Below, piece after piece: positions 1-64,000 of a DNA stretch of 64,000 bases. Every line of letters starts with the position of its first letter. Positions within the stretch are counted from its first letter, which is position 1. The position numbers and the translations under genes are program-made. The stretch covers positions 38,603-102,602 of the forward strand of contig NZ_JABRWJ010000015.1 in assembly GCF_013266755.1 (NCBI RefSeq), read 5' to 3'. The notes under the pieces were generated by a model. That model was not told the origin of the DNA. It was given only the letters and a program-made list of their open reading frames with translations, and did no database searches. The stretch is from Pseudaquabacterium terrae. GTDB lineage: Bacteria; Pseudomonadota; Gammaproteobacteria; Burkholderiales; Burkholderiaceae_C.

Positions 1-687
1 TGCTGCGATGCGCGCATCGGTGCCCAGCGGCTGGCGCGTGGTCGCCTGCGCCGGCCGGCCGACGCCGAGCTTGGCCAGCGCCTGCAGGCTGTTGAGCGGG
101 TTGACCAGGTGCCGCAGCTCGCGGTGCCCGCGCGACAGCGCCGCCAGCGGCTGGTAGGCCGCCAGCACGGTGCCCACCAGAACGGCCAGCGCGCCGGCGA
201 ACAGCAGCAGGTTGGCGCGCAGCCGGCCCGGCCAGCGTCCCCAGTCGACCGGCGCGCGCACGATCCACCAGGCCGGAACGATGCCGAGCAAAGTGAGCGT
301 CAGCAGCAGGCGCCCGCTCAGCAGGTCGCGCGCTTCGTGCAGGTCGGTCTGCAGCACGTTGGCCAGCATCGTGCTGTCGATGACGATGCCGTAGGCCCAC
401 ATGAAATGGCTGCCGGCGGCGGCGGCCAGCAGCAGCAGCGCGAGCGCGGGCTTCAGCGACCGGCGCCAGGCGAACGGCGCGAGCACCAGCGCCAGCGCCG
501 CGCCGATCGCCAGCGCGACGCCGGCAGCCAACGCCGCACCGCGCCAGCCATCGAGCGCGCCCAGCCGGTGCAACGCACGCCACAGCGCCAGGTTGCCGGC
601 GCTGGCCATCCATAGGCAGCCCAGCAGGGCCAGCGTGATCGGCGACCAGCCGTGCCGGCCGGGGCTGCGTGCGCGGTCGCTCAGCAT
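1..687 (-). CDS. eptA: Phosphoethanolamine-lipid A transferase (EptA family), C-terminal part outside the window
   Basis: Inner-membrane enzyme that, in this family, moves phosphoethanolamine from phosphatidylethanolamine onto lipid A and so lowers sensitivity to cationic peptides. Only the first 229 codons are present; the frame is open to base 1. What is visible is the membrane domain: several hydrophobic segments within residues 15-170 and the family signature YGIVIDSTMLANVLQTD starting near residue 99, followed by EARDLLS. The catalytic periplasmic sulfatase-like domain lies outside. The ATG (685-687) overlaps the stop of the PAP2 gene, so the two genes are translationally coupled. The neighbouring PmrAB-like pair and PmrA-box favour a lipid A role over related glucan-modifying transferases. 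Confidence 0.85.
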   Translation of the reverse strand, partial: MLSDRARSPGRHGWSPITLALLGCLWMASAGNLALWRALHRLGALDGWRGAALAAGVALAIGAALALVLAPFAWRRSLKPALALLLLAAAAGSHFMWAYGIVIDSTMLANVLQTDLHEARDLLSGRLLLTLTLLGIVPAWWIVRAPVDWGRWPGRLRANLLLFAGALAVLVGTVLAAYQPLAALSRGHRELRHLVNPLNSLQALAKLGVGRPAQATTRQPLGTDARIAA

Positions 688-1364
688 GGGACCGGCGACG
701 CGGCGGTGGTCCGCCGATACAACAGATCGGCGCAGCCGGCGATGACCCAGCACAGCCAGCCGCTCCACAGCGTGTGGCTCATGAAGTGCGCCCCGCGCCA
801 TTGCTGCGCCAGTCCGAAGACCAGGCCGGCCAGCAGCGCCGCGGCGAACCAGGCGCGGGCCAGCGCCGGCTGGTCGGTCCGAAACACGAAATAGCCGCCG
901 AAAAAGCAGAAGCCGGCGCTGGCGTGGCCGGCCGGGAAGCAGTGGCCGCTGCCGCCGTCCGAGTGCAGGAAGCCGATCCAATGGTCGACCCGCTGCGCCA
1001 CGCCGCCGAAGTCGGCCAGGTCCCAGGGGCAGCTGGTCGCGTTCAGGCCCTTCGGCAGCGCGACCGCCAGCGCGGCGGCGAGGGGCGTGGCCGCCAGCTG
1101 CATGCGGCGCGCGCTGTCCAGCTGCCGCAGCGGGCCGACGGGCCACCATACGCCCAGTGACAGCGCCAGCACCAGCGCCCACGAGACGCGCCGGCCGCCT
1201 TCGTGCAGCAGCGAGGTCAACAGCCAGTGTTCGCGCCAGGCGAATCCCAGCGGGCCGCCGGCCAGTCCGGCCACCAGCCGGTCGCCGCCGCTGGCCTCCC
1301 AGGCCAGCAGCAGCGGGATCGACAGGGCGGCCGTGGCCACCGAGGGGAAAGGGCGTGCTTGCAT
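681..1364 (-). CDS. PAP2-family membrane phosphatase
   Basis: A 227-residue membrane protein of the type 2 phosphatidic acid phosphatase superfamily. The three motifs are recognisable: K105 in a KGLNATSCPW context, PAGH at 144-147, and R190 with H197 in RGAHFMSH. Hydrophobic segments surround them. Next to eptA and a PmrAB-like system its likely substrates are lipid A phosphates or undecaprenyl pyrophosphate (the LpxE/LpxT type of chemistry); which one cannot be told from sequence. It is the first gene of a two-gene unit with eptA (TGA/ATG overlap at 681-687) and diverges from the response regulator across a 67-bp gap holding the PmrA-box. Confidence 0.85.
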   Translation of the reverse strand: MQARPFPSVATAALSIPLLLAWEASGGDRLVAGLAGGPLGFAWREHWLLTSLLHEGGRRVSWALVLALSLGVWWPVGPLRQLDSARRMQLAATPLAAALAVALPKGLNATSCPWDLADFGGVAQRVDHWIGFLHSDGGSGHCFPAGHASAGFCFFGGYFVFRTDQPALARAWFAAALLAGLVFGLAQQWRGAHFMSHTLWSGWLCWVIAGCADLLYRRTTAASPVPC

Positions 1365-1388
1365 CGGCGCGCAAGGTAGGCCCGGCCG

Positions 1389-1405
1389 CTTAAGACAGGC
1401 TTAAG
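1389..1405. promoter_or_regulatory. PmrA-box: CTTAAG-N5-CTTAAG direct repeat
   Basis: Two perfect CTTAAG half-sites 11 bp apart (1389-1394 and 1400-1405) match the published PmrA consensus YTTAAK-N5-YTTAAK at every position. Because CTTAAG is palindromic the site reads the same on both strands and could serve both the pap2-eptA unit and the regulator genes. A -10-like GACAAT at 1420-1425 lies 14 bp downstream on the plus strand, so the box sits where a -35 would be, and the predicted start point falls at the response regulator ATG. Confidence 0.8.
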
Positions 1406-1431
1406 CGCCGCGCCGCGCGGACAATCGCTGC

Positions 1432-2109
1432 ATGCGGGTCTTGGTGGTCGAGGACGACGACGGCATTGCCGAGGGCTTGCGTGCTCATCTGCGCCAGCAG
1501 GGCTGCGCGGTCGACCGCTGCGCGACGCTGGCGCAGGGCTGGGCCGCGCTGCAGGCCGAGGCGTTCGACCTGCTGCTGCTGGACCTGGGCCTGCCCGACG
1601 GCGATGGCAGCACGCTGCTGCAGCGGCTGCGCCGCAGCCCGCCCGGCGGCCTGCCGGACCCGCAGCTGCCGGTGCTGGTGATGACCGCACGTGATGCGGT
1701 GGCCGCGCGCATCGCGGCGCTCGATCTCGGCGCCGACGACTACGTCACCAAGCCGTTCGACCGCGACGAGCTGGCCGCGCGCATGCGGGCGCTGCGCCGC
1801 CGTGCCGCCGGCCGGGCGCTGCCCGGCCTGCACATCGGCGACACCGTGCTCGAGCCGGCGACGCGCACCGCGCAGCGGGCCGGCCGGCCGGTCGAGCTGT
1901 CGGCGCGCGAGTTCGACGTGCTGCTGGCACTGGCCGAGGTGCGGCCGCGCGTGCTGTCGCGCCAGCAGCTCGAGGCGCGGCTGTACGACTGGGACAGCGG
2001 CCCCGACAGCAACGCGATCGAGGTGCACGTGCACCGGCTGCGCCGCAAGCTCGGCGAGGGCGTGATCCGCACGCTGCGCGGCGTCGGCTACTTCGTGCCC
2101 GCCGAATGA
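1432..2109 (+). CDS. pmrA: OmpR/PhoB-type response regulator, PmrA-like
   Basis: A 225-residue two-component regulator. The receiver domain spans about residues 1-120, with acidic residues D8/D9, the phospho-acceptor D51 (LLLLDLGLPDGDG), T85 and K107 (YVTKPFD). The C-terminal winged-helix DNA-binding domain, about 128-222, contains ELSAREFDVLLAL and EVHVHRLRRKL. In the PmrA/BasR family it activates lipid A modification genes; the adjacent eptA-PAP2 unit and perfect PmrA-box make that the best reading, though QseB-like regulators share the fold. The transcript may be leaderless, because GACAAT ends only 6 bp before the ATG. The kinase gene overlaps its stop by 4 bp (ATGA). Confidence 0.82.
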   Translation: MRVLVVEDDDGIAEGLRAHLRQQGCAVDRCATLAQGWAALQAEAFDLLLLDLGLPDGDGSTLLQRLRRSPPGGLPDPQLPVLVMTARDAVAARIAALDLGADDYVTKPFDRDELAARMRALRRRAAGRALPGLHIGDTVLEPATRTAQRAGRPVELSAREFDVLLALAEVRPRVLSRQQLEARLYDWDSGPDSNAIEVHVHRLRRKLGEGVIRTLRGVGYFVPAE

Positions 2110-3455
2110 CGATGCGCGCACCGCGCACGCTGCTGGGCCGGCTGCTCGCCTGGGCGATCGGCGCCTTCGTGCTGGTCTGGATCGGCTTTGCGCTGATCGG
2201 CTTCGCGACCGGACAGCACGAAGCCGACGAACTGACCGACGGGCACCTGGCGAGCGTCGCCGCTTTGCTGCTGAGCCAGACCAGCAACCAGTTCGACGAG
2301 GTGCGCGAGCCGCTGGTCGGCATCGACGGCGGCGGCTCGTCGATGCGCGATCACGACTACCAGCGCTCGATGAGCGTTGTCGTGTGGGATGCGCAGGGTC
2401 GCGTGATCAGCCGCACCGGCGATGCGCCGGCGCCGCCCTTCGAGGTCGGCGAAGGCTTCGCCAACCTGTCGCTGGGCACGCCGGCCAGCGAGTGGCGCAC
2501 CTTCACGCGCTGGAAGCACGACCGCAGCCGGCGCGTGATGGTGCTGCTGAGCATGGCCGAGCGCGACGACCTGGCCTGGGACATCGGCACCCAGGTGATC
2601 GAGCCGGGCTGGTGGTTCCTGCCGGTCCTGACGCTGGTGCTGGGCCTGGCGATCCGGCGCGGCCTGGAGCCGTTGAACGCGCTGTCGCAACAGGTGCATG
2701 CGCTCGACGTGCAGCGCGCGACGCCGCTGGCCCCCGCCGAGCGCCCGCACGAGCTCGCAGCGCTGGCCGACGCGATCAACACGCTGGTGGCGCGCTACCA
2801 CGCGGCGCTGGGCCGCGAACAGCAGCTGGCGAGCGAGCTGGCGCATGAGCTGCGCACGCCGCTGGCGTCGTTGAGCCTGCATGCGGGTGCGCTGCGCGGC
2901 GCGATGGCTGAGCCCGAGCGGCAGGAGTCGTTGCAGCGCATCGAGCACGACGCGCTGCGCGCCGGGCAGTTGCTGACCGAGCTGCTGGCATTGGCCCGCG
3001 CCAGCCGCGCGGAGCTGGCCGAAGCCGCGGCGCCGCTCGACCTGGCCGCGCTGGCGCGGCGGGTGGTCGCCGAGTACGGCCAGGCAGCGCTCGACAGCGG
3101 CCACGAGCTCGGCGTCGCCGCGCCGGCGGCGTGGACCATCGACGGGCATGCGCTGCTGCTCGAGATGGCCTTGCGCAACCTGATCGACAACGCGCTCGCG
3201 CACACGCCGCGCGGCAGCCGCGTCGAGGTGCAGCTCGATGCCGCGGCCGGCTGGCTGCAGGTGTGCGACGACGGCGCGCACCAGCCGCCGGACGCGCCGC
3301 CGGCCGCCACGGGCACGCATGCGCTCGGGCTCGGGCTCGGGCACCGCGTGGTCGAGAAGATCGCCGCGATCCATGGCGGATCGTTCGCGGCCGTGCCACC
3401 GCCGCCCGGCTTCGGCACCTGCTATCGCTTCCGTTTCGCGGCCGCCTCGGCCTAG
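2106..3455 (+). CDS. pmrB: Sensor histidine kinase, PmrB-like
   Basis: A 449-residue membrane kinase, partner of the regulator upstream (ATGA overlap). Transmembrane segments lie at about residues 12-34 and 168-184 and enclose a periplasmic sensor region of about 135 residues. A short linker leads to the dimerisation domain with phospho-accepting H247 in ELAHELRTPLASL. The ATPase domain follows: N-box around N358 (LRNLIDNALAHTPRG), D388 with G390, and GLGLG at 408-412. Whether it senses metal, pH or peptide cannot be read from sequence; the periplasmic region carries no motif I recognise. Confidence 0.8.
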   Translation: MTMRAPRTLLGRLLAWAIGAFVLVWIGFALIGFATGQHEADELTDGHLASVAALLLSQTSNQFDEVREPLVGIDGGGSSMRDHDYQRSMSVVVWDAQGRVISRTGDAPAPPFEVGEGFANLSLGTPASEWRTFTRWKHDRSRRVMVLLSMAERDDLAWDIGTQVIEPGWWFLPVLTLVLGLAIRRGLEPLNALSQQVHALDVQRATPLAPAERPHELAALADAINTLVARYHAALGREQQLASELAHELRTPLASLSLHAGALRGAMAEPERQESLQRIEHDALRAGQLLTELLALARASRAELAEAAAPLDLAALARRVVAEYGQAALDSGHELGVAAPAAWTIDGHALLLEMALRNLIDNALAHTPRGSRVEVQLDAAAGWLQVCDDGAHQPPDAPPAATGTHALGLGLGHRVVEKIAAIHGGSFAAVPPPPGFGTCYRFRFAAASA

Positions 3456-3475
3456 GATGTCGGCCCCGCGCCGCG

Positions 3476-4078
3476 CTACATCAGCAGCGTCGACCCCGGC
3501 GCCAGCGGCAGCTCGCCGCCGGCATCCCGTGCGGCGCGCGCCAGGTCGCCGTTCAGGCCCATCAGGCTGATCGCGCGGTTCTGCATCGTCGCGGCATCGT
3601 CGTGGTCGCCGCAGCGCTCGAGCACGTCGCTGATGCGCAGCAGCACCTTGACTTCCCACTGCGCGTCGCTGGTCTGGCCGGCCAGGCTGGCGGCCTCGAA
3701 GGCATGGTCACGCGCACGCTCGAGCGCATTGCGCATGACCTGGGGATCGTCCTCGCCGGCGGCCTGCGCGGCTTCAGCGATCGCGCAGGTGACCTCGGAC
3801 AGCTCGCAGACCAGGTCGACGCGCGCGTCGGTGCCCGGCACCAGCACGGTCCAGCGCAGCGACTGCATCAGGTAGTCCTCGGCCGCACCGAACGCGCCGA
3901 GCGCCTTCAGGCAGCGTGCGACCTGCGCCAGCGCGTTGCTGACGTCGGCCGGTCGGCCGCGCAGCTCGGCGGCGTCGAGCGCGCGCATCGCGAGCGTCAG
4001 CGCCTGGCGCGCAAAACCTTCGGGCAGACCGCGCTCGGCGCGATCCTTCAGGGCGGCGAGGGAACGGTCGGACTTCAT
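3476..4078 (-). CDS. Small TPR-like helical protein of unknown function
   Basis: A 200-residue soluble protein beginning MKSDRSLAALKDRAERGLPEG. An in-frame start 45 bp upstream would add a basic stretch unlike the rest, so the ATG at 4078 is preferred. The sequence is alpha-helical and TPR-like: repeated A/L-rich helices such as ALTLAMRALDAAELRG, ALGAFGAAEDYLMQSLR and ISDVLERCGDHDDAATMQNRAI. No signal peptide or catalytic motif is visible. It lies downstream of, and on the same strand as, a second TPR protein; the two may form a unit. It is convergent with the sensor kinase, 20 bp away. Confidence 0.6.
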   Translation of the reverse strand: MKSDRSLAALKDRAERGLPEGFARQALTLAMRALDAAELRGRPADVSNALAQVARCLKALGAFGAAEDYLMQSLRWTVLVPGTDARVDLVCELSEVTCAIAEAAQAAGEDDPQVMRNALERARDHAFEAASLAGQTSDAQWEVKVLLRISDVLERCGDHDDAATMQNRAISLMGLNGDLARAARDAGGELPLAPGSTLLM

Positions 4079-4189
4079 GGGATTCGATGCTAGGCGTGCC
4101 GCCGGCCGCTGCCTTCCCCGCAAGCCCGGGGGAGCGGGGGCGGGGATTCGTGACCGGCATCACGCCGGGGGGTGGGCGCCCGGCGGCGT

Positions 4190-5341
4190 TCAGCCGCGCT
4201 GCAGCGGCATCGGCGCGCTGGCGAACGGCGCCGGCGCCGAGGCGAGCGCCAGGTCGATGTCCTGCCGGTTGACCATCAGCCGGGCTTGCGCGCGCGCCTG
4301 CAGCGACAGCCGCTGCATCTCCATTGCGTGGTAGGCCTCGAAGTGCTTCAGCGCCGGCTCGAACTGGCCGAGCGCCTTGTACGACTGGTGCAGCGCGCGG
4401 TGCACGCGCATGCGCGTGATCGCGTGGTCGTGCTGGCGTAGGCCTTCGAGCGTTGCCTGCAGCTCGGTCAGCGCATCGGCGTGCCGGCCCTGCATCATGC
4501 GCAGCTCGCCGAGGTTGTAGCGCGTGCGCAGCTCGACGGCGCGGTAGCCGCGCTCGCGCGCCAGTTCGATCGTGCCCTGCAGCAGCGTCTCGCCGGCGTC
4601 GAACTCGCCGAGCAGCGACAGGATCTCGCCGAGGTTGCCGCGCACGACGCCCTGGCGATAGGCATCGGCGCCGCGATCGACCAGCAGCAAGACCGCCTCG
4701 GCGTGCACGCGGCTGCGCTGCAGGAAGGCATGCGCGCTGGCGTTCTCGCCGCGCTGGCTCAGCAGGTGATAGGCGCCGATGCCGGTCGCGGCCAGGTTGT
4801 TCAGCGCCATCATCTCGGCGCCTTCGTCACCCACCTGGCGGGCCTGCTGCAACGCGCTGAGCAGGTATTGCTCGCCGCGCTCGGGGTCGCCCAGCCGCTC
4901 GTGGCAGATGCCGAGCCGGTTCAGCGCCTCGATCTCGCGCGCGGGCAGGCGATGACGGCGCGCCAGGTCGAAGGCGGCGGCGGCGTGGCGCAAGGCTTCC
5001 TCGTACAGGCCCAACTCGGTGAAGGCGGTGGCGATCAGGCAGTGGGTTTCGCAGCTCGGGCCGGGATCGGCCAGCTGCTGCCACAGCACCAGCGCGCGGC
5101 GGGCGGTGAGCGCGGCGTCCTCGAACAGGCCGAGCCGCCATTGATGGGTGGCCAGCAGGTGGAAGGCGCGGGCCAGCTCGGCGGCCGGCAGCGACTGCAG
5201 CTGCGCCCGCTCGATCGCCAGCTGGGCTTCATCGGCACCTTGCGCGTGCCGCCCTTCGGCCAGCGCCCGTATCGACGCCTGCAGCCGGTCTGCGAACTCG
5301 GCATCGCTGGTAGGTTGGGGCGGTAAGGCTGTCTCGGTCAT
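4190..5341 (-). CDS. TPR-repeat protein of unknown function
   Basis: A 383-residue soluble protein from the ATG at 5341 (MTETALPPQPTSDAEF); a start 54 bp further up is possible but adds a low-complexity arginine/serine segment. At least five TPR-like helical pairs are visible, for example AFHLLATHQWRLGLFEDAAL, CLIATAFTELGLYEEALRHA and NRLGICHERLGDPERGEQYL. There is no effector domain such as a GGDEF or LuxR helix-turn-helix, although similar TPR arrays often precede one. It is probably a scaffold or regulator. A 111-bp gap separates it from the smaller TPR gene downstream. Confidence 0.6.
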   Translation of the reverse strand: MTETALPPQPTSDAEFADRLQASIRALAEGRHAQGADEAQLAIERAQLQSLPAAELARAFHLLATHQWRLGLFEDAALTARRALVLWQQLADPGPSCETHCLIATAFTELGLYEEALRHAAAAFDLARRHRLPAREIEALNRLGICHERLGDPERGEQYLLSALQQARQVGDEGAEMMALNNLAATGIGAYHLLSQRGENASAHAFLQRSRVHAEAVLLLVDRGADAYRQGVVRGNLGEILSLLGEFDAGETLLQGTIELARERGYRAVELRTRYNLGELRMMQGRHADALTELQATLEGLRQHDHAITRMRVHRALHQSYKALGQFEPALKHFEAYHAMEMQRLSLQARAQARLMVNRQDIDLALASAPAPFASAPMPLQRG

Positions 5342-5400
5342 CGGGCGCGCCGATTGCGAGGCCGCATTGTCGCGCTGCGGCGCCGGCCGCGCCAAGCTCG

Positions 5401-6036
5401 TTACCGAGCGTCAGCCGGCGTGCGGGCCCGCTTGATGAACACCCGGCCGGCCAGCTTGCGTAGCCGCCAGCCGAGCAGCAGCGCGACGAACAGCGCGTAG
5501 ATCGACCACTCGGCGAAGTCGTTCTTGCCGGCGCGCATCCAGAAGAAATGCAGCAGTCCGAGCAGCACGATGGCGTAGACCAGCTTGTGCAGCATCTTCC
5601 AGCGCGCCGCGCCGAGCGCCTTGATGGCGCGGTTGAACGAGGTCGCGGCGAGCGGCGTCATCAGCAGCAGCGCCAGCGTGCCGACGAGGACGAACGGGCG
5701 CTTCGGGATGTCGCGCACGATGTCGTCCAGCACGAGGCCCATGTCGAGCCAGGCGTAGCACAGGAAGTGCAGCACGGCGTAGAAGAACGCGTACAGGCCG
5801 GTCATTCGGCGCAGCCGCGCCAGCGCGCTCCAGCCGCTGATCTCGCGCAGCGGCGTGATCGCCAGCGTGATGCACAGGAAGCGCAGCACCCAGTCGCCGG
5901 TGCCGCGGATCAGCGCCTCGGCCGGGTTGGCGCCGAGCGTGTTGGCGATCGCGCCCCAGAGCAGCTGCGCGAACGGCAGCAATGCGAGCAAGAACAGCAC
6001 CGGCTTGGTCGCCGGGTGCAGCAGCAGCTTGTTCAC
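5401..6036 (-). CDS. msrQ: MsrQ, heme-binding membrane subunit of the MsrPQ methionine sulfoxide reductase
   Basis: A 211-residue integral membrane protein of the YedZ/ferric-reductase-like family. It passes electrons from the respiratory chain or flavin reductase to periplasmic MsrP. About six hydrophobic segments are visible, with conserved heme-ligand histidines in FYAVLHFLCY (near residue 90), MLHKLVYAIVLLGLLHF (about 145-160) and the family motif RRMTGLYAFFYA. The gene starts with GTG at 6036, 10 bp after msrP stops, so the pair is an operon. Length is normal for the family. Confidence 0.9.
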   Translation of the reverse strand: MNKLLLHPATKPVLFLLALLPFAQLLWGAIANTLGANPAEALIRGTGDWVLRFLCITLAITPLREISGWSALARLRRMTGLYAFFYAVLHFLCYAWLDMGLVLDDIVRDIPKRPFVLVGTLALLLMTPLAATSFNRAIKALGAARWKMLHKLVYAIVLLGLLHFFWMRAGKNDFAEWSIYALFVALLLGWRLRKLAGRVFIKRARTPADAR

Positions 6037-6046
6037 CGGCGCCGCG

Positions 6047-7009
6047 TCAGAAGTTCTTCGCCAGGTCGAGCCCGCTGTAGAGCTGGCCGACCTGCGGCTC
6101 GTAGCCGTTGAACATCAGCGTCGGCCGCTTCTTCGCGAAGATGCCGCCGGCGTCGCCGATGCGCCGCTCGGTGGCCTGGCTCCAGCGCGGGTGGTCGACC
6201 TTCGGATTGACGTTCGAGTAGAAGCCGTATTCCTGCGGCGCGGCCTTGACCCATGCAGTGTTCGGCTGCTTCTCGACGAACCGAATCTTGACGATCGACT
6301 TGCCGCTCTTGAAACCGTACTTCCACGGCACGACCAGGCGCACCGGCGCGCCGTTCTGGTTCGGCAGCACCTCGCCGTACATGCCGAAGCTCAACAGTGT
6401 CAGCGGGTGCATCGCCTCGTCGAGGCGCAGGCCCTCGACGTACGGCCACTCGAGCACGCGAGAGCCGACATAGGGCATCGTCTTCGGGTCGGCCAGCGTG
6501 ATGAACTCGACGTACTTCGCGTTGCCGGTCGGCTCGACCTGCTTGATCAGCTCGGCCAGCGAATAGCCGATCCACGGGATCACCATCGACCAGCCTTCGA
6601 CGCAGCGCAGCCGGTACAGGCGCTCTTCCATCGGCGACAGCTTCAGCAGCTCGTCGAGGTCGTAGGTCTTCGGCTTCTTGACCGCGCCTTCGACGGCAAC
6701 GGTCCACGGCCGCGTCTTCAGCGTGTGCGCATTGCGCGCCGGGTCGGACTTGTCGGTGCCGAACTCGTAGAAGTTGTTGTAGCTGGAGGCGTCGTTGAAG
6801 GCGGTCGGCACCGTCATCGCGTTGGCGCCGGCCACGTTGCTGGGCGTCGCGGCGAGCTTCGCGCCCTTGCCCTGCGCGACGGCCGCGCCGCCGAAGGCCA
6901 GCGCGGCGCTGCCGAGCAGCCAGTCGCGCCGGCGCAGGTAGAGGTCGCGCGGCGTGATCTCCGAGGCGACGGAGTGGATGAATCCGCGGTCTTTGGGCAA
7001 CAACAGCAT
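6047..7009 (-). CDS. msrP: MsrP, periplasmic molybdopterin methionine sulfoxide reductase catalytic subunit
   Basis: A 320-residue enzyme that repairs oxidised methionine in envelope proteins using a Mo-molybdopterin cofactor. The N-terminus carries a Tat signal: arginines 26-28 ([10 protein letters not shown]), a hydrophobic stretch and a likely AVAQ cleavage region near residue 46. The Mo-ligating cysteine is C136 in [14 protein letters not shown], typical of the sulfite-oxidase fold. The family N-terminal signature SEITPRDLY is present at about 16-24. It is followed by msrQ on the same strand; the cytochrome assembly genes lie upstream on the same strand, 61 bp away. Confidence 0.93.
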
Positions 7010-7070
7010 GGTGCTCGGGCTCCTTGTCTACTGCTTCAGTCGGGTGGGAGCCTCGAGCCTTACGCCAAGT

Positions 7071-8432
7071 TCAAAGTTCGCCGTACGAGTGCAGCCCGGA
7101 CAGGAACATGTTGACGCCCAGGAACGCAAAGCTGGTGACCAGCAGACCGGCCAGCGCCCACCACGCCGACATCGTGCCGCGCAGGCCCTTCATCAGGCGC
7201 ATGTGCAGCCAGGCCGCGTAGTTCAACCAGACGATCAGTGCCCAGGTCTCCTTCGGATCCCAGCTCCAGTAGCCGCCCCAGGCTTCGGCAGCCCAGAAGG
7301 CGCCGAGGATGGTGGCGATGGTGAAGAACGCGAAGCCGACGGCGATGGACTTGTACATCACGTCGTCGAGCACCTCGGGCGCCGGCAGGCGCGCGGCGAT
7401 GCGGCGGCGGCCGGCGAGGATGCCGCCGACGATCAGGATGGCGACACCGAAATACACGGCCCAGTAGCTCGACAGCCCGGCGATCGCATTTCTGCGGAAA
7501 ACGACGGGTTGCAGGCACAGCACGATGCCCATCAGCGCCAGCGGCGCCAGCTTCCACCAGTTCGTCTCGCCGGCTTGGCGCTGCACCAGGTAGGCGAAGG
7601 CGACCATCGCGGCGAGCGAGAAGGTGCCGTAGCCGATGAAGTTCGCGGGCACGTGCAGCTTCATCCACCAGCTCTGCAGGGCCGGGACCAGCGGCTGGAT
7701 CTGGTGCGCATCACGCGCCACCGTGTACCAGGCCAGGAAGCCGACCGCCGCCGAGACCACCAGCATCACGAAAGCGCCCAGCGCGCGCGTCTTGTAGTGC
7801 TGCTCGTAGTACAGGTAGAAGGCGGCAGTCAGCCAGCAGAACAGCACGAACACCTCGTACAGGTTGCTGACGGGGATGTGGCCGATGTCGGGGCCGATCT
7901 GGTGGCTCTCGTACCAGCGCACCAGCGTGCCGGTGAGCGCCATGAAGACGCCGGCCCAGGCCATCAGCGAGCCCAGGCGCTGCGCGCTGTTGTCGTCGGA
8001 CCGCACGAACAGGCCGATCCAGTACATCGCGGTGCTCATGAAGAACAGCACGCCCATCCAGAGGATCGCGCTCTGGCTCGACAGGAAGTACTTCAGCAGG
8101 AAGACGTTCTCGGCCTGCGCCAGGTCGGCACCGAAGCCGTCGCTGGTGCGGCTGTACAGCGCCACCGCCAGCAGCGCGGCGGCGCCGACGCCGACCGACA
8201 GCGCCCGCAGCGAACGCCAGAACCAGCCCAGCGCGATCAGCGCCGGCACGGCGCCGACGAGGATCGCCTGCTCGTAGCCGTCCATCGACGCCTGGTAGCG
8301 GCGGAACGCATAGGCCGCGCCGGCGGCGATCGCCAGCGCGAACAGCCAATCGCCGAGGTTGCGCCGCGCCAGCAGCCCGGGGCGGCCGAGGGCGATCGTC
8401 GTGGCAGTGGTGGAGGTTGTCGTGGTGTTCAT
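7071..8432 (-). CDS. ccsB: System II cytochrome c biogenesis protein CcsB (WWD-domain heme handling protein)
   Basis: A 453-residue polytopic membrane protein of the CcsA/ResC/CcsB family, which delivers heme to apocytochromes c on the outer face of the membrane. The tryptophan-rich WWD motif is seen as WGGYWSWDPKETWALIVW in the C-terminal third, with about eight hydrophobic segments and conserved histidines around it. The start at 8432 overlaps the stop of resB (ATGA), the usual resB-ccsB arrangement. This marks System II rather than System I (CcmA-H) maturation. Naming varies: the same protein is called CcsA or ResC elsewhere. Confidence 0.93.
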   Translation of the reverse strand: MNTTTTSTTATTIALGRPGLLARRNLGDWLFALAIAAGAAYAFRRYQASMDGYEQAILVGAVPALIALGWFWRSLRALSVGVGAAALLAVALYSRTSDGFGADLAQAENVFLLKYFLSSQSAILWMGVLFFMSTAMYWIGLFVRSDDNSAQRLGSLMAWAGVFMALTGTLVRWYESHQIGPDIGHIPVSNLYEVFVLFCWLTAAFYLYYEQHYKTRALGAFVMLVVSAAVGFLAWYTVARDAHQIQPLVPALQSWWMKLHVPANFIGYGTFSLAAMVAFAYLVQRQAGETNWWKLAPLALMGIVLCLQPVVFRRNAIAGLSSYWAVYFGVAILIVGGILAGRRRIAARLPAPEVLDDVMYKSIAVGFAFFTIATILGAFWAAEAWGGYWSWDPKETWALIVWLNYAAWLHMRLMKGLRGTMSAWWALAGLLVTSFAFLGVNMFLSGLHSYGEL

Positions 8433-10573
8433 CGCGCTTCCTCGTCGGTCGCGGGTTCGTCGGGCAGGGCGTCGTGCAGCAGCGCGGTCTTCAGCGATTC
8501 AAATTCGGCATCGGCATCGAGTGTGCGCCGAGTCGTCGACAGCGCGGCACGCATTCGCGTGCCGCCGCCCGAGTCCGGTTGGAGCCAGATCCACAGGCGC
8601 CGTTCCCGGATGTACAGCATCGCGAAGACGCCGATGATCAGCAGCGCCGCGCCGAGGTAGACCAGCTTCTGCCCCGGCGCGCGCGCGACCTGGAACACGC
8701 TGGCCTGGACCTGCTTGAAATCGCTCAGCTGCAGCAGCACCGGCGCCGGATAGAACGTCGCGTCGGACAGCGACAGCACGGCCTGCTGCATGAAGCGCGC
8801 GCTGGCCTCGTCGCTGGTCATCGGCTTGACGCCAGCCTGCTCGCGCGACAGGTTCGCCAGCTCGAACAGCGTGCCGTTGAGGATGCGCAGCAGCACCTCG
8901 GAAATGCGCGTGCGCTCGGCCTCCGGCACCGTCGACTCGATGAACTGTGCCAGCGCGTTCAGGCCCGATTGGGTCGCGCCCTGCGCAGCGCCGCTGCCGG
9001 CGAATAGCTGCAGCACGCGCTGGGCGGTGACCAGCAGCTGATCGGCCATCTGCGGCTTGTCGGCCGGCGTCGCCAGCGCCACGTAGCGGCGCGCGGCCTG
9101 CTCGCGCAGCGCCGGGTTGGCCAGCGCTGCCTTCAGGCGCAGCCAGCCGTCGAGGTTGCCCTGGTCGTCGGCCGGCATGCGCAGGTAGCGGAAGGGCTCG
9201 GCCGGCGTGTCGCGAACGCCGGCCAGGAACAGCGATTGGCCCTCCATCTGCACCGGCAGCATGTAGTTGTTGTACTCGCGCGCCTGGCCGCTGGCGTCGC
9301 GCAGCTTGTAGCTGAACGACGGGCCGACGTTGCGCAGCGTCTTGTCCTTCGTCGTCTTGGCGCCCGAGCCGAGGTGCTTGTCGAGCGAGCTGACCAGGTC
9401 GACCTTGCGCACGTCGGTGGCGCTGTTGTCGGCGCTGCCCGCGCTGTCGAGGTTCTCGACGTTGATCACGCGCAGCCCGGTGAATTCGATCGTCAGCTTC
9501 TGGTCGCCGTTGGTCAGCGACGTCGAGCCGCCGACCGTCGATTCGATCGGGAAGCGCTGGCCGCCGGCCGTCATCGGCAGCGCCTGCACCGTCAGCTGCG
9601 AGCCGCCGTCATCGAAGCTGCTCTGGTAGATCGCGACGCCGCGGTGGAAGGCCGGCTCGTTGACCTTGACGGTGGCCTCCTTGCGCTCGCCGCTCGCGCG
9701 ATCGTGGATCACGATGTCGCTGGCGAAGAGCTTGGGCATGCCGGTGTCGTAGAAGTCGACCTTGAACTTCTTCAGCTCGATGTCGAACGGCAGCTCCTGC
9801 AGCACGATGCCGTCGGACATGTTGAGCACCGCGACGCCGGCGCGCGCGCCTTCGGTGACCAGCAGGTTGCCGCGGAAGGTGGGGTTGCGCTCGGACAACC
9901 GGTGCTGCGGCGCGACGTCGCGGATCAAGCCGCCGCCCGCATAGGTGCTCTTGCCGAGCAGCGCCATCTGCGTGCGCACGATCAGGTCGCCGTCGAGCAG
10001 CCCGCCGATGCAGATCAGCACGATCGCCGAGTGCGCGGCGAGGTAGCCGAGCTTGTTCGCCACGCCCTTGCGCGCGGCGACCATCGTGCCGCCTTCGCGC
10101 ACCTGCGCACGCGCCTGCCAGCCATGCGACGCGAGCAGGGCCGAGGCGCGCTGCAGCGCGGCGTCCGGGGCCAGCGCCAGCCGCCCGTGGGCGCGGTGAT
10201 GGAAGGCCATCAGCGCCTGCTCGCGCACCGATTCCTTGTAGCTGCGCAGGTCGGCAACGATCTTCGGCGCGTTGCGCGCGATGCACAGGCTGGTCGAGAC
10301 CACCAGGAAGGCGAGGATCAGCAGGAACCACGGCGTGCTGTAGATCGCATAGAGCCCCACCGCGCCGAAGGCCTCGGCCCAGAACGGACCGAACTGGTTG
10401 ACGTAGTTGTTGTACGGCTCGTTCTGCTTGACGACGGTGCCGATGATCGACGCGATGCAGATCAGCACGAACAGCGCGATCGCGAAGCGCATCGAGGACA
10501 CCAGCTCGAACGCATCGCGCACCGCGTGCGACGGCTGCTCGCGCGGCGCGGTGCCGGAAGGGGCGGGAAGCAT
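8429..10573 (-). CDS. resB: ResB-family cytochrome c biogenesis protein
   Basis: A 714-residue membrane protein, partner of the WWD protein in System II cytochrome c synthesis. Three hydrophobic segments lie in the first 220 residues (around 33-52, 90-110 and 195-215), followed by a large periplasmic domain and a last membrane segment near residue 630 (LVYLGAALLIIGVFAMLYI). SMRFAIALFVLICIASIIGT near the start is the typical ResB opening. The length is above the usual 450-650, from a long periplasmic insert. It is co-translated with ccsB through a 4-bp overlap. Confidence 0.92.
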   Translation of the reverse strand: MLPAPSGTAPREQPSHAVRDAFELVSSMRFAIALFVLICIASIIGTVVKQNEPYNNYVNQFGPFWAEAFGAVGLYAIYSTPWFLLILAFLVVSTSLCIARNAPKIVADLRSYKESVREQALMAFHHRAHGRLALAPDAALQRASALLASHGWQARAQVREGGTMVAARKGVANKLGYLAAHSAIVLICIGGLLDGDLIVRTQMALLGKSTYAGGGLIRDVAPQHRLSERNPTFRGNLLVTEGARAGVAVLNMSDGIVLQELPFDIELKKFKVDFYDTGMPKLFASDIVIHDRASGERKEATVKVNEPAFHRGVAIYQSSFDDGGSQLTVQALPMTAGGQRFPIESTVGGSTSLTNGDQKLTIEFTGLRVINVENLDSAGSADNSATDVRKVDLVSSLDKHLGSGAKTTKDKTLRNVGPSFSYKLRDASGQAREYNNYMLPVQMEGQSLFLAGVRDTPAEPFRYLRMPADDQGNLDGWLRLKAALANPALREQAARRYVALATPADKPQMADQLLVTAQRVLQLFAGSGAAQGATQSGLNALAQFIESTVPEAERTRISEVLLRILNGTLFELANLSREQAGVKPMTSDEASARFMQQAVLSLSDATFYPAPVLLQLSDFKQVQASVFQVARAPGQKLVYLGAALLIIGVFAMLYIRERRLWIWLQPDSGGGTRMRAALSTTRRTLDADAEFESLKTALLHDALPDEPATDEEAR

Positions 10574-10608
10574 GGGGCGGATTATCCGGTTCGAAGACGC
10601 GAAAACGC

Positions 10609-10635
10609 CGAGGGCCGGTCAGTGACCGGCCCTCG
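10609..10635 (-). terminator. Inverted repeat terminator after the cytochrome c4 gene
   Basis: A perfect 13-bp inverted repeat (arms 10609-10621 and 10623-10635) of the sequence CGAGGGCCGGTCA and its complement. On the minus strand it is followed by GCGTTTTCG, a short T-run, 24 bp after the cytochrome stop. It also separates that gene from resB, whose ATG is 36 bp further on. Confidence 0.7.
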
Positions 10636-10659
10636 TGCAGGAAAAGGGGGAGTCTGCAG

Positions 10660-11280
10660 TCAGCGCAGCCCGGCCATGTAGTCGGCGACGGCGCGGATCT
10701 CGCGATCGCTCATCTTCTGCGCGACCTGCTGCATCTGCGTCGAGTTGCCGCGCTTGCCGTCGCGGAAGGCCATCAGCTGCGCTTCGGTGTAGTCGGCGTG
10801 CTGGCCGCCCAGGCGCGGGTACTGCGCCGGGATGCCGGCGCCGCTCGGGCTGTGGCAGCCGGCGCAGGCTGGGACCTGCTTGTCGGCGATGCCACCGCGG
10901 TAGATCTTCTCGCCCAGCGTCACCGATTGCTTGTTGCGGGCGACGCCCGGCTTGGTGTCCTTGGCCGCGTAGAACGCGGCGACGTTCTTCAGGTCGGCTT
11001 CCGACAGCGGCGCGACCATGCCCTGCATCACCGGATTCAGCCGCTTGCCTTCCTTGAACTCGGCCAGCTGCTTGAACAGGTAGTCGCGATGCTGGCCGGC
11101 GATGATCGGATTGGCCGGCGTGCCGCGCGTGCCATCGGCGGTGTGGCAGGCGGCGCACACCTGCTTCGAGATCGCCTCGCCCTTGGCCAGGTCCGGCTTG
11201 GCGGCAGCGGCGGGGGCGTCGGCGGCGAGGGCGGGCGCGGCCAGCGCGGCCAGCAACGTCAGGGCGAGCATCGACTTCAT
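10660..11280 (-). CDS. Cytochrome c4, periplasmic diheme cytochrome
   Basis: A 206-residue exported diheme electron carrier, probably feeding terminal oxidases. The start at 11280 (MKSMLALTLL) gives a clean Sec signal peptide ending near ALAA (residue 20); longer in-frame starts add a non-signal sequence. Heme motifs are CAACH at 42-46 and CAGCH at 139-143, in two homologous halves with the axial-methionine regions MQGM (near 85-88) and TQMQQV. Cytochrome c4 next to the System II assembly genes is a common Burkholderiales arrangement. It diverges from engB across 59 bp. Confidence 0.92.
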   Translation of the reverse strand: MKSMLALTLLAALAAPALAADAPAAAAKPDLAKGEAISKQVCAACHTADGTRGTPANPIIAGQHRDYLFKQLAEFKEGKRLNPVMQGMVAPLSEADLKNVAAFYAAKDTKPGVARNKQSVTLGEKIYRGGIADKQVPACAGCHSPSGAGIPAQYPRLGGQHADYTEAQLMAFRDGKRGNSTQMQQVAQKMSDREIRAVADYMAGLR

Positions 11281-11328
11281 GTCGGGATGAACCTTGGATG
11301 GGTGCGGGTAGGCAAAACCGAGCGATTT

Positions 11329-11334
11329 TACAAT
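11329..11334 (+). promoter_or_regulatory. -10 element TACAAT in front of engB
   Basis: TACAAT ends 5 bp before the engB ATG (11340). A start point 6-8 bp downstream of the -10 would fall on the ATG, giving a leaderless or nearly leaderless mRNA. No good -35 or Shine-Dalgarno sequence is seen. Confidence 0.5.
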
Positions 11335-11339
11335 GCTCC

Positions 11340-12053
11340 ATGACCTCTCCCGACCGCGCGCCCTCCAAGCCCACCGATCCGGCCGGTGCCACCGCCGAAG
11401 AACGCGCGGCGCTGGGCTGGACGCACAGCGCACGTTTCCTGACCACCGCCAGCCGGCTCGACCAACTTCCGCCACCCGACCGGCCCGAAACAGCCTTCGT
11501 CGGCCGCAGCAATGCGGGCAAGTCGACGGCCATCAATACGCTGGCGCAGGTGCGGCGGCTCGCGTTCGCATCGAAGACGCCGGGCCGCACGCAGCACATC
11601 AACCTGTTCGAGCTCGGCCCCCCGGATGCGCCCGACGCGCTGTGGACCGACCTGCCGGGCTACGGCTATGCCGCCGTCGCGCGCGATGCGAAGCTGCGCT
11701 GGCAGCAGGTGATGGCCGATTACCTCGCGCACCGCAGCGCGCTGGCCGGCGTCGTGATGATGGTCGATTCGCGCCATGGTTTCACGCCGCTCGACCGCCA
11801 GCTGCTCGACTTCGTCGCCCAGCGCGTCGGCAACGGCGAGGTCAAGCTGCTGGTGCTGCTGACCAAGGCCGACAAGTTGAGCCGCAACGAGGGCGCGAAG
11901 GCGCTGATGGCGGCGCAGAAGGTGCTGGGTGAGCTGGCGACCGATGCGGCCGACATCAGCATCACACTGTTCTCGGCCCTGACGCGGCAGGGGTTGGGCG
12001 ACGCCGCGGTGACGCTGCATGCATGGAACCGTCGGTCGAGAGCTTCGACCTGA
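11340..12053 (+). CDS. engB: Ribosome biogenesis GTPase EngB (YihA/YsxC)
   Basis: A 237-residue Era-like GTPase needed for assembly of the large ribosomal subunit. G1 is GRSNAGKS (55-62), G3 is DLPG (104-107) in the family-typical DLPGYGYA, and G4 is TKAD near residue 180. The start at 11340 (MTSPDRAPSKP) follows TACAAT and is preferred over an upstream in-frame codon inside the promoter. It is a single gene, convergent with the patatin gene 16 bp downstream and divergent from cytochrome c4. Confidence 0.93.
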   Translation: MTSPDRAPSKPTDPAGATAEERAALGWTHSARFLTTASRLDQLPPPDRPETAFVGRSNAGKSTAINTLAQVRRLAFASKTPGRTQHINLFELGPPDAPDALWTDLPGYGYAAVARDAKLRWQQVMADYLAHRSALAGVVMMVDSRHGFTPLDRQLLDFVAQRVGNGEVKLLVLLTKADKLSRNEGAKALMAAQKVLGELATDAADISITLFSALTRQGLGDAAVTLHAWNRRSRAST

Positions 12054-12069
12054 CGCTGCCGCACGGCTT

Positions 12070-14340
12070 TCAGGGCCTGCCGATGAACAGCACGACGCCC
12101 GGCACGCCGCGCGGTGCGTAGGTGAAGCCGAGGTAGAGCGGGCCGATGCCGGTGTCGGCGCCGACGAACAGGCTCATGCCGCTGCGCAGCGAGCCCAGGC
12201 GCACGTCGCGGCGCTCGGCCCAGGCGTTGCCGAGCTCCAGCGAGCCGCCGATGAAGAAGCCGCGCGTCAGCGTCGGCGCCTGCGTGAGCCGGCGGTACCA
12301 GGTCAGACGCGTCAACAGCACGTTGTTGCCGCTCAGTTGGCCGCTCTGATAACCCGATAGCTGGTGGAAGCCGCCGAGCGAATAGCGCTGGATGCTGTCG
12401 CCGCGGCGCTGGCCGGCCATCAGCAGCGTGCCGTGCAGATTGACGGTGTGGGCGCCGAAGCTGCGCGCGCCGGTGGCGTGCAGCTCGATGCGCGTGAAGT
12501 CGCCGCGCAGGTCGCCGCTGCGCCGGCCCCACGCGAGCTCGCTGTCGAGGCGGTAGCCGGACTGCGGGAAGCTCGCGAAGTCGAGCTGGTCGATCACCAC
12601 GCGGGCGCGCAAGCCGTTCTCGGCGAAGTGCAGCCGTTGTGTCGGCCCCTGGAAGCCGGCGCCGATGACGATCGGCACGGCACGCAGCCCGAGCGTCGAC
12701 CAGCCCAGCCGCAGCTCGCCGAATTCACCCCACGGCTGGCCGATGTCGATGCCGCTGAAGAACAGGTCGCGCCGGAACACGGCGTCCTCGTCGCCGGTGT
12801 CGGCGGCGTAGATCGGCTGGCGGCGGCGTTCGACGCCGGTGTAGCCGGCGACGAACCAGTCGTCGGCGCGTGACGAGGTCCACAGCAGCGGGTGGTACAG
12901 CTCGGTGAACAGCCCCGGCGCCTCGCCGATCTGCACGCGGTTGCGCCACTCGGTGCCGTTCTTCGTCAGCCAGTGCCGGTTGTGGCTGAGCTTCAGCGTG
13001 AAGGCGCTGCGGCCGCGGAAATCGGTGCTCAGGTCGAGCCCGGCGCGCAGGTAGTGAGGGCCCCAGGACTTGTCCTCGAGGTCGAAGACCAGGCCGTCGC
13101 CACTGGCTTCGCGCACCAGCTGGAAGTCGGCGCGCACATAGTCGCCGCCGCCGGCCAGGCGCTTCGCGTCCAGCTCGGCGCGCGCGGCGTCGAACGCCTG
13201 GCCCGGCTTCGACTCGAGCATCTGCTGCAGGCGCTCGGGGTTGGTCCGCGTCGTGCCCTCGATGCGCACGAAGGCCAGCCGCGTCGGCTCGAGCGAGCGC
13301 GCGGCATGGCCGGCGCGCCACGCGGCGTAGGCGCGGGCATCCAGGCCCAGCCGCGACAGCTGTTCGCTGCGGCCGCGCGCGCCGGCGTCGCCGAGTGCGA
13401 TCAGCTGCCGCACCTGCGCGAAGTCCGATGAGCTCAGGCGGCCGAGCGACGGCGCGATCAGCACGTCCTGCGCCGCCAGCGACGCCAGGCTGCGCTGCAC
13501 GTTCTGCTCGGTCAGGATGTTGATCATCTGCTGCGTCAGGCCGAGCGCCGAGCCGAAGCTCTCGCGGCCGGCCAGCGGCGTGCCGATGTTGACGACGATC
13601 ACCACCTCGGCACCGAGCGCACGCACCACGTCCACCGGCGTGTTGTTGACCAGACCGCCGTCGCCGAGGATGCGGCCGTCGACCTCGGTCGGCGCGAAGA
13701 CGCCGGGCACGCTCATGCTCGAGCGCAGCGCCAGCGCCAGGTCGCCGCGGTCGAGGATCACCGCCGCGCCGGTTTCCATGTCGGTGGCGACGGCGCGGAA
13801 GGCGATCGGCAGCTCGTCGAAGGTTTTGGCGGCGCGCACCGGCAGCGTGTAGCGGCGCAGCAGCGATTCGAGGCCACGGCTGGACACCGCGCCTTGCGGC
13901 GTGCGCAGCTCGCCGTCGCGGTAGCCCAGCTCGATCAGCGGCGAGATCTCGAAGTCCTCTTCCTTGCGCCGCTGCGAGAGATGGCGGCGCTCGATGCGCG
14001 GCGAGAAGACCTCGTCCCAGTGCACCTGAAGCAGCTCGCGCTCGAGCTCGTCGGCCTGCATGCCGCTGGCGTACAGGCCGCCGACGATGGCGCCCATCGA
14101 GGTGCCGGCGATCACGTCGATCGGCACCTGCATCTGTTCCAGCACCTTCAGCACGCCGACGTGCGCCAGTCCGCGCGCGCCGCCGCCGGACAGCACGAGC
14201 CCGATCTTCGGGCGCCGTGCTTCAACGCCGCGCGCGGCATCGGCTGGCGCGGCGGCGGCGATCGTCGACAGGCCTGCGAGACAGGCCAGCGCAGCCAGAA
14301 GCGGCATCACCGCGCGCCCGGCCCACGCCGCGCTGCGCAT
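12070..14340 (-). CDS. Patatin-like phospholipase with POTRA and outer-membrane barrel (PlpD-type, type Vd autotransporter)
   Basis: A 756-residue secreted lipase-like protein. A signal peptide covers about residues 10-30. The patatin domain follows: oxyanion loop SGGGARG (51-57), nucleophile elbow GTSMG with S81, and catalytic DGG at 225-227. A POTRA-like segment begins near residue 345 (FVRIEGTTRTNPERLQQMLE). The rest is a beta-barrel ending VVLFIGRP, with the barrel-type repeat LRAGLDLSTDFRGRSAFTLK. Order and length match PlpD, whose patatin domain acts as a phospholipase. The ATG at 14340 overlaps the stop of the upstream DUF1631-like gene by one base (TGATG). A reading 226 codons longer in the same frame only shadows that neighbour. 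Confidence 0.88.
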   Translation of the reverse strand: MRSAAWAGRAVMPLLAALACLAGLSTIAAAAPADAARGVEARRPKIGLVLSGGGARGLAHVGVLKVLEQMQVPIDVIAGTSMGAIVGGLYASGMQADELERELLQVHWDEVFSPRIERRHLSQRRKEEDFEISPLIELGYRDGELRTPQGAVSSRGLESLLRRYTLPVRAAKTFDELPIAFRAVATDMETGAAVILDRGDLALALRSSMSVPGVFAPTEVDGRILGDGGLVNNTPVDVVRALGAEVVIVVNIGTPLAGRESFGSALGLTQQMINILTEQNVQRSLASLAAQDVLIAPSLGRLSSSDFAQVRQLIALGDAGARGRSEQLSRLGLDARAYAAWRAGHAARSLEPTRLAFVRIEGTTRTNPERLQQMLESKPGQAFDAARAELDAKRLAGGGDYVRADFQLVREASGDGLVFDLEDKSWGPHYLRAGLDLSTDFRGRSAFTLKLSHNRHWLTKNGTEWRNRVQIGEAPGLFTELYHPLLWTSSRADDWFVAGYTGVERRRQPIYAADTGDEDAVFRRDLFFSGIDIGQPWGEFGELRLGWSTLGLRAVPIVIGAGFQGPTQRLHFAENGLRARVVIDQLDFASFPQSGYRLDSELAWGRRSGDLRGDFTRIELHATGARSFGAHTVNLHGTLLMAGQRRGDSIQRYSLGGFHQLSGYQSGQLSGNNVLLTRLTWYRRLTQAPTLTRGFFIGGSLELGNAWAERRDVRLGSLRSGMSLFVGADTGIGPLYLGFTYAPRGVPGVVLFIGRP

Positions 14341-15884
14341 CAGCGCGTGATGGGGGGCATCGAGCGCAGCACGCGGTCGGCCGCGGCGCGCACCAGCGAA
14401 CGCGGCCGCACCGGCAGCGCCAGCTGCGCGGCCGCCAGGCGTTCGATCGCCCGCAGGCGCAGCGCCCAGTGGCGCGGCGTCGCCGCATCGCGCAGCAGCC
14501 AGGTGTCGCCGCTGCGATCGAACCACAACAGCTGCATCAGCCGCCAGTCGCCCTGCAGGTAGGCGCGCAGGTGCTCGCCGAGCTGCAGCACGATCGGCTG
14601 GTTGGCGCTGGCCGGCGAGATCGTGGCCTCGTCCGGCAGCAGCTCTGCCGGCACGGTGTCCATCGTCTCGATGTCCAGCGTCTGCTCCGCCGGGTCGGTC
14701 GTCTGCTGCAGGCTGCTGATCTCCGGCTGGGCGACCAGCAGCGCGCGCTCGAAGCTGTGGCGCTCGTAGGCGGTGACGCGTTCGAGGGCCCATTCGAACC
14801 GTGCGACGTCGGCGGCACTGTCCGCGACGAGGTGGTCGACGAGCTGGCGGGCGAAGGCCAGCCAGCGCTCGAGCTCGATCGTGTGCGCCGTCGCGATGCC
14901 GAAGGCGAGCCGGTCCATGAAGCGCCAGACCGCGTGATCGTAGTCGTCGAGCATCGACGCGTCCTGCACCGCGAGGCGCAGGGCCGTCGGATGCAGCCGC
15001 AGCAGCAAGGCCATGCACGGCGGTGACAGCAACCGGTCGGACTGGATCGCGTCGAACAGGCGCGACAGCAGGTCGATCAGCTGCTGATCGATGCGCGGGC
15101 CGGCGCTGAGCGCGCCATGCACGCTGGGCGTCGGCTCGCCGAGCGGCGCCGGCAAGCTGTGGCGGATCTGCTGCAGGCTGACCGGAACCGAGGACGGCGG
15201 CGCTTCGTGATGCACCGGGCCCCGGGTGGTCGGTGAGACGACGATGGTGCGGTAGACCGCTGGCTCGACCCCCTGGTCCTCGAGTCGGCTGCAGGCCGCG
15301 GCATAACCCTGGCGCAGCGTCCGCGCCAGCATGTCGGCGCCGTCATGCAGCAACGCGGCCTGGCCGCCCCGGCTCATCGGCAGGCATTGCGCCCCCTGCC
15401 ACAGGGCCCGCACATAGGCCTCGGGGCGGAACGGATTGGTGTCCTTCGAGACGTTGAAGTCGCCGACCAGCGCGGAGGTGAACGCCTGCAACTCGCGCAG
15501 CTCGAACTCGGCCATCGACTTGATGCGTTCGATGGCGCGCGAGATCTCGATGTCGACGGTCACTTCGTCTTCGTCGATCAAGGACAGCTCGAGCTTCGGC
15601 GCGGGCGCCGGTGCGGCAGGCGCGCCGCCGGGCGCCGGGGCGGGCGGCGCGGTGCCCCGATGGGCTGCGATTTGCTGGCGCAGCGCCCTCACGGCCGCGG
15701 CGACGAGATCGCCGCGATGGTTCTGCAGCACGCGCGGTGCGTCGATGCCGTGACGCAGCCCCTGGCCCATCGACTTGCGCCACATTTCGAGCACGGCATC
15801 GACGACCTGATCGAACAGCAAGGGCGCGCGCAGCATCTCGTCGTCGACGAAATCCTGCAGGGTGGGGCGGCGGTTCGGCTGCAT
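14340..15884 (-). CDS. DUF1631-like protein of unknown function
   Basis: A 514-residue soluble protein. An N-terminal helical region is followed by an alanine/proline-rich linker (about 78-95). Next comes the segment LSLIDEDEVTVDIEISRAI with ELRELQAFTSALVGD and NPFRPEAYVRALWQG, which I associate with the DUF1631 family. The C-terminal part resembles that family's helical core (LIDLLSRLFDAIQSD, LLLRLHPTALRLA). Members are long proteins with no assigned biochemistry. Translation is coupled to the patatin gene downstream. No signal peptide or membrane segment is visible. Confidence 0.6.
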   Translation of the reverse strand: MQPNRRPTLQDFVDDEMLRAPLLFDQVVDAVLEMWRKSMGQGLRHGIDAPRVLQNHRGDLVAAAVRALRQQIAAHRGTAPPAPAPGGAPAAPAPAPKLELSLIDEDEVTVDIEISRAIERIKSMAEFELRELQAFTSALVGDFNVSKDTNPFRPEAYVRALWQGAQCLPMSRGGQAALLHDGADMLARTLRQGYAAACSRLEDQGVEPAVYRTIVVSPTTRGPVHHEAPPSSVPVSLQQIRHSLPAPLGEPTPSVHGALSAGPRIDQQLIDLLSRLFDAIQSDRLLSPPCMALLLRLHPTALRLAVQDASMLDDYDHAVWRFMDRLAFGIATAHTIELERWLAFARQLVDHLVADSAADVARFEWALERVTAYERHSFERALLVAQPEISSLQQTTDPAEQTLDIETMDTVPAELLPDEATISPASANQPIVLQLGEHLRAYLQGDWRLMQLLWFDRSGDTWLLRDAATPRHWALRLRAIERLAAAQLALPVRPRSLVRAAADRVLRSMPPITR

Positions 15885-16037
15885 GTGTTGCTGGGCGGGA
15901 TTATGCGTCGCGCGCCACGCACGACTGCCGGCGCTCCCGGCACACCGAGATCAGGGGTGTCGACAGGCCTTACATCAGGCCGGGACACGGTTCGATACGA
16001 GTCGGTAACTCATTGATCGATCGGTACTTTCTCTTGA

Positions 16038-16053
16038 TGGCACAGAGTTTGCT
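16038..16053 (+). promoter_or_regulatory. Sigma-54 promoter of the PEP-CTERM gene
   Basis: TGGCAC-N5-TTGCT, with GG at 16039-16040 and GC at 16051-16052 exactly 10 bp apart, the strict -24/-12 geometry of RpoN promoters. The predicted start near 16064 gives a 44-nt leader. In the 223-bp region before the gene, upstream sequence holds a GTGTC...GACAC inverted repeat (15957-15961 and 15984-15988) around a repeated CAGGCC (15964 and 15976), a possible enhancer site. PEP-CTERM genes are known to be controlled by the PrsK/PrsR pair through sigma-54; neither is in this window. Confidence 0.8.
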
Positions 16054-16107
16054 GTTTGTCGAGCGGATTGGGCCGCCAGGCTACCCAAAACTCACCAGGA
16101 GAATCAG

Positions 16108-16968
16108 ATGATGTTCAAGCAGATCGCCGCCGCTTGCGCTCTGGCCGCTGCAGCGGTTGGCGCTCAGGCTGTTGCTGTGACAAGCACCAAGAACGCCGAC
16201 ACGCTTGCCACGGCCATCGTCGGCGCGGGCATCTCGTTCAGCAATGCGACCCTGACCTCCGGGCTGAGCTCGCCTTCGGGGACATTCACGGGCGGCGGAA
16301 CGGGCGCGCTTGCGCCGGTCGGCTTCGATACCGGCATCGTCTTGACGACGGGCACGACCGATTGCGTCCCTGCCTCGACCGGACCGAGCGGACCGAATGC
16401 ACTGACCGATTGCACCGGCGACGGTGGCGGCGCCACGGTATTGCCCAACGGTGAGACGGTCTTCGACTTTACGTCCCTGAAGTTCGATTTCGAGTCGGAC
16501 ACGGGCAAGGTGTTCTTCAAGTACGTCTTCGCGTCGGAGGAGTACACGGACTTCGTGGGCCAAGGCTTCAACGACAAGTTCGAGTTGTTGCTCAACGGCG
16601 TCAACATCGCGACGGTGCCGGGTGGTCCGGTGGAAGTCGACAACATCAACTGCACGACCAACTCGAATCTCTACCGTAACAACGCGCGTCCCGAAGAAAT
16701 CAACAACTGCGCGAGCCTCGGCCTGGACATCGAGTACGACGGGCTGACGGTGGTGCTGAAGGCGAGTGGCCTGTTGGTCAACGCCGTCAACACGTTCGAG
16801 TTCCGCATCTACGACCGAGGCGATGATGCACTGGACTCGGCCGTCTTCATCGAGGCAGGTTCGTTCACGAGCGTTGATCCGGATCCCGTGCCCGAGCCGG
16901 GGACGCTGGTCCTGGCCGGTGTTGCGCTCGCCGGGCTGGCAGCGGCTTCGCGTCGTCGCCGCACCTGA
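16108..16968 (+). CDS. PEP-CTERM exported protein with choice-of-anchor L-like domain
   Basis: A 286-residue exported surface protein. The signal peptide lies at 1-22 (IAAACALAAAAVGAQA). The middle resembles the choice-of-anchor L domain: GTGALAPVGFDTGIVLTTG, then DTGKVFFKYVFASEEYTDFV and NDKFELLLNG. Its C-terminus is a PEP-CTERM sorting signal: VPEP at about 261-264, a hydrophobic helix, then RRRR. Proteins of this type are cut and anchored by exosortase, whose gene is not here. Two ATGs (16108 and 16111) follow AGGAGA at 16097-16102; the second has the better spacing. Base composition is less GC-rich than the neighbours, common for such surface proteins. Confidence 0.88.
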   Translation: MMFKQIAAACALAAAAVGAQAVAVTSTKNADTLATAIVGAGISFSNATLTSGLSSPSGTFTGGGTGALAPVGFDTGIVLTTGTTDCVPASTGPSGPNALTDCTGDGGGATVLPNGETVFDFTSLKFDFESDTGKVFFKYVFASEEYTDFVGQGFNDKFELLLNGVNIATVPGGPVEVDNINCTTNSNLYRNNARPEEINNCASLGLDIEYDGLTVVLKASGLLVNAVNTFEFRIYDRGDDALDSAVFIEAGSFTSVDPDPVPEPGTLVLAGVALAGLAAASRRRRT

Positions 16969-17000
16969 TCCATCTGTTGCCCGCCGTGCAGGTGGGCAAG

Positions 17001-17034
17001 AAGCACAAAGGGCGCCAAGGCGCCCTTTGTGCTT
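17001..17034 (+). terminator. Terminator after the PEP-CTERM gene
   Basis: A perfect 16-bp inverted repeat (arms 17001-17016 and 17019-17034, AAGCACAAAGGGCGCC and its complement) with a 2-nt gap, ending in CTTTCT, 32 bp after the stop codon. Confidence 0.75.
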
Positions 17035-17053
17035 TCTGGCTCTCGCGACAAAG

Positions 17054-17088
17054 AAAAAAACCCTCCCGAACAGCGTTCGGGAGGGTTT
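17054..17088 (-). terminator. Terminator of the groESL operon
   Basis: A 14-bp stem (AAACCCTCCCGAAC pairing across a 3-nt loop, arms 17058-17071 and 17075-17088), followed on the minus strand by a run of T, 22 bp after the groEL stop. It lies back to back with the PEP-CTERM terminator. Confidence 0.88.
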
Positions 17089-17110
17089 GTGCGAGCTGTC
17101 CGGGCAGGAC

Positions 17111-18784
<1,674 letters not shown>

Positions 18785-18808
18785 TCAGGCGGGGGAGCCT
18801 CGGCCGAT

Positions 18809-19099
18809 TTACTTCTCGACGACGGCGAAGAGGTCTTCCTCGCGCATCACCAGCAGCTCGTCACCGTCGACCTTGACAGTCTGGCCGCTGTACTTGCCGA
18901 ACAGCACACGGTCGCCGACCTTGACGTTCAGGGCCACGAAGTCGCCCTTGTCGTTGCGCTTGCCCGGACCGATCGCCAGCACCTCGCCCTGGTCGGGCTT
19001 CTCGGCGGCGTTGTCGGGGATCACGATGCCCGAGGCGGTCTTGGTTTCTTGTTCGAGGCGCTTGACGATCACGCGATCGTGCAACGGACGAAGTTTCAT
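18809..19099 (-). CDS. groES: Co-chaperonin GroES (10 kDa)
   Basis: A 96-residue cap of the GroEL ring. The start [14 protein letters not shown] at 19099 is fixed by AAGGAGAT (minus strand, 19103-19110) and by family length. The mobile loop [16 protein letters not shown] and the C-terminal [14 protein letters not shown] are canonical. It is the first gene of the operon; its leader carries the CIRCE operator. Confidence 0.98.
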
Positions 19100-19192
19100 C
19101 GCATCTCCTTGATGTGTCTCAGTCAACCGGAAACGACAGGCGCCCAGGGACGGGCGCCGGTCAAATGGCTGTGCCGGAGAGAGTTCCGGCTG

Positions 19193-19254
19193 TTAGCACT
19201 CGCAAGCCGCGAGTGCTAGCAATCGGATTATAGGGACGGCCCGCCAGGCTTCAA
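19193..19254 (-). promoter_or_regulatory. groESL promoter with CIRCE operator (HrcA site)
   Basis: CIRCE: TTAGCACTC (19193-19201), 9-bp spacer, GAGTGCTAG (19211-19219); 17 of 18 positions match the consensus TTAGCACTC-N9-GAGTGCTAA. On the minus strand a sigma-70 promoter precedes it: -35 TTGAAG (19254-19249), 16-bp spacer, perfect -10 TATAAT (19232-19227). Transcription would start at about the first arm of CIRCE, so HrcA would block initiation and the operator would also be in the mRNA leader. The -35 overlaps the end of yacG. Confidence 0.95.
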
Positions 19255-19475
19255 GAGCTTGTCGGAGGCGGATCGTCGTCGTCGCTCGGATCGGGCGGGG
19301 CCGCGACGCGGTAGCGTTCGGTGGCCCACGCGCCGAGATCGACATTGCGGCAGCGCTCGCTGCAGAAGGGGCGCCAGCGGTTCGACGGTGCGAACAGCGA
19401 CGGCCCGCCGCAACTGGGGCAGGGCACTTTCCTGGCCGCGGGCAGGCCGTCCCGGCCAGGGATCGTCGTGCTCAT
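19251..19475 (-). CDS. yacG: YacG, zinc-binding DNA gyrase inhibitor
   Basis: A 74-residue zinc protein. Ligands C19, C22, C38 and C42 appear in [10 protein letters not shown] and [14 protein letters not shown], followed by the family LGAWATERY motif and an acidic tail. YacG binds GyrB and inhibits gyrase. It is the last gene of the pilB-C-D-coaE-zapD-yacG cluster, 10 bp after zapD; the groESL promoter lies on its 3' end. Confidence 0.93.
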
Positions 19476-19485
19476 CGTCGCGTCC

Positions 19486-20241
19486 TCAGGCGCACAGCGC
19501 GAGCTCCAGCGGCAGGTCCTCGCTGGCCGGCCGCAGCCGGCCGTCGGGTTCGCAACGCATCAGACGGATCGATACCATCAGCCGATGCCCGCTGATTTCG
19601 GGCACCAGCCCGGCCGCCTCGTCGATGCGCAGCCGCAGCAGCTGGTAGGCGCGCCCGGGTGCGATGCCTTGCTGATACTGCCCGCCGTTGGTGAAGACCT
19701 TGTGCGGCGCACCCGTGTCACGCAAAAGCTGCAGCAGCAACTGCACCGCCTCGGCCATCGGAGCCAGTGTCGCTACCCACGCCTGCAGGTCGGCGCGGCG
19801 GCGGGTGCCGTCGAGCTGCTGCCAGGCGTAGTAGGCCGGCAGGTCGAATTCGCAGGTGCCTGCCGGGATGCTGATCCGGCTGCGCACGCTCATCAACCAC
19901 TCGTTGGTGCTCAGCGACACCCCGGCCTTGCCGGACTGGTGGTTGAGACCGTCGAAAGCATGCTCGATGCGGGTAATGACGCCATCGAGTGCTGCCTGCG
20001 AGACCTGCGGATTGCTGCGGTAACCGACCAACTGCGCCTTGTGGCGCTCGAGCTCCTTCAGCAGCTCCGATTTCAGGTCGGCACGCGACGAGACATCGAG
20101 GATCTCGAACAGCGTGACCAGCGCGAAGTGGTGGTCGACCGCCGCATCGCGGGGCAGCAGCTGGCCGAGCCGGTCGAACAGATGCTCGAGCCGCAGCATC
20201 GTCCGAATGCTTTCGTTGAACGGATACTCGTAGAGAACCAA
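19486..20241 (-). CDS. zapD: ZapD, FtsZ-bundling cell division protein
   Basis: A cytoplasmic Z-ring stabiliser that cross-links FtsZ filaments. The opening [20 protein letters not shown] is the family signature. I place the start at TTG 20241, which gives 251 residues, the usual length. It has a GAGGA ribosome site 8 nt upstream on the minus strand (20250-20254); a longer in-frame start at 20280 would add 13 basic residues not seen in the family. [11 protein letters not shown] and the C-terminal LPLELALC also match. It lies between coaE and yacG in the pilus-division gene cluster. Confidence 0.93.
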
Positions 20242-20318
20242 GGGGCGTTTCCTCGTCTGACGGCATGCCTCTGGCGCCACCGTCGAGGGATTGTTTCACA
20301 GGGGCGTGGCGCGGCGTT

Positions 20319-20924
20319 TCAAGATAGAACCGCGGTCCAGCGTCGCCACAGCTGGGTGGCGTGTTGCTGCAGCTGGTCGAGCGACAGGCCATCGTTGTGG
20401 ATCACCGCGTCGGCGATGGCGCGCCGCGCCGAACGCGACGCCTGCTGGCCGATGATCTGCCGCACCTGCTGCTCGTGCCAACCGGCGCGCGCGACGACGC
20501 GTTCGACCTGGGTCGGCTCGCTGCAGTCGACTACCGCGATGCGCTGGCAGCGCGCGCGCCAATGGCGCGACTCGGTCAGCAAAGGAACATCGAAGACCAC
20601 TGCCCCGGTCGTTGCCTCGGCCTGCCGCTGCGCCTCGGCACCGATCAGGGGGTGAAGCAGCGCTTCGAGCCGCTGCCTGGCCGGCGGCTGGGAAAACGCC
20701 AGTGCCCGCATCCGAGCCCGGTGCAAACCCCCTTCCGGTTGCTGTTCGATGTCGTCGCCGAACTCGCGGCGCAAGTCAGGCATCGCAGCACCGCCGGGTC
20801 CGGTCAGGGCGTGTGCAATCGCGTCGGTATCGATCAAGGTTGCGCCGAGCGACACCCAGATGGCGGCAACGGTGCTCTTGCCGCTGCCGATGCCGCCGGT
20901 CAGGCCGATGCGCAGGTCGGCCAA
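20319..20924 (-). CDS. coaE: Dephospho-CoA kinase
   Basis: Last step of coenzyme A synthesis: phosphorylates dephospho-CoA. The P-loop GGIGSGKS is at 10-17, with DTDAIAHALTG, the substrate motif EALLHPLIG and the lid region FDVPLLTES. The best start is TTG 20924: it gives MADLRIGLTGG, 201 residues (normal length), with AGGTGGG 8 nt upstream on the minus strand (20933-20939). Reading further up would overlap pilD by about 60 bp. The gap to pilD is 4 bp. Confidence 0.93.
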   Translation of the reverse strand: MADLRIGLTGGIGSGKSTVAAIWVSLGATLIDTDAIAHALTGPGGAAMPDLRREFGDDIEQQPEGGLHRARMRALAFSQPPARQRLEALLHPLIGAEAQRQAEATTGAVVFDVPLLTESRHWRARCQRIAVVDCSEPTQVERVVARAGWHEQQVRQIIGQQASRSARRAIADAVIHNDGLSLDQLQQHATQLWRRWTAVLS

Positions 20925-20928
20925 GGGA

Positions 20929-21861
20929 TCAGCCCACCTGCCACAAGCTGCTGAGCTGCGCGCCGAAGAACATCGCTGCGACTCCGCCACCGGCCAGGTA
21001 CGGGCCGAACGGGATCGGCACGCTGCGCCCGTGACCGCGCGCGACGATCATGAAGATCCCGACGGCTGCCCCGACCACCGACGACAGCAGGATGATCGAT
21101 GGAAGCGTCTGCCAACCCAGGAGGGCACCGAGCCCGGCAAGCAACTTGAAGTCGCCTTCGGCCATGCCTTCGACGCCACGCAGCAGCTTGTAGGTTCGGG
21201 CGACGAACCAGAGCGCAAAGTAGCCGAACAAGGCACCGAGCGCCGCATTCGGCAGCGAGACTGCCGTCCACTGCTGCCAGGCGGCGACCAGTCCGAGGCC
21301 GACCAACGGCAGGGTCAGGTCGTCCGGCAGCAGCGTGGTGTCCAGGTCGATGAAGGCCGCTGCGACCAGCACCGCGACCGCCACGCAGTACACCGCGGTG
21401 GTGACCGTCGGACCGAACCGCCACGCGACTGCCGCGAACAACACACCCGTCAGCAGCTCGACGATCGGATAGCGCGCCGAGATCGCCGACTTGCAGCCGG
21501 CGCACTTACCGCCGAGGCGCAACCAGCCGAGCAGCGGTATGTTCTCGTGCCAGGCGACCGGACGCCCGCATTGCGGGCAGCGCGAACGTGGGCGCGACAG
21601 GCTGAGCGGCGGCAACTGCTGCAGCTCGCCCTCGAGCGCCTGACCCACGCCGGCCAGTTCGTCCAGTCGCTTCTTGTTCGGGCCGAGCACGCGTTGCATC
21701 GCGGCGCCATCCTGCAGGTACTGCGCGGCATCGCCCAGCCATTCGCGCTCCAGCAGGACCGGCTTGCGATGGATGACCACATTCAGGAAGCTGCCGATCA
21801 CCAGGCCGAGCACGCCCAGGGCCACCGGGGACAGCAGCCCCTCGAGCACGACACCGTACAT
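20929..21861 (-). CDS. pilD: Prepilin peptidase/N-methyltransferase PilD
   Basis: A 310-residue polytopic inner-membrane aspartic peptidase that cleaves and N-methylates type IV prepilins. The N-terminal zinc motif CPQC-X21-CAGC (C95, C98, C120, C123) belongs to the methyltransferase domain. Catalytic aspartates are expected in IDLDTTLLPD (about 171-180) and EGDFKLLAG (D237). The extra segment at 40-90 before the cysteines is longer than in some homologues. It lies between pilC and coaE as in other Burkholderiales. Confidence 0.95.
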   Translation of the reverse strand: MYGVVLEGLLSPVALGVLGLVIGSFLNVVIHRKPVLLEREWLGDAAQYLQDGAAMQRVLGPNKKRLDELAGVGQALEGELQQLPPLSLSRPRSRCPQCGRPVAWHENIPLLGWLRLGGKCAGCKSAISARYPIVELLTGVLFAAVAWRFGPTVTTAVYCVAVAVLVAAAFIDLDTTLLPDDLTLPLVGLGLVAAWQQWTAVSLPNAALGALFGYFALWFVARTYKLLRGVEGMAEGDFKLLAGLGALLGWQTLPSIILLSSVVGAAVGIFMIVARGHGRSVPIPFGPYLAGGGVAAMFFGAQLSSLWQVG

Positions 21862-21867
21862 GCCGGC

Positions 21868-23088
21868 TTAAACCACCGCGCCGAGCTTGAAGATCGGCAG
21901 GTACATCGCGATCACGATGCCGCCGATCATGACGCCGAGGATCACGATGATGAACGGCTCCATCAGGCTCGACAGGCCCTTGACCATGTCGTCGACTTCT
22001 TCCTCGTAGAACTCGGCTGCCTTGGCCAGCATGTGATCGAGCGAACCGGCTTCCTCGCCAATGGCGGTCATCTGCAGCACCATGTTCGGAAACACGCCCG
22101 TGCTTTGCATGGCTGTGGTCAGCGCCGAGCCGGTCGAAACGTCGCGCTGAATCTGCTGCGTGGCTTCGGCGTAGACCGCATTGCCCGACGCGCCGCCGAC
22201 GGAGTCGAGGGCCTCGACCAACGGGACGCCGGCGGCGAACATCGTCGACAGCGTGCGCGTCCAGCGCGCGAGCACGGACTTGTTAATCAGTGCGCCGAAG
22301 ACCGGGATCCTCAAGAGCAGGCGATCCATCGCCATCTGCATCTTCTCGGAACGCTTCCAGCTCTGCATGAACATGTACCCGCCGCCGATCACCACGCCGA
22401 ACATGATGTGCCAGTAGGAGACGAAGAACTCCGACATCGTGATCACGGCCAGCGTCGGGGCCGGAAGATCGGCGCCGAAGGACTTGAAGACGTCCTTGAA
22501 GGCCGGAATGACCTTGATCATGATCACCGCCAGCACGATGAAGGCCACCACGATCACCGAGATGGGATACATCAGGGCCGACTTGATCTTGTTCTTCAGC
22601 GCCATGATCTTTTCCTGGTACATCGCCAGGCGATCCAGCAGCGCTTCCAGGATGCCGCCCGCCTCGCCCGCTTCGACCAAGTTGCAGTAAAGCGCATCGA
22701 AGTGCATCGGGTGCTTGCGGAACGCGGCCGACAGGCTGGTGCCGGTTTCGACGTCGCTGCGGATGTCGTTCAGCAGGCGCGTCAGCCTCGGATTCGTCGC
22801 GCCGCGCGAGACGATGTCGAAGGACTGCAGCAGCGGCACACCGGCCTTCATCATCGTCGCCAGTTGGCGAGTGAAGAGGGCAATGTCCTTCTGCGAGACC
22901 GAGCGGCCGCCGCTGGTGCGCCGCTTCTTCAGCTTCGTCAGCAGAATGCCCTGCCGCCGCAGACTCGCGCTGACCGCCGCCTCGCCGCCGGCGCGAACCT
23001 CTCCGCGCACGACCTTGCCGTTCTTGTCGCGCCCCTCCCACTCGAACACCATCTCCTTGATGCTCTTCGCGGCTGCTGCAGTCGCCAT
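21868..23088 (-). CDS. pilC: Type IV pilus inner-membrane platform protein PilC
   Basis: A 406-residue GspF-family protein, the membrane platform on which PilB works. It has two homologous cytoplasmic helical domains (RQLATMMKAGVPLLQSFDI near residue 70 and RTLSTMFAAGVPLVEALDS near residue 274), each followed by hydrophobic segments. It ends in VIAMYLPIFKLGAVV, the usual C-terminus. The ATG at 23088 has GGAG upstream. It is between pilB (52 bp) and pilD (6 bp). Confidence 0.96.
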   Translation of the reverse strand: MATAAAAKSIKEMVFEWEGRDKNGKVVRGEVRAGGEAAVSASLRRQGILLTKLKKRRTSGGRSVSQKDIALFTRQLATMMKAGVPLLQSFDIVSRGATNPRLTRLLNDIRSDVETGTSLSAAFRKHPMHFDALYCNLVEAGEAGGILEALLDRLAMYQEKIMALKNKIKSALMYPISVIVVAFIVLAVIMIKVIPAFKDVFKSFGADLPAPTLAVITMSEFFVSYWHIMFGVVIGGGYMFMQSWKRSEKMQMAMDRLLLRIPVFGALINKSVLARWTRTLSTMFAAGVPLVEALDSVGGASGNAVYAEATQQIQRDVSTGSALTTAMQSTGVFPNMVLQMTAIGEEAGSLDHMLAKAAEFYEEEVDDMVKGLSSLMEPFIIVILGVMIGGIVIAMYLPIFKLGAVV

Positions 23089-23140
23089 GATTGCTCCGAC
23101 TCTCTCGTGTTTCAGGGGCGGACCGCGGTCCGACGAACGT

Positions 23141-24880
23141 TCACTCGTTGGTGACGGCGATCACTTCTTCCAGCGTCGTCACGCCCTGTCGGACCTTGAC
23201 CAGTCCCGACTGGCGCAGGTCGCGCACGCCATCCTTGCGCGCCTGCCCGGCAATGTCGATGGCGGTGCCTTCGGACAGGATGATGCGTTGCTGCGCTTCG
23301 GTGATGGGCATCACCTGGTAGATGCCGACGCGACCCTTGTAGCCTGAACTGCAGGCCGAGCAGCCGACCGCCCGGTACGGCTTCCAGCTGCCGTCCAGAT
23401 CCTCCGGCTGGTAGCCGGCGCGCAGCATCGCCTCGCGCGGGTACTCGGCCAGCTGCTTGCAGTTTTCACACAGGCGTCGCGCCAGGCGCTGCGCCGTGAT
23501 CAAGATCACGCTCGACGCCACGTTGAACGGCGCGACGCCCATGTTCAACAAACGGGTCAGCGTGGTCGGTGCGTCGTTGGTGTGCAGCGTCGACATCACC
23601 ATGTGGCCGGTCTGCGCCGCCTTGATCGCGATATCGGCGGTTTCCAGGTCGCGAATCTCGCCGACCATGATGATGTCCGGGTCCTGCCGCAGGAAGGACT
23701 TCAGCGCCACCGCGAAGTTCATCCCCGCCTTGTCGTTGACGTTGACCTGGTTGATGCCGGGCAGGTTGATTTCGGCCGGATCTTCGACGGTGGAGATGTT
23801 GACGCCTGGCTGGTTCAGGATGTTCAGGCAGGTGTACAAGGAGACGGTCTTGCCCGAGCCCGTCGGGCCGGTGACGAGCACCATGCCATACGGTCGGACG
23901 ATCGCCGCCATCAAGCGGTCCTTCTCGACCTTTTCGTAGCCCAGCGCTTCGATGCCGAGGCGGGCACTCGATGGGTCGAGGATCCGGATCACGATCTTTT
24001 CGCCGAACAGGGTCGGCAAGGTCGAGATCCGGAAGTCGATCGCCTTGCTGCCGAACTTCAGCTTCATCCGGCCGTCCTGCGGCACGCGCTTCTCCGAGAT
24101 GTCGAGCCGGCTGATGACCTTGATGCGCGAGGCGAGCTTTTCCTTGATCGCGATCGGCGGCTGCGTGATTTCGCGCAGTTCGCCATCGACCCGAAAGCGC
24201 ACGCGGTAGTGGCTTTCGTAGGGCTCGAAGTGCAGATCGGAGGCGCGCATGTTGATCGCATCGATCAACATCTTCTGCAGGAAGCGCACCACCGGCGCGT
24301 CCTCGACATCGGTGGTGACCTCCGCCGACTCCTGTGCCGCGTCGTCCTCGGTGACGTCGAACTCGAAGTCGCTGCCGGCGATGTTCTCCAGCGTCTCACT
24401 GGCGCTGGCGCCCTGCGACTCGAGCAAGCGCGCGAGCTTGTCGTATTCGACGATCACCCACTCGGGCGACAGCTGGGTCGCGAACTTGATGCGTTCGCTG
24501 GCTTCCTGGTCCGTCGGATCGGCGCCACCGATGAACAACCGGCTGCCGCGTCGCGCGAGCGCGACAATCTGGTACTGCTGCGTGAGCTTGTTGTCGACGA
24601 TGCCCTTGGGCAGTTTCTCGTAGTCGACCGCATTGAGATCGACAAGGGGCACCGCGAGCGTGGCCGACAACGTGTGCGCGAGGTCGGACGCCGAGATTGC
24701 GCCCGAGGCGATCACCGCGGCGACGAAGCCGATCTTGCGGTCGTGCGCCGTCTTCGAGAGATCTTCCGCTGCCTTGCTGCTCAGCTTGCCGGCATGCACC
24801 AGTACCCGGGCCGCGCCGGAGAGGCTGGACTGGGGGCTGTCGACTAGTGTGTCCACGCAGGCAGGCTTTTCGCGAAGCAA
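23141..24880 (-). CDS. pilB: Type IV pilus extension ATPase PilB
   Basis: Cytoplasmic hexameric ATPase that drives pilus assembly. N-terminal MshEN-like region (about 25-150), then the GspE core: Walker A GPTGSGKT (338-345), Asp box (VEDPAE), Walker B GEIRDLETADIA and His box LHTNDAPTTL. A tetracysteine zinc site, CENC and CSAC, lies near the C-terminus. The frame opens at TTG 24880; GTG 24856 (VDTLVDSPQSSL) is an equally plausible start and neither has a convincing ribosome site. First gene of pilB-C-D. Confidence 0.95.
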   Translation of the reverse strand: MLREKPACVDTLVDSPQSSLSGAARVLVHAGKLSSKAAEDLSKTAHDRKIGFVAAVIASGAISASDLAHTLSATLAVPLVDLNAVDYEKLPKGIVDNKLTQQYQIVALARRGSRLFIGGADPTDQEASERIKFATQLSPEWVIVEYDKLARLLESQGASASETLENIAGSDFEFDVTEDDAAQESAEVTTDVEDAPVVRFLQKMLIDAINMRASDLHFEPYESHYRVRFRVDGELREITQPPIAIKEKLASRIKVISRLDISEKRVPQDGRMKLKFGSKAIDFRISTLPTLFGEKIVIRILDPSSARLGIEALGYEKVEKDRLMAAIVRPYGMVLVTGPTGSGKTVSLYTCLNILNQPGVNISTVEDPAEINLPGINQVNVNDKAGMNFAVALKSFLRQDPDIIMVGEIRDLETADIAIKAAQTGHMVMSTLHTNDAPTTLTRLLNMGVAPFNVASSVILITAQRLARRLCENCKQLAEYPREAMLRAGYQPEDLDGSWKPYRAVGCSACSSGYKGRVGIYQVMPITEAQQRIILSEGTAIDIAGQARKDGVRDLRQSGLVKVRQGVTTLEEVIAVTNE

Positions 24881-25025
24881 ATAAAGCGGCGATCAAAACA
24901 TGATCACCGATCCCTTGCGCACTGTAAACCGAAGAAGTCTCCGGTTCCGGGCCGAGTTCACGCGGGCTCGCCGCTTCGGACCCAACATCAGCGGCGCCGA
25001 CGGCGCCAACCGATCCTTGCAATCC

Positions 25026-25102
25026 TGGTCGGGGTGAGAGGATTCGAACCTCCGGCCTCTACGTCCCGAACGTAGCGCTCTACCAGGCTAAGCTACACCC
25101 CG
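25026..25102 (-). tRNA. tRNA-Pro (anticodon CGG)
   Basis: A 77-nt cloverleaf on the minus strand: acceptor CGGGGTG/CACCCCG, D-arm with GGTAGAGC, anticodon stem CTACG/CGTAG with loop TTCGGGA (anticodon CGG), T-loop TTCGAAT, and an encoded CCA at 25026-25028. It lies 49 bp downstream of ispB on the same strand. Confidence 0.95.
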
Positions 25103-25151
25103 ATGCGGCCCAATCGAGAACGCGGAGCACCCGCGGGCCGTTGACTTCAGG

Positions 25152-26135
25152 TCAGGAGGATCTCTCCACCGACCGAACACATAATTCTAGCAGAGCTTCG
25201 CGGGCCGGCGTGGCGGGCAAGACACAAAGTGCGGCACGCGCCTTGTTCGCCTCTGTCCTGGCCGACTCGCGCGTCGCCTCCAGCGCCCCGGTGCGACGAA
25301 CGATCGTGATGATGTCGCTCAACCGCTCGTTCTCGCCGTGCTCGATGGCGCCGCGAATCAGCTGGCGCTCGTCAGCACTGCCGCGTTCCATGGCGATCAG
25401 CAGCGGCAGCGTCGGTTTCCCTTCCCGGAGGTCGTCGCCGACGTTCTTTCCGAGGGCCTGCGTGTCGCCTTCATAGTCCAGCAGGTCGTCGATCAGCTGG
25501 AATGCCGTTCCCAGCGCGCGACCATAGTCGGCGCAGGCCTGCTCCATCAGCGGATCGGCATTGGCGAGCACGGCTCCGAGCTGCGCACTGGCCTCGAACA
25601 ACTTGGCCGTCTTGTACCGAATCACCCGCAGGTAGTCGTCGACGGCGAGGTCAGGGTCGTGCATGTTCATCAACTGCAGGACCTCGCCTTCGGCGATCAC
25701 GTTGGTCGCGTCGGCGAGGACCTTCAGCACGCGCATGCGCTCGACGCCGACCATCATCTGGAACGCGCGCGAGTACAGGAAGTCGCCCACCAGCACGCTC
25801 GCGGCATTGCCGAACAATGCGTTCGCGGTCTGCCGGCCGCGGCGCAGCGAGGACTCGTCCACCACGTCGTCATGCAGCAGCGTCGCGGTGTGGATGAACT
25901 CCACCGTCGCTGCCAATTCAAGGCGCTCGGGTCCCGTGAATCCGAGTGCAGATGCGAACAGCAGCACCAGGCGCGGACGGATGCGCTTGCCGCCGGCGCT
26001 GACGATGTAGTGGGCGATCTGGTTGATCAGCACGACATCGGATTGCAGTCGCTGCCGGATGACCTCGTCGACCTGCCGCATCTCGGCGGCCATCGGATCG
26101 GCGGTGGCCGGGGCGAGGAGGGAGGGATCGGTCAC
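25152..26135 (-). CDS. ispB: Polyprenyl (octaprenyl) diphosphate synthase
   Basis: A 327-residue trans-prenyltransferase making the side chain of ubiquinone. The first aspartate motif is [10 protein letters not shown] (D89, D90, D93), the second [13 protein letters not shown] near residue 220, with [12 protein letters not shown] at 48-59. The chain length (C40) is inferred from the family. An ideal minus-strand -10, TATAAT, lies at 26166-26161, 25 bp before the ATG. Divergent from rplU, the usual arrangement. Confidence 0.93.
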
Positions 26136-26238
26136 GGGCGGGGGCGAAAGTCAGCCGGAAATTATAGGGAGCGCCGTCAGACGAGCGGCGTGGGGAGCTT
26201 GTCGCGCGAGCGGTTCAAGCCGGCTGCGCGCGCCGTGC

Positions 26239-26244
26239 TATACT
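26239..26244 (+). promoter_or_regulatory. -10 element TATACT of the rplU-rpmA transcript
   Basis: TATACT lies 63 bp before the rplU ATG in the 172-bp ispB/rplU divergent region, with TTCAAG (26214-26219) a weak -35 candidate at 19 bp. The predicted leader is about 55-60 nt; I see no clear structure in it. Confidence 0.5.
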
Positions 26245-26307
26245 TTAAGGTTCCTTCGGCCGGCATCGGCTGCAGGTGCTTTATCAGTCTATCGCAAAGA
26301 GGCACAT

Positions 26308-26619
26308 ATGTACGCGGTCATAAAAACCGGTGGCAAGCAATACAAGGTTGCAGCCGGCGAAAAGATCAAGGTAGAACAGATTGCTGCGGACGTGGGCCAA
26401 GAGATCACCATCGACCAGGTGCTCGCCGTCGGAGACGGCGCGGACCTGACGGTCGGGACTCCCTTGGTGGCCGGCGCCAGCGTGACAGCCACGGTGGTTT
26501 CGCACGGCAAGCACGACAAGGTTCGCATCTTCAAGATGCGCCGTCGCAAGCACTACCAGAGGCACGGCGGCCACCGCCAGACCTACACGGAACTGCAGAT
26601 CAGCGCCGTCAGCGCCTGA
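26308..26619 (+). CDS. rplU: 50S ribosomal protein L21
   Basis: A 103-residue ribosomal protein, start [19 protein letters not shown] at 26308 after AGAGG. The conserved C-terminal [20 protein letters not shown], which contacts 23S rRNA, is present. First gene of rplU-rpmA, with obgE behind a terminator. Confidence 0.97.
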
Positions 26620-26655
26620 TTCGCAACTCGAACGAACCCGCAGGAGTTCTGAACC

Positions 26656-26913
26656 ATGGCACAGAAAAAAGGCGGCGGTTCCACCCGAAATGGCCGCGAC
26701 TCGCAACCCAAGATGCTCGGCGTCAAGGCCTTCGGCGGCCAGGTCATCCCGGCCGGCTCGATCATCGTGCGCCAGCGCGGCACGCGCTTCCACGCCGGTG
26801 ACAACGTCGGCATGGGCAAGGACCACACGCTGTTCGCACTGGTCGACGGCCAGGTGTCCTTCGCGACCAAGGGCGCGTTGAACCGCCAGACGGTCAACAT
26901 CACTCCGGTCTGA
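26656..26913 (+). CDS. rpmA: 50S ribosomal protein L27
   Basis: An 85-residue ribosomal protein whose N-terminus reaches the peptidyl transferase centre. [19 protein letters not shown] opens the chain and [17 protein letters not shown] follows; both are canonical. Preceded by AGGAG 36 bp after rplU. No N-terminal extension needing protease cleavage is present. Confidence 0.97.
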
Positions 26914-29176
<2,263 letters not shown>

Positions 29177-29203
29177 CGCGAATCGGATCGCGCCGCGCTT
29201 CGG

Positions 29204-29977
29204 TTAGTCCTCGAGCTCGGCCTTGGCCATCTCGACGTCCAGGCGCTCCATCGCATCGGCCGGCTCGCAGGCGGCCGCTTCGGCGTAGAGCTTCTCGGCT
29301 TCCTTCATGCGCTTGTCGCCTTCGAGCATCACGAGTCCGTTCGCGTACTCGACCATGGCGATCGCCGAGGCGGGGTTCAGCTTCAGCGCCTGCTGGTACA
29401 GCTTCAGCCCCGTGGCCGCGTCGGCGCCTTGCGTCTTGCCGAGCAGCTTGCCGACCTTGTCGATCACTTCGGCGTGAAACGCGCCCAGCGCGATGTGCGC
29501 ATCGGCATGCTTGGGTGAAAGCTTGATGGTGGTCTCCAAGGCGTTCTTGACCTTGCTGCCGAGCCCTTGCGCCAGTGCCTTGGCGACGCTGATGCCCTGG
29601 CTGTAGCGGCCGAGCGCGTAGGCCATCCAGTAGTGCGCACTGGCGTTCTTCGGGTCTTCGGCAGCCTGGGCCTCGGCGCGCTCGGCGACCTCCTGGAACA
29701 TCGCGAGCTTCGTCTTCTCGCTCTTCTCCAGGTAGTTGGCATAGATCGCCTGCGCCTTGTTGGCCACCGTGACGCCGGCGCCACCGGCTTTCAGGCCCGC
29801 GTCGTACGCTTTCTGAAATTCGCCGGCGTGGAAGAGGGCCCACGCGGCGAGCACCTTCTCCTCCTTGGGCAGCGGCTCCGCGTCACCGACGTGCAGCCGC
29901 GCCCACTGCTTCTTCAGCGCCGCGGCATCCTGGGTGTAAGCGGCGTTGTCGTAGGGAAAAGCGGTCCACTTGGCCAT
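29204..29977 (-). CDS. TPR-repeat protein of unknown function
   Basis: A 257-residue soluble protein with no signal peptide. Helical repeat units are visible from about residue 38: VLAAWALFHAGEFQKAYDAG, ASAHYWMAYALGRYSQGI, ADAHIALGAFHAEVIDKVG and ASAIAMVEYANGLVMLEGD. It lies 27 bp downstream of a TetR gene on the same strand, and is likely co-transcribed with it. Function unknown. Confidence 0.65.
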   Translation of the reverse strand: MAKWTAFPYDNAAYTQDAAALKKQWARLHVGDAEPLPKEEKVLAAWALFHAGEFQKAYDAGLKAGGAGVTVANKAQAIYANYLEKSEKTKLAMFQEVAERAEAQAAEDPKNASAHYWMAYALGRYSQGISVAKALAQGLGSKVKNALETTIKLSPKHADAHIALGAFHAEVIDKVGKLLGKTQGADAATGLKLYQQALKLNPASAIAMVEYANGLVMLEGDKRMKEAEKLYAEAAACEPADAMERLDVEMAKAELED

Positions 29978-30004
29978 GCGTCGTCTCCTCGATCGTCTGG
30001 GGAA

Positions 30005-30670
30005 TCAGTCGCCGTTGCGGTAGGCACCGGCGAGGCGGAACAGGTGCTCGCGGGCCTGCGGATCCAGGTAGGGCATCAGCAGGCTCAGCACATGGTAGGC
30101 GCCCCGTGCCAGCGCAGCGCCGGCACTGTCGGGCTCGAGCGCCTTGCGCGGGTCGCGCACGTATTCGTAGCTCAGCCAATAGGTCAGCACGACGACCATG
30201 GCGTTGGCCACCGCATCGGCCTCGCGCTCATCGATGCGCACGACCTTGCTGCGCGTCAAGCCCTCGAGCACGGTACTCACCGCGCGCGACTTGTTCTTCA
30301 GCACGAACTGGAAGTGCGTCTCGAGCCGGCGGTTCTTGCTCAGCAGGTCGTTGAGGTCGCGGTACAGGAAGCGGTACTGCCAGATCAGCTCGAACAGCAT
30401 GTGGAAGAACAGCCACGCGTCCTCGACATTGCCGACGTTGTCGGCCGCGTGCAGCAGCTCCGACAGCCCACGTTCGTAACGATCGAACAACGCGTTGATC
30501 AGCTCGTCCTTGGCGGGGTAGTGGTAGTACAGGTTGCCGGGGCTGATGCCCAACTCGGCGGAGATCAGCGTGGTGCTGACATTGGGCTCGCCAAAGCGAT
30601 TGAAGAGATCGAGCGTGATCTCGAGGATGCGTTCGGCCGTTCGGCGAGGCTTCTTGGTCGTGGGCTGCAT
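30005..30670 (-). CDS. TetR/AcrR-family transcriptional regulator
   Basis: A 221-residue repressor-type regulator. The helix-turn-helix lies at about 15-60 (RILEITLDLFNRFGEPNVST, then ISPGNLYYHYPAKDELI), followed by an all-helical ligand domain. It diverges from the ABC exporter genes across 80 bp that also hold the exporter's -10 element, so it may regulate that exporter or its own unit with the TPR gene. No obvious palindrome is seen in the gap. Inducer unknown. Confidence 0.8.
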   Translation of the reverse strand: MQPTTKKPRRTAERILEITLDLFNRFGEPNVSTTLISAELGISPGNLYYHYPAKDELINALFDRYERGLSELLHAADNVGNVEDAWLFFHMLFELIWQYRFLYRDLNDLLSKNRRLETHFQFVLKNKSRAVSTVLEGLTRSKVVRIDEREADAVANAMVVVLTYWLSYEYVRDPRKALEPDSAGAALARGAYHVLSLLMPYLDPQAREHLFRLAGAYRNGD

Positions 30671-30736
30671 GGGACGGCTGCGAAAGCTCGCCGGAATCTA
30701 GCACCTTGGTCGCCAGCAAGGACCGAGCGCTCTCCC

Positions 30737-30742
30737 TACAAT
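30737..30742 (+). promoter_or_regulatory. -10 element TACAAT of the ABC exporter operon
   Basis: TACAAT ends 8 bp before the ATG at 30751, again implying a start point at or next to the first codon, with no Shine-Dalgarno sequence. Confidence 0.45.
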
Positions 30743-30750
30743 CGCGCGCC

Positions 30751-31674
30751 ATGCCTGCAGTCAGCTTCCAAGAGGTCGCGAAGACCTACACCGGGCCGCG
30801 CGGACGCTTCCAGGCACTCAGCGGCGTCAGCTTCGACATCGAGCAAGGCGAGTTCTTCGGCCTGCTCGGACCCAATGGCGCCGGCAAGACGACCCTGATC
30901 AGCATCCTTGCCGGATTGACGCGCGCCAGCGCCGGGCGCGTCACGGTGATGGGCCACGACGTGCGCGAGGACTACGCGGCCGCACGCAAGGCGCTCGGCA
31001 TCGTGCCGCAGGAGCTGGTGTTCGATCCGTTCTTCTCGGTGCGCGAGACGCTGCGCATCCAGAGCGGCTACTTCGGTGTGCGCAACAACGATGCGTGGAT
31101 CGACGAGCTGCTCGAGAACCTCGGGCTCGCCGACAAGGCCCAGGCCAACATGCGCCAGCTCTCCGGCGGCATGAAGCGGCGCGTGCTCGTCGCGCAGGCG
31201 CTGGTGCACCGGCCGCCGGTGATCGTGCTCGATGAGCCGACGGCCGGCGTCGACGTCGAATTGCGGCAGACGCTGTGGGCCTTCATTGCGCGCCTGAACC
31301 GTGCAGGCCACACCGTGCTGCTGACGACGCACTACCTCGAAGAGGCCGAGGCGCTCTGCCATCGCATCGGCATGCTGAAGCAGGGACGCCTGGTCGCGCT
31401 CGATCGCACGGCGGAGCTGCTGCGCGGCATGGCCAGCACGATGCTGCGCTTCAAGACCGACCATGCGCTGCCGGCGGCGCTCGAACCGCAGGCGCGCGTG
31501 ACCGGCCGCATCGTGCAATTGAAGGCGCATGACGCGACCGAGGTCGAGCAGTTGCTGGCCGCGCTGCGTTCGGCGCAGGTGCCGATCGAGGACCTGGAGA
31601 TCGGCCGCGCGGACCTCGAGGACGTGTTCCTCGAGATCATGCAAGGCGGCGCGCTGGCCGAGGCCTCGGCATGA
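30751..31674 (+). CDS. ABC-2 type exporter, ATP-binding subunit
   Basis: A 307-residue ATPase. Walker A GPNGAGKT (about 44-51), Q-loop IVPQE, signature LSGGMKRR, Walker B VIVLDEPTAG, and H-loop TTHYLEEAE. The C-terminal 80 residues resemble the accessory domain of YadG-like and drug-exporter subunits. The start at 30751 is preferred over a codon 45 bp upstream that lies inside the promoter. It overlaps the permease by 4 bp. Substrate unknown; in related bacteria this pair precedes bolA and the his operon, which may be only positional. Confidence 0.9.
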   Translation: MPAVSFQEVAKTYTGPRGRFQALSGVSFDIEQGEFFGLLGPNGAGKTTLISILAGLTRASAGRVTVMGHDVREDYAAARKALGIVPQELVFDPFFSVRETLRIQSGYFGVRNNDAWIDELLENLGLADKAQANMRQLSGGMKRRVLVAQALVHRPPVIVLDEPTAGVDVELRQTLWAFIARLNRAGHTVLLTTHYLEEAEALCHRIGMLKQGRLVALDRTAELLRGMASTMLRFKTDHALPAALEPQARVTGRIVQLKAHDATEVEQLLAALRSAQVPIEDLEIGRADLEDVFLEIMQGGALAEASA

Positions 31675-32432
31675 CGCTCGCCGGTGCACGCACGCTCTTC
31701 TACAAGGAAGTGCTGCGCTTCTGGAAGGTCGCCTTCCAGACCATCGCGGCGCCGGTGCTGACGGCAGTGATGTACCTGCTGATCTTCGGCCATGTGCTCG
31801 AAGACCGCGTGCAGGTGTTCGAAGGTGTCGGCTACACCAGCTTCCTGATTCCCGGGCTGGTGATGATGAGCGTGCTGCAGAACGCGTTTGCCAACAGCTC
31901 GTCGAGCCTGGTCCAGAGCAAGATCACCGGCAACCTCGTGTTCCTGCTGGTGACGCCGCTGTCGCACTGGGCCTGGTTCGCGGCCTACGTGGGTGCCGCG
32001 GTCGTGCGCGGGCTGTCCGTCGGGCTCGGCGTCTACCTCGTCACGGTGTGGTTCGCGCCGCCGGCCTATGCCGAACCCTGGTGGATCGTGATCTTCGCCG
32101 CGCTCGGAGCCGGCATGCTGGGCTCGCTCGGGCTGATCGCGGGCTTGTGGGCCGAGAAGTTCGATCAGATGGCGGCGTTCCAGAACTTCATCATCATGCC
32201 GATGACCTTCCTCTCCGGCGTGTTCTATTCGGTGAAGTCGCTGCCGGGCATGTGGCAGGCGGTGAGCCATCTGAATCCGTTCTTCTACATGATCGACGGC
32301 TTCCGTCGCGGCTTCTTCGGCTCGAGCGATGTCTCGCCGTGGTTGAGCCTGGCCATCGTCGGCGCGAGCTTCGTGCTCGTGTCCGGCTTGGCATTGAAGC
32401 TGTTGGCCAGCGGCTACAAGCTGCGCCAATGA
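31671..32432 (+). CDS. ABC-2 type exporter, permease subunit (YadH-like)
   Basis: A 253-residue membrane protein with about six hydrophobic segments, for example YTSFLIPGLVMMSVLQNAF and WWIVIFAALGAGMLGSLGLI. The ABC-2 family signature appears as FQNFIIMPMTFLSGVFYSVK with FFYMIDGFRRGFFG near the end. Translationally coupled to the ATPase (ATGA). Confidence 0.9.
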   Translation: MTLAGARTLFYKEVLRFWKVAFQTIAAPVLTAVMYLLIFGHVLEDRVQVFEGVGYTSFLIPGLVMMSVLQNAFANSSSSLVQSKITGNLVFLLVTPLSHWAWFAAYVGAAVVRGLSVGLGVYLVTVWFAPPAYAEPWWIVIFAALGAGMLGSLGLIAGLWAEKFDQMAAFQNFIIMPMTFLSGVFYSVKSLPGMWQAVSHLNPFFYMIDGFRRGFFGSSDVSPWLSLAIVGASFVLVSGLALKLLASGYKLRQ

Positions 32433-32448
32433 GATAATCCGCCGCATC

Positions 32449-32727
32449 ATGGCCGACCCGACTGCCGACGACGTGCGTGGCTTCATCGCCGCGGGCCTCG
32501 ATTGCGAGCATCTCGCAGTGGAGGGCGACGGCCGCCATTTCTTCGCGACGATCGTCTCACCGGCGTTCGAAGGCTTGAGCCGCATCGCGCGCCACCAGCG
32601 CGTGTATGCCGCGCTCGGCGAGAGGATGCGCGAGCAGATCCACGCGCTGTCGATGAAGACGCTCACGCCCGCCGAGTGGGCCGCCACGCCCGGCGACCCG
32701 GCACCCACGCAACACGCCCATCACTGA
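32449..32727 (+). CDS. BolA-family protein (IbaG/BolA)
   Basis: A 92-residue protein that in this family binds monothiol glutaredoxins with [2Fe-2S] clusters and takes part in iron-sulfur trafficking or acid stress. Core motif VEGDGRHFFATIVSPAFEGL and RHQRVYAALGERMREQIHALSM are diagnostic; the conserved histidine lies in the last segment. It is 16 bp after the permease. In related genomes murA follows; here it does not (see the next entry). Confidence 0.88.
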   Translation: MADPTADDVRGFIAAGLDCEHLAVEGDGRHFFATIVSPAFEGLSRIARHQRVYAALGERMREQIHALSMKTLTPAEWAATPGDPAPTQHAHH

Positions 32728-32831
32728 AGATCCGCGGCCACGAGCGCTGCGGATGACGCCGGAACACGTCCTCGCGACGACAGCCTCCGGCACCATCCTT
32801 CAGCGCGCCTCCGCACAGCGAGCGAACCCAG
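32728..32831 (+). other. Gap between bolA and hisG, possible scar of a lost murA
   Basis: In many Burkholderiales murA lies here. No murA is present. Bases 32724-32753 read LKIRGHERCG before a stop, which resembles the start of MurA proteins (D-K-x-x-I-x-G-x-x-x-L-x-G pattern). Inserting one base at the CGC-TGC position would extend the resemblance. The match is short and may be chance. The remaining 75 bp hold nothing I recognise except the hisG leader. Confidence 0.3.
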
Positions 32832-33488
32832 ATGAACTCCCCGATCACGCTGGCCTTGTCGAAGGGCCGCATCTTCGATGAAACCTTGCCGCTGCTCGCC
32901 GCCGCGGGCATCGAGGTGGCCGAGGATCCGGAGAAGAGCCGCAAACTGATTCTCGCGACCAGCCGCCCCGAAGTGCGGGTCGTGCTGGTGCGCGCGAGCG
33001 ACGTGCCGACCTATGTCGAGCAGGGCGGGGCCGACCTCGGCGTCGCGGGCCTGGACATCCTGCTCGAGCACGGCAGCGCGGGGCTCTACCAGCCGCTGGA
33101 CCTGGGCATCGCGCGTTGCCGCATGAGCGTGGCGACGCGGGCTGATTTTGATTACGTCGCCGCGGTGCAGCAGGGTTCGCGCATCCGCGTCGCGACCAAG
33201 TACACGCAGATCGCGCGCCAGCACTTCGCCGACAAGGGCGTGCATGTCGACCTGATCAAGCTCTACGGCTCGATGGAGCTGGCACCGCTGACCGGCCTGG
33301 CCGATGCGATCGTCGACCTCGTGTCCACCGGCAGCACGCTGCGCGCGAATCACCTGGTCGAGGTCGAGCGCATCCTCGACGTCAGCTCGCGGCTGGTCGT
33401 CAACCAGGCCGCGTTGAAGCTCAAGCGCGAAACGATCCGCGGGCTGATCGACGCCTTCGCCCAGGCCTGCACGAAGACCACGCCATGA
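32832..33488 (+). CDS. hisG: ATP phosphoribosyltransferase, short form
   Basis: First step of histidine synthesis: condenses ATP and PRPP. At 218 residues it is the short form that lacks the regulatory C-terminal domain and works with HisZ, which is not in the window. [17 protein letters not shown] opens the chain; the PRPP site is [13 protein letters not shown] near residue 157-169. First his gene; hisD overlaps its stop by 4 bp. Confidence 0.96.
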
Positions 33489-34804
33489 CCGCCGTCGCCA
33501 TTCGCCACCTGCGCAGTGACGCGCCCGAGTTCGACGAGCAACTGCGACGCTTGCAGCATTGGTCGGCCGAGACCGATGCGGCGATCGAGCAGCGCGTGGC
33601 CGAGATCGTCGACGACGTGCGGCGGCGCGGCGATGCGGCGGTGCTCGACTACACCGCGCGCTTCGATGCCTTGCCCGCCGCATCGGTCGAGGCGCTGCAG
33701 TTGACGCGTGACGAGCTGAAGCAGGCCTTCGACACGATCACGCCGGCGCAGCGCGATGCGCTGCAGGCCGCCGCCGCCCGCGTTCGCGCCTTCCACGAGC
33801 GCCAGCTGGAAGCCTGCGGCCGCAGCTGGCACTACCGCGACGAGGACGGCACGCTGCTCGGCCAGAAAGTGACGCCGCTCGACCGGGTCGGCATCTACGT
33901 GCCGGGCGGCAAGGCGGCGTACCCGTCGTCGGTGCTGATGAACGCGCTGCCGGCGCAGGTCGCCGGCGTCGGCGAGATCGTGATGGTCGTGCCGACGCCG
34001 CGCGGCGAGAAGAATGCGCTGGTGCTGGCCGCAGCCTATGTCGCCGGCGTCACCCGCGCCTACACGATTGGTGGCGCGCAGGCGGTCGCCGCGCTGGCCT
34101 ACGGCACCGCGGCCGTGCCGCGCGTCGACAAGATCACCGGCCCGGGCAATGCGTACGTGGCCAGCGCCAAACGCCGCGTCTTCGGGCAGGTCGGCATCGA
34201 CATGATCGCCGGACCAAGCGAGATCCTCGTGCTCGCCGACGGCGGCACGCCGGCCGATTGGGTCGCGATGGATCTGTTCAGCCAGGCTGAGCACGACGAG
34301 CTGGCGCAGAGCATCCTGCTTTGTCCCGACGCGGGCTACATCGCCGACGTGCAGGCAGCGATCGATCGCCTGCTGCCGGAGATGCCGCGCCGCGATGTCA
34401 TCCGCGCCTCGCTCGAAGGTCGCGGAGCGCTGGTGCTGACCCGCTCGATGGAAGAGGCCTGCGAGATCAGCAACCGCATCGCGCCCGAGCACCTGGAGGT
34501 GAGCGCCAGCGAACCAGGGCGCTGGGAGCCGCTGCTGCACCACGCCGGGGCGATCTTCCTCGGCGCCTACACCAGCGAAAGCCTCGGTGACTATTGCGCC
34601 GGTCCGAACCACGTGCTGCCCACTTCCGGCACCGCGCGCTTCAGCTCGCCGCTCGGTGTCTACGACTTCCAGAAGCGAAGCAGCCTGATCGAAGTCAGCG
34701 AAGCCGGCGCTCACAAACTCGGCCCGATCGCCGCCGAACTGGCGTACGGCGAAGGCTTGCAGGCGCACGCCCGCGCGGCCGAAATGCGCCTTCGGAAACC
34801 TTGA
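33485..34804 (+). CDS. hisD: Histidinol dehydrogenase
   Basis: A 439-residue Zn/NAD enzyme that does the last two oxidations to histidine. [21 protein letters not shown] and the family signature region from [15 protein letters not shown] to SQAEHD (about 238-265, holding zinc ligands) are present, as are EH in APEHLEV and the C-terminal region [10 protein letters not shown]. Overlaps hisG by 4 bp. Its stop lies inside the -35 of the toxin-antitoxin promoter. Confidence 0.96.
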
Positions 34805-34849
34805 CACGAACTTCGTGCAACACGAGAATCGTGCAACACTGAGTTCGTG
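34801..34849 (+). promoter_or_regulatory. Promoter and triple palindromic operator of the toxin-antitoxin pair
   Basis: -35 TTGACA (34801-34806, overlapping the hisD stop), 17-bp spacer, -10 GAGAAT (34824-34829). Three 13-bp palindromes of the type CACGAA-N-TTCGTG follow each other at exactly 16-bp steps: 34805-34817 (perfect), 34821-34833 (one mismatch pair) and 34837-34849 (outer CAC/GTG kept). Two contain the direct repeat TCGTGCAACAC (34813 and 34829). The arrangement covers the promoter and fits autoregulation by a ribbon-helix-helix antitoxin. Confidence 0.7.
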
Positions 34850-34855
34850 TTCAGC

Positions 34856-35092
34856 ATGAAGAACGTCACCGTCACGATGGAAGACAGCGTCGCCGAGTGG
34901 GCCAGGCTCGAGGCGGCGCGCCGCAATACCAGCGTCTCGCGGCTGATCGGCGAGATGCTGGCCGAGAAGATGCGGCACGACGACGCCTACGAGCGCGCGA
35001 TGAACGAATGGCTCAGCCGCGACCGCTTCTGGACTTCCGACGGTTCGCCCTATCCGACCCGCGAGGAGACGCATGAGCGCGGTGTTCGTTGA
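34856..35092 (+). CDS. Antitoxin of a VapBC-like pair, ribbon-helix-helix type
   Basis: A 78-residue protein. MKNVTVTMEDSVAEWARLEA and NTSVSRLIGEMLAEKM fit a beta-strand plus two helices, the RHH/CopG DNA-binding fold. The tail FWTSDGSPYPTREET would wrap the toxin. ATG 34856 is chosen; GTG 34847 is in frame but lies within the third operator palindrome. The toxin gene starts 20 bp before its stop. It probably represses its own promoter through the repeats just upstream. Confidence 0.78.
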   Translation: MKNVTVTMEDSVAEWARLEAARRNTSVSRLIGEMLAEKMRHDDAYERAMNEWLSRDRFWTSDGSPYPTREETHERGVR

Positions 35093-35522
35093 CACGAACG
35101 TCCTGATCTACAGCGAAGACCGCGCCGACGCCGTGAAGCAGCGACGCGCCATCGACTGGCTGCGCGTGCTGTGGCTGAGCCGGCGCGGCCGCGTCAGCAC
35201 GCAGGTGCTGAGCGAGTTCTATGTCAACGCGACCCGCAAGCTGCGTCCGGCGATGCCCGCCGGCGACGCCCGGGCCGAGGTGCGGCGCTATCAGCGCTGG
35301 CAGCCCTGGTCGATCGATCACGCGACGGTCGAGACGGCGTGGGCCGTCGAAAGCCGCTTCGGCCTGAGTTACTGGGATGCATTGATCGTTGCCGCCGCCC
35401 GCGCGCAGGGCTGTCGCTTCCTGCTCACCGAAGACCTGCAACACGGCCAGCAGATCGACAGCGTGCAGATCCTCAACCCCTTCCTCGTCGGGCCCGAAGT
35501 GCTCGACGCCCCCACCGCATGA
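35073..35522 (+). CDS. PIN-domain toxin of a VapBC-like pair
   Basis: A 149-residue PIN-domain ribonuclease. Metal-binding acidic residues are all present: D7 (VFVDTNVLIY), E48 (QVLSEFYVN), D102 (SYWDALIVAAA) and D121 (LLTEDLQHG). VapC toxins cleave tRNA or rRNA; the target here is unknown. It overlaps the antitoxin by 20 bp, and its stop overlaps the ATG of hisC (ATGA), so the pair is stitched seamlessly into the his operon. Confidence 0.85.
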   Translation: MSAVFVDTNVLIYSEDRADAVKQRRAIDWLRVLWLSRRGRVSTQVLSEFYVNATRKLRPAMPAGDARAEVRRYQRWQPWSIDHATVETAWAVESRFGLSYWDALIVAAARAQGCRFLLTEDLQHGQQIDSVQILNPFLVGPEVLDAPTA

Positions 35523-36607
35523 ACGCCTCCCTCGACACCTGCATGACCCGCACAATCCGCAGCGACATCCAGGGCATGCATGCCTACGCGGTGCAGCCGA
35601 GCGCCGGCATGGTCAAGCTCGACACGATGGAGAACCCGTATCGCCTGCCCGAGCACCTGCAGCAGGCGCTCGGCGAGCGACTCGGCCGCATCGCGATCAA
35701 CCGCTACCCGGCCGAGCGCACCGACGACCTGCGCGCCGCGCTGGCCACGCACGCTGGCCTGCCCGAAGGCTGCGCGCTGACGTTGGGCAACGGATCGGAC
35801 GAGCTGATCACGATGCTCAGCATGGCCTGCGACCTGCCCGGCGCGGCGATCATGGCGCCGCTGCCGAGCTTCGTGATGTACGGCATGTCGGCCGCGTTGC
35901 AGGGCATCCGCTTCATCGGCGTGCCGCTGACGGCGGACTTCGAGCTCGACGAGCCGGCGATGCTGGCGGCGATCGAGACCGAGAAGCCGACGCTGCTGTA
36001 CCTCGCCTATCCGAACAACCCGAGCGCGAACCTGTGGGACGACGCGGTGATCGATCGCCTGATCGAGGCCGTCGGCCGCATCGACGGGCTGGTGGTGATC
36101 GACGAGGCCTACCAGCCCTTCGCGGCGCGCGACTCGATGAACCGGCTGCAGCGCTATCCGAACGTTCTCGTGATGCGCACGATGAGCAAGTTCGGCCTCG
36201 CCGGCGTGCGCATCGGCTACCTGATGGGGCGCGCGCCGCTGATCGGCCAGATCGACAAGCTGCGGCCGCCCTTCAACATCAGCGTGTTGAACGCGGAAGC
36301 CGGGTTGTTCGCGCTCGAGCACGTCGACGAATATGCGCGCCAAGCGGCGGCGATCCGCAGCGAGCGCGAGCGCCTGCTGCGCGAGCTGGCCGAGTTGCCC
36401 GGCGTGCATCCGTTCCCGAGCCAGGCCAACATGATCCTCGTGCGCGTGCCCGACTCCGCCGCGGCCTTCGCCGGCATGAAGGAGCGCGGCGTGCTGGTGA
36501 AGAACCTCGGCCGCATGCATCCGCTGCTGGTCAACTGCCTGCGGCTGACGATCGGCACGCCGGACGAAAACGTGCAGATGATGGACGCGCTTCGCGCGTC
36601 CCTGTAA
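35519..36607 (+). CDS. hisC: Histidinol-phosphate aminotransferase
   Basis: A 362-residue PLP enzyme that transaminates imidazole-acetol phosphate. The PLP lysine is in [28 protein letters not shown] and [10 protein letters not shown] are the usual cofactor-binding motifs, and the C-terminal [10 protein letters not shown] is canonical. The first ATG (35519) overlaps the toxin stop; ATG 35543 ([11 protein letters not shown]) is the likely ancestral start. 25 bp before hisB. Confidence 0.94.
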
Positions 36608-36632
36608 ACCTCAGACACTCGATCGAATTCAC

Positions 36633-37223
36633 ATGGACCGCATCGCCGAAGTCCGCCGCGACACCAAGGAAACGCAGATCCGCGTGCGGGTCAACCTCGA
36701 CGGCACTGGCCAGTCGAAGCTGGCCACCGGCATCGGCTTCTTCGACCACATGCTCGACCAGGTCGCGCGCCATGGGCTGATCGATCTCGACATCGAAGCC
36801 CAGGGCGACCTGCACATCGATGGCCACCATACGGTCGAGGACGTCGGCATCACGCTGGGCATGGCGGTGTTCCAGGCCATCGGCGACAAGAAGGGGCTGA
36901 CGCGCTACGGCCACGCCTACGTGCCGCTCGACGAAGCCCTGTCGCGCGTCGTCATCGACTTCTCCGGCCGGCCCGGGTTGCACATGGACATCCCGTTCAA
37001 GGCCGGCATGGTCGGCGCGTTCGACACGCAGCTGACCTTCGAGTTCTTCCAGGGCTTCGTGAACCACGCGCTGGTCACGCTGCACATCGACAACCTGAAG
37101 GGCGCCAACGCGCACCACCAGGCCGAGACGGTGTTCAAGGCCTTCGGCCGCGCGCTGCGCATGGCGATGACGCTCGATCCGCGTTCGGCCGGAGTCATTC
37201 CGTCAACGAAAGGCTCGTTGTGA
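36633..37223 (+). CDS. hisB: Imidazoleglycerol-phosphate dehydratase
   Basis: A 196-residue monofunctional HisB that dehydrates IGP using manganese. Metal-binding histidine clusters are [24 protein letters not shown] and [14 protein letters not shown]. It lacks the N-terminal phosphatase domain of enterobacterial HisB, so histidinol phosphatase must be elsewhere. Overlaps hisH by 4 bp. Confidence 0.96.
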
Positions 37224-37879
37224 AGCGCACTGTCGCGGTCGTCGACTACGGCATGGGCAACCTGCGCTCGGTGTCGCAGGCGGTGATGCATGTGGCGGCC
37301 GGCTCGGACGTCGAGGTGATCGTCACGCAGCGGCCCGACGAGGTCTACGCCGCCGAGCGCATCGTGCTGCCGGGCCAGGGCGCGATGCGCGACTGCATGC
37401 GCGAGCTGCACGACTCGGGGCTGAAGGAAGCGGTGCTCGACGCCGCGGCGCGCAAGCCGCTGATGGGCGTGTGCGTCGGCATGCAGATGCTGCTCGACCA
37501 CAGCGAGGAGCAGGACACGCCGGGCCTGGGCCTGCTGCATGGCGAGGTGCGGCGCTTCCGGCTCGACGGCCGGCTGCAGCCCGACGGCAGCCGCTTCAAG
37601 GTGCCGCAGATGGGCTGGAACCGCGTTTTCCAGGCCGCGCACGGCGGCCGCCCGCACGCGCTGTGGGCCGGCGTGCCGGATCAGAGCTGGTACTACTTCG
37701 TGCACAGTTTCTACACCACGACGACGGATCCGCGCGACAGTGCGGGCGAGGCCGACTACGGCGGCCGCTTTACCTGCGCCGTGGCGCGGGATAACATTTT
37801 TGCCACCCAATTCCACCCTGAGAAGAGTGCCGAGCAGGGCCTCGCCCTGTACCGCAACTTCCTGTCCTGGCGGCCGTAA
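37220..37879 (+). CDS. hisH: Imidazole glycerol phosphate synthase, glutaminase subunit
   Basis: A 219-residue class I glutamine amidotransferase. It starts with GTG, overlapping the hisB stop. Nucleophile cysteine in [11 protein letters not shown] (near residue 85), and the His-Glu pair in [11 protein letters not shown]. It supplies ammonia to HisF. 17 bp before hisA. Confidence 0.96.
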
Positions 37880-37896
37880 GACGTCGCGTCCTTTCC

Positions 37897-38646
37897 ATGT
37901 TGTTGATCCCTGCAATCGACCTCAAAGACGGCATGTGCGTGCGCCTGAAGCAAGGCGACATGAATGCCTCCACCACCTTCGGCGAGGACCCGGCCGCGAT
38001 GGCGCGACGATGGGTGAATGCCGGCGCGCGACGGCTGCACCTGGTCGACCTGAACGGCGCCTTCGCCGGCAAGCCGGTCAACGAGGCGGCGGTGAAAGCT
38101 ATCCTCGCCGAGGTCGGCGACGAGATTCCGGTGCAGCTCGGCGGCGGCATCCGCGACCTCGACACGATCGAGCGCTACCTCGACGACGGCCTGAGCTTCA
38201 TCATCATCGGCACCGCGGCGGTCAAGAACCCGGGTTTCCTGAAGGACGCCTGCACGGCCTTCGGCGGCCACATCATCGTCGGCCTTGACGCCAAGGACGG
38301 CAAGGTCGCCACCGACGGCTGGAGCAAGCTGACCGGCCACGAGGTGATCGACCTGGCGCAGAAGTTCGAGGGCTACGGCGTCGAGGGCGTGATCTACACC
38401 GACATCGGCCGCGACGGCATGCTGACCGGCATCAACGTCGATGCCACCGTCAAGCTCGCGCAGGCGCTGACGATGCCGGTGTTCGCCTCGGGCGGGCTGT
38501 CGGACCTGGCGGACGTTGAACGGCTGTGCGCGGTGCAGGGCGAGGGCATCGAGGGCGTGATCTGCGGGCGTTCGATCTACACCGGCGCGCTCGATTTCGC
38601 CGCGGCGCAGGCCCGGGCCGACGCGCTGCTGCAGGCGGTGCGCTAG
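37897..38646 (+). CDS. hisA: ProFAR isomerase
   Basis: A 249-residue TIM-barrel Amadori isomerase. [19 protein letters not shown] at the N-terminus carries the catalytic aspartate (D8); the partner aspartate is in [13 protein letters not shown]. Half-barrel duplication with hisF is apparent. It has 3 bp between its stop and hisF. Confidence 0.96.
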
Positions 38647-38649
38647 CCG

Positions 38650-39411
38650 ATGCTCGCCAAACGGATCATTCCCTGCCTGGACGTCACCGGCGGCCGGGTC
38701 GTCAAGGGCGTCAACTTCGTCGAGCTGCGCGATGCGGGCGATCCGGTCGAGATCGCCGCGCGCTACAACGAGCAGGGCGCCGACGAGCTGACCTTCCTCG
38801 ACATCACCGCCACCAGCGACGCGCGCGACCTGATCCTGCCGATCATCGAGGCGGTCGCTTCGCAGGTGTTCATCCCGTTGACCGTCGGCGGCGGCGTGCG
38901 CACGGTCGAGGACGTGCGCCGGCTGCTGAATGCCGGTGCCGACAAGGTCAGCTTCAATTCGGCGGCGGTCGCCAATCCGCAGATCATTGCCGATGCATCG
39001 GCGAAGTACGGCGCGCAGGCCATCGTCGTCGCCATCGATGCGAAAGCGCGTGCCGGTGGTGACGGCTGGGACGTCTACACGCACGGCGGGCGCCGCAATA
39101 CCGGGCTCGATGCCGTGGCGTGGGCCCGGCAGATGGCCGAGGCCGGCGCCGGCGAGATCCTGCTGACGAGCATGGACCGCGACGGTACACGCGTGGGCTT
39201 CGACCTCGCGCTGACGCGTGCGGTCAGCGATGCCGTGCCGGTGCCGGTGATCGCGTCGGGCGGCGTCGGCAATCTGGAGCACCTGGCCGATGGCATCCAG
39301 CAAGGCCACGCCGATGCGGTGCTCGCGGCGAGCATCTTCCACTACGGCGAATTCACCGTCGGCCAGGCCAAGGCCTTGATGGCCGCGCGCGGCATCCCGG
39401 TGCGCCAGTGA
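38650..39411 (+). CDS. hisF: Imidazole glycerol phosphate synthase, cyclase subunit
   Basis: A 253-residue TIM-barrel cyclase. [17 protein letters not shown] carries the first catalytic aspartate (D11) and [14 protein letters not shown] the second. It works with HisH. In many relatives hisI and hisE follow; here rsmD follows directly with a GTGA overlap. Confidence 0.96.
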
Positions 39412-40013
39412 CGTCGCCCGGGCGCGGCAGCGCGCCGCAGCCGCACGAAGTCCGCCTGATCGGCGGCGAATGGAAGCGCAGCAAGCTGCCGGTGGCGGAC
39501 AAGCCGGGCCTGCGGCCGACGCCGGACCGCGTGCGCGAGACGCTGTTCAATTGGCTTGGCCAGGACCTGAGCGGCTGGCGCGTGCTCGATGCGTTTGCCG
39601 GCAGCGGAGCGCTGGGGTTCGAGGCGGCTTCGCGTGGTGCGGCGGAGGTGGTGCTGCTGGAGCGAGATGCCGAGCTCGTGCGCAGCCTGCGCGCGAGCCA
39701 GGTGCGACTGAAAGCGAACGCCTTGCGCATCGAGGCGGCCGATGCGCTGGCCTGGATGGCGCGCTGTCCTGCAGCCTCGTTCGACCTGGTGCTGCTCGAC
39801 CCGCCGTTCACCGGCGATCTGCTCACTCCGGCCCTGCAGGCTGCGGCGCCGTTGGTCGCGCCGCCGGGCTGGCTGTACGTCGAGAGCGGTGCCCCATTGA
39901 GCGACGCGCCGCCCGGTTTCGAGACCTGGCGCAGCGGCCGCGCCGGCGCGGTGTTCTTCCAGTTGCTGCGGCGCAGCAGCTACACTGCCGCCGAGCCGTC
40001 CGACCAGGAGTGA
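39408..40013 (+). CDS. rsmD: 16S rRNA (guanine(966)-N2)-methyltransferase RsmD
   Basis: A 201-residue SAM-dependent methyltransferase. The start is GTG 39408, overlapping the hisF stop, giving [20 protein letters not shown]. The SAM loop is [18 protein letters not shown] and the catalytic motif LLDPPF. The N-terminal [15 protein letters not shown] is the RsmD signature. Followed by coaD with a near-zero gap, a common pairing. Confidence 0.93.
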
Positions 40014-40015
40014 AC

Positions 40016-40809
<794 letters not shown>

Positions 40810-40823
40810 AGCTGCCGCCCGCC

Positions 40824-41204
40824 TCAGGCCTTCGCCGCTGAGGCTTTCGGCTTCTTCTTCGGCTTGCCCTTCTTCGGCGCCGATGCGGCCGAGGCCGGCT
40901 TGGCGCTGGGGCCCACGTTGGCCGCGGTCGTCGGCACGATCGCCTTCTCGCGTGCCACCCGTTCGGCCGCCAGCTTGTCGGCCAGCTTGCGTTCGCGTTC
41001 CGCGATGTCCTCGGCTTCGCGGCGCTGCTGGACAGTGCGTGCATCGTCCGGCAAGGCGCTGCCGGCGGGGCAGGGCGTGGCCGAGTACTGCTTGCCCTCG
41101 GGTCCGCAGCGATAGACCGTGCTCGTCGCCGCCGGCTGCGCGACGGCCAGCGTCTGCGTGGCGGCAAGCAGGACGCCGGTCAGGCCACGCATCATCGAGC
41201 TCAT
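40824..41204 (-). CDS. Small exported DUF4124-like protein
   Basis: A 126-residue protein with a signal peptide (about 1-23, ending LAVAQ), then [20 protein letters not shown] with two cysteines, as in DUF4124 proteins. A charged, coiled-coil-prone segment (about 55-85) and a lysine-rich tail [16 protein letters not shown] follow. The ATG at 41204 overlaps the pth stop. Function unknown. Confidence 0.65.
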
Positions 41205-41821
41205 GAGGTCTCCTCCGTCGGGCGCGGCGCCGGCGGCGGCTTCGGCCGCGGCGGCTTGGCGTGGATCTTCATCAGCGCCCGTTCCATCGGGCCATCGAGC
41301 AGCAACGGCAGCGCTTCGATCGACTGCGTTATGCACTGCTCCATCGCCTCGCGCTGATCCGGTGCCGGCTTGCGCAGCACCCAGTTGGCGACCTCCGAGC
41401 GCACGCCCGGATGGCCGATGCCGATGCGCAAGCGCCAGAAGTCTGCTGTGCCGAGCTGCGCCTGGATGTCCTTCAAGCCGTTGTGTCCGGCCACGCCGCC
41501 GCCTTGCTTGATCTTCACCTGGCCCGGCTGCAGGTCGAGCTCGTCGTGCACGACGAGGATCTGCTCGGTCTCGATCTTGAAGAAGCGGGCCAGCGCACTG
41601 ACCGACTTGCCCGACAGGTTCATGTAGGTCTGCGGCTGCAACAGCCAGACCGGACCGTCGGGCCGATTCACCCGCGAGACGAAGCCGTGGTACGCGCGCT
41701 CGAAGCTCATGCGCGCGCCGAGCACGCGCGCGGCCGCATCCACCCACCAGAAGCCGGCGTTGTGGCGCGTGCCTTCGTATTCCGGGCCCGGGTTGCCCAG
41801 GCCGACCAGCAAGCGAATCAT
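41201..41821 (-). CDS. pth: Peptidyl-tRNA hydrolase
   Basis: A 206-residue esterase that recycles peptidyl-t[23 protein letters not shown] holds the catalytic His (H20 region), with [23 protein letters not shown] and [13 protein letters not shown]. The proline-rich C-terminal tail ([13 protein letters not shown]) is longer than in E. coli. ATG 41821. The usual rplY-pth adjacency is broken here by the argP-ald pair. Confidence 0.95.
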
Positions 41822-41829
41822 CGGCGCGA

Positions 41830-42774
41830 TTATCCGGGCGCCGGCTTCAAGGCCTCGCGCGCGCCGGCGATCAACGCGCGACCGATGCGGTCGAGCGCGC
41901 CGGCCCGCAGCGCGGGCTCGGTGCTCGAGTCGTCGGTGCGCAGTTTCCACTGGTGCCAGTACAGCAGCACGTCGATCCAGATCTCCGGGAACAGGCCGAC
42001 CAGCGCGCCGTCGGCGAGCGCGGGTGCGGCCATCTGCTCCGGCATCACGCCGATGCCCCAGCCCATCACCGCCGCGCGCACGTGCGCTTCCGTCGATGGC
42101 ACGAAGCGCTCGACCAGGCGCGGCCCCTGCACGCCGAAGGCCTTCGCGACCCACAGCGCGTGCATGTCGTCCTTGCGATTGAAGACCAGCCAGGGCACGT
42201 GCGCGAAGTTGCTGCGGTTCAGGCCGCCCGGCAGCGATCGCTGGCAGAACGCCGGGCTGGCCACCGCGATGTAGCGCATCGTGCCCAAGGCGACGGCGCT
42301 GCAGCCGCGCAGCGCCTCGGCCACCGTGCTGACGCAGCCCAGCACCGCGCCCTCGCGCAGCCAGTCGTGCGTGAAGTCCTGGTCGTCGACGATCAGTTCG
42401 AGCCCATAACCGTCCCGCAGGCCCGCCTGCGCCACCGGATCGAGCGCCGGCAGCACCCACGTGGCCAGGCTGTCGGCATTGACGGCGATCGGCAGCCGCT
42501 CGTCCTGGCCCAGCGTGGCGCCGAGCTCGCGCGACAGGTCGGCGCGCATCGCCTGCATCTGCCGCGCATAGCGCAGCAGCACCTTGCCCGGTTCGGTCAG
42601 CCGCAGCGGCCGCGAGCGCACGACCAGCAGCCGGCCGAGGGCGGTCTCCAACGACCGCAATCGCTGCGAGACCGCCGACTGCGTGATCGACAGCTGCTGC
42701 GCGGCACGGTCGAAGCTGCCGGCGTCCGCCAACGCGGCCAGGCATTCCAGAGCGGCAGGATCGAACGCATTCAT
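41830..42774 (-). CDS. LysR-family regulator, ArgP-like
   Basis: A 314-residue LysR regulator. The helix-turn-helix is at 4-60 ([36 protein letters not shown]). Overall it resembles ArgP (IciA), which responds to lysine and arginine. It diverges from alanine dehydrogenase across 95 bp, so ald is its most likely target here. That gap contains the AT-richer stretch TAATGTAATCGGACAAAT (42785-42802), a candidate operator or promoter. Start MNAFDPAAL at 42774. Confidence 0.85.
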
Positions 42775-42869
42775 CAGTCGACCTAATGTAATCGGACAAA
42801 TCCAGATGCACCTTCGTGCCGCTGCCGTCGATTTCCACAATGCCGGGGCCAACACAATGGAGACAAGCG

Positions 42870-43985
42870 ATGCGAATCGCCGTGCCGAAGGAAATCAAGA
42901 ACCACGAGTACCGGGTCGGCCTGACGCCCGCGAGCGTGCGCGAGCTGGTCGAGCGCGGGCACGAGGTGTGGGTCGAGCGTGGCGCCGGCGTGGCGATCGG
43001 TTTGACCGACGCCGCCTACGAAGCCGCTGGGGCGAAGCTGGCGGCCGACGCGGACGAGGCCTTTCAGCGCGGCGAGATGATCGTCAAGGTCAAGGAGCCG
43101 CAGCCGAGCGAGATTGCCCGGCTGCGCGAAGGCCAGCTGCTCTACACCTACCTGCACCTCGCGCCGGACCCGGAACAGACCGCTGGTCTCGTCAAGTCGG
43201 GCGCGGTGTGCATTGCCTACGAGACGGTGACCGGCCCGGGCGGCGGGCTGCCGCTGCTGGCGCCGATGAGCGAGGTCGCCGGCCGCATGTCGGTGCAGGC
43301 CGGCGCCGCGCACCTGGAGAAGTCCAAGGGCGGCATGGGCGTGCTGCTCGGCGGCGTGCCGGGCGTGGCGCCGGCACACGTGGTCGTGCTCGGCGCCGGT
43401 GTCGTCGGCACGCATGCGATGCAGGTGGCGGTCGGCATGGGTGCCCGCGTCACGGTGCTCGACAGGAACGTCGATCGCCTGCGCCAGCTGGACCTGGTGT
43501 TCGGCAACCGCATCACGACGCAGTTTTCGACTGCGTTGAGCGTCGAGGAGGCCGTGCTGGCGGCCGACCTGGTGATCGGCGGCGTGCTGATTCCCGGCGC
43601 CGCGGCACCGAAGCTCGTCACCCGATCCATGGTCGCGCGCATGAAGCCCGGCGCCGTGGTCGTCGACGTGGCGATCGACCAGGGCGGCTGCTTCGAGACC
43701 TCGCGCGCGACCACGCATGCCGAGCCGACCTACGTGGTCGATGGCGTCGTTCACTACTGCGTCGCGAACATGCCCGGCGCCGTTGCCCGCACCTCGACCT
43801 TCGCGCTGAACAACGCGACGATCGGCCATGCGATCGCGTTGGCCGACAAGGGTTGGCGTGTCGCGCTGCGCGAGAACCCGCACCTGCGCGCGGGGCTGAA
43901 CGTGGCGCTCGGCCACGTCACCTGCGCGCCGGTGGCGCAGCAATTGGGATACGCCGACACGCCGGCCGAGACGCTGCTCGGCTGA
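42870..43985 (+). CDS. ald: Alanine dehydrogenase
   Basis: A 371-residue NAD enzyme that interconverts alanine and pyruvate plus ammonia. The start [20 protein letters not shown] follows GGAGA. Catalytic K75-type residue in [11 protein letters not shown] and H96-type in [13 protein letters not shown]-binding [20 protein letters not shown]. Full family length. Ends at a bidirectional terminator. Confidence 0.95.
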
Positions 43986-43991
43986 AATGAA

Positions 43992-44015
43992 AAAGCCCCG
44001 CCGAAGCGGGGCTTT
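43992..44015. terminator. Bidirectional terminator between ald and rplY
   Basis: AAAGCCCCGC - CGAA - GCGGGGCTTT: a 10-bp stem with A-run before and T-run after, so it works on both strands, serving two convergent genes. Confidence 0.9.
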
Positions 44016-44051
44016 GCGCGAGACTCGTTGCGGCCCGAAGGCCGCAGCGGA

Positions 44052-44714
44052 TCACTTCTTCTTCGCGTCCTTGGCCGGAGCCTTCGCGGGGGCGGCCTTG
44101 CCACCCTTGGCGGGCGCGGCCGGCGCGGCTGCAGCCGGCGCGGCTTCTTCGACCTCGATCTTCGGCGGCGTCGCGGCGACGATCACCGGATTCAGGCTGC
44201 CGTGGCGCACCAGCTTGATGCCGGCCGGCAGCTGGATGTCGGTGGCGTGCAGCGACTGGCCCTTGATCAGGCCCGACAGGTCGACGGCAATGAATTCCGG
44301 CAGTTGCGTTGCCAGGCACTCGATCTCGAGCTCGTTGGCGACGTGGCTGATCAGGCACTTGTCGGTCTTGACGGCCACCGAGTTCTCTTCGCCCGCGAAG
44401 TGCAGCGGCACTTTCTTGTGCAGGCGCGTCGTGTCATCGACGCGCTGGAAATCGATGTGCTGCACTTGCGGCTTCCAGGCATGCATCTGGAAGTCGCGCA
44501 GCAGCACCTTCTGCGTCGTGCCGGCCAGTTCCATCTCGAGGATCGACGAGTGGAAGGCCTCCTTCTTCAGCGCGAAGAAGAGCGCGTTGTGATCGAGCTC
44601 GATCGTCTTGGGCTCACCGGCCCCGTACACGATGCCGGGCACCTTGCCCGACAGACGCAGGCGGCGGCTCGCTCCGGTCCCCTGCAGCGTGCGCTCGTAA
44701 GCGACGAATTTCAT
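44052..44714 (-). CDS. rplY: 50S ribosomal protein L25, long CTC form
   Basis: A 220-residue two-domain L25/TL5/CTC protein that binds 5S rRNA. The start [20 protein letters not shown] at 44714 follows family practice. N-terminal L25 domain (1-95), C-terminal TL5 domain (about 96-185), then an Ala/Lys/Pro-rich tail ending PAKDAKKK. Downstream of prs, as usual. Confidence 0.94.
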
Positions 44715-44787
44715 GGTTGACTCCATGTGAAGCGCCCGCGACCAGGCGCTTTGGTAAAGCGGCCGGATGGCCGCAACAAAATGGGAA

Positions 44788-44806
44788 GGGCTGCCGACGG
44801 CAGCCC
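44788..44806 (-). terminator. Hairpin after prs
   Basis: GGGCTGCC-GTC-GGCAGCCC on the minus strand, followed by TTCCCATTTTGTT, 10 bp after the prs stop. It may be a partial terminator between prs and rplY. Confidence 0.6.
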
Positions 44807-44816
44807 GCTCTCCCGA

Positions 44817-45779
44817 CTAAAAATTATTGTTCTGCTCGGCGAACAGCGACGTCACCGACTCGCCGTCCGAAATGCGGCGGATCGTCTCGGCGAACAGGAA
44901 GGCCACCGACAGCTGGCGGATCTTCTTGCAGCTCTGCGCCGCGTCGGACAGGGGAATCGTGTTGGTGATGACGACCTCGTCGAGCTGGCTGCCGGCGATG
45001 CGCTCGATCGCCGGGCCCGAGAAGATCGGATGCGTGCAGTACGCGAAGACGCGCTTCGCGCCGCGCTCCTTCAGCACCTCGGCCGCTTTCACCAGCGTGC
45101 CGGCGGTGTCGATCATGTCGTCCATGATCACGCAGTTGCGGCCTTCGATCTCGCCGATCACGTGCATCACTTCGGAGACGTTGGCCTTCGGCCGGCGCTT
45201 GTCGATGATCGCCAGGTCGGTGCCGAGCTGCTTGGCCAGGGCGCGCGCGCGCACCACGCCGCCGACGTCCGGCGACACGACGACCAGGTCCGGGTAGGCC
45301 TTGCTCTTCAGGTCCGACAGCAGCACCGGCGACGCGTAGATGTTGTCGACGGGGATGTCGAAGAAGCCCTGGATCTGGTCGGCGTGCAGGTCCATCGTCA
45401 GCACGCGTTCGACGCCGACGGTTTCCAGCAGGTTCGCGACGACCTTCGCGCTGATCGGCACGCGCATCGAGCGCGGGCGCCGGTCCTGGCGCGCATAGCC
45501 GAAATACGGGATCACGGCGGTGATGCGGCGCGCGCTGGCGCGCTTCAGCGCATCGACCATGATCAGCAGCTCCATCAGGTTCTCGTTCGTCGGCGCGCAG
45601 GTCGGCTGCACGACGAAGACGTCGCGGGCGCGAACGTTCTGATGGACCTCGACCGTCACTTCACCATCGGAGAAGCGCCCGACGGTGCACTTGCCCAGCT
45701 CGACGCCGAGACTCTTGCCGATTTCCTCGGCGAGGGCGGGATTGGCGTTGCCGGTGAACAGCACGGTGTTGAACAGCAC
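44817..45779 (-). CDS. prs: Ribose-phosphate pyrophosphokinase
   Basis: A 320-residue enzyme making PRPP for histidine, nucleotide and NAD synthesis. [52 protein letters not shown] and the PRPP-binding [17 protein letters not shown] are canonical. It starts with GTG 45779 with GGAG 5 nt upstream. tRNA-Gln lies 60 bp upstream on the same strand. It feeds HisG, 12 kb away. Confidence 0.95.
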
Positions 45780-45839
45780 GGCAGCTCCGCGAAAGCTCAG
45801 GTCTGCTGGGAAGTGGAAGAACGCAGGAAGCGAGATGTT

Positions 45840-45916
45840 TGGCAGGGGAGGAAGGACTCGAACCCTCGCATGTCGGAATCAAAATCCGATGCCTTAACCA
45901 ACTTGGCGACTCCCCT
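45840..45916 (-). tRNA. tRNA-Gln (anticodon TTG)
   Basis: A 77-nt cloverleaf: acceptor AGGGGAG/CTCCCCT, discriminator G, encoded CCA (45840-45842), anticodon stem TCGGA/TCCGA with loop TTTTGAT (anticodon TTG) and T-loop TTCGAGT. Lies between ispE and prs on the minus strand, a conserved order. Confidence 0.95.
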
Positions 45917-45955
45917 ACACAGGACCCGGCTCGCGCCGAACCCTCGAATCCCTTT

Positions 45956-46870
45956 TCAGTCTGCCCAACCCCACAACGGGTGCTGGTCGAGACTGCGGCT
46001 CAAGCGGCCGACCCATCGGGGCGGAAGATCGTTCTCACCCCAAGTCGCCACGGGCTGGTCGCCTGCGCCGGCTCTCGCGAACACTGCACTGCCGGAACCC
46101 GACATACGGCTGTTGCCGAAGCGGGCCTCCAACCACCGGGCGGCTTGCGCTACCTCGGGACAGTGGTCTTCGGCGGCGGCTTGCAGGTCGTTGCGGCCCC
46201 AACTCATTGTCGTCATTGCCGCTGCGCCTGCTTCCGCGCCCGACAACCACTGCATGAGCTGGGTGTCTGCGAGAAAGTCCACGACTATAGCAGCATCGCT
46301 ATCGCGCCGCAGCAAGGGGCTCGCAAAAATCGCGGCGGTCGCCACGGGCTGGGGTGGTTTGACCAGCGCGAACCACTGGCGCGGCAGCGCGATCGGCGTC
46401 AATCGCTCGCCGATGCCTTCGACGAATGCGTTGCGGCCGCCGACGAAGAAGGGCACGTCGGCGCCGAGCTTCAGCGCGAGCGTTTGCAGGCGTTCTCGCG
46501 GCCAGTGCAGGCCCCACAGGCGGTTCAGCGCCAGCAGCGTGCTCGCCGCATCGGAGCTGCCGCCGCCGAGCCCGGCGCCCCAGGGCACGTTCTTCAGCAC
46601 CGAGATGTCGGCGCCCAGCGTGCAGCCGCTCGCCTGCTGCAACGCGCGCGCGGCGCGCAGGCTCAGGTCGTCTGCCGGCAACACCGCGCCGAGGTCGTGC
46701 CGCGCCAATGCACCGTCAGCGCGCAGCTCGAAGTGCAGCGTGTCGCACCAATCGAGCAGCACGAAGATCGACTGCAGCAGGTGATAGCCGTCGGCGCGAC
46801 GACCGACCACGTGCAGGAAGAGGTTGAGCTTGGCCGGTGCCGGAACGTCGTAGAGCGCGCGCAGGCTCAC
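45956..46870 (-). CDS. ispE: 4-diphosphocytidyl-2-C-methyl-D-erythritol kinase
   Basis: A 304-residue GHMP kinase of the MEP isoprenoid pathway. PAPAKLNLFLHVVGRRADGYH opens the enzyme; the ATP loop is VPWGAGLGGGSSDAAS; C-terminal SRMSGSGSAVFAR. Start is GTG 46870, overlapping the lolB stop (GTGA); a longer frame upstream only shadows lolB. Last gene of the TPR-lolB-ispE unit. Confidence 0.95.
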   Translation of the reverse strand: MSLRALYDVPAPAKLNLFLHVVGRRADGYHLLQSIFVLLDWCDTLHFELRADGALARHDLGAVLPADDLSLRAARALQQASGCTLGADISVLKNVPWGAGLGGGSSDAASTLLALNRLWGLHWPRERLQTLALKLGADVPFFVGGRNAFVEGIGERLTPIALPRQWFALVKPPQPVATAAIFASPLLRRDSDAAIVVDFLADTQLMQWLSGAEAGAAAMTTMSWGRNDLQAAAEDHCPEVAQAARWLEARFGNSRMSGSGSAVFARAGAGDQPVATWGENDLPPRWVGRLSRSLDQHPLWGWAD

Positions 46871-47409
46871 GACCCCGGTTCCAGCTTCGCGCGCACCGTC
46901 ACCACCGGCGCCGCGGGCCGGCGCGCCTCGACCCAGCCTTCGGACCAGCGGGCGAGGCTGATGCGCCAGCCGAGTTGTTCGAAGCCGGCCTCGTTGTCGC
47001 TTCGCGGCGTGAACTTCGCGCCCGTCCACGGGCGCCCGCGCAGCCAGTCGAACAGCGCAGCGATCGGGATGCGCTCGCCGAGCGCGTCGACCGCCAGGGC
47101 GTCCAGGTCGGGGTAGGCGGTGCGGCCATCGCTGGTGATCAAGGCGGCTTCACCGGGTGCCCAGCGCGCCTGCGCCGCCGTGGCGCCGAGCGGGCCGCTC
47201 AGCACGAGCTGGCCGTGTGTCGGGTTGCCGCTCAACTCGAAGCTCGCGCTGACGTTGCGCGGCGGCTGGCTGTCGACACGCACCGCGAGGCGTCCGGACA
47301 GCGTCTCGCTCGCGCCGGGTGCAGCGGTGCGCTGCGGTGTCGCGCAGCCGGCGAGCAGTGCCGCCGCCAGCAGAGCGAGCGCCGCGAATCCGCGCGCGCC
47401 CCGCGTCAC
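46867..47409 (-). CDS. lolB: Outer-membrane lipoprotein insertion protein LolB
   Basis: A 180-residue outer-membrane lipoprotein that receives lipoproteins from LolA. Lipobox LLAGC near residue 22 after a short hydrophobic signal. GRLAVRVDSQPPRNVSASFE and the RGRPWTGAKF segment fit the LolB fold. GTG start 47409 overlaps the stop of the TPR gene (GTGA). The TPR-lolB-ispE order is standard for betaproteobacteria. Confidence 0.88.
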   Translation of the reverse strand: MTRGARGFAALALLAAALLAGCATPQRTAAPGASETLSGRLAVRVDSQPPRNVSASFELSGNPTHGQLVLSGPLGATAAQARWAPGEAALITSDGRTAYPDLDALAVDALGERIPIAALFDWLRGRPWTGAKFTPRSDNEAGFEQLGWRISLARWSEGWVEARRPAAPVVTVRAKLEPGS

Positions 47410-49181
47410 AGCCCGACCTTGAGCCGAGCCAGCGTCTCGCGCAACAGCTCGTTGTCGGCGTCGCGGCCGCGCGCGTCCTGCCAGATGCGGCGCGCTTCGT
47501 CGCGTTCGCCCATCACCCACAGCACTTCGCCCAGGTGCGTGGCGATCTCGGTGTCCGGCCGGGCCCGGTAAGCCTGGCGCAGCAGGCGCGCCGCCTCCTC
47601 GCGATTGCCGAGGCGGTACTCGACCCAGCCGAGGCTGTCGGTGATGAACGGGTCGCCGGGCGAGAGGTCGAGCGCCTTGCGGATCAGGTCGCGGGCTTCG
47701 CCCAGGCGCTGGTTGCGATCGGCCAGCGAATAGCCGAGCGCGTTGTGTGCATGCGGATGCTCGGGCTTGAGCTCGATGACCCGGCGCAGCAGGCGTTCCA
47801 TTTCGGCGAAGCGTTCGACCTTCTCCTCGGCCATCGCCTGCTCGTAGATCAGGTCGACATCGTCGGCGAACCGGCTGTTCGCGGCGGCGAGCACGGCGGC
47901 CGCGTCGGGCCAGCGCTTGCCGTCGCGCAGCAGTTGCGCCTCGGCCAGCAGCTTGGCGCGCACGTCGTCGCCATTGCGCTCGGGCACCGCGTGGATCAGT
48001 GCGCGCGCCTCCTTGACCTTGCCCTGGCGCATCAGCATCGACGCGCGACGGCTTTGCACCTCGAGCGCACGCTGCGGGTTGTCGACACGCCCCAGCCATT
48101 GCTCGGCGGCCTTCAGGTCGCCACGCTGCTCGGCCACCTGCGCCAGCAGCAACCAGGCCTGCGTCGTCGCCCGATCGGCCGTTGCCACCGGGTTGTCGTC
48201 GTCTTCGTCGCGCATCTCGGCCCGTGCGTCGCCGCGCTGGGCGATCTCGACGAAGCGCAGCAAGGCGGCTTCGGCTTCGGGCAGCTGCTTCAGCTCCAGC
48301 CGCAGCGCGCCCAGCGACAGCCACGGTTCGGCCAGCTCCGGACGTTCGCGGGTCAGGACTTCGAGCTGTTCAGCGGCGTCGGTGTAGCGCTGCGCCTGCG
48401 TCAGCAGGCGCACATAGGCCAGGCGCACCGCGGGCTCGGCCGCCGGCCGGGCGAGGTGCTGCGTCACCAGGGCCTCCGCGGCGGCCGTGCCCGGCAGCAT
48501 GTCGAGCGCGACCAGCGCCGGCCCGGGCGCCGCGGGGTCCGCTGCCTGGGCCAGGCGCAGCCGTTCGAGCGCCGCGGCGTTCTGGCCGGCATTGACCTGC
48601 ACGCGGGCGAGCGCGACCAGGCTGGCGACGCGCGTGGCGGGCGGCGTCAGGTACCGCTCGAGCACCGGCTCGGTGATCGCCAGCACGCGAGCCCGGTCGG
48701 TCGCACGTTGCAGCAGTCGCGGCAGCGAGGCGATCAGCATCGGCCGCTCGGTGTCGGGCACCGCCGCGAGCCAGGCCTGCAGCGGGTCGGCCAGGTCGTC
48801 CAGGCGGTTCAGCGCGAGCAGGATCTGCACTTCGAAGCGCATCGCTTCGGCGACCTGCGGCCGTGCGACGCGCCAGGCGCGCGCGGCGGCCAGCGCCTGG
48901 TCACCGGCACGCGCCTGCAGCGCGATCTCGATGGTCCGGCGGAACAGGGCATCGTCGCCATGCCGGCGCGCGGCATCGAGCATCACCTCGTAGGCACTGC
49001 CGGCGCGGCCGGCGCTGAGTTCGAGCTCGCCGATCAGCAGCTGGTAGAACAGCGGCGCGTCGAGCGGTGAGTTGGCGGACGCCGAGTCGTCCTGGGCGAG
49101 AACGGCGCCGGCGCCGATCGTGAGCACCGCGCTGGCGATCCAGGATCGCAGGCGGCGCGAGGGCGCTGGGGAACGGGGCAT
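47406..49181 (-). CDS. Periplasmic TPR protein, upstream partner of lolB
   Basis: A 591-residue exported protein: signal peptide ending near AVLAQ (about residue 30), then an almost continuous TPR array. Examples are AYVRLLTQAQRYTDAAEQLE, AWLLLAQVAEQRGDLKAAEQ and HAHNALGYSLADRNQRLGEA. Similar proteins are found before lolB in related bacteria, which suggests an envelope role, but none is known to me. Divergent from mutM by 59 bp. Confidence 0.82.
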   Translation of the reverse strand: MPRSPAPSRRLRSWIASAVLTIGAGAVLAQDDSASANSPLDAPLFYQLLIGELELSAGRAGSAYEVMLDAARRHGDDALFRRTIEIALQARAGDQALAAARAWRVARPQVAEAMRFEVQILLALNRLDDLADPLQAWLAAVPDTERPMLIASLPRLLQRATDRARVLAITEPVLERYLTPPATRVASLVALARVQVNAGQNAAALERLRLAQAADPAAPGPALVALDMLPGTAAAEALVTQHLARPAAEPAVRLAYVRLLTQAQRYTDAAEQLEVLTRERPELAEPWLSLGALRLELKQLPEAEAALLRFVEIAQRGDARAEMRDEDDDNPVATADRATTQAWLLLAQVAEQRGDLKAAEQWLGRVDNPQRALEVQSRRASMLMRQGKVKEARALIHAVPERNGDDVRAKLLAEAQLLRDGKRWPDAAAVLAAANSRFADDVDLIYEQAMAEEKVERFAEMERLLRRVIELKPEHPHAHNALGYSLADRNQRLGEARDLIRKALDLSPGDPFITDSLGWVEYRLGNREEAARLLRQAYRARPDTEIATHLGEVLWVMGERDEARRIWQDARGRDADNELLRETLARLKVGL

Positions 49182-49240
49182 CGTGATTCCTCGAACAGGC
49201 GTCGATTCTATTGGGCCTGCCCGGCACCGATAATTTCGCC

Positions 49241-50068
49241 ATGCCCGAGCTGCCCGAGGTCGAAGTGACGCGCATCACGCTGGCCGAACGCCTGCGCGGC
49301 GGGCGCATTCAGTCGGCGCGGCTGGGCAAGCCGCTGCGCTGGCCGCTGGGCTGCGCGCCGGAAGCACTCGCCGGCTTGCGTCTGGGCGACCTGCAGCGGC
49401 GCGGCAAGTACCTCTGGCTGCCGCTGGACGGCCCGGCGCGGCGCGGCGGCCTGCTGATGCACCTCGGCATGTCGGGCTCGCTGAACCTGGCCGATGCGCC
49501 GCCACCCGCCGGCGCGCACGACCACTTCGAGCTGCACACCGACCGCGGCACGCTGCGCCTGACCGATCCGCGCCGCTTCGGCGCTGTCGTCTGGTCTGAC
49601 GCGCTGAATGCCGACCCGGCCGCGAAGCTGCTGGCGCGGCTCGGCCCCGAACCCTTCGATCCCACGCTGACGCCGCAGCGCTTTCACCAGGCGCTGCATG
49701 CGCGCCGCTGCAACATCAAGGTGGCGCTGCTCGGCGGCGAGCTGATCGTCGGTGCCGGCAACATCTACGTCAGCGAGGCGCTGTTCATCGCCGGCATCGA
49801 TCCGCGCGCCCGCTGCGATCGCCTGAGCCGGCCGCGCGCCGAGAAGCTGCTGGCCGCGCTGCGCCAGACGCTGGCGCGGGCGATCGCGCTCGGCGGCTCG
49901 ACGCTGCGCGACTTCCGCGACGCGCACGGCATGAGCGGCGCCTTCCAGGACCAGGCGCTGGTTTATGGCCGCGAAGGCGAGCGCTGCACGCGTTGCGAGG
50001 GCACGGTGCGGCGCATCGTCCAGGGCCAGCGGTCGACCTTCTACTGCCCCGGCTGCCAGCGCCGCTGA
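49241..50068 (+). CDS. mutM: Formamidopyrimidine-DNA glycosylase (Fpg)
   Basis: A 275-residue DNA glycosylase that removes 8-oxoguanine opposite [12 protein letters not shown] gives catalytic P2 and E3; K56 is in RGKYLWLPL; the C-terminal zinc finger is CTRCEG with CPGCQRR. The ATG at 49241 is fixed because the mature N-terminus must be Pro. A -10-like GATAAT lies at 49229. mutY, the partner of the same repair pathway, is 2.1 kb downstream on the same strand. Confidence 0.96.
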
Positions 50069-50192
50069 CGCCGCCGGTCGTCGTCAGCGCGCGACGTGTC
50101 CCCACGCTTGTGGGCGATCAGCGGTCATTTGCACGCCGCCGAAAAGAAAGCTTGCGCTAGCATCGCTCGCAACTTCGTCCACCGCTGTCCGC

Positions 50193-52187
50193 ATGTCGTC
50201 GACCCTGTCGCGTGAGCTCGATTCCCTGGCCGAGTGGCGCCGTTCGCTCGACCGCCGCATCGACCAGTTCGCTGCGCTGCTCACCGACCACGACCTGCTC
50301 GATGCCGAGGCCTCCGGACTGGCGACGACGCTGCGCCAGCGCCTGGCATCCGACCGGCTGGTGCTGGCCTTCGTCGCCGAGTTCTCGCGCGGCAAGTCTG
50401 AGCTGATCAACGCGCTGTTCTTCGCCGACAACGGCCGCCGCGTGCTGCCGGCGACTCCCGGCCGCACGACGATGTGCCCGGTCGAGCTGGCCTGGGATCC
50501 GCAGGATTCACCCGGGCTGTCGCTGCTGCCGATCGGCACGCGTCGCGGCGGCCAGCCGGTGTCCGCCTTGCGTTCGCGCCCCGAGCTGTGGGAGCAGCAC
50601 GCGCTGCCCACCGGCGATCCGGCTGCACTGGCCAAGGTGCTCGAAGAGGTCACGCGCACGCAGCGCGTGCCGATCGACGATGCGCGCGGCCTCGGGCTGT
50701 GGGACGACGAGTCGCCCGACGACAACCCGCCGCGCGACGAGAACGACCAGGTCGAGGTGCCGGCCTGGCGCCATGCACTGATCAACTATCCGCATCCGTT
50801 GCTCAAGCGCGGGCTGGTCGTCGTCGACACGCCGGGGCTGAACGCGATCGGTGCCGAGCCCGAGCTGACGCTCGGCCTGCTGCCGTCGGCGCACGCGATC
50901 GTCTTCCTGCTTGCCGCCGACACCGGCGTCACGCGTTCCGACCTGTCGATCTGGCGCGACCACCTCGGCGACCGCTCGCTCGAGCGCTTCGTCGTGCTGA
51001 ACAAGATCGATGCGCTGAACGATCCGCTGCTCGATGCCGGCCAGATCCAGGCACAGGTCAGGCACCAGTGCCAGACGGTCGCCGAAACCCTGGGCATGCC
51101 GCCGCAGCGCATCTTCCCGATGTCGGCGCGCGAGGCGCTGCTGTCGCGCCTGGGGGACCCGGACATCGGCGACGGCGGGCTGCCGGCCCTGGAACAGGCG
51201 CTGTCGAACGAGCTGCTGCCGCAGCGCAGCGGCGTCATCGGCCGCCTCGTCGAGGACGGCGTGCTGGTGCTGCAGCAGCGTGCGCTGAAGCGCCTCACCG
51301 ATCGCCGGCGCCAGGTCACGGAGCAACTGCTCGATCTGCGCGGCCTGCGCGGCAAGAGCAGCACCAAGCTGCAGATGATCAGCCGCCGCTTCGAGGCCGA
51401 TGCCACGGCCTTCGAGCAATGCATGCCGCGGCTGGCGGCCTTGCGCGCGGTGCAGTCGCGCCAGCTGCGCGACGTGCTGAAGCTGGTGTCCAGCGAGCGC
51501 GTGCGCACCGAGACGCTGCGCATGCAGACCGACAGCGAGTCCAGCTTCTTCAAGCTCGGCGCCGGCAAGGCCTTCGCGCAGCTCGGCGAGCGGCTGCGCG
51601 GCATGCTCGATGCGGCCGAGGTCGGTGTCGAGGAGATGGACCAGATGCTCGCCGCGAGCCACCGCCAGCTGAATGCCGACTTCGGATTCGCGCTCGCCGC
51701 AACGCCGAAGCCGAGCGTCGACAGCGCGCGGCGGGAGCTGCAGCGCATCGAGGCGAGCTACAGCCGCTACTTCGGGATCACCAAGCTGTGGCGGCTGTCG
51801 GAGCCGGGCTTCCTCGCGCAGTTCCAGCAGGTGCTGCTGTCGCGGCTGCGCGTGGTGTTCGAAAGCGCCGCGGTCGAGATCGAGCTGTGGGGCAAGGCCG
51901 CGACGTCGCAGCTCGAATCGCAGCTGCGCGAACGACGCCGCAGCCTGCACCATCGCCGCGAGGCGTATACGCGCATCCAGGCCGCCGAAGGTGAGCTGGA
52001 GCATCGCATCGCCGAGGTCGAAGCGCAGGACCAGCGCCTGCAGCAAGCCGCCGAGCGGGTCGAAGCCGCGGTCGATGCGCTGCGCATCCTGGCCGTGTCA
52101 CCACCGCGCGCCGACGCGACGCCGGAACCGGCGCCGCGGCTGTCGCTGGTGCACTCGACGTCGCTGGTCTCGCGCGGCGCCGCGTGA
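50193..52187 (+). CDS. Dynamin-like GTPase of unknown role
   Basis: A 664-residue large GTPase. P-loop EFSRGKSELINAL (63-75; the first glycine is missing, as in other bacterial dynamin-like proteins), switch threonines in GRTTMCPVEL, G3 DTPGLNAIG near residue 212 and G4 LNKID near 272. The C-terminal half is helical with coiled-coil stretches (about 395-430 and 590-645). No transmembrane helix is obvious, so membrane contact would be peripheral. Stop and mutY GTG overlap (GTGA). Confidence 0.85.
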   Translation: MSSTLSRELDSLAEWRRSLDRRIDQFAALLTDHDLLDAEASGLATTLRQRLASDRLVLAFVAEFSRGKSELINALFFADNGRRVLPATPGRTTMCPVELAWDPQDSPGLSLLPIGTRRGGQPVSALRSRPELWEQHALPTGDPAALAKVLEEVTRTQRVPIDDARGLGLWDDESPDDNPPRDENDQVEVPAWRHALINYPHPLLKRGLVVVDTPGLNAIGAEPELTLGLLPSAHAIVFLLAADTGVTRSDLSIWRDHLGDRSLERFVVLNKIDALNDPLLDAGQIQAQVRHQCQTVAETLGMPPQRIFPMSAREALLSRLGDPDIGDGGLPALEQALSNELLPQRSGVIGRLVEDGVLVLQQRALKRLTDRRRQVTEQLLDLRGLRGKSSTKLQMISRRFEADATAFEQCMPRLAALRAVQSRQLRDVLKLVSSERVRTETLRMQTDSESSFFKLGAGKAFAQLGERLRGMLDAAEVGVEEMDQMLAASHRQLNADFGFALAATPKPSVDSARRELQRIEASYSRYFGITKLWRLSEPGFLAQFQQVLLSRLRVVFESAAVEIELWGKAATSQLESQLRERRRSLHHRREAYTRIQAAEGELEHRIAEVEAQDQRLQQAAERVEAAVDALRILAVSPPRADATPEPAPRLSLVHSTSLVSRGAA

Positions 52188-53239
52188 CGGGTAAGCGCCC
52201 GTCGGCAGCGACGCTCGTCGCTTGGCAGCGCACGCACGGCCGCCATGCGCTGCCCTGGCAGCGCACGCGCGATCCGTACCGCGTCTGGCTGTCGGAAATC
52301 ATGCTGCAGCAGACGCAGGTCGCGACCGTGCTCGGCTATTACGAGCGCTTCCTGCTGCGTTTTCCCGACGTGCGCTCGCTGGCCGCCGCGCCGCAGGACG
52401 AGGTGCTCGCGCTGTGGAGCGGCCTCGGCTACTACAGCCGCGCGCGGAATCTACATGCCTGCGCGCGCGCGGTGATCGAACACCACGGCGGCAGCTTTCC
52501 GAACAGCAGTGCCGCACTCGCCAAATTGCCCGGCATCGGCCGCTCGACCGCGGCGGCGATCGCCGCGTTCTGCTTCGGCGAGCGCACCGCGATCCTCGAC
52601 GGCAACGTCAAGCGCGTGCTGACGCGTGCGCTCGGTTTCGGCGACGACCTGGCCGAGGCCGCGCATGAACGACGGCTGTGGCAACACGCCGAGGCGCTGC
52701 TGCCGAAGACCGGCATCGAGGCCTACACGCAAGGGCTGATGGACCTGGGCGCGACGGTGTGCACGGTGCGCCGCCCGGCCTGCGACGCCTGTCCCTGGTC
52801 GAACTGCTGCGTCGCCCGCGCCGAAGGCCGGCCCGAGGCCTACCCGGTGAAGACGCGCAAGCTCAAGCGCGGGCGGCGCGAGAACAGCCTGCTGCTGCTG
52901 ACCTCCGGCGCGCAGCTGTGGCTGGTGCAACGTCCTGCGCCCGGGGTCTGGGCCGGCTTGTGGAGCCTGCCCGAGTTCACCGGCGACGAGGCCGTGCAGG
53001 CCTTCGCCGCGCAGGGCCCCGGCCGGATCGAAGCGCTGCCGCACGTGCACCATGTGCTGACGCACTTCGACTGGCAGTTGAAGCCCTGGCACTGGCAATT
53101 GCCGCCACGCACCGCGGCAGCGACGCGGCAGCGAATCGAGAGTGCATTGCCAGGAGACGGCCGCTGGTTCGCACGCGACGAGGCGCTCGCCGCCGGCCTG
53201 CCGGCGCCGGTGCGCCGCCTGATCGATCAGCTGGCCTGA
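52184..53239 (+). CDS. mutY: A/G-specific adenine glycosylase
   Basis: A 351-residue glycosylase that removes adenine mispaired with 8-oxoG. Catalytic E38 in WLSEIMLQQTQV; helix-hairpin-helix LPGIGRSTAAAI with the aspartate in ILDGNVKRVLTR; [4Fe-4S] ligands C-X6-C-X2-C-X5-C (CTVRRPACDACPWSNCC). A NUDIX-like C-terminal domain recognises 8-oxoG. GTG start overlapping the dynamin-like gene. Confidence 0.96.
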   Translation: MTGKRPSAATLVAWQRTHGRHALPWQRTRDPYRVWLSEIMLQQTQVATVLGYYERFLLRFPDVRSLAAAPQDEVLALWSGLGYYSRARNLHACARAVIEHHGGSFPNSSAALAKLPGIGRSTAAAIAAFCFGERTAILDGNVKRVLTRALGFGDDLAEAAHERRLWQHAEALLPKTGIEAYTQGLMDLGATVCTVRRPACDACPWSNCCVARAEGRPEAYPVKTRKLKRGRRENSLLLLTSGAQLWLVQRPAPGVWAGLWSLPEFTGDEAVQAFAAQGPGRIEALPHVHHVLTHFDWQLKPWHWQLPPRTAAATRQRIESALPGDGRWFARDEALAAGLPAPVRRLIDQLA

Positions 53240-53252
53240 CTCAGCGGTCGCA

Positions 53253-53885
53253 TCAGCGGCCGGGGATCACGCCCTTGCCGCGCAGGTATTCATCGACGAG
53301 CTTCAGCCGCATCTCCGGCTCCTGCAGCTCCATCAGCTTCTGCTTGGCGGCCAGCGAGATCGGCAGGATCTCGCACCAGCGGTTGGCGACCCAGCTCGCG
53401 TCGTCCATGCGGTAGGGCTCGGCGAAGGGCACGTGACCTTGCTGGCGCAGCGATTCGATCGCGTTGTTCAGCGCAACCACCGTGGCTGCCTGCTCGCGCG
53501 GCGGCTTGAGCGTCGCGTCCGGCGGCAGCAGGCTGGCGTCGGCGAGCCACAGGCCATCGGGCTGCTGCTGCGGCGTGCCGGTGCGAAAACGCTTCCCGCC
53601 GATGCAGCGCACGCGCAGGATGCCGGCCTGCTCGGCATCCACCTCCTCCAGGTGTGCGAGCACGCCGACCGCTTCGAAGCGCACGCGCTCGCCGCCGCTG
53701 GATTGCACGTCCGAGCCCTGGTTCAGGCAGACGACGCCGAAGGGCGTGACCTGGCGCAGGCAGCGGCTGACGAGGTCGAGGTAGCGCGTCTCGAAGACCT
53801 TCAGGCTCAGCACGCCGCCCGGGAAGAGCACCGTCTGCAGCGGAAACAAGGGCAGGCCGACGAGGCGCGTAGCCGAATCAGTCAA
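53253..53885 (-). CDS. Lon N-terminal (substrate-binding) domain protein
   Basis: A 210-residue protein made of the Lon LAN domain alone: [35 protein letters not shown] and the core GIVRV-type strand ([12 protein letters not shown]). No ATPase or protease domain. The frame starts with TTG 53885, overlapping the rapZ stop; no stronger start is visible, so the exact N-terminus is uncertain. Role unknown; it may bind unfolded protein. Confidence 0.85.
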
Positions 53886-54808
53886 TCGATGGCATCCAGT
53901 TCGCGGTGTCGCGCCAGCGTAGCACCATGGTCGGCGAAGCGTTCGCGCAATTGCTCGACGATGTACACCGAGCGGTGCTGGCCGCCGGTGCAGCCGATCG
54001 CCACCGTGACATAGGCGCGCTGATCGGTCGCCAGCGCCGGCAGCCAGCGGCGCAGAAAGCTCTCGATCTGGTCGAGCATCTCGGCCGCTTCGGGCTGCTC
54101 GGACAAGAACTCGGCCACCGGCGCATCGCGGCCGGACAGCGGCCGCAGCTCGCGCACGTAATACGGGTTCGGCAGCATGCGCACGTCGAACACGTAGTCG
54201 GCGTCCAGCGGCACGCCGTACTTGAAGGCGAAGGATTCGAAGACCAGCGTCAGCCGGTCGTGGCGCGCGTCGACGAGGTTGCGCACCTGCTGTCGCAGCC
54301 CGGCCGGGCGCAGCGTGCTGGTGTCGATCACCGTCGAGACCTCGCGCAGCTCGGCCAGCAACAGCCGTTCGAGCTCGATCGCCTCGATCAGCGCATGGTG
54401 CAGGCCGCCGGCCGAGTCGGGCTGCGAGAGCGGATGCGGCCGGCGTGTCTCAGAGAAGCGCCGCACCAGCGTGTCGGTGCTGGCGTCGAGGAACAGCGGG
54501 CGGATCGTCACGCCTTCGCTGCGCAGCTCGAAGATCAGCGGCACCAGCGCCGGCAGCGAGCGCGCGGCGCGGGCGTCGACGGCAATCGCGACACGCTCGG
54601 TGTAGCGCGGATGGTCGAGCCGCATGTAGTCGCGCAGCAACTCGGGCGGCAGGTTGTCGACGCAGAAGAAGCCGGTGTCTTCGAGCGCATGCAGCGCAAC
54701 CGACTTGCCCGAGCCCGAGATGCCGGTGATCAGCACCAGCTCTCGAGGCCGGCCCGAGGCTGGGACCGCGGCGCTTTCCGGTCCGTCCGGCGTCGGCTCG
54801 CCGATCAT
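53882..54808 (-). CDS. rapZ: RNase adapter protein RapZ (YvcJ family)
   Basis: A 308-residue protein. Walker A GISGSGKS (29-36), [11 protein letters not shown] and the C-terminal effector region with [20 protein letters not shown]. In enterobacteria it senses glucosamine-6-phosphate and guides RNase E to GlmZ; that partner system is not known for this group. The ATG overlaps the recN stop (ATGA). Confidence 0.93.
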
Positions 54809-56484
54809 GCGCGGGTGCGCCGTTTCGGCGCTGCGGGGGGTTCGCCGCCGAGCAGCGCCTGCGCATGCGCGAGGCTGGTGCCGGCGAGGTGCTCGCCGCC
54901 GAGCATGCGGGCGATCTCGGCGACGCGTGCTTCGCCGGCAACGGCTTGCACGTCGCTCGTCGTGCTGCCGCGGCTTTCGGTCTTCGAGACGACCAGGTGC
55001 TGGTCGGCACAGGCGGCGACCTGCGCCAGGTGCGTCACCGCCAGCACCTGGCGTTCGCGGCCGAGCTGCTTCATCAGCGCGCCGACGGTGTCGCCGACCG
55101 CGCCGCCGATGCCGGCATCGATCTCGTCGAAGATCAGGGTCGACGCGCCGCCGCCACTGCGCACCGTGGTCACCGCGATGGCGAGTGCGAGACGCGACAG
55201 TTCGCCGCCTGAGGCGACCTTGGCCAGCGGCCGCGGCGTGCTGCCGGCATGGCCGGCGACCGCGAACTCCACCGATTCGAGCCCGAAGCTCTGCGGCTGG
55301 GCCTGTGCCGGCAACTGCACCTCGAAGCGGCCGCCGGCCATGCCGAGCGTCTGCATCGCCTGCGTGACGGCCGCCGACAGCGCCGCCGCCGCTTTCCGGC
55401 GCGCGGCGCTGACGCCACGCGCTTCGTCGCGATAACGCGCATCGGCCGCGGCCAGCGCCTGCTCGAGCGCCGCGCTGTCGGTGGCCGCATCGAGCACGCG
55501 CAGCTCGTCGCGCCAGCCGGCGAGCAGCGCCGGCAGCTCTTCCGGCGGCCGGCGGTAGCGGCGCGCGAGGCCGAGCCAGGCCGACAGTCGCGCGTCGACC
55601 TCGGCCAGCCGGTCCGGGTCGAGCTCGGCATGGCCGAGGTAGCCGTTGAGCGAATGCGCGGCATCCTGGAGCTGAGCCATCGCGCCTTGCAGCACCTCGA
55701 TCACCGGTTGCAGGCGAGCATCGTGCCCGACGACGTCCTGCAAGGCGTCGATCGCGCGCTGTGTGCCGCTGGCAGCGGGCGTCTCGCCATCGTCGACCGC
55801 GTCCAGCGCGCCGCGCGCGGCGTTGATCAGCGCCTGCGCATGGCCGAGCCGCTGGTGCTCGGCGCTCAGCTCGGGCCATTCGTCGTCGCCCGGGGCGAGC
55901 TTGTCGAGCTCGCCGATCTGCCAGGCCAGGCGCTCGCGCTCGCGCTCGATCTCGTCGCTGCGCTCACGCGCGCGCTGCAGTGCTTCGGCGGCGGCCTTGC
56001 GGGCGGCATGGGCCTCGGCCAGCGGGCGGGTGTCGATGCCGGCCTGGCCGTCGAGCAGCTCGCGCGTCGCCGCCGGCCGCGTCAGGCCTTGCCAGGCGTG
56101 CTGGCCGTGGATGTCGAGCAGTGCATCGGCGAGCTCACGCAACTGGGCGATCGTCGCCGGGCTGCCGTTGATCCACGCGCGGCTCTTGCCCTGCGCGTCG
56201 ATCGTCCGCCGCAGCAGCACGGTGTCGTCAGCGGCGAAGCCGGCTTCGTCGAGCCAGGGGCCGAGCGCGGGCAGCGCGTCGAACTCGGCGCTGACCTCGG
56301 CGCGCGCCGCGCCTTCACGCACGACGCCGGCATCACCGCGGCTGCCGAGCGCGAGCTGCAGCGCATCGACCAGGATCGACTTGCCGGCACCGGTCTCGCC
56401 GGTCAGCACCGAGAAGCCGGCGTGGAATTCCAGCTCCAGCGACGGGACGATCACGAAGTCCCGCAGGGCGAGGCGCCTCAACAC
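54805..56484 (-). CDS. recN: DNA repair protein RecN
   Basis: A 559-residue SMC-like ATPase for double-strand break repair. Walker A GETGAGKS (29-36), coiled-coil arms (about 155-355, e.g. [20 protein letters not shown]), signature [15 protein letters not shown] and Walker [16 protein letters not shown] start at 56484, abutting the nadK stop. nadK-recN is a conserved pair. Confidence 0.95.
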
Positions 56485-57390
56485 TCAGACCACTCCTTCG
56501 TACCAGCGCAGCTTGCGGCGCAGCGTCGCGTAATAACTCCAGCCGCGCGGATGCAGGAAGCGCACCTTGCGCGCCGAGCGCTGCATGCGCACCTGGTCGC
56601 CGTGCAGCAGGCTGGCCAGGCGCTGCATGTCGAAGTTGGCCGACGCGTCGCGGCCGGCGACGACGGTGATCCGCACCTCGCCGGCATCGGGCAGCACGAT
56701 CGGCCGGTTCGACAGCGTGTGCGAGGCGATCGGCACCAGCACCCAGCCGGCGATGCCCGGATGCAGGATCGGCCCGCCGGCGGACAGCGAATAGGCGGTC
56801 GAGCCGGTCGGCGACGCGATGATCAGGCCGTCGGCGCGGATGTTGGCGATGAACTCGTCGCCGATGTCGACGCGCAGCTCGACCATGCCGGCCGTCGCGC
56901 CGCGGCTGACGACGACGTCGTTCATCGACAGGCCTTCGTAGATGCGCTCGTTGTCGCGCCAGACCTCGCCTTCGATCATCGCGCGGTGCTCTTCGGCATA
57001 GTCGCCGGCGATCATCGGCGCCAGTGCTTCGCGGAACTGGCCGATCGGCACATCGGTGATGAAGCCCAGGCGGCCCTGGTTGATGCCGACCAGCGGGATG
57101 TCGAAGCGGGCCAGCTCGCGCGCGAAGCCGAGCATCGTGCCGTCGCCGCCGACGACGACGGCCAGGTCGCAGCGCTCGCCGATGGCTTCAGCGTTCAGCG
57201 CGTCGTAGTCGGTGACGCCGGTGTTCTGCGCGGTCTGCTGCTCGAACGAGACTTCGAGGCCCTGGCGGACGAGGAACTGCGCGACTTCTTCCAGCACCGG
57301 CCGGATGCCCTCGGCCTGGTACTTGCCAACCAGTGCGGCGTGGAGAAAACGTCGGCCCATGGGCGGCACGGTGGGGGGAATGCGAGGCAT
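56485..57390 (-). CDS. nadK: NAD kinase
   Basis: Phosphorylates NAD to [18 protein letters not shown] is the catalytic loop, [11 protein letters not shown] and [18 protein letters not shown] are canonical. ATG 57390 gives 301 residues; ATG 57360 ([14 protein letters not shown]) gives 291 and starts closer to the conserved fold, so either is possible. Divergent from hrcA, a widespread arrangement. Confidence 0.94.
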
Positions 57391-57450
57391 TACACCACAG
57401 GGTATCGCGGCCAACGCGCCTTGGCGAGCGGTGCCTGCGGGGCGGCTCCG

Positions 57451-57456
57451 TACAAT
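57451..57456 (+). promoter_or_regulatory. -10 element TACAAT of hrcA
   Basis: TACAAT ends 11 bp before the hrcA ATG, giving a leader of about 5 nt. No CIRCE element is seen in the 77-bp nadK/hrcA gap, so hrcA does not appear to repress itself. Confidence 0.5.
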
Positions 57457-57467
57457 GAAAAACACAG

Positions 57468-58496
57468 ATGGACGAACGTGCCCGCACGCTGCTCAAGACG
57501 CTGGTCGAGCGCTACATCGCCGACGGCCAGCCGGTGGGCTCGCGCACGCTGTCGCGCGCGTCAGGGCTGGAGCTGTCGCCGGCGACGATCCGCAACGTGA
57601 TGGCCGACCTCGAGGACCTTGGGCTGATCGCCAGCCCGCACACCTCGGCCGGCCGCGTGCCGACGCCGCGCGGCTACCGGCTCTTCGTGGACACCATGCT
57701 GACCGCGCGCCCGGTCGACCTGGCGCACGAGCCGCCCGAGATGGCCGGCGTGCGCGAGCAGCTGCAGCCCGACCAGCCGCAGCGGGTGATCGCGCAGGCC
57801 GCGCAGCTGCTGTCGAACCTGTCGCACTTCGTCGGCGTCATCACCGCGCCCAAGCGTGCCGGCGTCTTCCACCACATCGAGTTCATGCGCCTGGGTGAGA
57901 AGCGGGTGCTGGTGATCCTGGTGTCTTCCGACGGCGACGTGCAGAACCGCGTGATCTTCACCACCCGCGACTATTCGCAGTCCGAGCTCGCCGAGGCCAC
58001 CGCGCTGCTGAACAACCACTACACCGGCCTGGCGATCGACGAGATGCGCGGGCGGCTGCATGGCGAGATCGAGACGCTGCGCGCCGAGATCGCGGTGCTG
58101 ATGCAGGTCGCGGTGCAGGCCGGCAGCGATGCGCTGAGCGAAGGTAGCGAGCAGGTCATCGTCTCGGGCGAGCGCAACCTGCTCGGCGTCGAGGATTTCG
58201 GCCACGACCTGGGCTCGCTGCGCAAGATGTTCAACCTCTTCGAGCAGAAGACCGAGCTGATGCGGCTGCTGGAGAACTCCAGCCGCGCCGAGGGCGTGCG
58301 CATCTACATCGGCGGCGAGTCGGGCGTCGTGCCCTACGAATCGCTGTCGGTCGTGTCGGCGCCCTACGAGGTCGACGGCCGCGTCGTCGGCACGCTGGCC
58401 GTCGTCGGCCCGACGCGCATGGCCTACGAGCGCATGATCCAGCTCGTCGACATCACCGCGCGGCTGGTCGGCAACGCGCTGTCGGGTCCGCGCTAA
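57468..58496 (+). CDS. hrcA: Heat-inducible transcription repressor HrcA
   Basis: A 342-residue repressor that binds CIRCE and needs GroEL for activity. The N-terminal winged helix contains [19 protein letters not shown] and [19 protein letters not shown]; the middle and C-terminal domain end [15 protein letters not shown]. Its operator is present in this window before groES. 3' end overlaps the LysR gene by 4 bp, convergent. Confidence 0.96.
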
Positions 58497-59428
58497 CTCG
58501 TCATCTGCGCGGCCATCAGCGCACGCGTGTGCGCGGCCTCGGCGAGCAGCCAGTCGACGAAGCGCCGGCGTGAAGCCGAATCGGCGCCGCGGCGCTCGAT
58601 CAGCCAGTAGCTGAAATCGGCGTGCAGCGGCGTGCCGCGCGGGCGTAGCGCGACCAACCGGCCGTCGGCGATCAATTGCGCGACCAGCGGCGAGCGGCCG
58701 AGCGCGACGCCGTGGCCGGCGAGGGCGGCGAAGATCACCTGGTCGTACTGGTTGAAGCCCATGCGGGCGCGCGGCTTCAGCGGCCCGAGGCCCAGCGGCC
58801 GGATCCAGTCGGCCCAGCGCAGCCAGGGGCGGGCGAGCTCGTCGTATTCGAGCAGCGTGAGCGTGCCCAAGTCGTTGTTTTCGAGGATCGGATCGAGGCC
58901 CAGCGAGGGGCTGGCGACGGCGACGATCTGCTCGTCGAAGCAGCGCACCGCGCCTGCGGGCGCGCGCTCGGCCGGGCCGTAGCGCAAGGCCAGGTCGACG
59001 CCTTCGCGCTCGAGGTCGACGGCGCGGTTGCCGGCCGACACGCGCACGTCGACCGACGGGTGCGCGGCCTGGAAGTCGCCCAGCCGCGGCAGCAGCCACA
59101 GCGACACCGCGCCGATCGTCGAGGTCAGCGTCACCGGCGCCTCGGCGCCGCGCTGCCGCAGCGATTCGAGGTGCTCGTGCAGCTGCGTGAACCACGCATC
59201 GGCCAGGCGGAACAGCCGCTCGCCCTCGGGCGTCAGCTCGATCGCGCGGTGGCGGCGGTGGAACAGCGGCAGCCCGAGGTGTTCTTCGAGGCCGCGGATC
59301 TGCCGGCTGACGGCCGACTGCGTCAGGAACAGGTCGGCCGCCGCCAGCGTCACGCTGCCGCGTCGCGCGACCGCGACGAAACCGCGCAGCAGGTCCAGCG
59401 ACGGCAGCCGGGCCAGCGTGTTATCCAT
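58493..59428 (-). CDS. LysR-family regulator, GcvA-like
   Basis: A 311-residue LysR regulator. Helix-turn-helix at about 7-65 ([39 protein letters not shown]); type-2 periplasmic-binding fold effector domain after residue 90. The start [11 protein letters not shown] at 59428 is chosen by family fit. Diverges from a DUF2917 gene across 99 bp, so that gene is the likely target. Ligand unknown. Confidence 0.85.
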
Positions 59429-59527
59429 GAGTGCAGCGCATGTGAAGCAGGCGAATTGATCGTTCGACAGGACGCCGATGCTCGGCTGAAATACAGCCAT
59501 CGTCAATCAGCAACCGAAAGGCCGATC

Positions 59528-59887
59528 ATGAACACGATGCATGTCATTTCCCACCGCAGCGAGCTGCCGGCGACGACGGCGATGCGGCTCGGCGAGGCCG
59601 ACCTGATTGCGCTGGACGTTCAGCCGGGCGACCGGCTGCGCAGCGACTGCGGCACGCTGTGGATCACGGTGGACGGCGAAGCGCGCGACGTGCTGGTCAG
59701 CGCCGGCGAGGTGCACACGATCGAAGCGGCGGGGCGGATCAACGTCTCGGCGCTGCGCAGCGCGAACCTCGTCGTGCTGGGCCAGGCGCCGCTGCGCTGG
59801 CGGCGTGTCAGCGAAGCCGGGCGCGGCTTCGCCGAACGCCTGGAGGATGCCTTCAGGGCGCTATCTTCACGACCTGCGTGGCACTGA
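59528..59887 (+). CDS. DUF2917 protein
   Basis: A 119-residue cupin-like small protein: LDVQPGDRLRSDCGTLWITVDGEARDVLVSAG is the DUF2917 core, where a beta-rich domain often binds nothing known. ATG 59528 (MNTMHVISHRSELP) or 59537. Its last 35 bp overlap the end of the exported protein gene on the other strand. LysR plus DUF2917 divergent pairs recur in Burkholderiales. Confidence 0.75.
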   Translation: MNTMHVISHRSELPATTAMRLGEADLIALDVQPGDRLRSDCGTLWITVDGEARDVLVSAGEVHTIEAAGRINVSALRSANLVVLGQAPLRWRRVSEAGRGFAERLEDAFRALSSRPAWH

Positions 59888-60524
59888 AGGTCGTGACCTG
59901 CGGCGGCTTGGCGATGGTCGTGCTGCTGCCGGTCAGCGTACCGGTGCCGAAATTGAGCCGCGACGTCAGGCCCGACCCGGTCACCGACAGGCCGGTGAAC
60001 TGGGTGTTCACCAGGGCCCCGGTGAAGATGTCGTAGGTCGTCGTCTTGTCGGCGTTGAGCGTCACGTCGATCTGCAGCCCGATGCGGCCGTTGCCGGTCT
60101 CGAGCACGCAGAAAACGAAGTAGGCGTTGGCCGGCGAGACCTTCTGCCAGATGCCGGCGTACTCGGTGCCGACCCAGGCCAGCGCCAGCGCGGCATTGAA
60201 AGGCTGCTGCACGCCGCCGATCGTCATCGTGCCGCTCATCGACGAGCCGGCGACGTTGGCGATCAGTGCGTCGTTCGGCTGCACCAGCCCCTGCAGGCTC
60301 AGCGAACTGGCCGACCCCGAACCCATCCAGACGCGCAGCGCGTCGAGGCTGCCCGGCACCTGTAGCGCGAAGGTCGCGCCGCTGGTGGCGTCCTGCAGGA
60401 ACAGCGCGTAGTCGCCGTTCTGCGTCGACCACAGGCCGTTGACGCCGGCAGCCTGCGCGGCCGAGGCGAAGACGCCGCAGGCGGTCAGCCAGAGGGCGGT
60501 GAACAGGTGGCGCAGCAGTCGCAT
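59853..60524 (-). CDS. Exported protein of unknown function
   Basis: A 223-residue protein: signal peptide about 1-25 (LFTALWLTACGVFASAAQAA), then a Gly/Ser/Thr-rich, beta-prone sequence with only one cysteine after the signal (VFCVLETGNGRIG). I recognise no family. It is convergent with, and overlaps, DUF2917. A tRNA promoter lies 87 bp upstream on the other strand. Confidence 0.65.
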   Translation of the reverse strand: MRLLRHLFTALWLTACGVFASAAQAAGVNGLWSTQNGDYALFLQDATSGATFALQVPGSLDALRVWMGSGSASSLSLQGLVQPNDALIANVAGSSMSGTMTIGGVQQPFNAALALAWVGTEYAGIWQKVSPANAYFVFCVLETGNGRIGLQIDVTLNADKTTTYDIFTGALVNTQFTGLSVTGSGLTSRLNFGTGTLTGSSTTIAKPPQVTTFSATQVVKIAP

Positions 60525-60610
60525 GGTGGTCGAGCTCCGAGGGCGGCTGCCGCCATTGGAACCCGGCCGGGCAGCGCGAATGCGACGAAATCCGACGTCT
60601 TCGCCGGCGT

Positions 60611-60638
60611 TTGTTACGGCAGCACCGCCTCCTACAAT
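60611..60638 (+). promoter_or_regulatory. Promoter of the CAT-anticodon tRNA
   Basis: -35 TTGTTA (60611-60616), 16-bp spacer, -10 TACAAT (60633-60638), then a GC-rich discriminator (CCGCGCC), as expected for a stable RNA gene under stringent control. Confidence 0.65.
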
Positions 60639-60655
60639 CCGCGCCTTCGCCCCGG

Positions 60656-60732
60656 GGGCCGTTAGCTCAGTCGGTTAGAGCAGAGGACTCATAATCCTTT
60701 GGTCGTTGGTTCGATCCCAACACGGCCTACCA
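60656..60732 (+). tRNA. tRNA with CAT anticodon (Met elongator or Ile2)
   Basis: A 77-nt cloverleaf: acceptor GGGCCGT/ACGGCCT (first pair G-T), discriminator A, encoded CCA (60730-60732), D-arm GCTC/GAGC, anticodon loop CTCATAA, T-loop TTCGATC. The anticodon-to-T-arm stretch CTTTGGTCG resembles tRNA-Ile2, whose C34 is lysidine-modified, as much as elongator Met. Sequence alone does not settle it. Not an initiator: it lacks the three G-C pairs in the anticodon stem. Confidence 0.9.
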
Positions 60733-60956
60733 AATTTCAGGGATAGACGAGAAGCGATCACTGACTTTTTTTGGATCGACTTTTCGACTTTGAGCTGGTG
60801 CCAGTCTGGGCGCGACCCCGGGCAGCGGGACGTCTCGTTGAGGGCCGAGGTGTTGTGCTCCGAGGGGTGTTTGACGGAAGCGCTCGCGGCGGTACAACCG
60901 CCGGCGTCTTGCCGCGACGCCGTCCTCTCTCACGTGGCGCGCAAGCTGTCGCCGGC
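60733..60956. other. Unassigned stretch between the tRNA and the rtcA 3' end
   Basis: 224 bp, with a T7 run just after the tRNA (60764-60770) that may end its transcript. The rest is open in some frames but none resembles a protein I know. The base pattern looks like degraded coding sequence. No copy of the tRNA 3' end was noticed nearby that would mark an integration. Confidence 0.3.
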
Positions 60957-63625
<2,669 letters not shown>

Positions 63626-63648
63626 CTCACTTCATCTCACACAAAAGA

Positions 63649-63800
63649 ACGGTGACCAGGATCGATGAAACGTCACTCCGCCATCCATTGCTGGACCGGG
63701 ATTCGGACCCGGGCGCCCCACGCATCGCTGCGAAGGGCACGCGCCGGCCCTCGAGGAGCCAGCGCGTGCGTCTACCTGTAGTTCCATCTGCATTCACCGC
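63649..63800 (-). ncRNA. Y-RNA-like structured RNA, unit 2 (next to rtcB)
   Basis: About 152 nt. The base pairs as outer helix GCGGTGA/TCACCGT (63800-63794 with 63655-63649), internal loop ATGCA against GATCCTGG, and inner helix GATGGAAC/GTTTCATC (63788-63781 with 63671-63664). Inside: a 12-bp hairpin GCACGCGCTGGC/GCCGGCGCGTGC, a T-arm-like stem-loop CCGGG-TCCGAAT-CCCGG (63712-63696) and a GCAA-capped hairpin TCCA/TGGA (63695-63684) in the place of the acceptor stem. Its T-loop has C where tRNAs have T55, so the tRNA likeness is weaker than in unit 1. CTTTT follows the helix. Confidence 0.72.
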
Positions 63801-63946
63801 AAAAAATGGTGCCTCGTTGCGACAAGGGTTGGTGAAACGATCGTGCTCTACCGGACTGAGCTACGGTCCCCCTGATGTGGGACCGGCGGGATTTGAACCC
63901 GCGACCACGAGCTTAAGAGGCTGTAGTTCCACCTGCATTCGCAACG
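63801..63946 (-). ncRNA. Y-RNA-like structured RNA, unit 1, with a circularly permuted tRNA fold
   Basis: About 146 nt. Outer helix CGTTGCGA/TCGCAACG (63946-63939 with 63822-63815), internal loop ATGCA against AACCCTTG, inner helix GGTGGAAC/GTTTCACC (63933-63926 with 63838-63831). Enclosed tRNA-like part, in order: stem strand TCGT (63910-63907), T-arm GCGGG-TTCAAAT-CCCGC (63902-63886), acceptor strand CGGTCCC (63885-63879), loop ACATCAGG, acceptor strand GGGACCG (63870-63864), TA, D-arm GCTC-AGTCCGGTA-GAGC (63861-63845), stem strand ACGA (63844-63841). All tRNA hallmarks are present but the 3' half comes first. A T6 run ends it (63806-63801). Known bacterial Y RNAs carry tRNA-like domains; the identity here is inferred. 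Confidence 0.8.
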
Positions 63947-63951
63947 CGACA

Positions 63952-64000
63952 TCAAAACAAACGCGACAAGGGACGGCAAGACGTTTTGCCAGTGCCGGTT
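63952..64000 (-). ncRNA. 3' end of a further Y-RNA-like unit, cut by the window edge
   Basis: On the minus strand, GTCTTGCC (63982-63975), GTCCCTTG (63974-63967), TCGCG (63966-63962), then TTTGTTTT. The 8-8-n layout and the CCCTTGTCGC core match the 3' side of unit 1, so this is probably the closing strand of a third RNA. The 5' side lies beyond base 64000. Confidence 0.55.

Follow-up and report, generated by a model that had tools for sequence, protein, structure and literature searches.

Why should a bacterial RNA-repair locus keep several structured RNAs of differing shape ahead of its ligase gene? The question is raised by the window, the whole 64,000-nucleotide stretch of Pseudaquabacterium terrae DNA analysed here (G000:C7:38603-102602), whose last base, 64000, is also the end of its contig, C7. 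The first-pass annotation had described a tandem array of Y-RNA-like RNAs at this end, directly upstream of rtcB. Both rtcB and rtcA do follow the array, and the Y-RNA reading gains support from one unit that exceeds the Rfam YrlA cut-off, as well as from a Ro60-type stem common to all units. Our preferred answer, which we regard as probable, is that the two complete units and a further one cut by the contig end are alternative adaptors, offering a shared stem to Rsr while differing in their tRNA look-alike heads.

Layout of the operon and its second copy

On the minus strand, the order toward rtcB is the cut unit C, unit D and unit E, followed by rtcB, an RlaP remnant and rtcA.

63959-64000, minus strand: unit C, 3' part, cut at the contig end; of the type with a T arm and a capped mini-helix
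63815-63946, minus strand: unit D, a YrlA, with a Ro60-type stem and the head order T arm, capped acceptor, D arm
63648-63801, minus strand: unit E, with a Ro60-type stem in the D loop of a predicted permuted tRNA-like fold, and a long variable arm
62396-63625, minus strand: rtcB, RNA ligase (Pfam PF01139, 428.7 bits)
62025-62336, minus strand: RlaP remnant, 486 bp shorter than its C18 counterpart and reading in frame into rtcA
60957-62024, minus strand: rtcA, RNA 3'-terminal phosphate cyclase (NF003246, 419.3 bits; TIGR03399, 362.8 bits; PF01137)

The PF10127 match of the RlaP remnant is limited to the first 49 of the 249 profile positions. A tRNA-Met gene (60656-60732) follows closely on the 3' end of rtcA, on the opposite strand; locus L047 likewise has a tRNA-Met gene past its operon.

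Units D and E both form the Ro60-type stem of outer helix, 5/8 internal loop and inner helix that had been claimed for them. The shared element GAATGCAGRTGGAACTACAG occurs on the minus strand at 63940 and 63795 with 19 of 20 positions identical, and the change between the inner helices, GGTGGAAC/GTTTCACC and GATGGAAC/GTTTCATC, is a genuine compensatory G-C to A-U swap. The array stems exceed chance: with a plain helix scan run over all of the window, from 302 ATGC starts on one strand and 346 on the other, a score of 12.5 was reached by only two units, both of the array. The cut third unit carries the expected loop strand, CCCTTG, but an array of three understates the case, this unit being one of five. 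The suggested search with the Rfam YrlA model (RF02553) succeeded for unit D, which scored 76.8 bits at 63813-63945, over the cut-off of 69. Unit E, for which a different tRNA-like topology, overlooked earlier, is predicted, reached 30.6 bits, and unit C, as preserved on a second contig, 29 bits, likewise under the cut-off.

That contig, C18 (19.9 kb), carries the operon again, at 95.9-96.8% identity to the window over 60962-64000 except for a 486-bp stretch, and without any difference at 63947-64000. Its array comprises five units, A to E, and runs on into rsr. Pfam TROVE proved misleading as the sole test for Ro60: the profile found no matches in the genome, while rsr on C18 is detected both with PF25045 and in a direct search by protein. 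The Ro60 gene anticipated beyond base 64000 is out of reach on C7, which stops at that base, but it does stand upstream of the same array on C18 and in Aquabacterium humicola (G003; loci L039 and L046). The latter encodes an intact Rsr of 532 amino acids together with four units, A to D. The C18 product is 94% identical to it and has the Pfam Ro60 vWA domain, but relative to A. humicola its gene contains a 13-base gap that breaks the frame. The histidine described in PMC4030889 as the Y-RNA contact of animal Ro60, H187, aligns with Rsr H183 (the number was counted by eye) and is invariant (8/8). In C18, A. humicola and a further relative, G034, rsr, array and rtcB are co-directional.

This arrangement resembles the Salmonella rsr-yrlBA-rtcBA operon, in which a Ro60-like gene, Y RNAs, rtcB and rtcA are likewise co-directional (PMC7790460). 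It differs in the number of different units, up to five in the window's genome, and in the presence of RlaP between rtcB and rtcA. In C18 and A. humicola a tRNA cluster also lies upstream of an HNH gene and rsr, with 23 tRNA genes in the former (L038 12504-16397) and 17 in the latter (L039 12374-14474). A further difference concerns RtcR, through which the Salmonella operon is reported, in the same paper, to respond to cyclic-phosphate tRNA fragments. The first-pass annotation had proposed looking for this regulator past the contig end. A PF06956 search of the genome returned no matches, with a positive E. coli control, and RtcR was not found in A. humicola either; four of 60 relatives have it, including G034, where rtcR lies beside the operon.

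Each operon copy is without part of a different gene, RlaP being short in the window and rsr gapped in C18. Such losses are what one would see in a decaying remnant, a duplicated operon whose copies shed parts and whose units are functionless here while functional in relatives. The window RlaP, 486 bp shorter and running into rtcA, the 13-base gap in rsr, the RtcR not found in the genome and the Ro60 vWA domain found in just three of the 60 relatives searched are all consistent with this account. Since the window's own rsr would lie past the contig end and that of C18 is broken, a functional Ro60 partner for the array may be missing from this genome. The comparison of the two copies argues otherwise: it shows 7 changes over the 286 positions of units D and E and 45 over the 1230 of rtcB, and, judged by eye from the folds, six of the seven are located in loops or preserve a pair. 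The remaining change, at 63649, affects the terminal pair of the outer helix of E, which is G-U in the window and mismatched in C18. Moreover, both the 13-base gap and the shortened RlaP could have arisen in assembly, where two near-identical copies meet. Decay is possible but, in our judgement, rather unlikely.

The predicted fold of unit E

If the units are working adaptors, they would present different heads. The head of unit E can be read from 5' to 3' as follows, between the two sides of its stem.

63768-63776, minus strand: 3' half of the D arm (GGTAGACGC), with stem ACGC at 63771-63768; coordinates counted from the sequence
63713-63767, minus strand: extended hairpin with a 5-nt loop in place of the anticodon arm, then the variable-arm hairpin, from RNAfold and consensus
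63696-63712, minus strand: T arm, with loop TCCGAAT
63684-63695, minus strand: acceptor mini-helix TCCA/TGGA with GCAA closure
63678-63681, minus strand: 5' half of the D-arm stem (GCGG)

Closed by GCAA, the acceptor has no free 3' end. The same order recurs throughout a curated set of 40 type E units, comprising 38 from named rsr loci together with those of the window and C18. The head starts with GG-TA and the D-arm 3' half and ends with the D-arm 5' half; between them stand a hairpin, a long variable arm (in one subtype), the T arm and a loop-capped mini-helix. We predict from these folds that type E corresponds to a circular tRNA opened in its D loop, with the Ro60 stem inserted there.

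Covariation supports this model to differing degrees in its different parts. RNAalifold, with no structure supplied, returned the Y stem, split D arm, extended hairpin, T arm and capped acceptor in both alignments, A2 (37 pairs, 26 changed on both sides) and A3 (40 pairs, 23 changed on both sides). Cells were paired at 96.5% in A2, against 76.6% when shuffled and 34-52% when slid, and at 97.5% in A3, against 88.2% and 35-46%, respectively. The D arm itself is nearly constant within alignments: three of its four pairs are invariant in A2, the fourth varying in two close relatives only, and all three are invariant in A3. As the variation lies between subtypes and hardly within them, support for this arm comes from comparing subtypes. 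Its halves fall into three matching types, GCTC/GAGC (20 units), GCGG/ACGC (18) and GCGC/GCGC (2), and form 142 of 160 pairs, whereas re-dealt halves formed 112.1 on average and 127 at most in 5000 shuffles, a contrast to be read knowing that two of the four pairs were favoured from the outset by the patterns with which the halves were picked, and that the shuffles ignore relatedness.

Tertiary positions are in keeping with a tRNA-like elbow. Pair 15-48 is G-C in 36 of the 40 units and A-T in four (L088, L096, L100 and L108, with both main D-arm types represented twice), with no mixed pair, while A14 is present in 40/40 and A58 in 38/40. U8 and C56 were imposed by the search patterns and so provide no evidence for type E. 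The marks of a functional tRNA, a 7-nt anticodon loop and a free acceptor 3' end, are absent: the loop replacing the anticodon loop measures 3-6 nt in every one of the 40 curated cellular units, and the acceptor is closed by a loop.

Unit D has the YrlA head order of T arm, acceptor and intact D arm, with the Y stem at the place of the anticodon arm; unit E does not, its D arm being split and its stem standing in the D loop. YrlA is described in PMC11472068 as circularly permuted relative to tRNA. Unit D, with its 5/8-loop stem, T arm, closed acceptor and D arm, adjoining rsr/rtcBA, is a member of this family. Unit E differs from it in being permuted in the D loop rather than the anticodon arm, and in carrying a variable arm and, at the position of the anticodon arm, a substitute hairpin. 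The RF02553 cut-off was likewise reached by none of 11 E units from ten named loci. Model R1, which was built from the other E subtype and holds no sequence of the window's subtype, nevertheless matches the window's E at 65.5 bits (E-value 1.2e-16), within the 61-74 bits of type E units of that subtype. Type D scores up to 61 bits, unit D of the window 54.6, and the C18 counterpart of unit C (L038 9905-10008) 45.4. Because R1 also matches type D, its score alone does not separate the two.

An assignment of the window's E to any one tRNA was considered and rejected: rearranged into tRNA order, it matched the genome's tRNAs at best with 42.5, compared with a mean of 35.7 and a maximum of 46.5 in 200 shuffles. 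Circularly permuted tRNA genes (PMC3978253) also contain tRNA parts in permuted order, but E is without an anticodon loop, has a closed acceptor, stands on a Y stem and gives no sign of tRNA-making. Y-RNA arrays beside Ro60 and rtcBA are already known, as is tRNA mimicry by bacterial Y RNAs. In the literature covered by our search, outside the main Y-RNA papers, a single permutation is described, that of YrlA. Type E is thus an apparent new Y-RNA variant, for which we make no claim of first report.

Head types across rsr loci

Relatives were compared at 80 named rsr loci, the best 80 of 154, which were picked by their rsr. All 80 feature Y-RNA units downstream of rsr, numbering one in 1 locus, two in 12, three in 16, four in 27, five in 20, six in 2 and seven in 2. 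The refined scan behind these counts detected 301 units on the gene strand at a threshold of 12.5 and none on the reverse strand, in shuffled sequence or in rsr coding sequence; at a laxer threshold of 11 the respective numbers were 314, 8, 3 and 9.

Five head types were distinguished among the 307 units of these loci (best 80 of 154): D (85), C (74), B (60), E (51) and A (37). Type A has no tRNA arm, B has a tiny loop and no tRNA arm, C has a T arm and a capped mini-helix, and D is YrlA. The rules are rough, some E units having first been classed A or C, and the 51 E units comprise 38 assigned by rule and 13 through R1 matches checked by eye; similarly, the third unit of L081, classed C by rule, is YrlA by Rfam. 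The current Rfam model detects one of the five types only. Type D occurs in 72, type E in 48 and both side by side in 45 of these 80 loci (best 80 of 154), and in all 36 E-bearing loci within L046-L111 the array ends with E. A second tRNA mimic, separately built on the same stem, thus accompanies YrlA in over half of the loci compared.

The arrays extend beyond the neighbourhood of rtcB. In 13 rhizobial-type loci (L112-L121 and L123-L125), tblastn did not find rtcB in the stretch examined, yet rsr and several Y units, type E among them, are present all the same. Within the window's own class, R1 matched four of 369 genomes at an E-value of at most 1e-8, the window's genome included, with 50.9 bits as the best score elsewhere; this search applied strict filters and scored nine candidates per listed genome. 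Weak YrlA matches in 28 of 60 relatives, three of them over the cut-off, are likely tRNAs and were left uncounted, since seven of 14 controls also matched. One relative, G025, has a contig (C12) that starts inside an array before rtcB (L042 1-390); the Ro60 domain was not found in that genome.

E-like units also occur in two of the 45 rsr loci on viral contigs, L151 (2800-2931) and L163 (2749-2903). Both have a 5-bp, 7-nt anticodon-type hairpin, with the loop CTCCTAA in L163. The minimum-energy fold contains the split D arm in L151, and pairs the same part otherwise in L163. With two cases only, these units are possible intermediates.

How the array would work

We propose that the units are transcribed together with rsr, rtcB and rtcA, and that the stem of each is bound by Rsr. 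Over L038 9400-13200, a scan for sigma-70-type promoters found no promoter-like sites, and terminator-like sites numbered 4 against 2.7 expected. In the predicted folds, the head of E is joined to the Y stem at its D loop and that of D at the position of the anticodon arm, and both heads have an acceptor closed by a small loop and no anticodon loop. In D the Ro60 ring would accordingly be held at the anticodon pole, in E at the corner of the elbow; the tRNA-like elbow would recruit elbow-recognising proteins, and the two units would show one elbow from opposite sides within the adaptor set of a single Ro60 ring. With both working ends absent, the heads could act while staying out of translation and escaping cleavage by anticodon nucleases.

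For YrlA, the stem is reported to tether Rsr, and the tRNA-like head to bind PNPase and to undergo modification by DusA and TruB (PMC8394870). Ten of the 40 E units, including that of the window, have C at position 55 and hence no TruB site. The repeated presence of a second mimic beside YrlA suggests that the elbow of the tRNA, rather than its anticodon or acceptor end, is likely the wanted part. More broadly, we lean towards the view that a Ro60-binding stem was grafted onto tRNA twice, at the anticodon arm in YrlA and in the D loop in E, yielding a genomic adaptor kit with opposite holds on the elbow and with neither anticodon nor acceptor end in cells, the E-like units of the two phage-type contigs retaining an anticodon-type arm of 5 bp and 7 nt. 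D and E of one array would make paired RNAs for testing what the head recruits. A role for the outer helices in preventing crosstalk among units was rejected, as they are no more distinct within an array than by chance (3.50 vs 3.51 of 6 pairs).

The heads might instead be decoys that, under damage, compete with tRNAs for the nucleases, toxins or modification enzymes acting on tRNA, Ro60 serving chiefly to keep these RNAs stable. Retention of the elbow and loss of both working ends in D and E would suit this role too, and YrlA, uncut by anticodon nuclease, has been suggested as its competitive inhibitor by Hughes et al. 2020 (PMC7790460). There are also tRNA genes close by: besides the cluster in C18, clusters of at least five tRNA genes lie upstream of rsr, within the flank examined, in six of the 80 named loci (best 80 of 154), namely L046 (the same place as L039), L047, L051, L053, L054 and L055. 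However, bait for an anticodon nuclease should display an anticodon loop, which all 40 cellular E units are without, and the same stem occurs, within the same arrays, in types A and B, whose heads contain no tRNA arm. We consider decoys an unlikely explanation and retain that of alternative adaptors. That E is an ordinary YrlA with a merely mis-aligned head is very improbable: although RF02553 aligns it from end to end and it has a stem, a T arm and overlapping R1 scores in common with D, no intact D arm follows its T arm, the halves of that arm are separated by the rest of the head and are paired with each other in the consensus folds that RNAalifold gave unprompted for two alignments, and the two types are neighbours in one array at 45 of 80 loci (best 80 of 154).

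Annotation pipelines may mislabel such Y-RNA arrays. ARAGORN calls of tRNA-Leu, tmRNA and tRNA-Asp, as well as Rfam calls of tRNA, fall at Y units or in their neighbourhood, the sites being L059 8094-8186, L102 8193-8429, L108 7831-7907 and L053 8098-8156.
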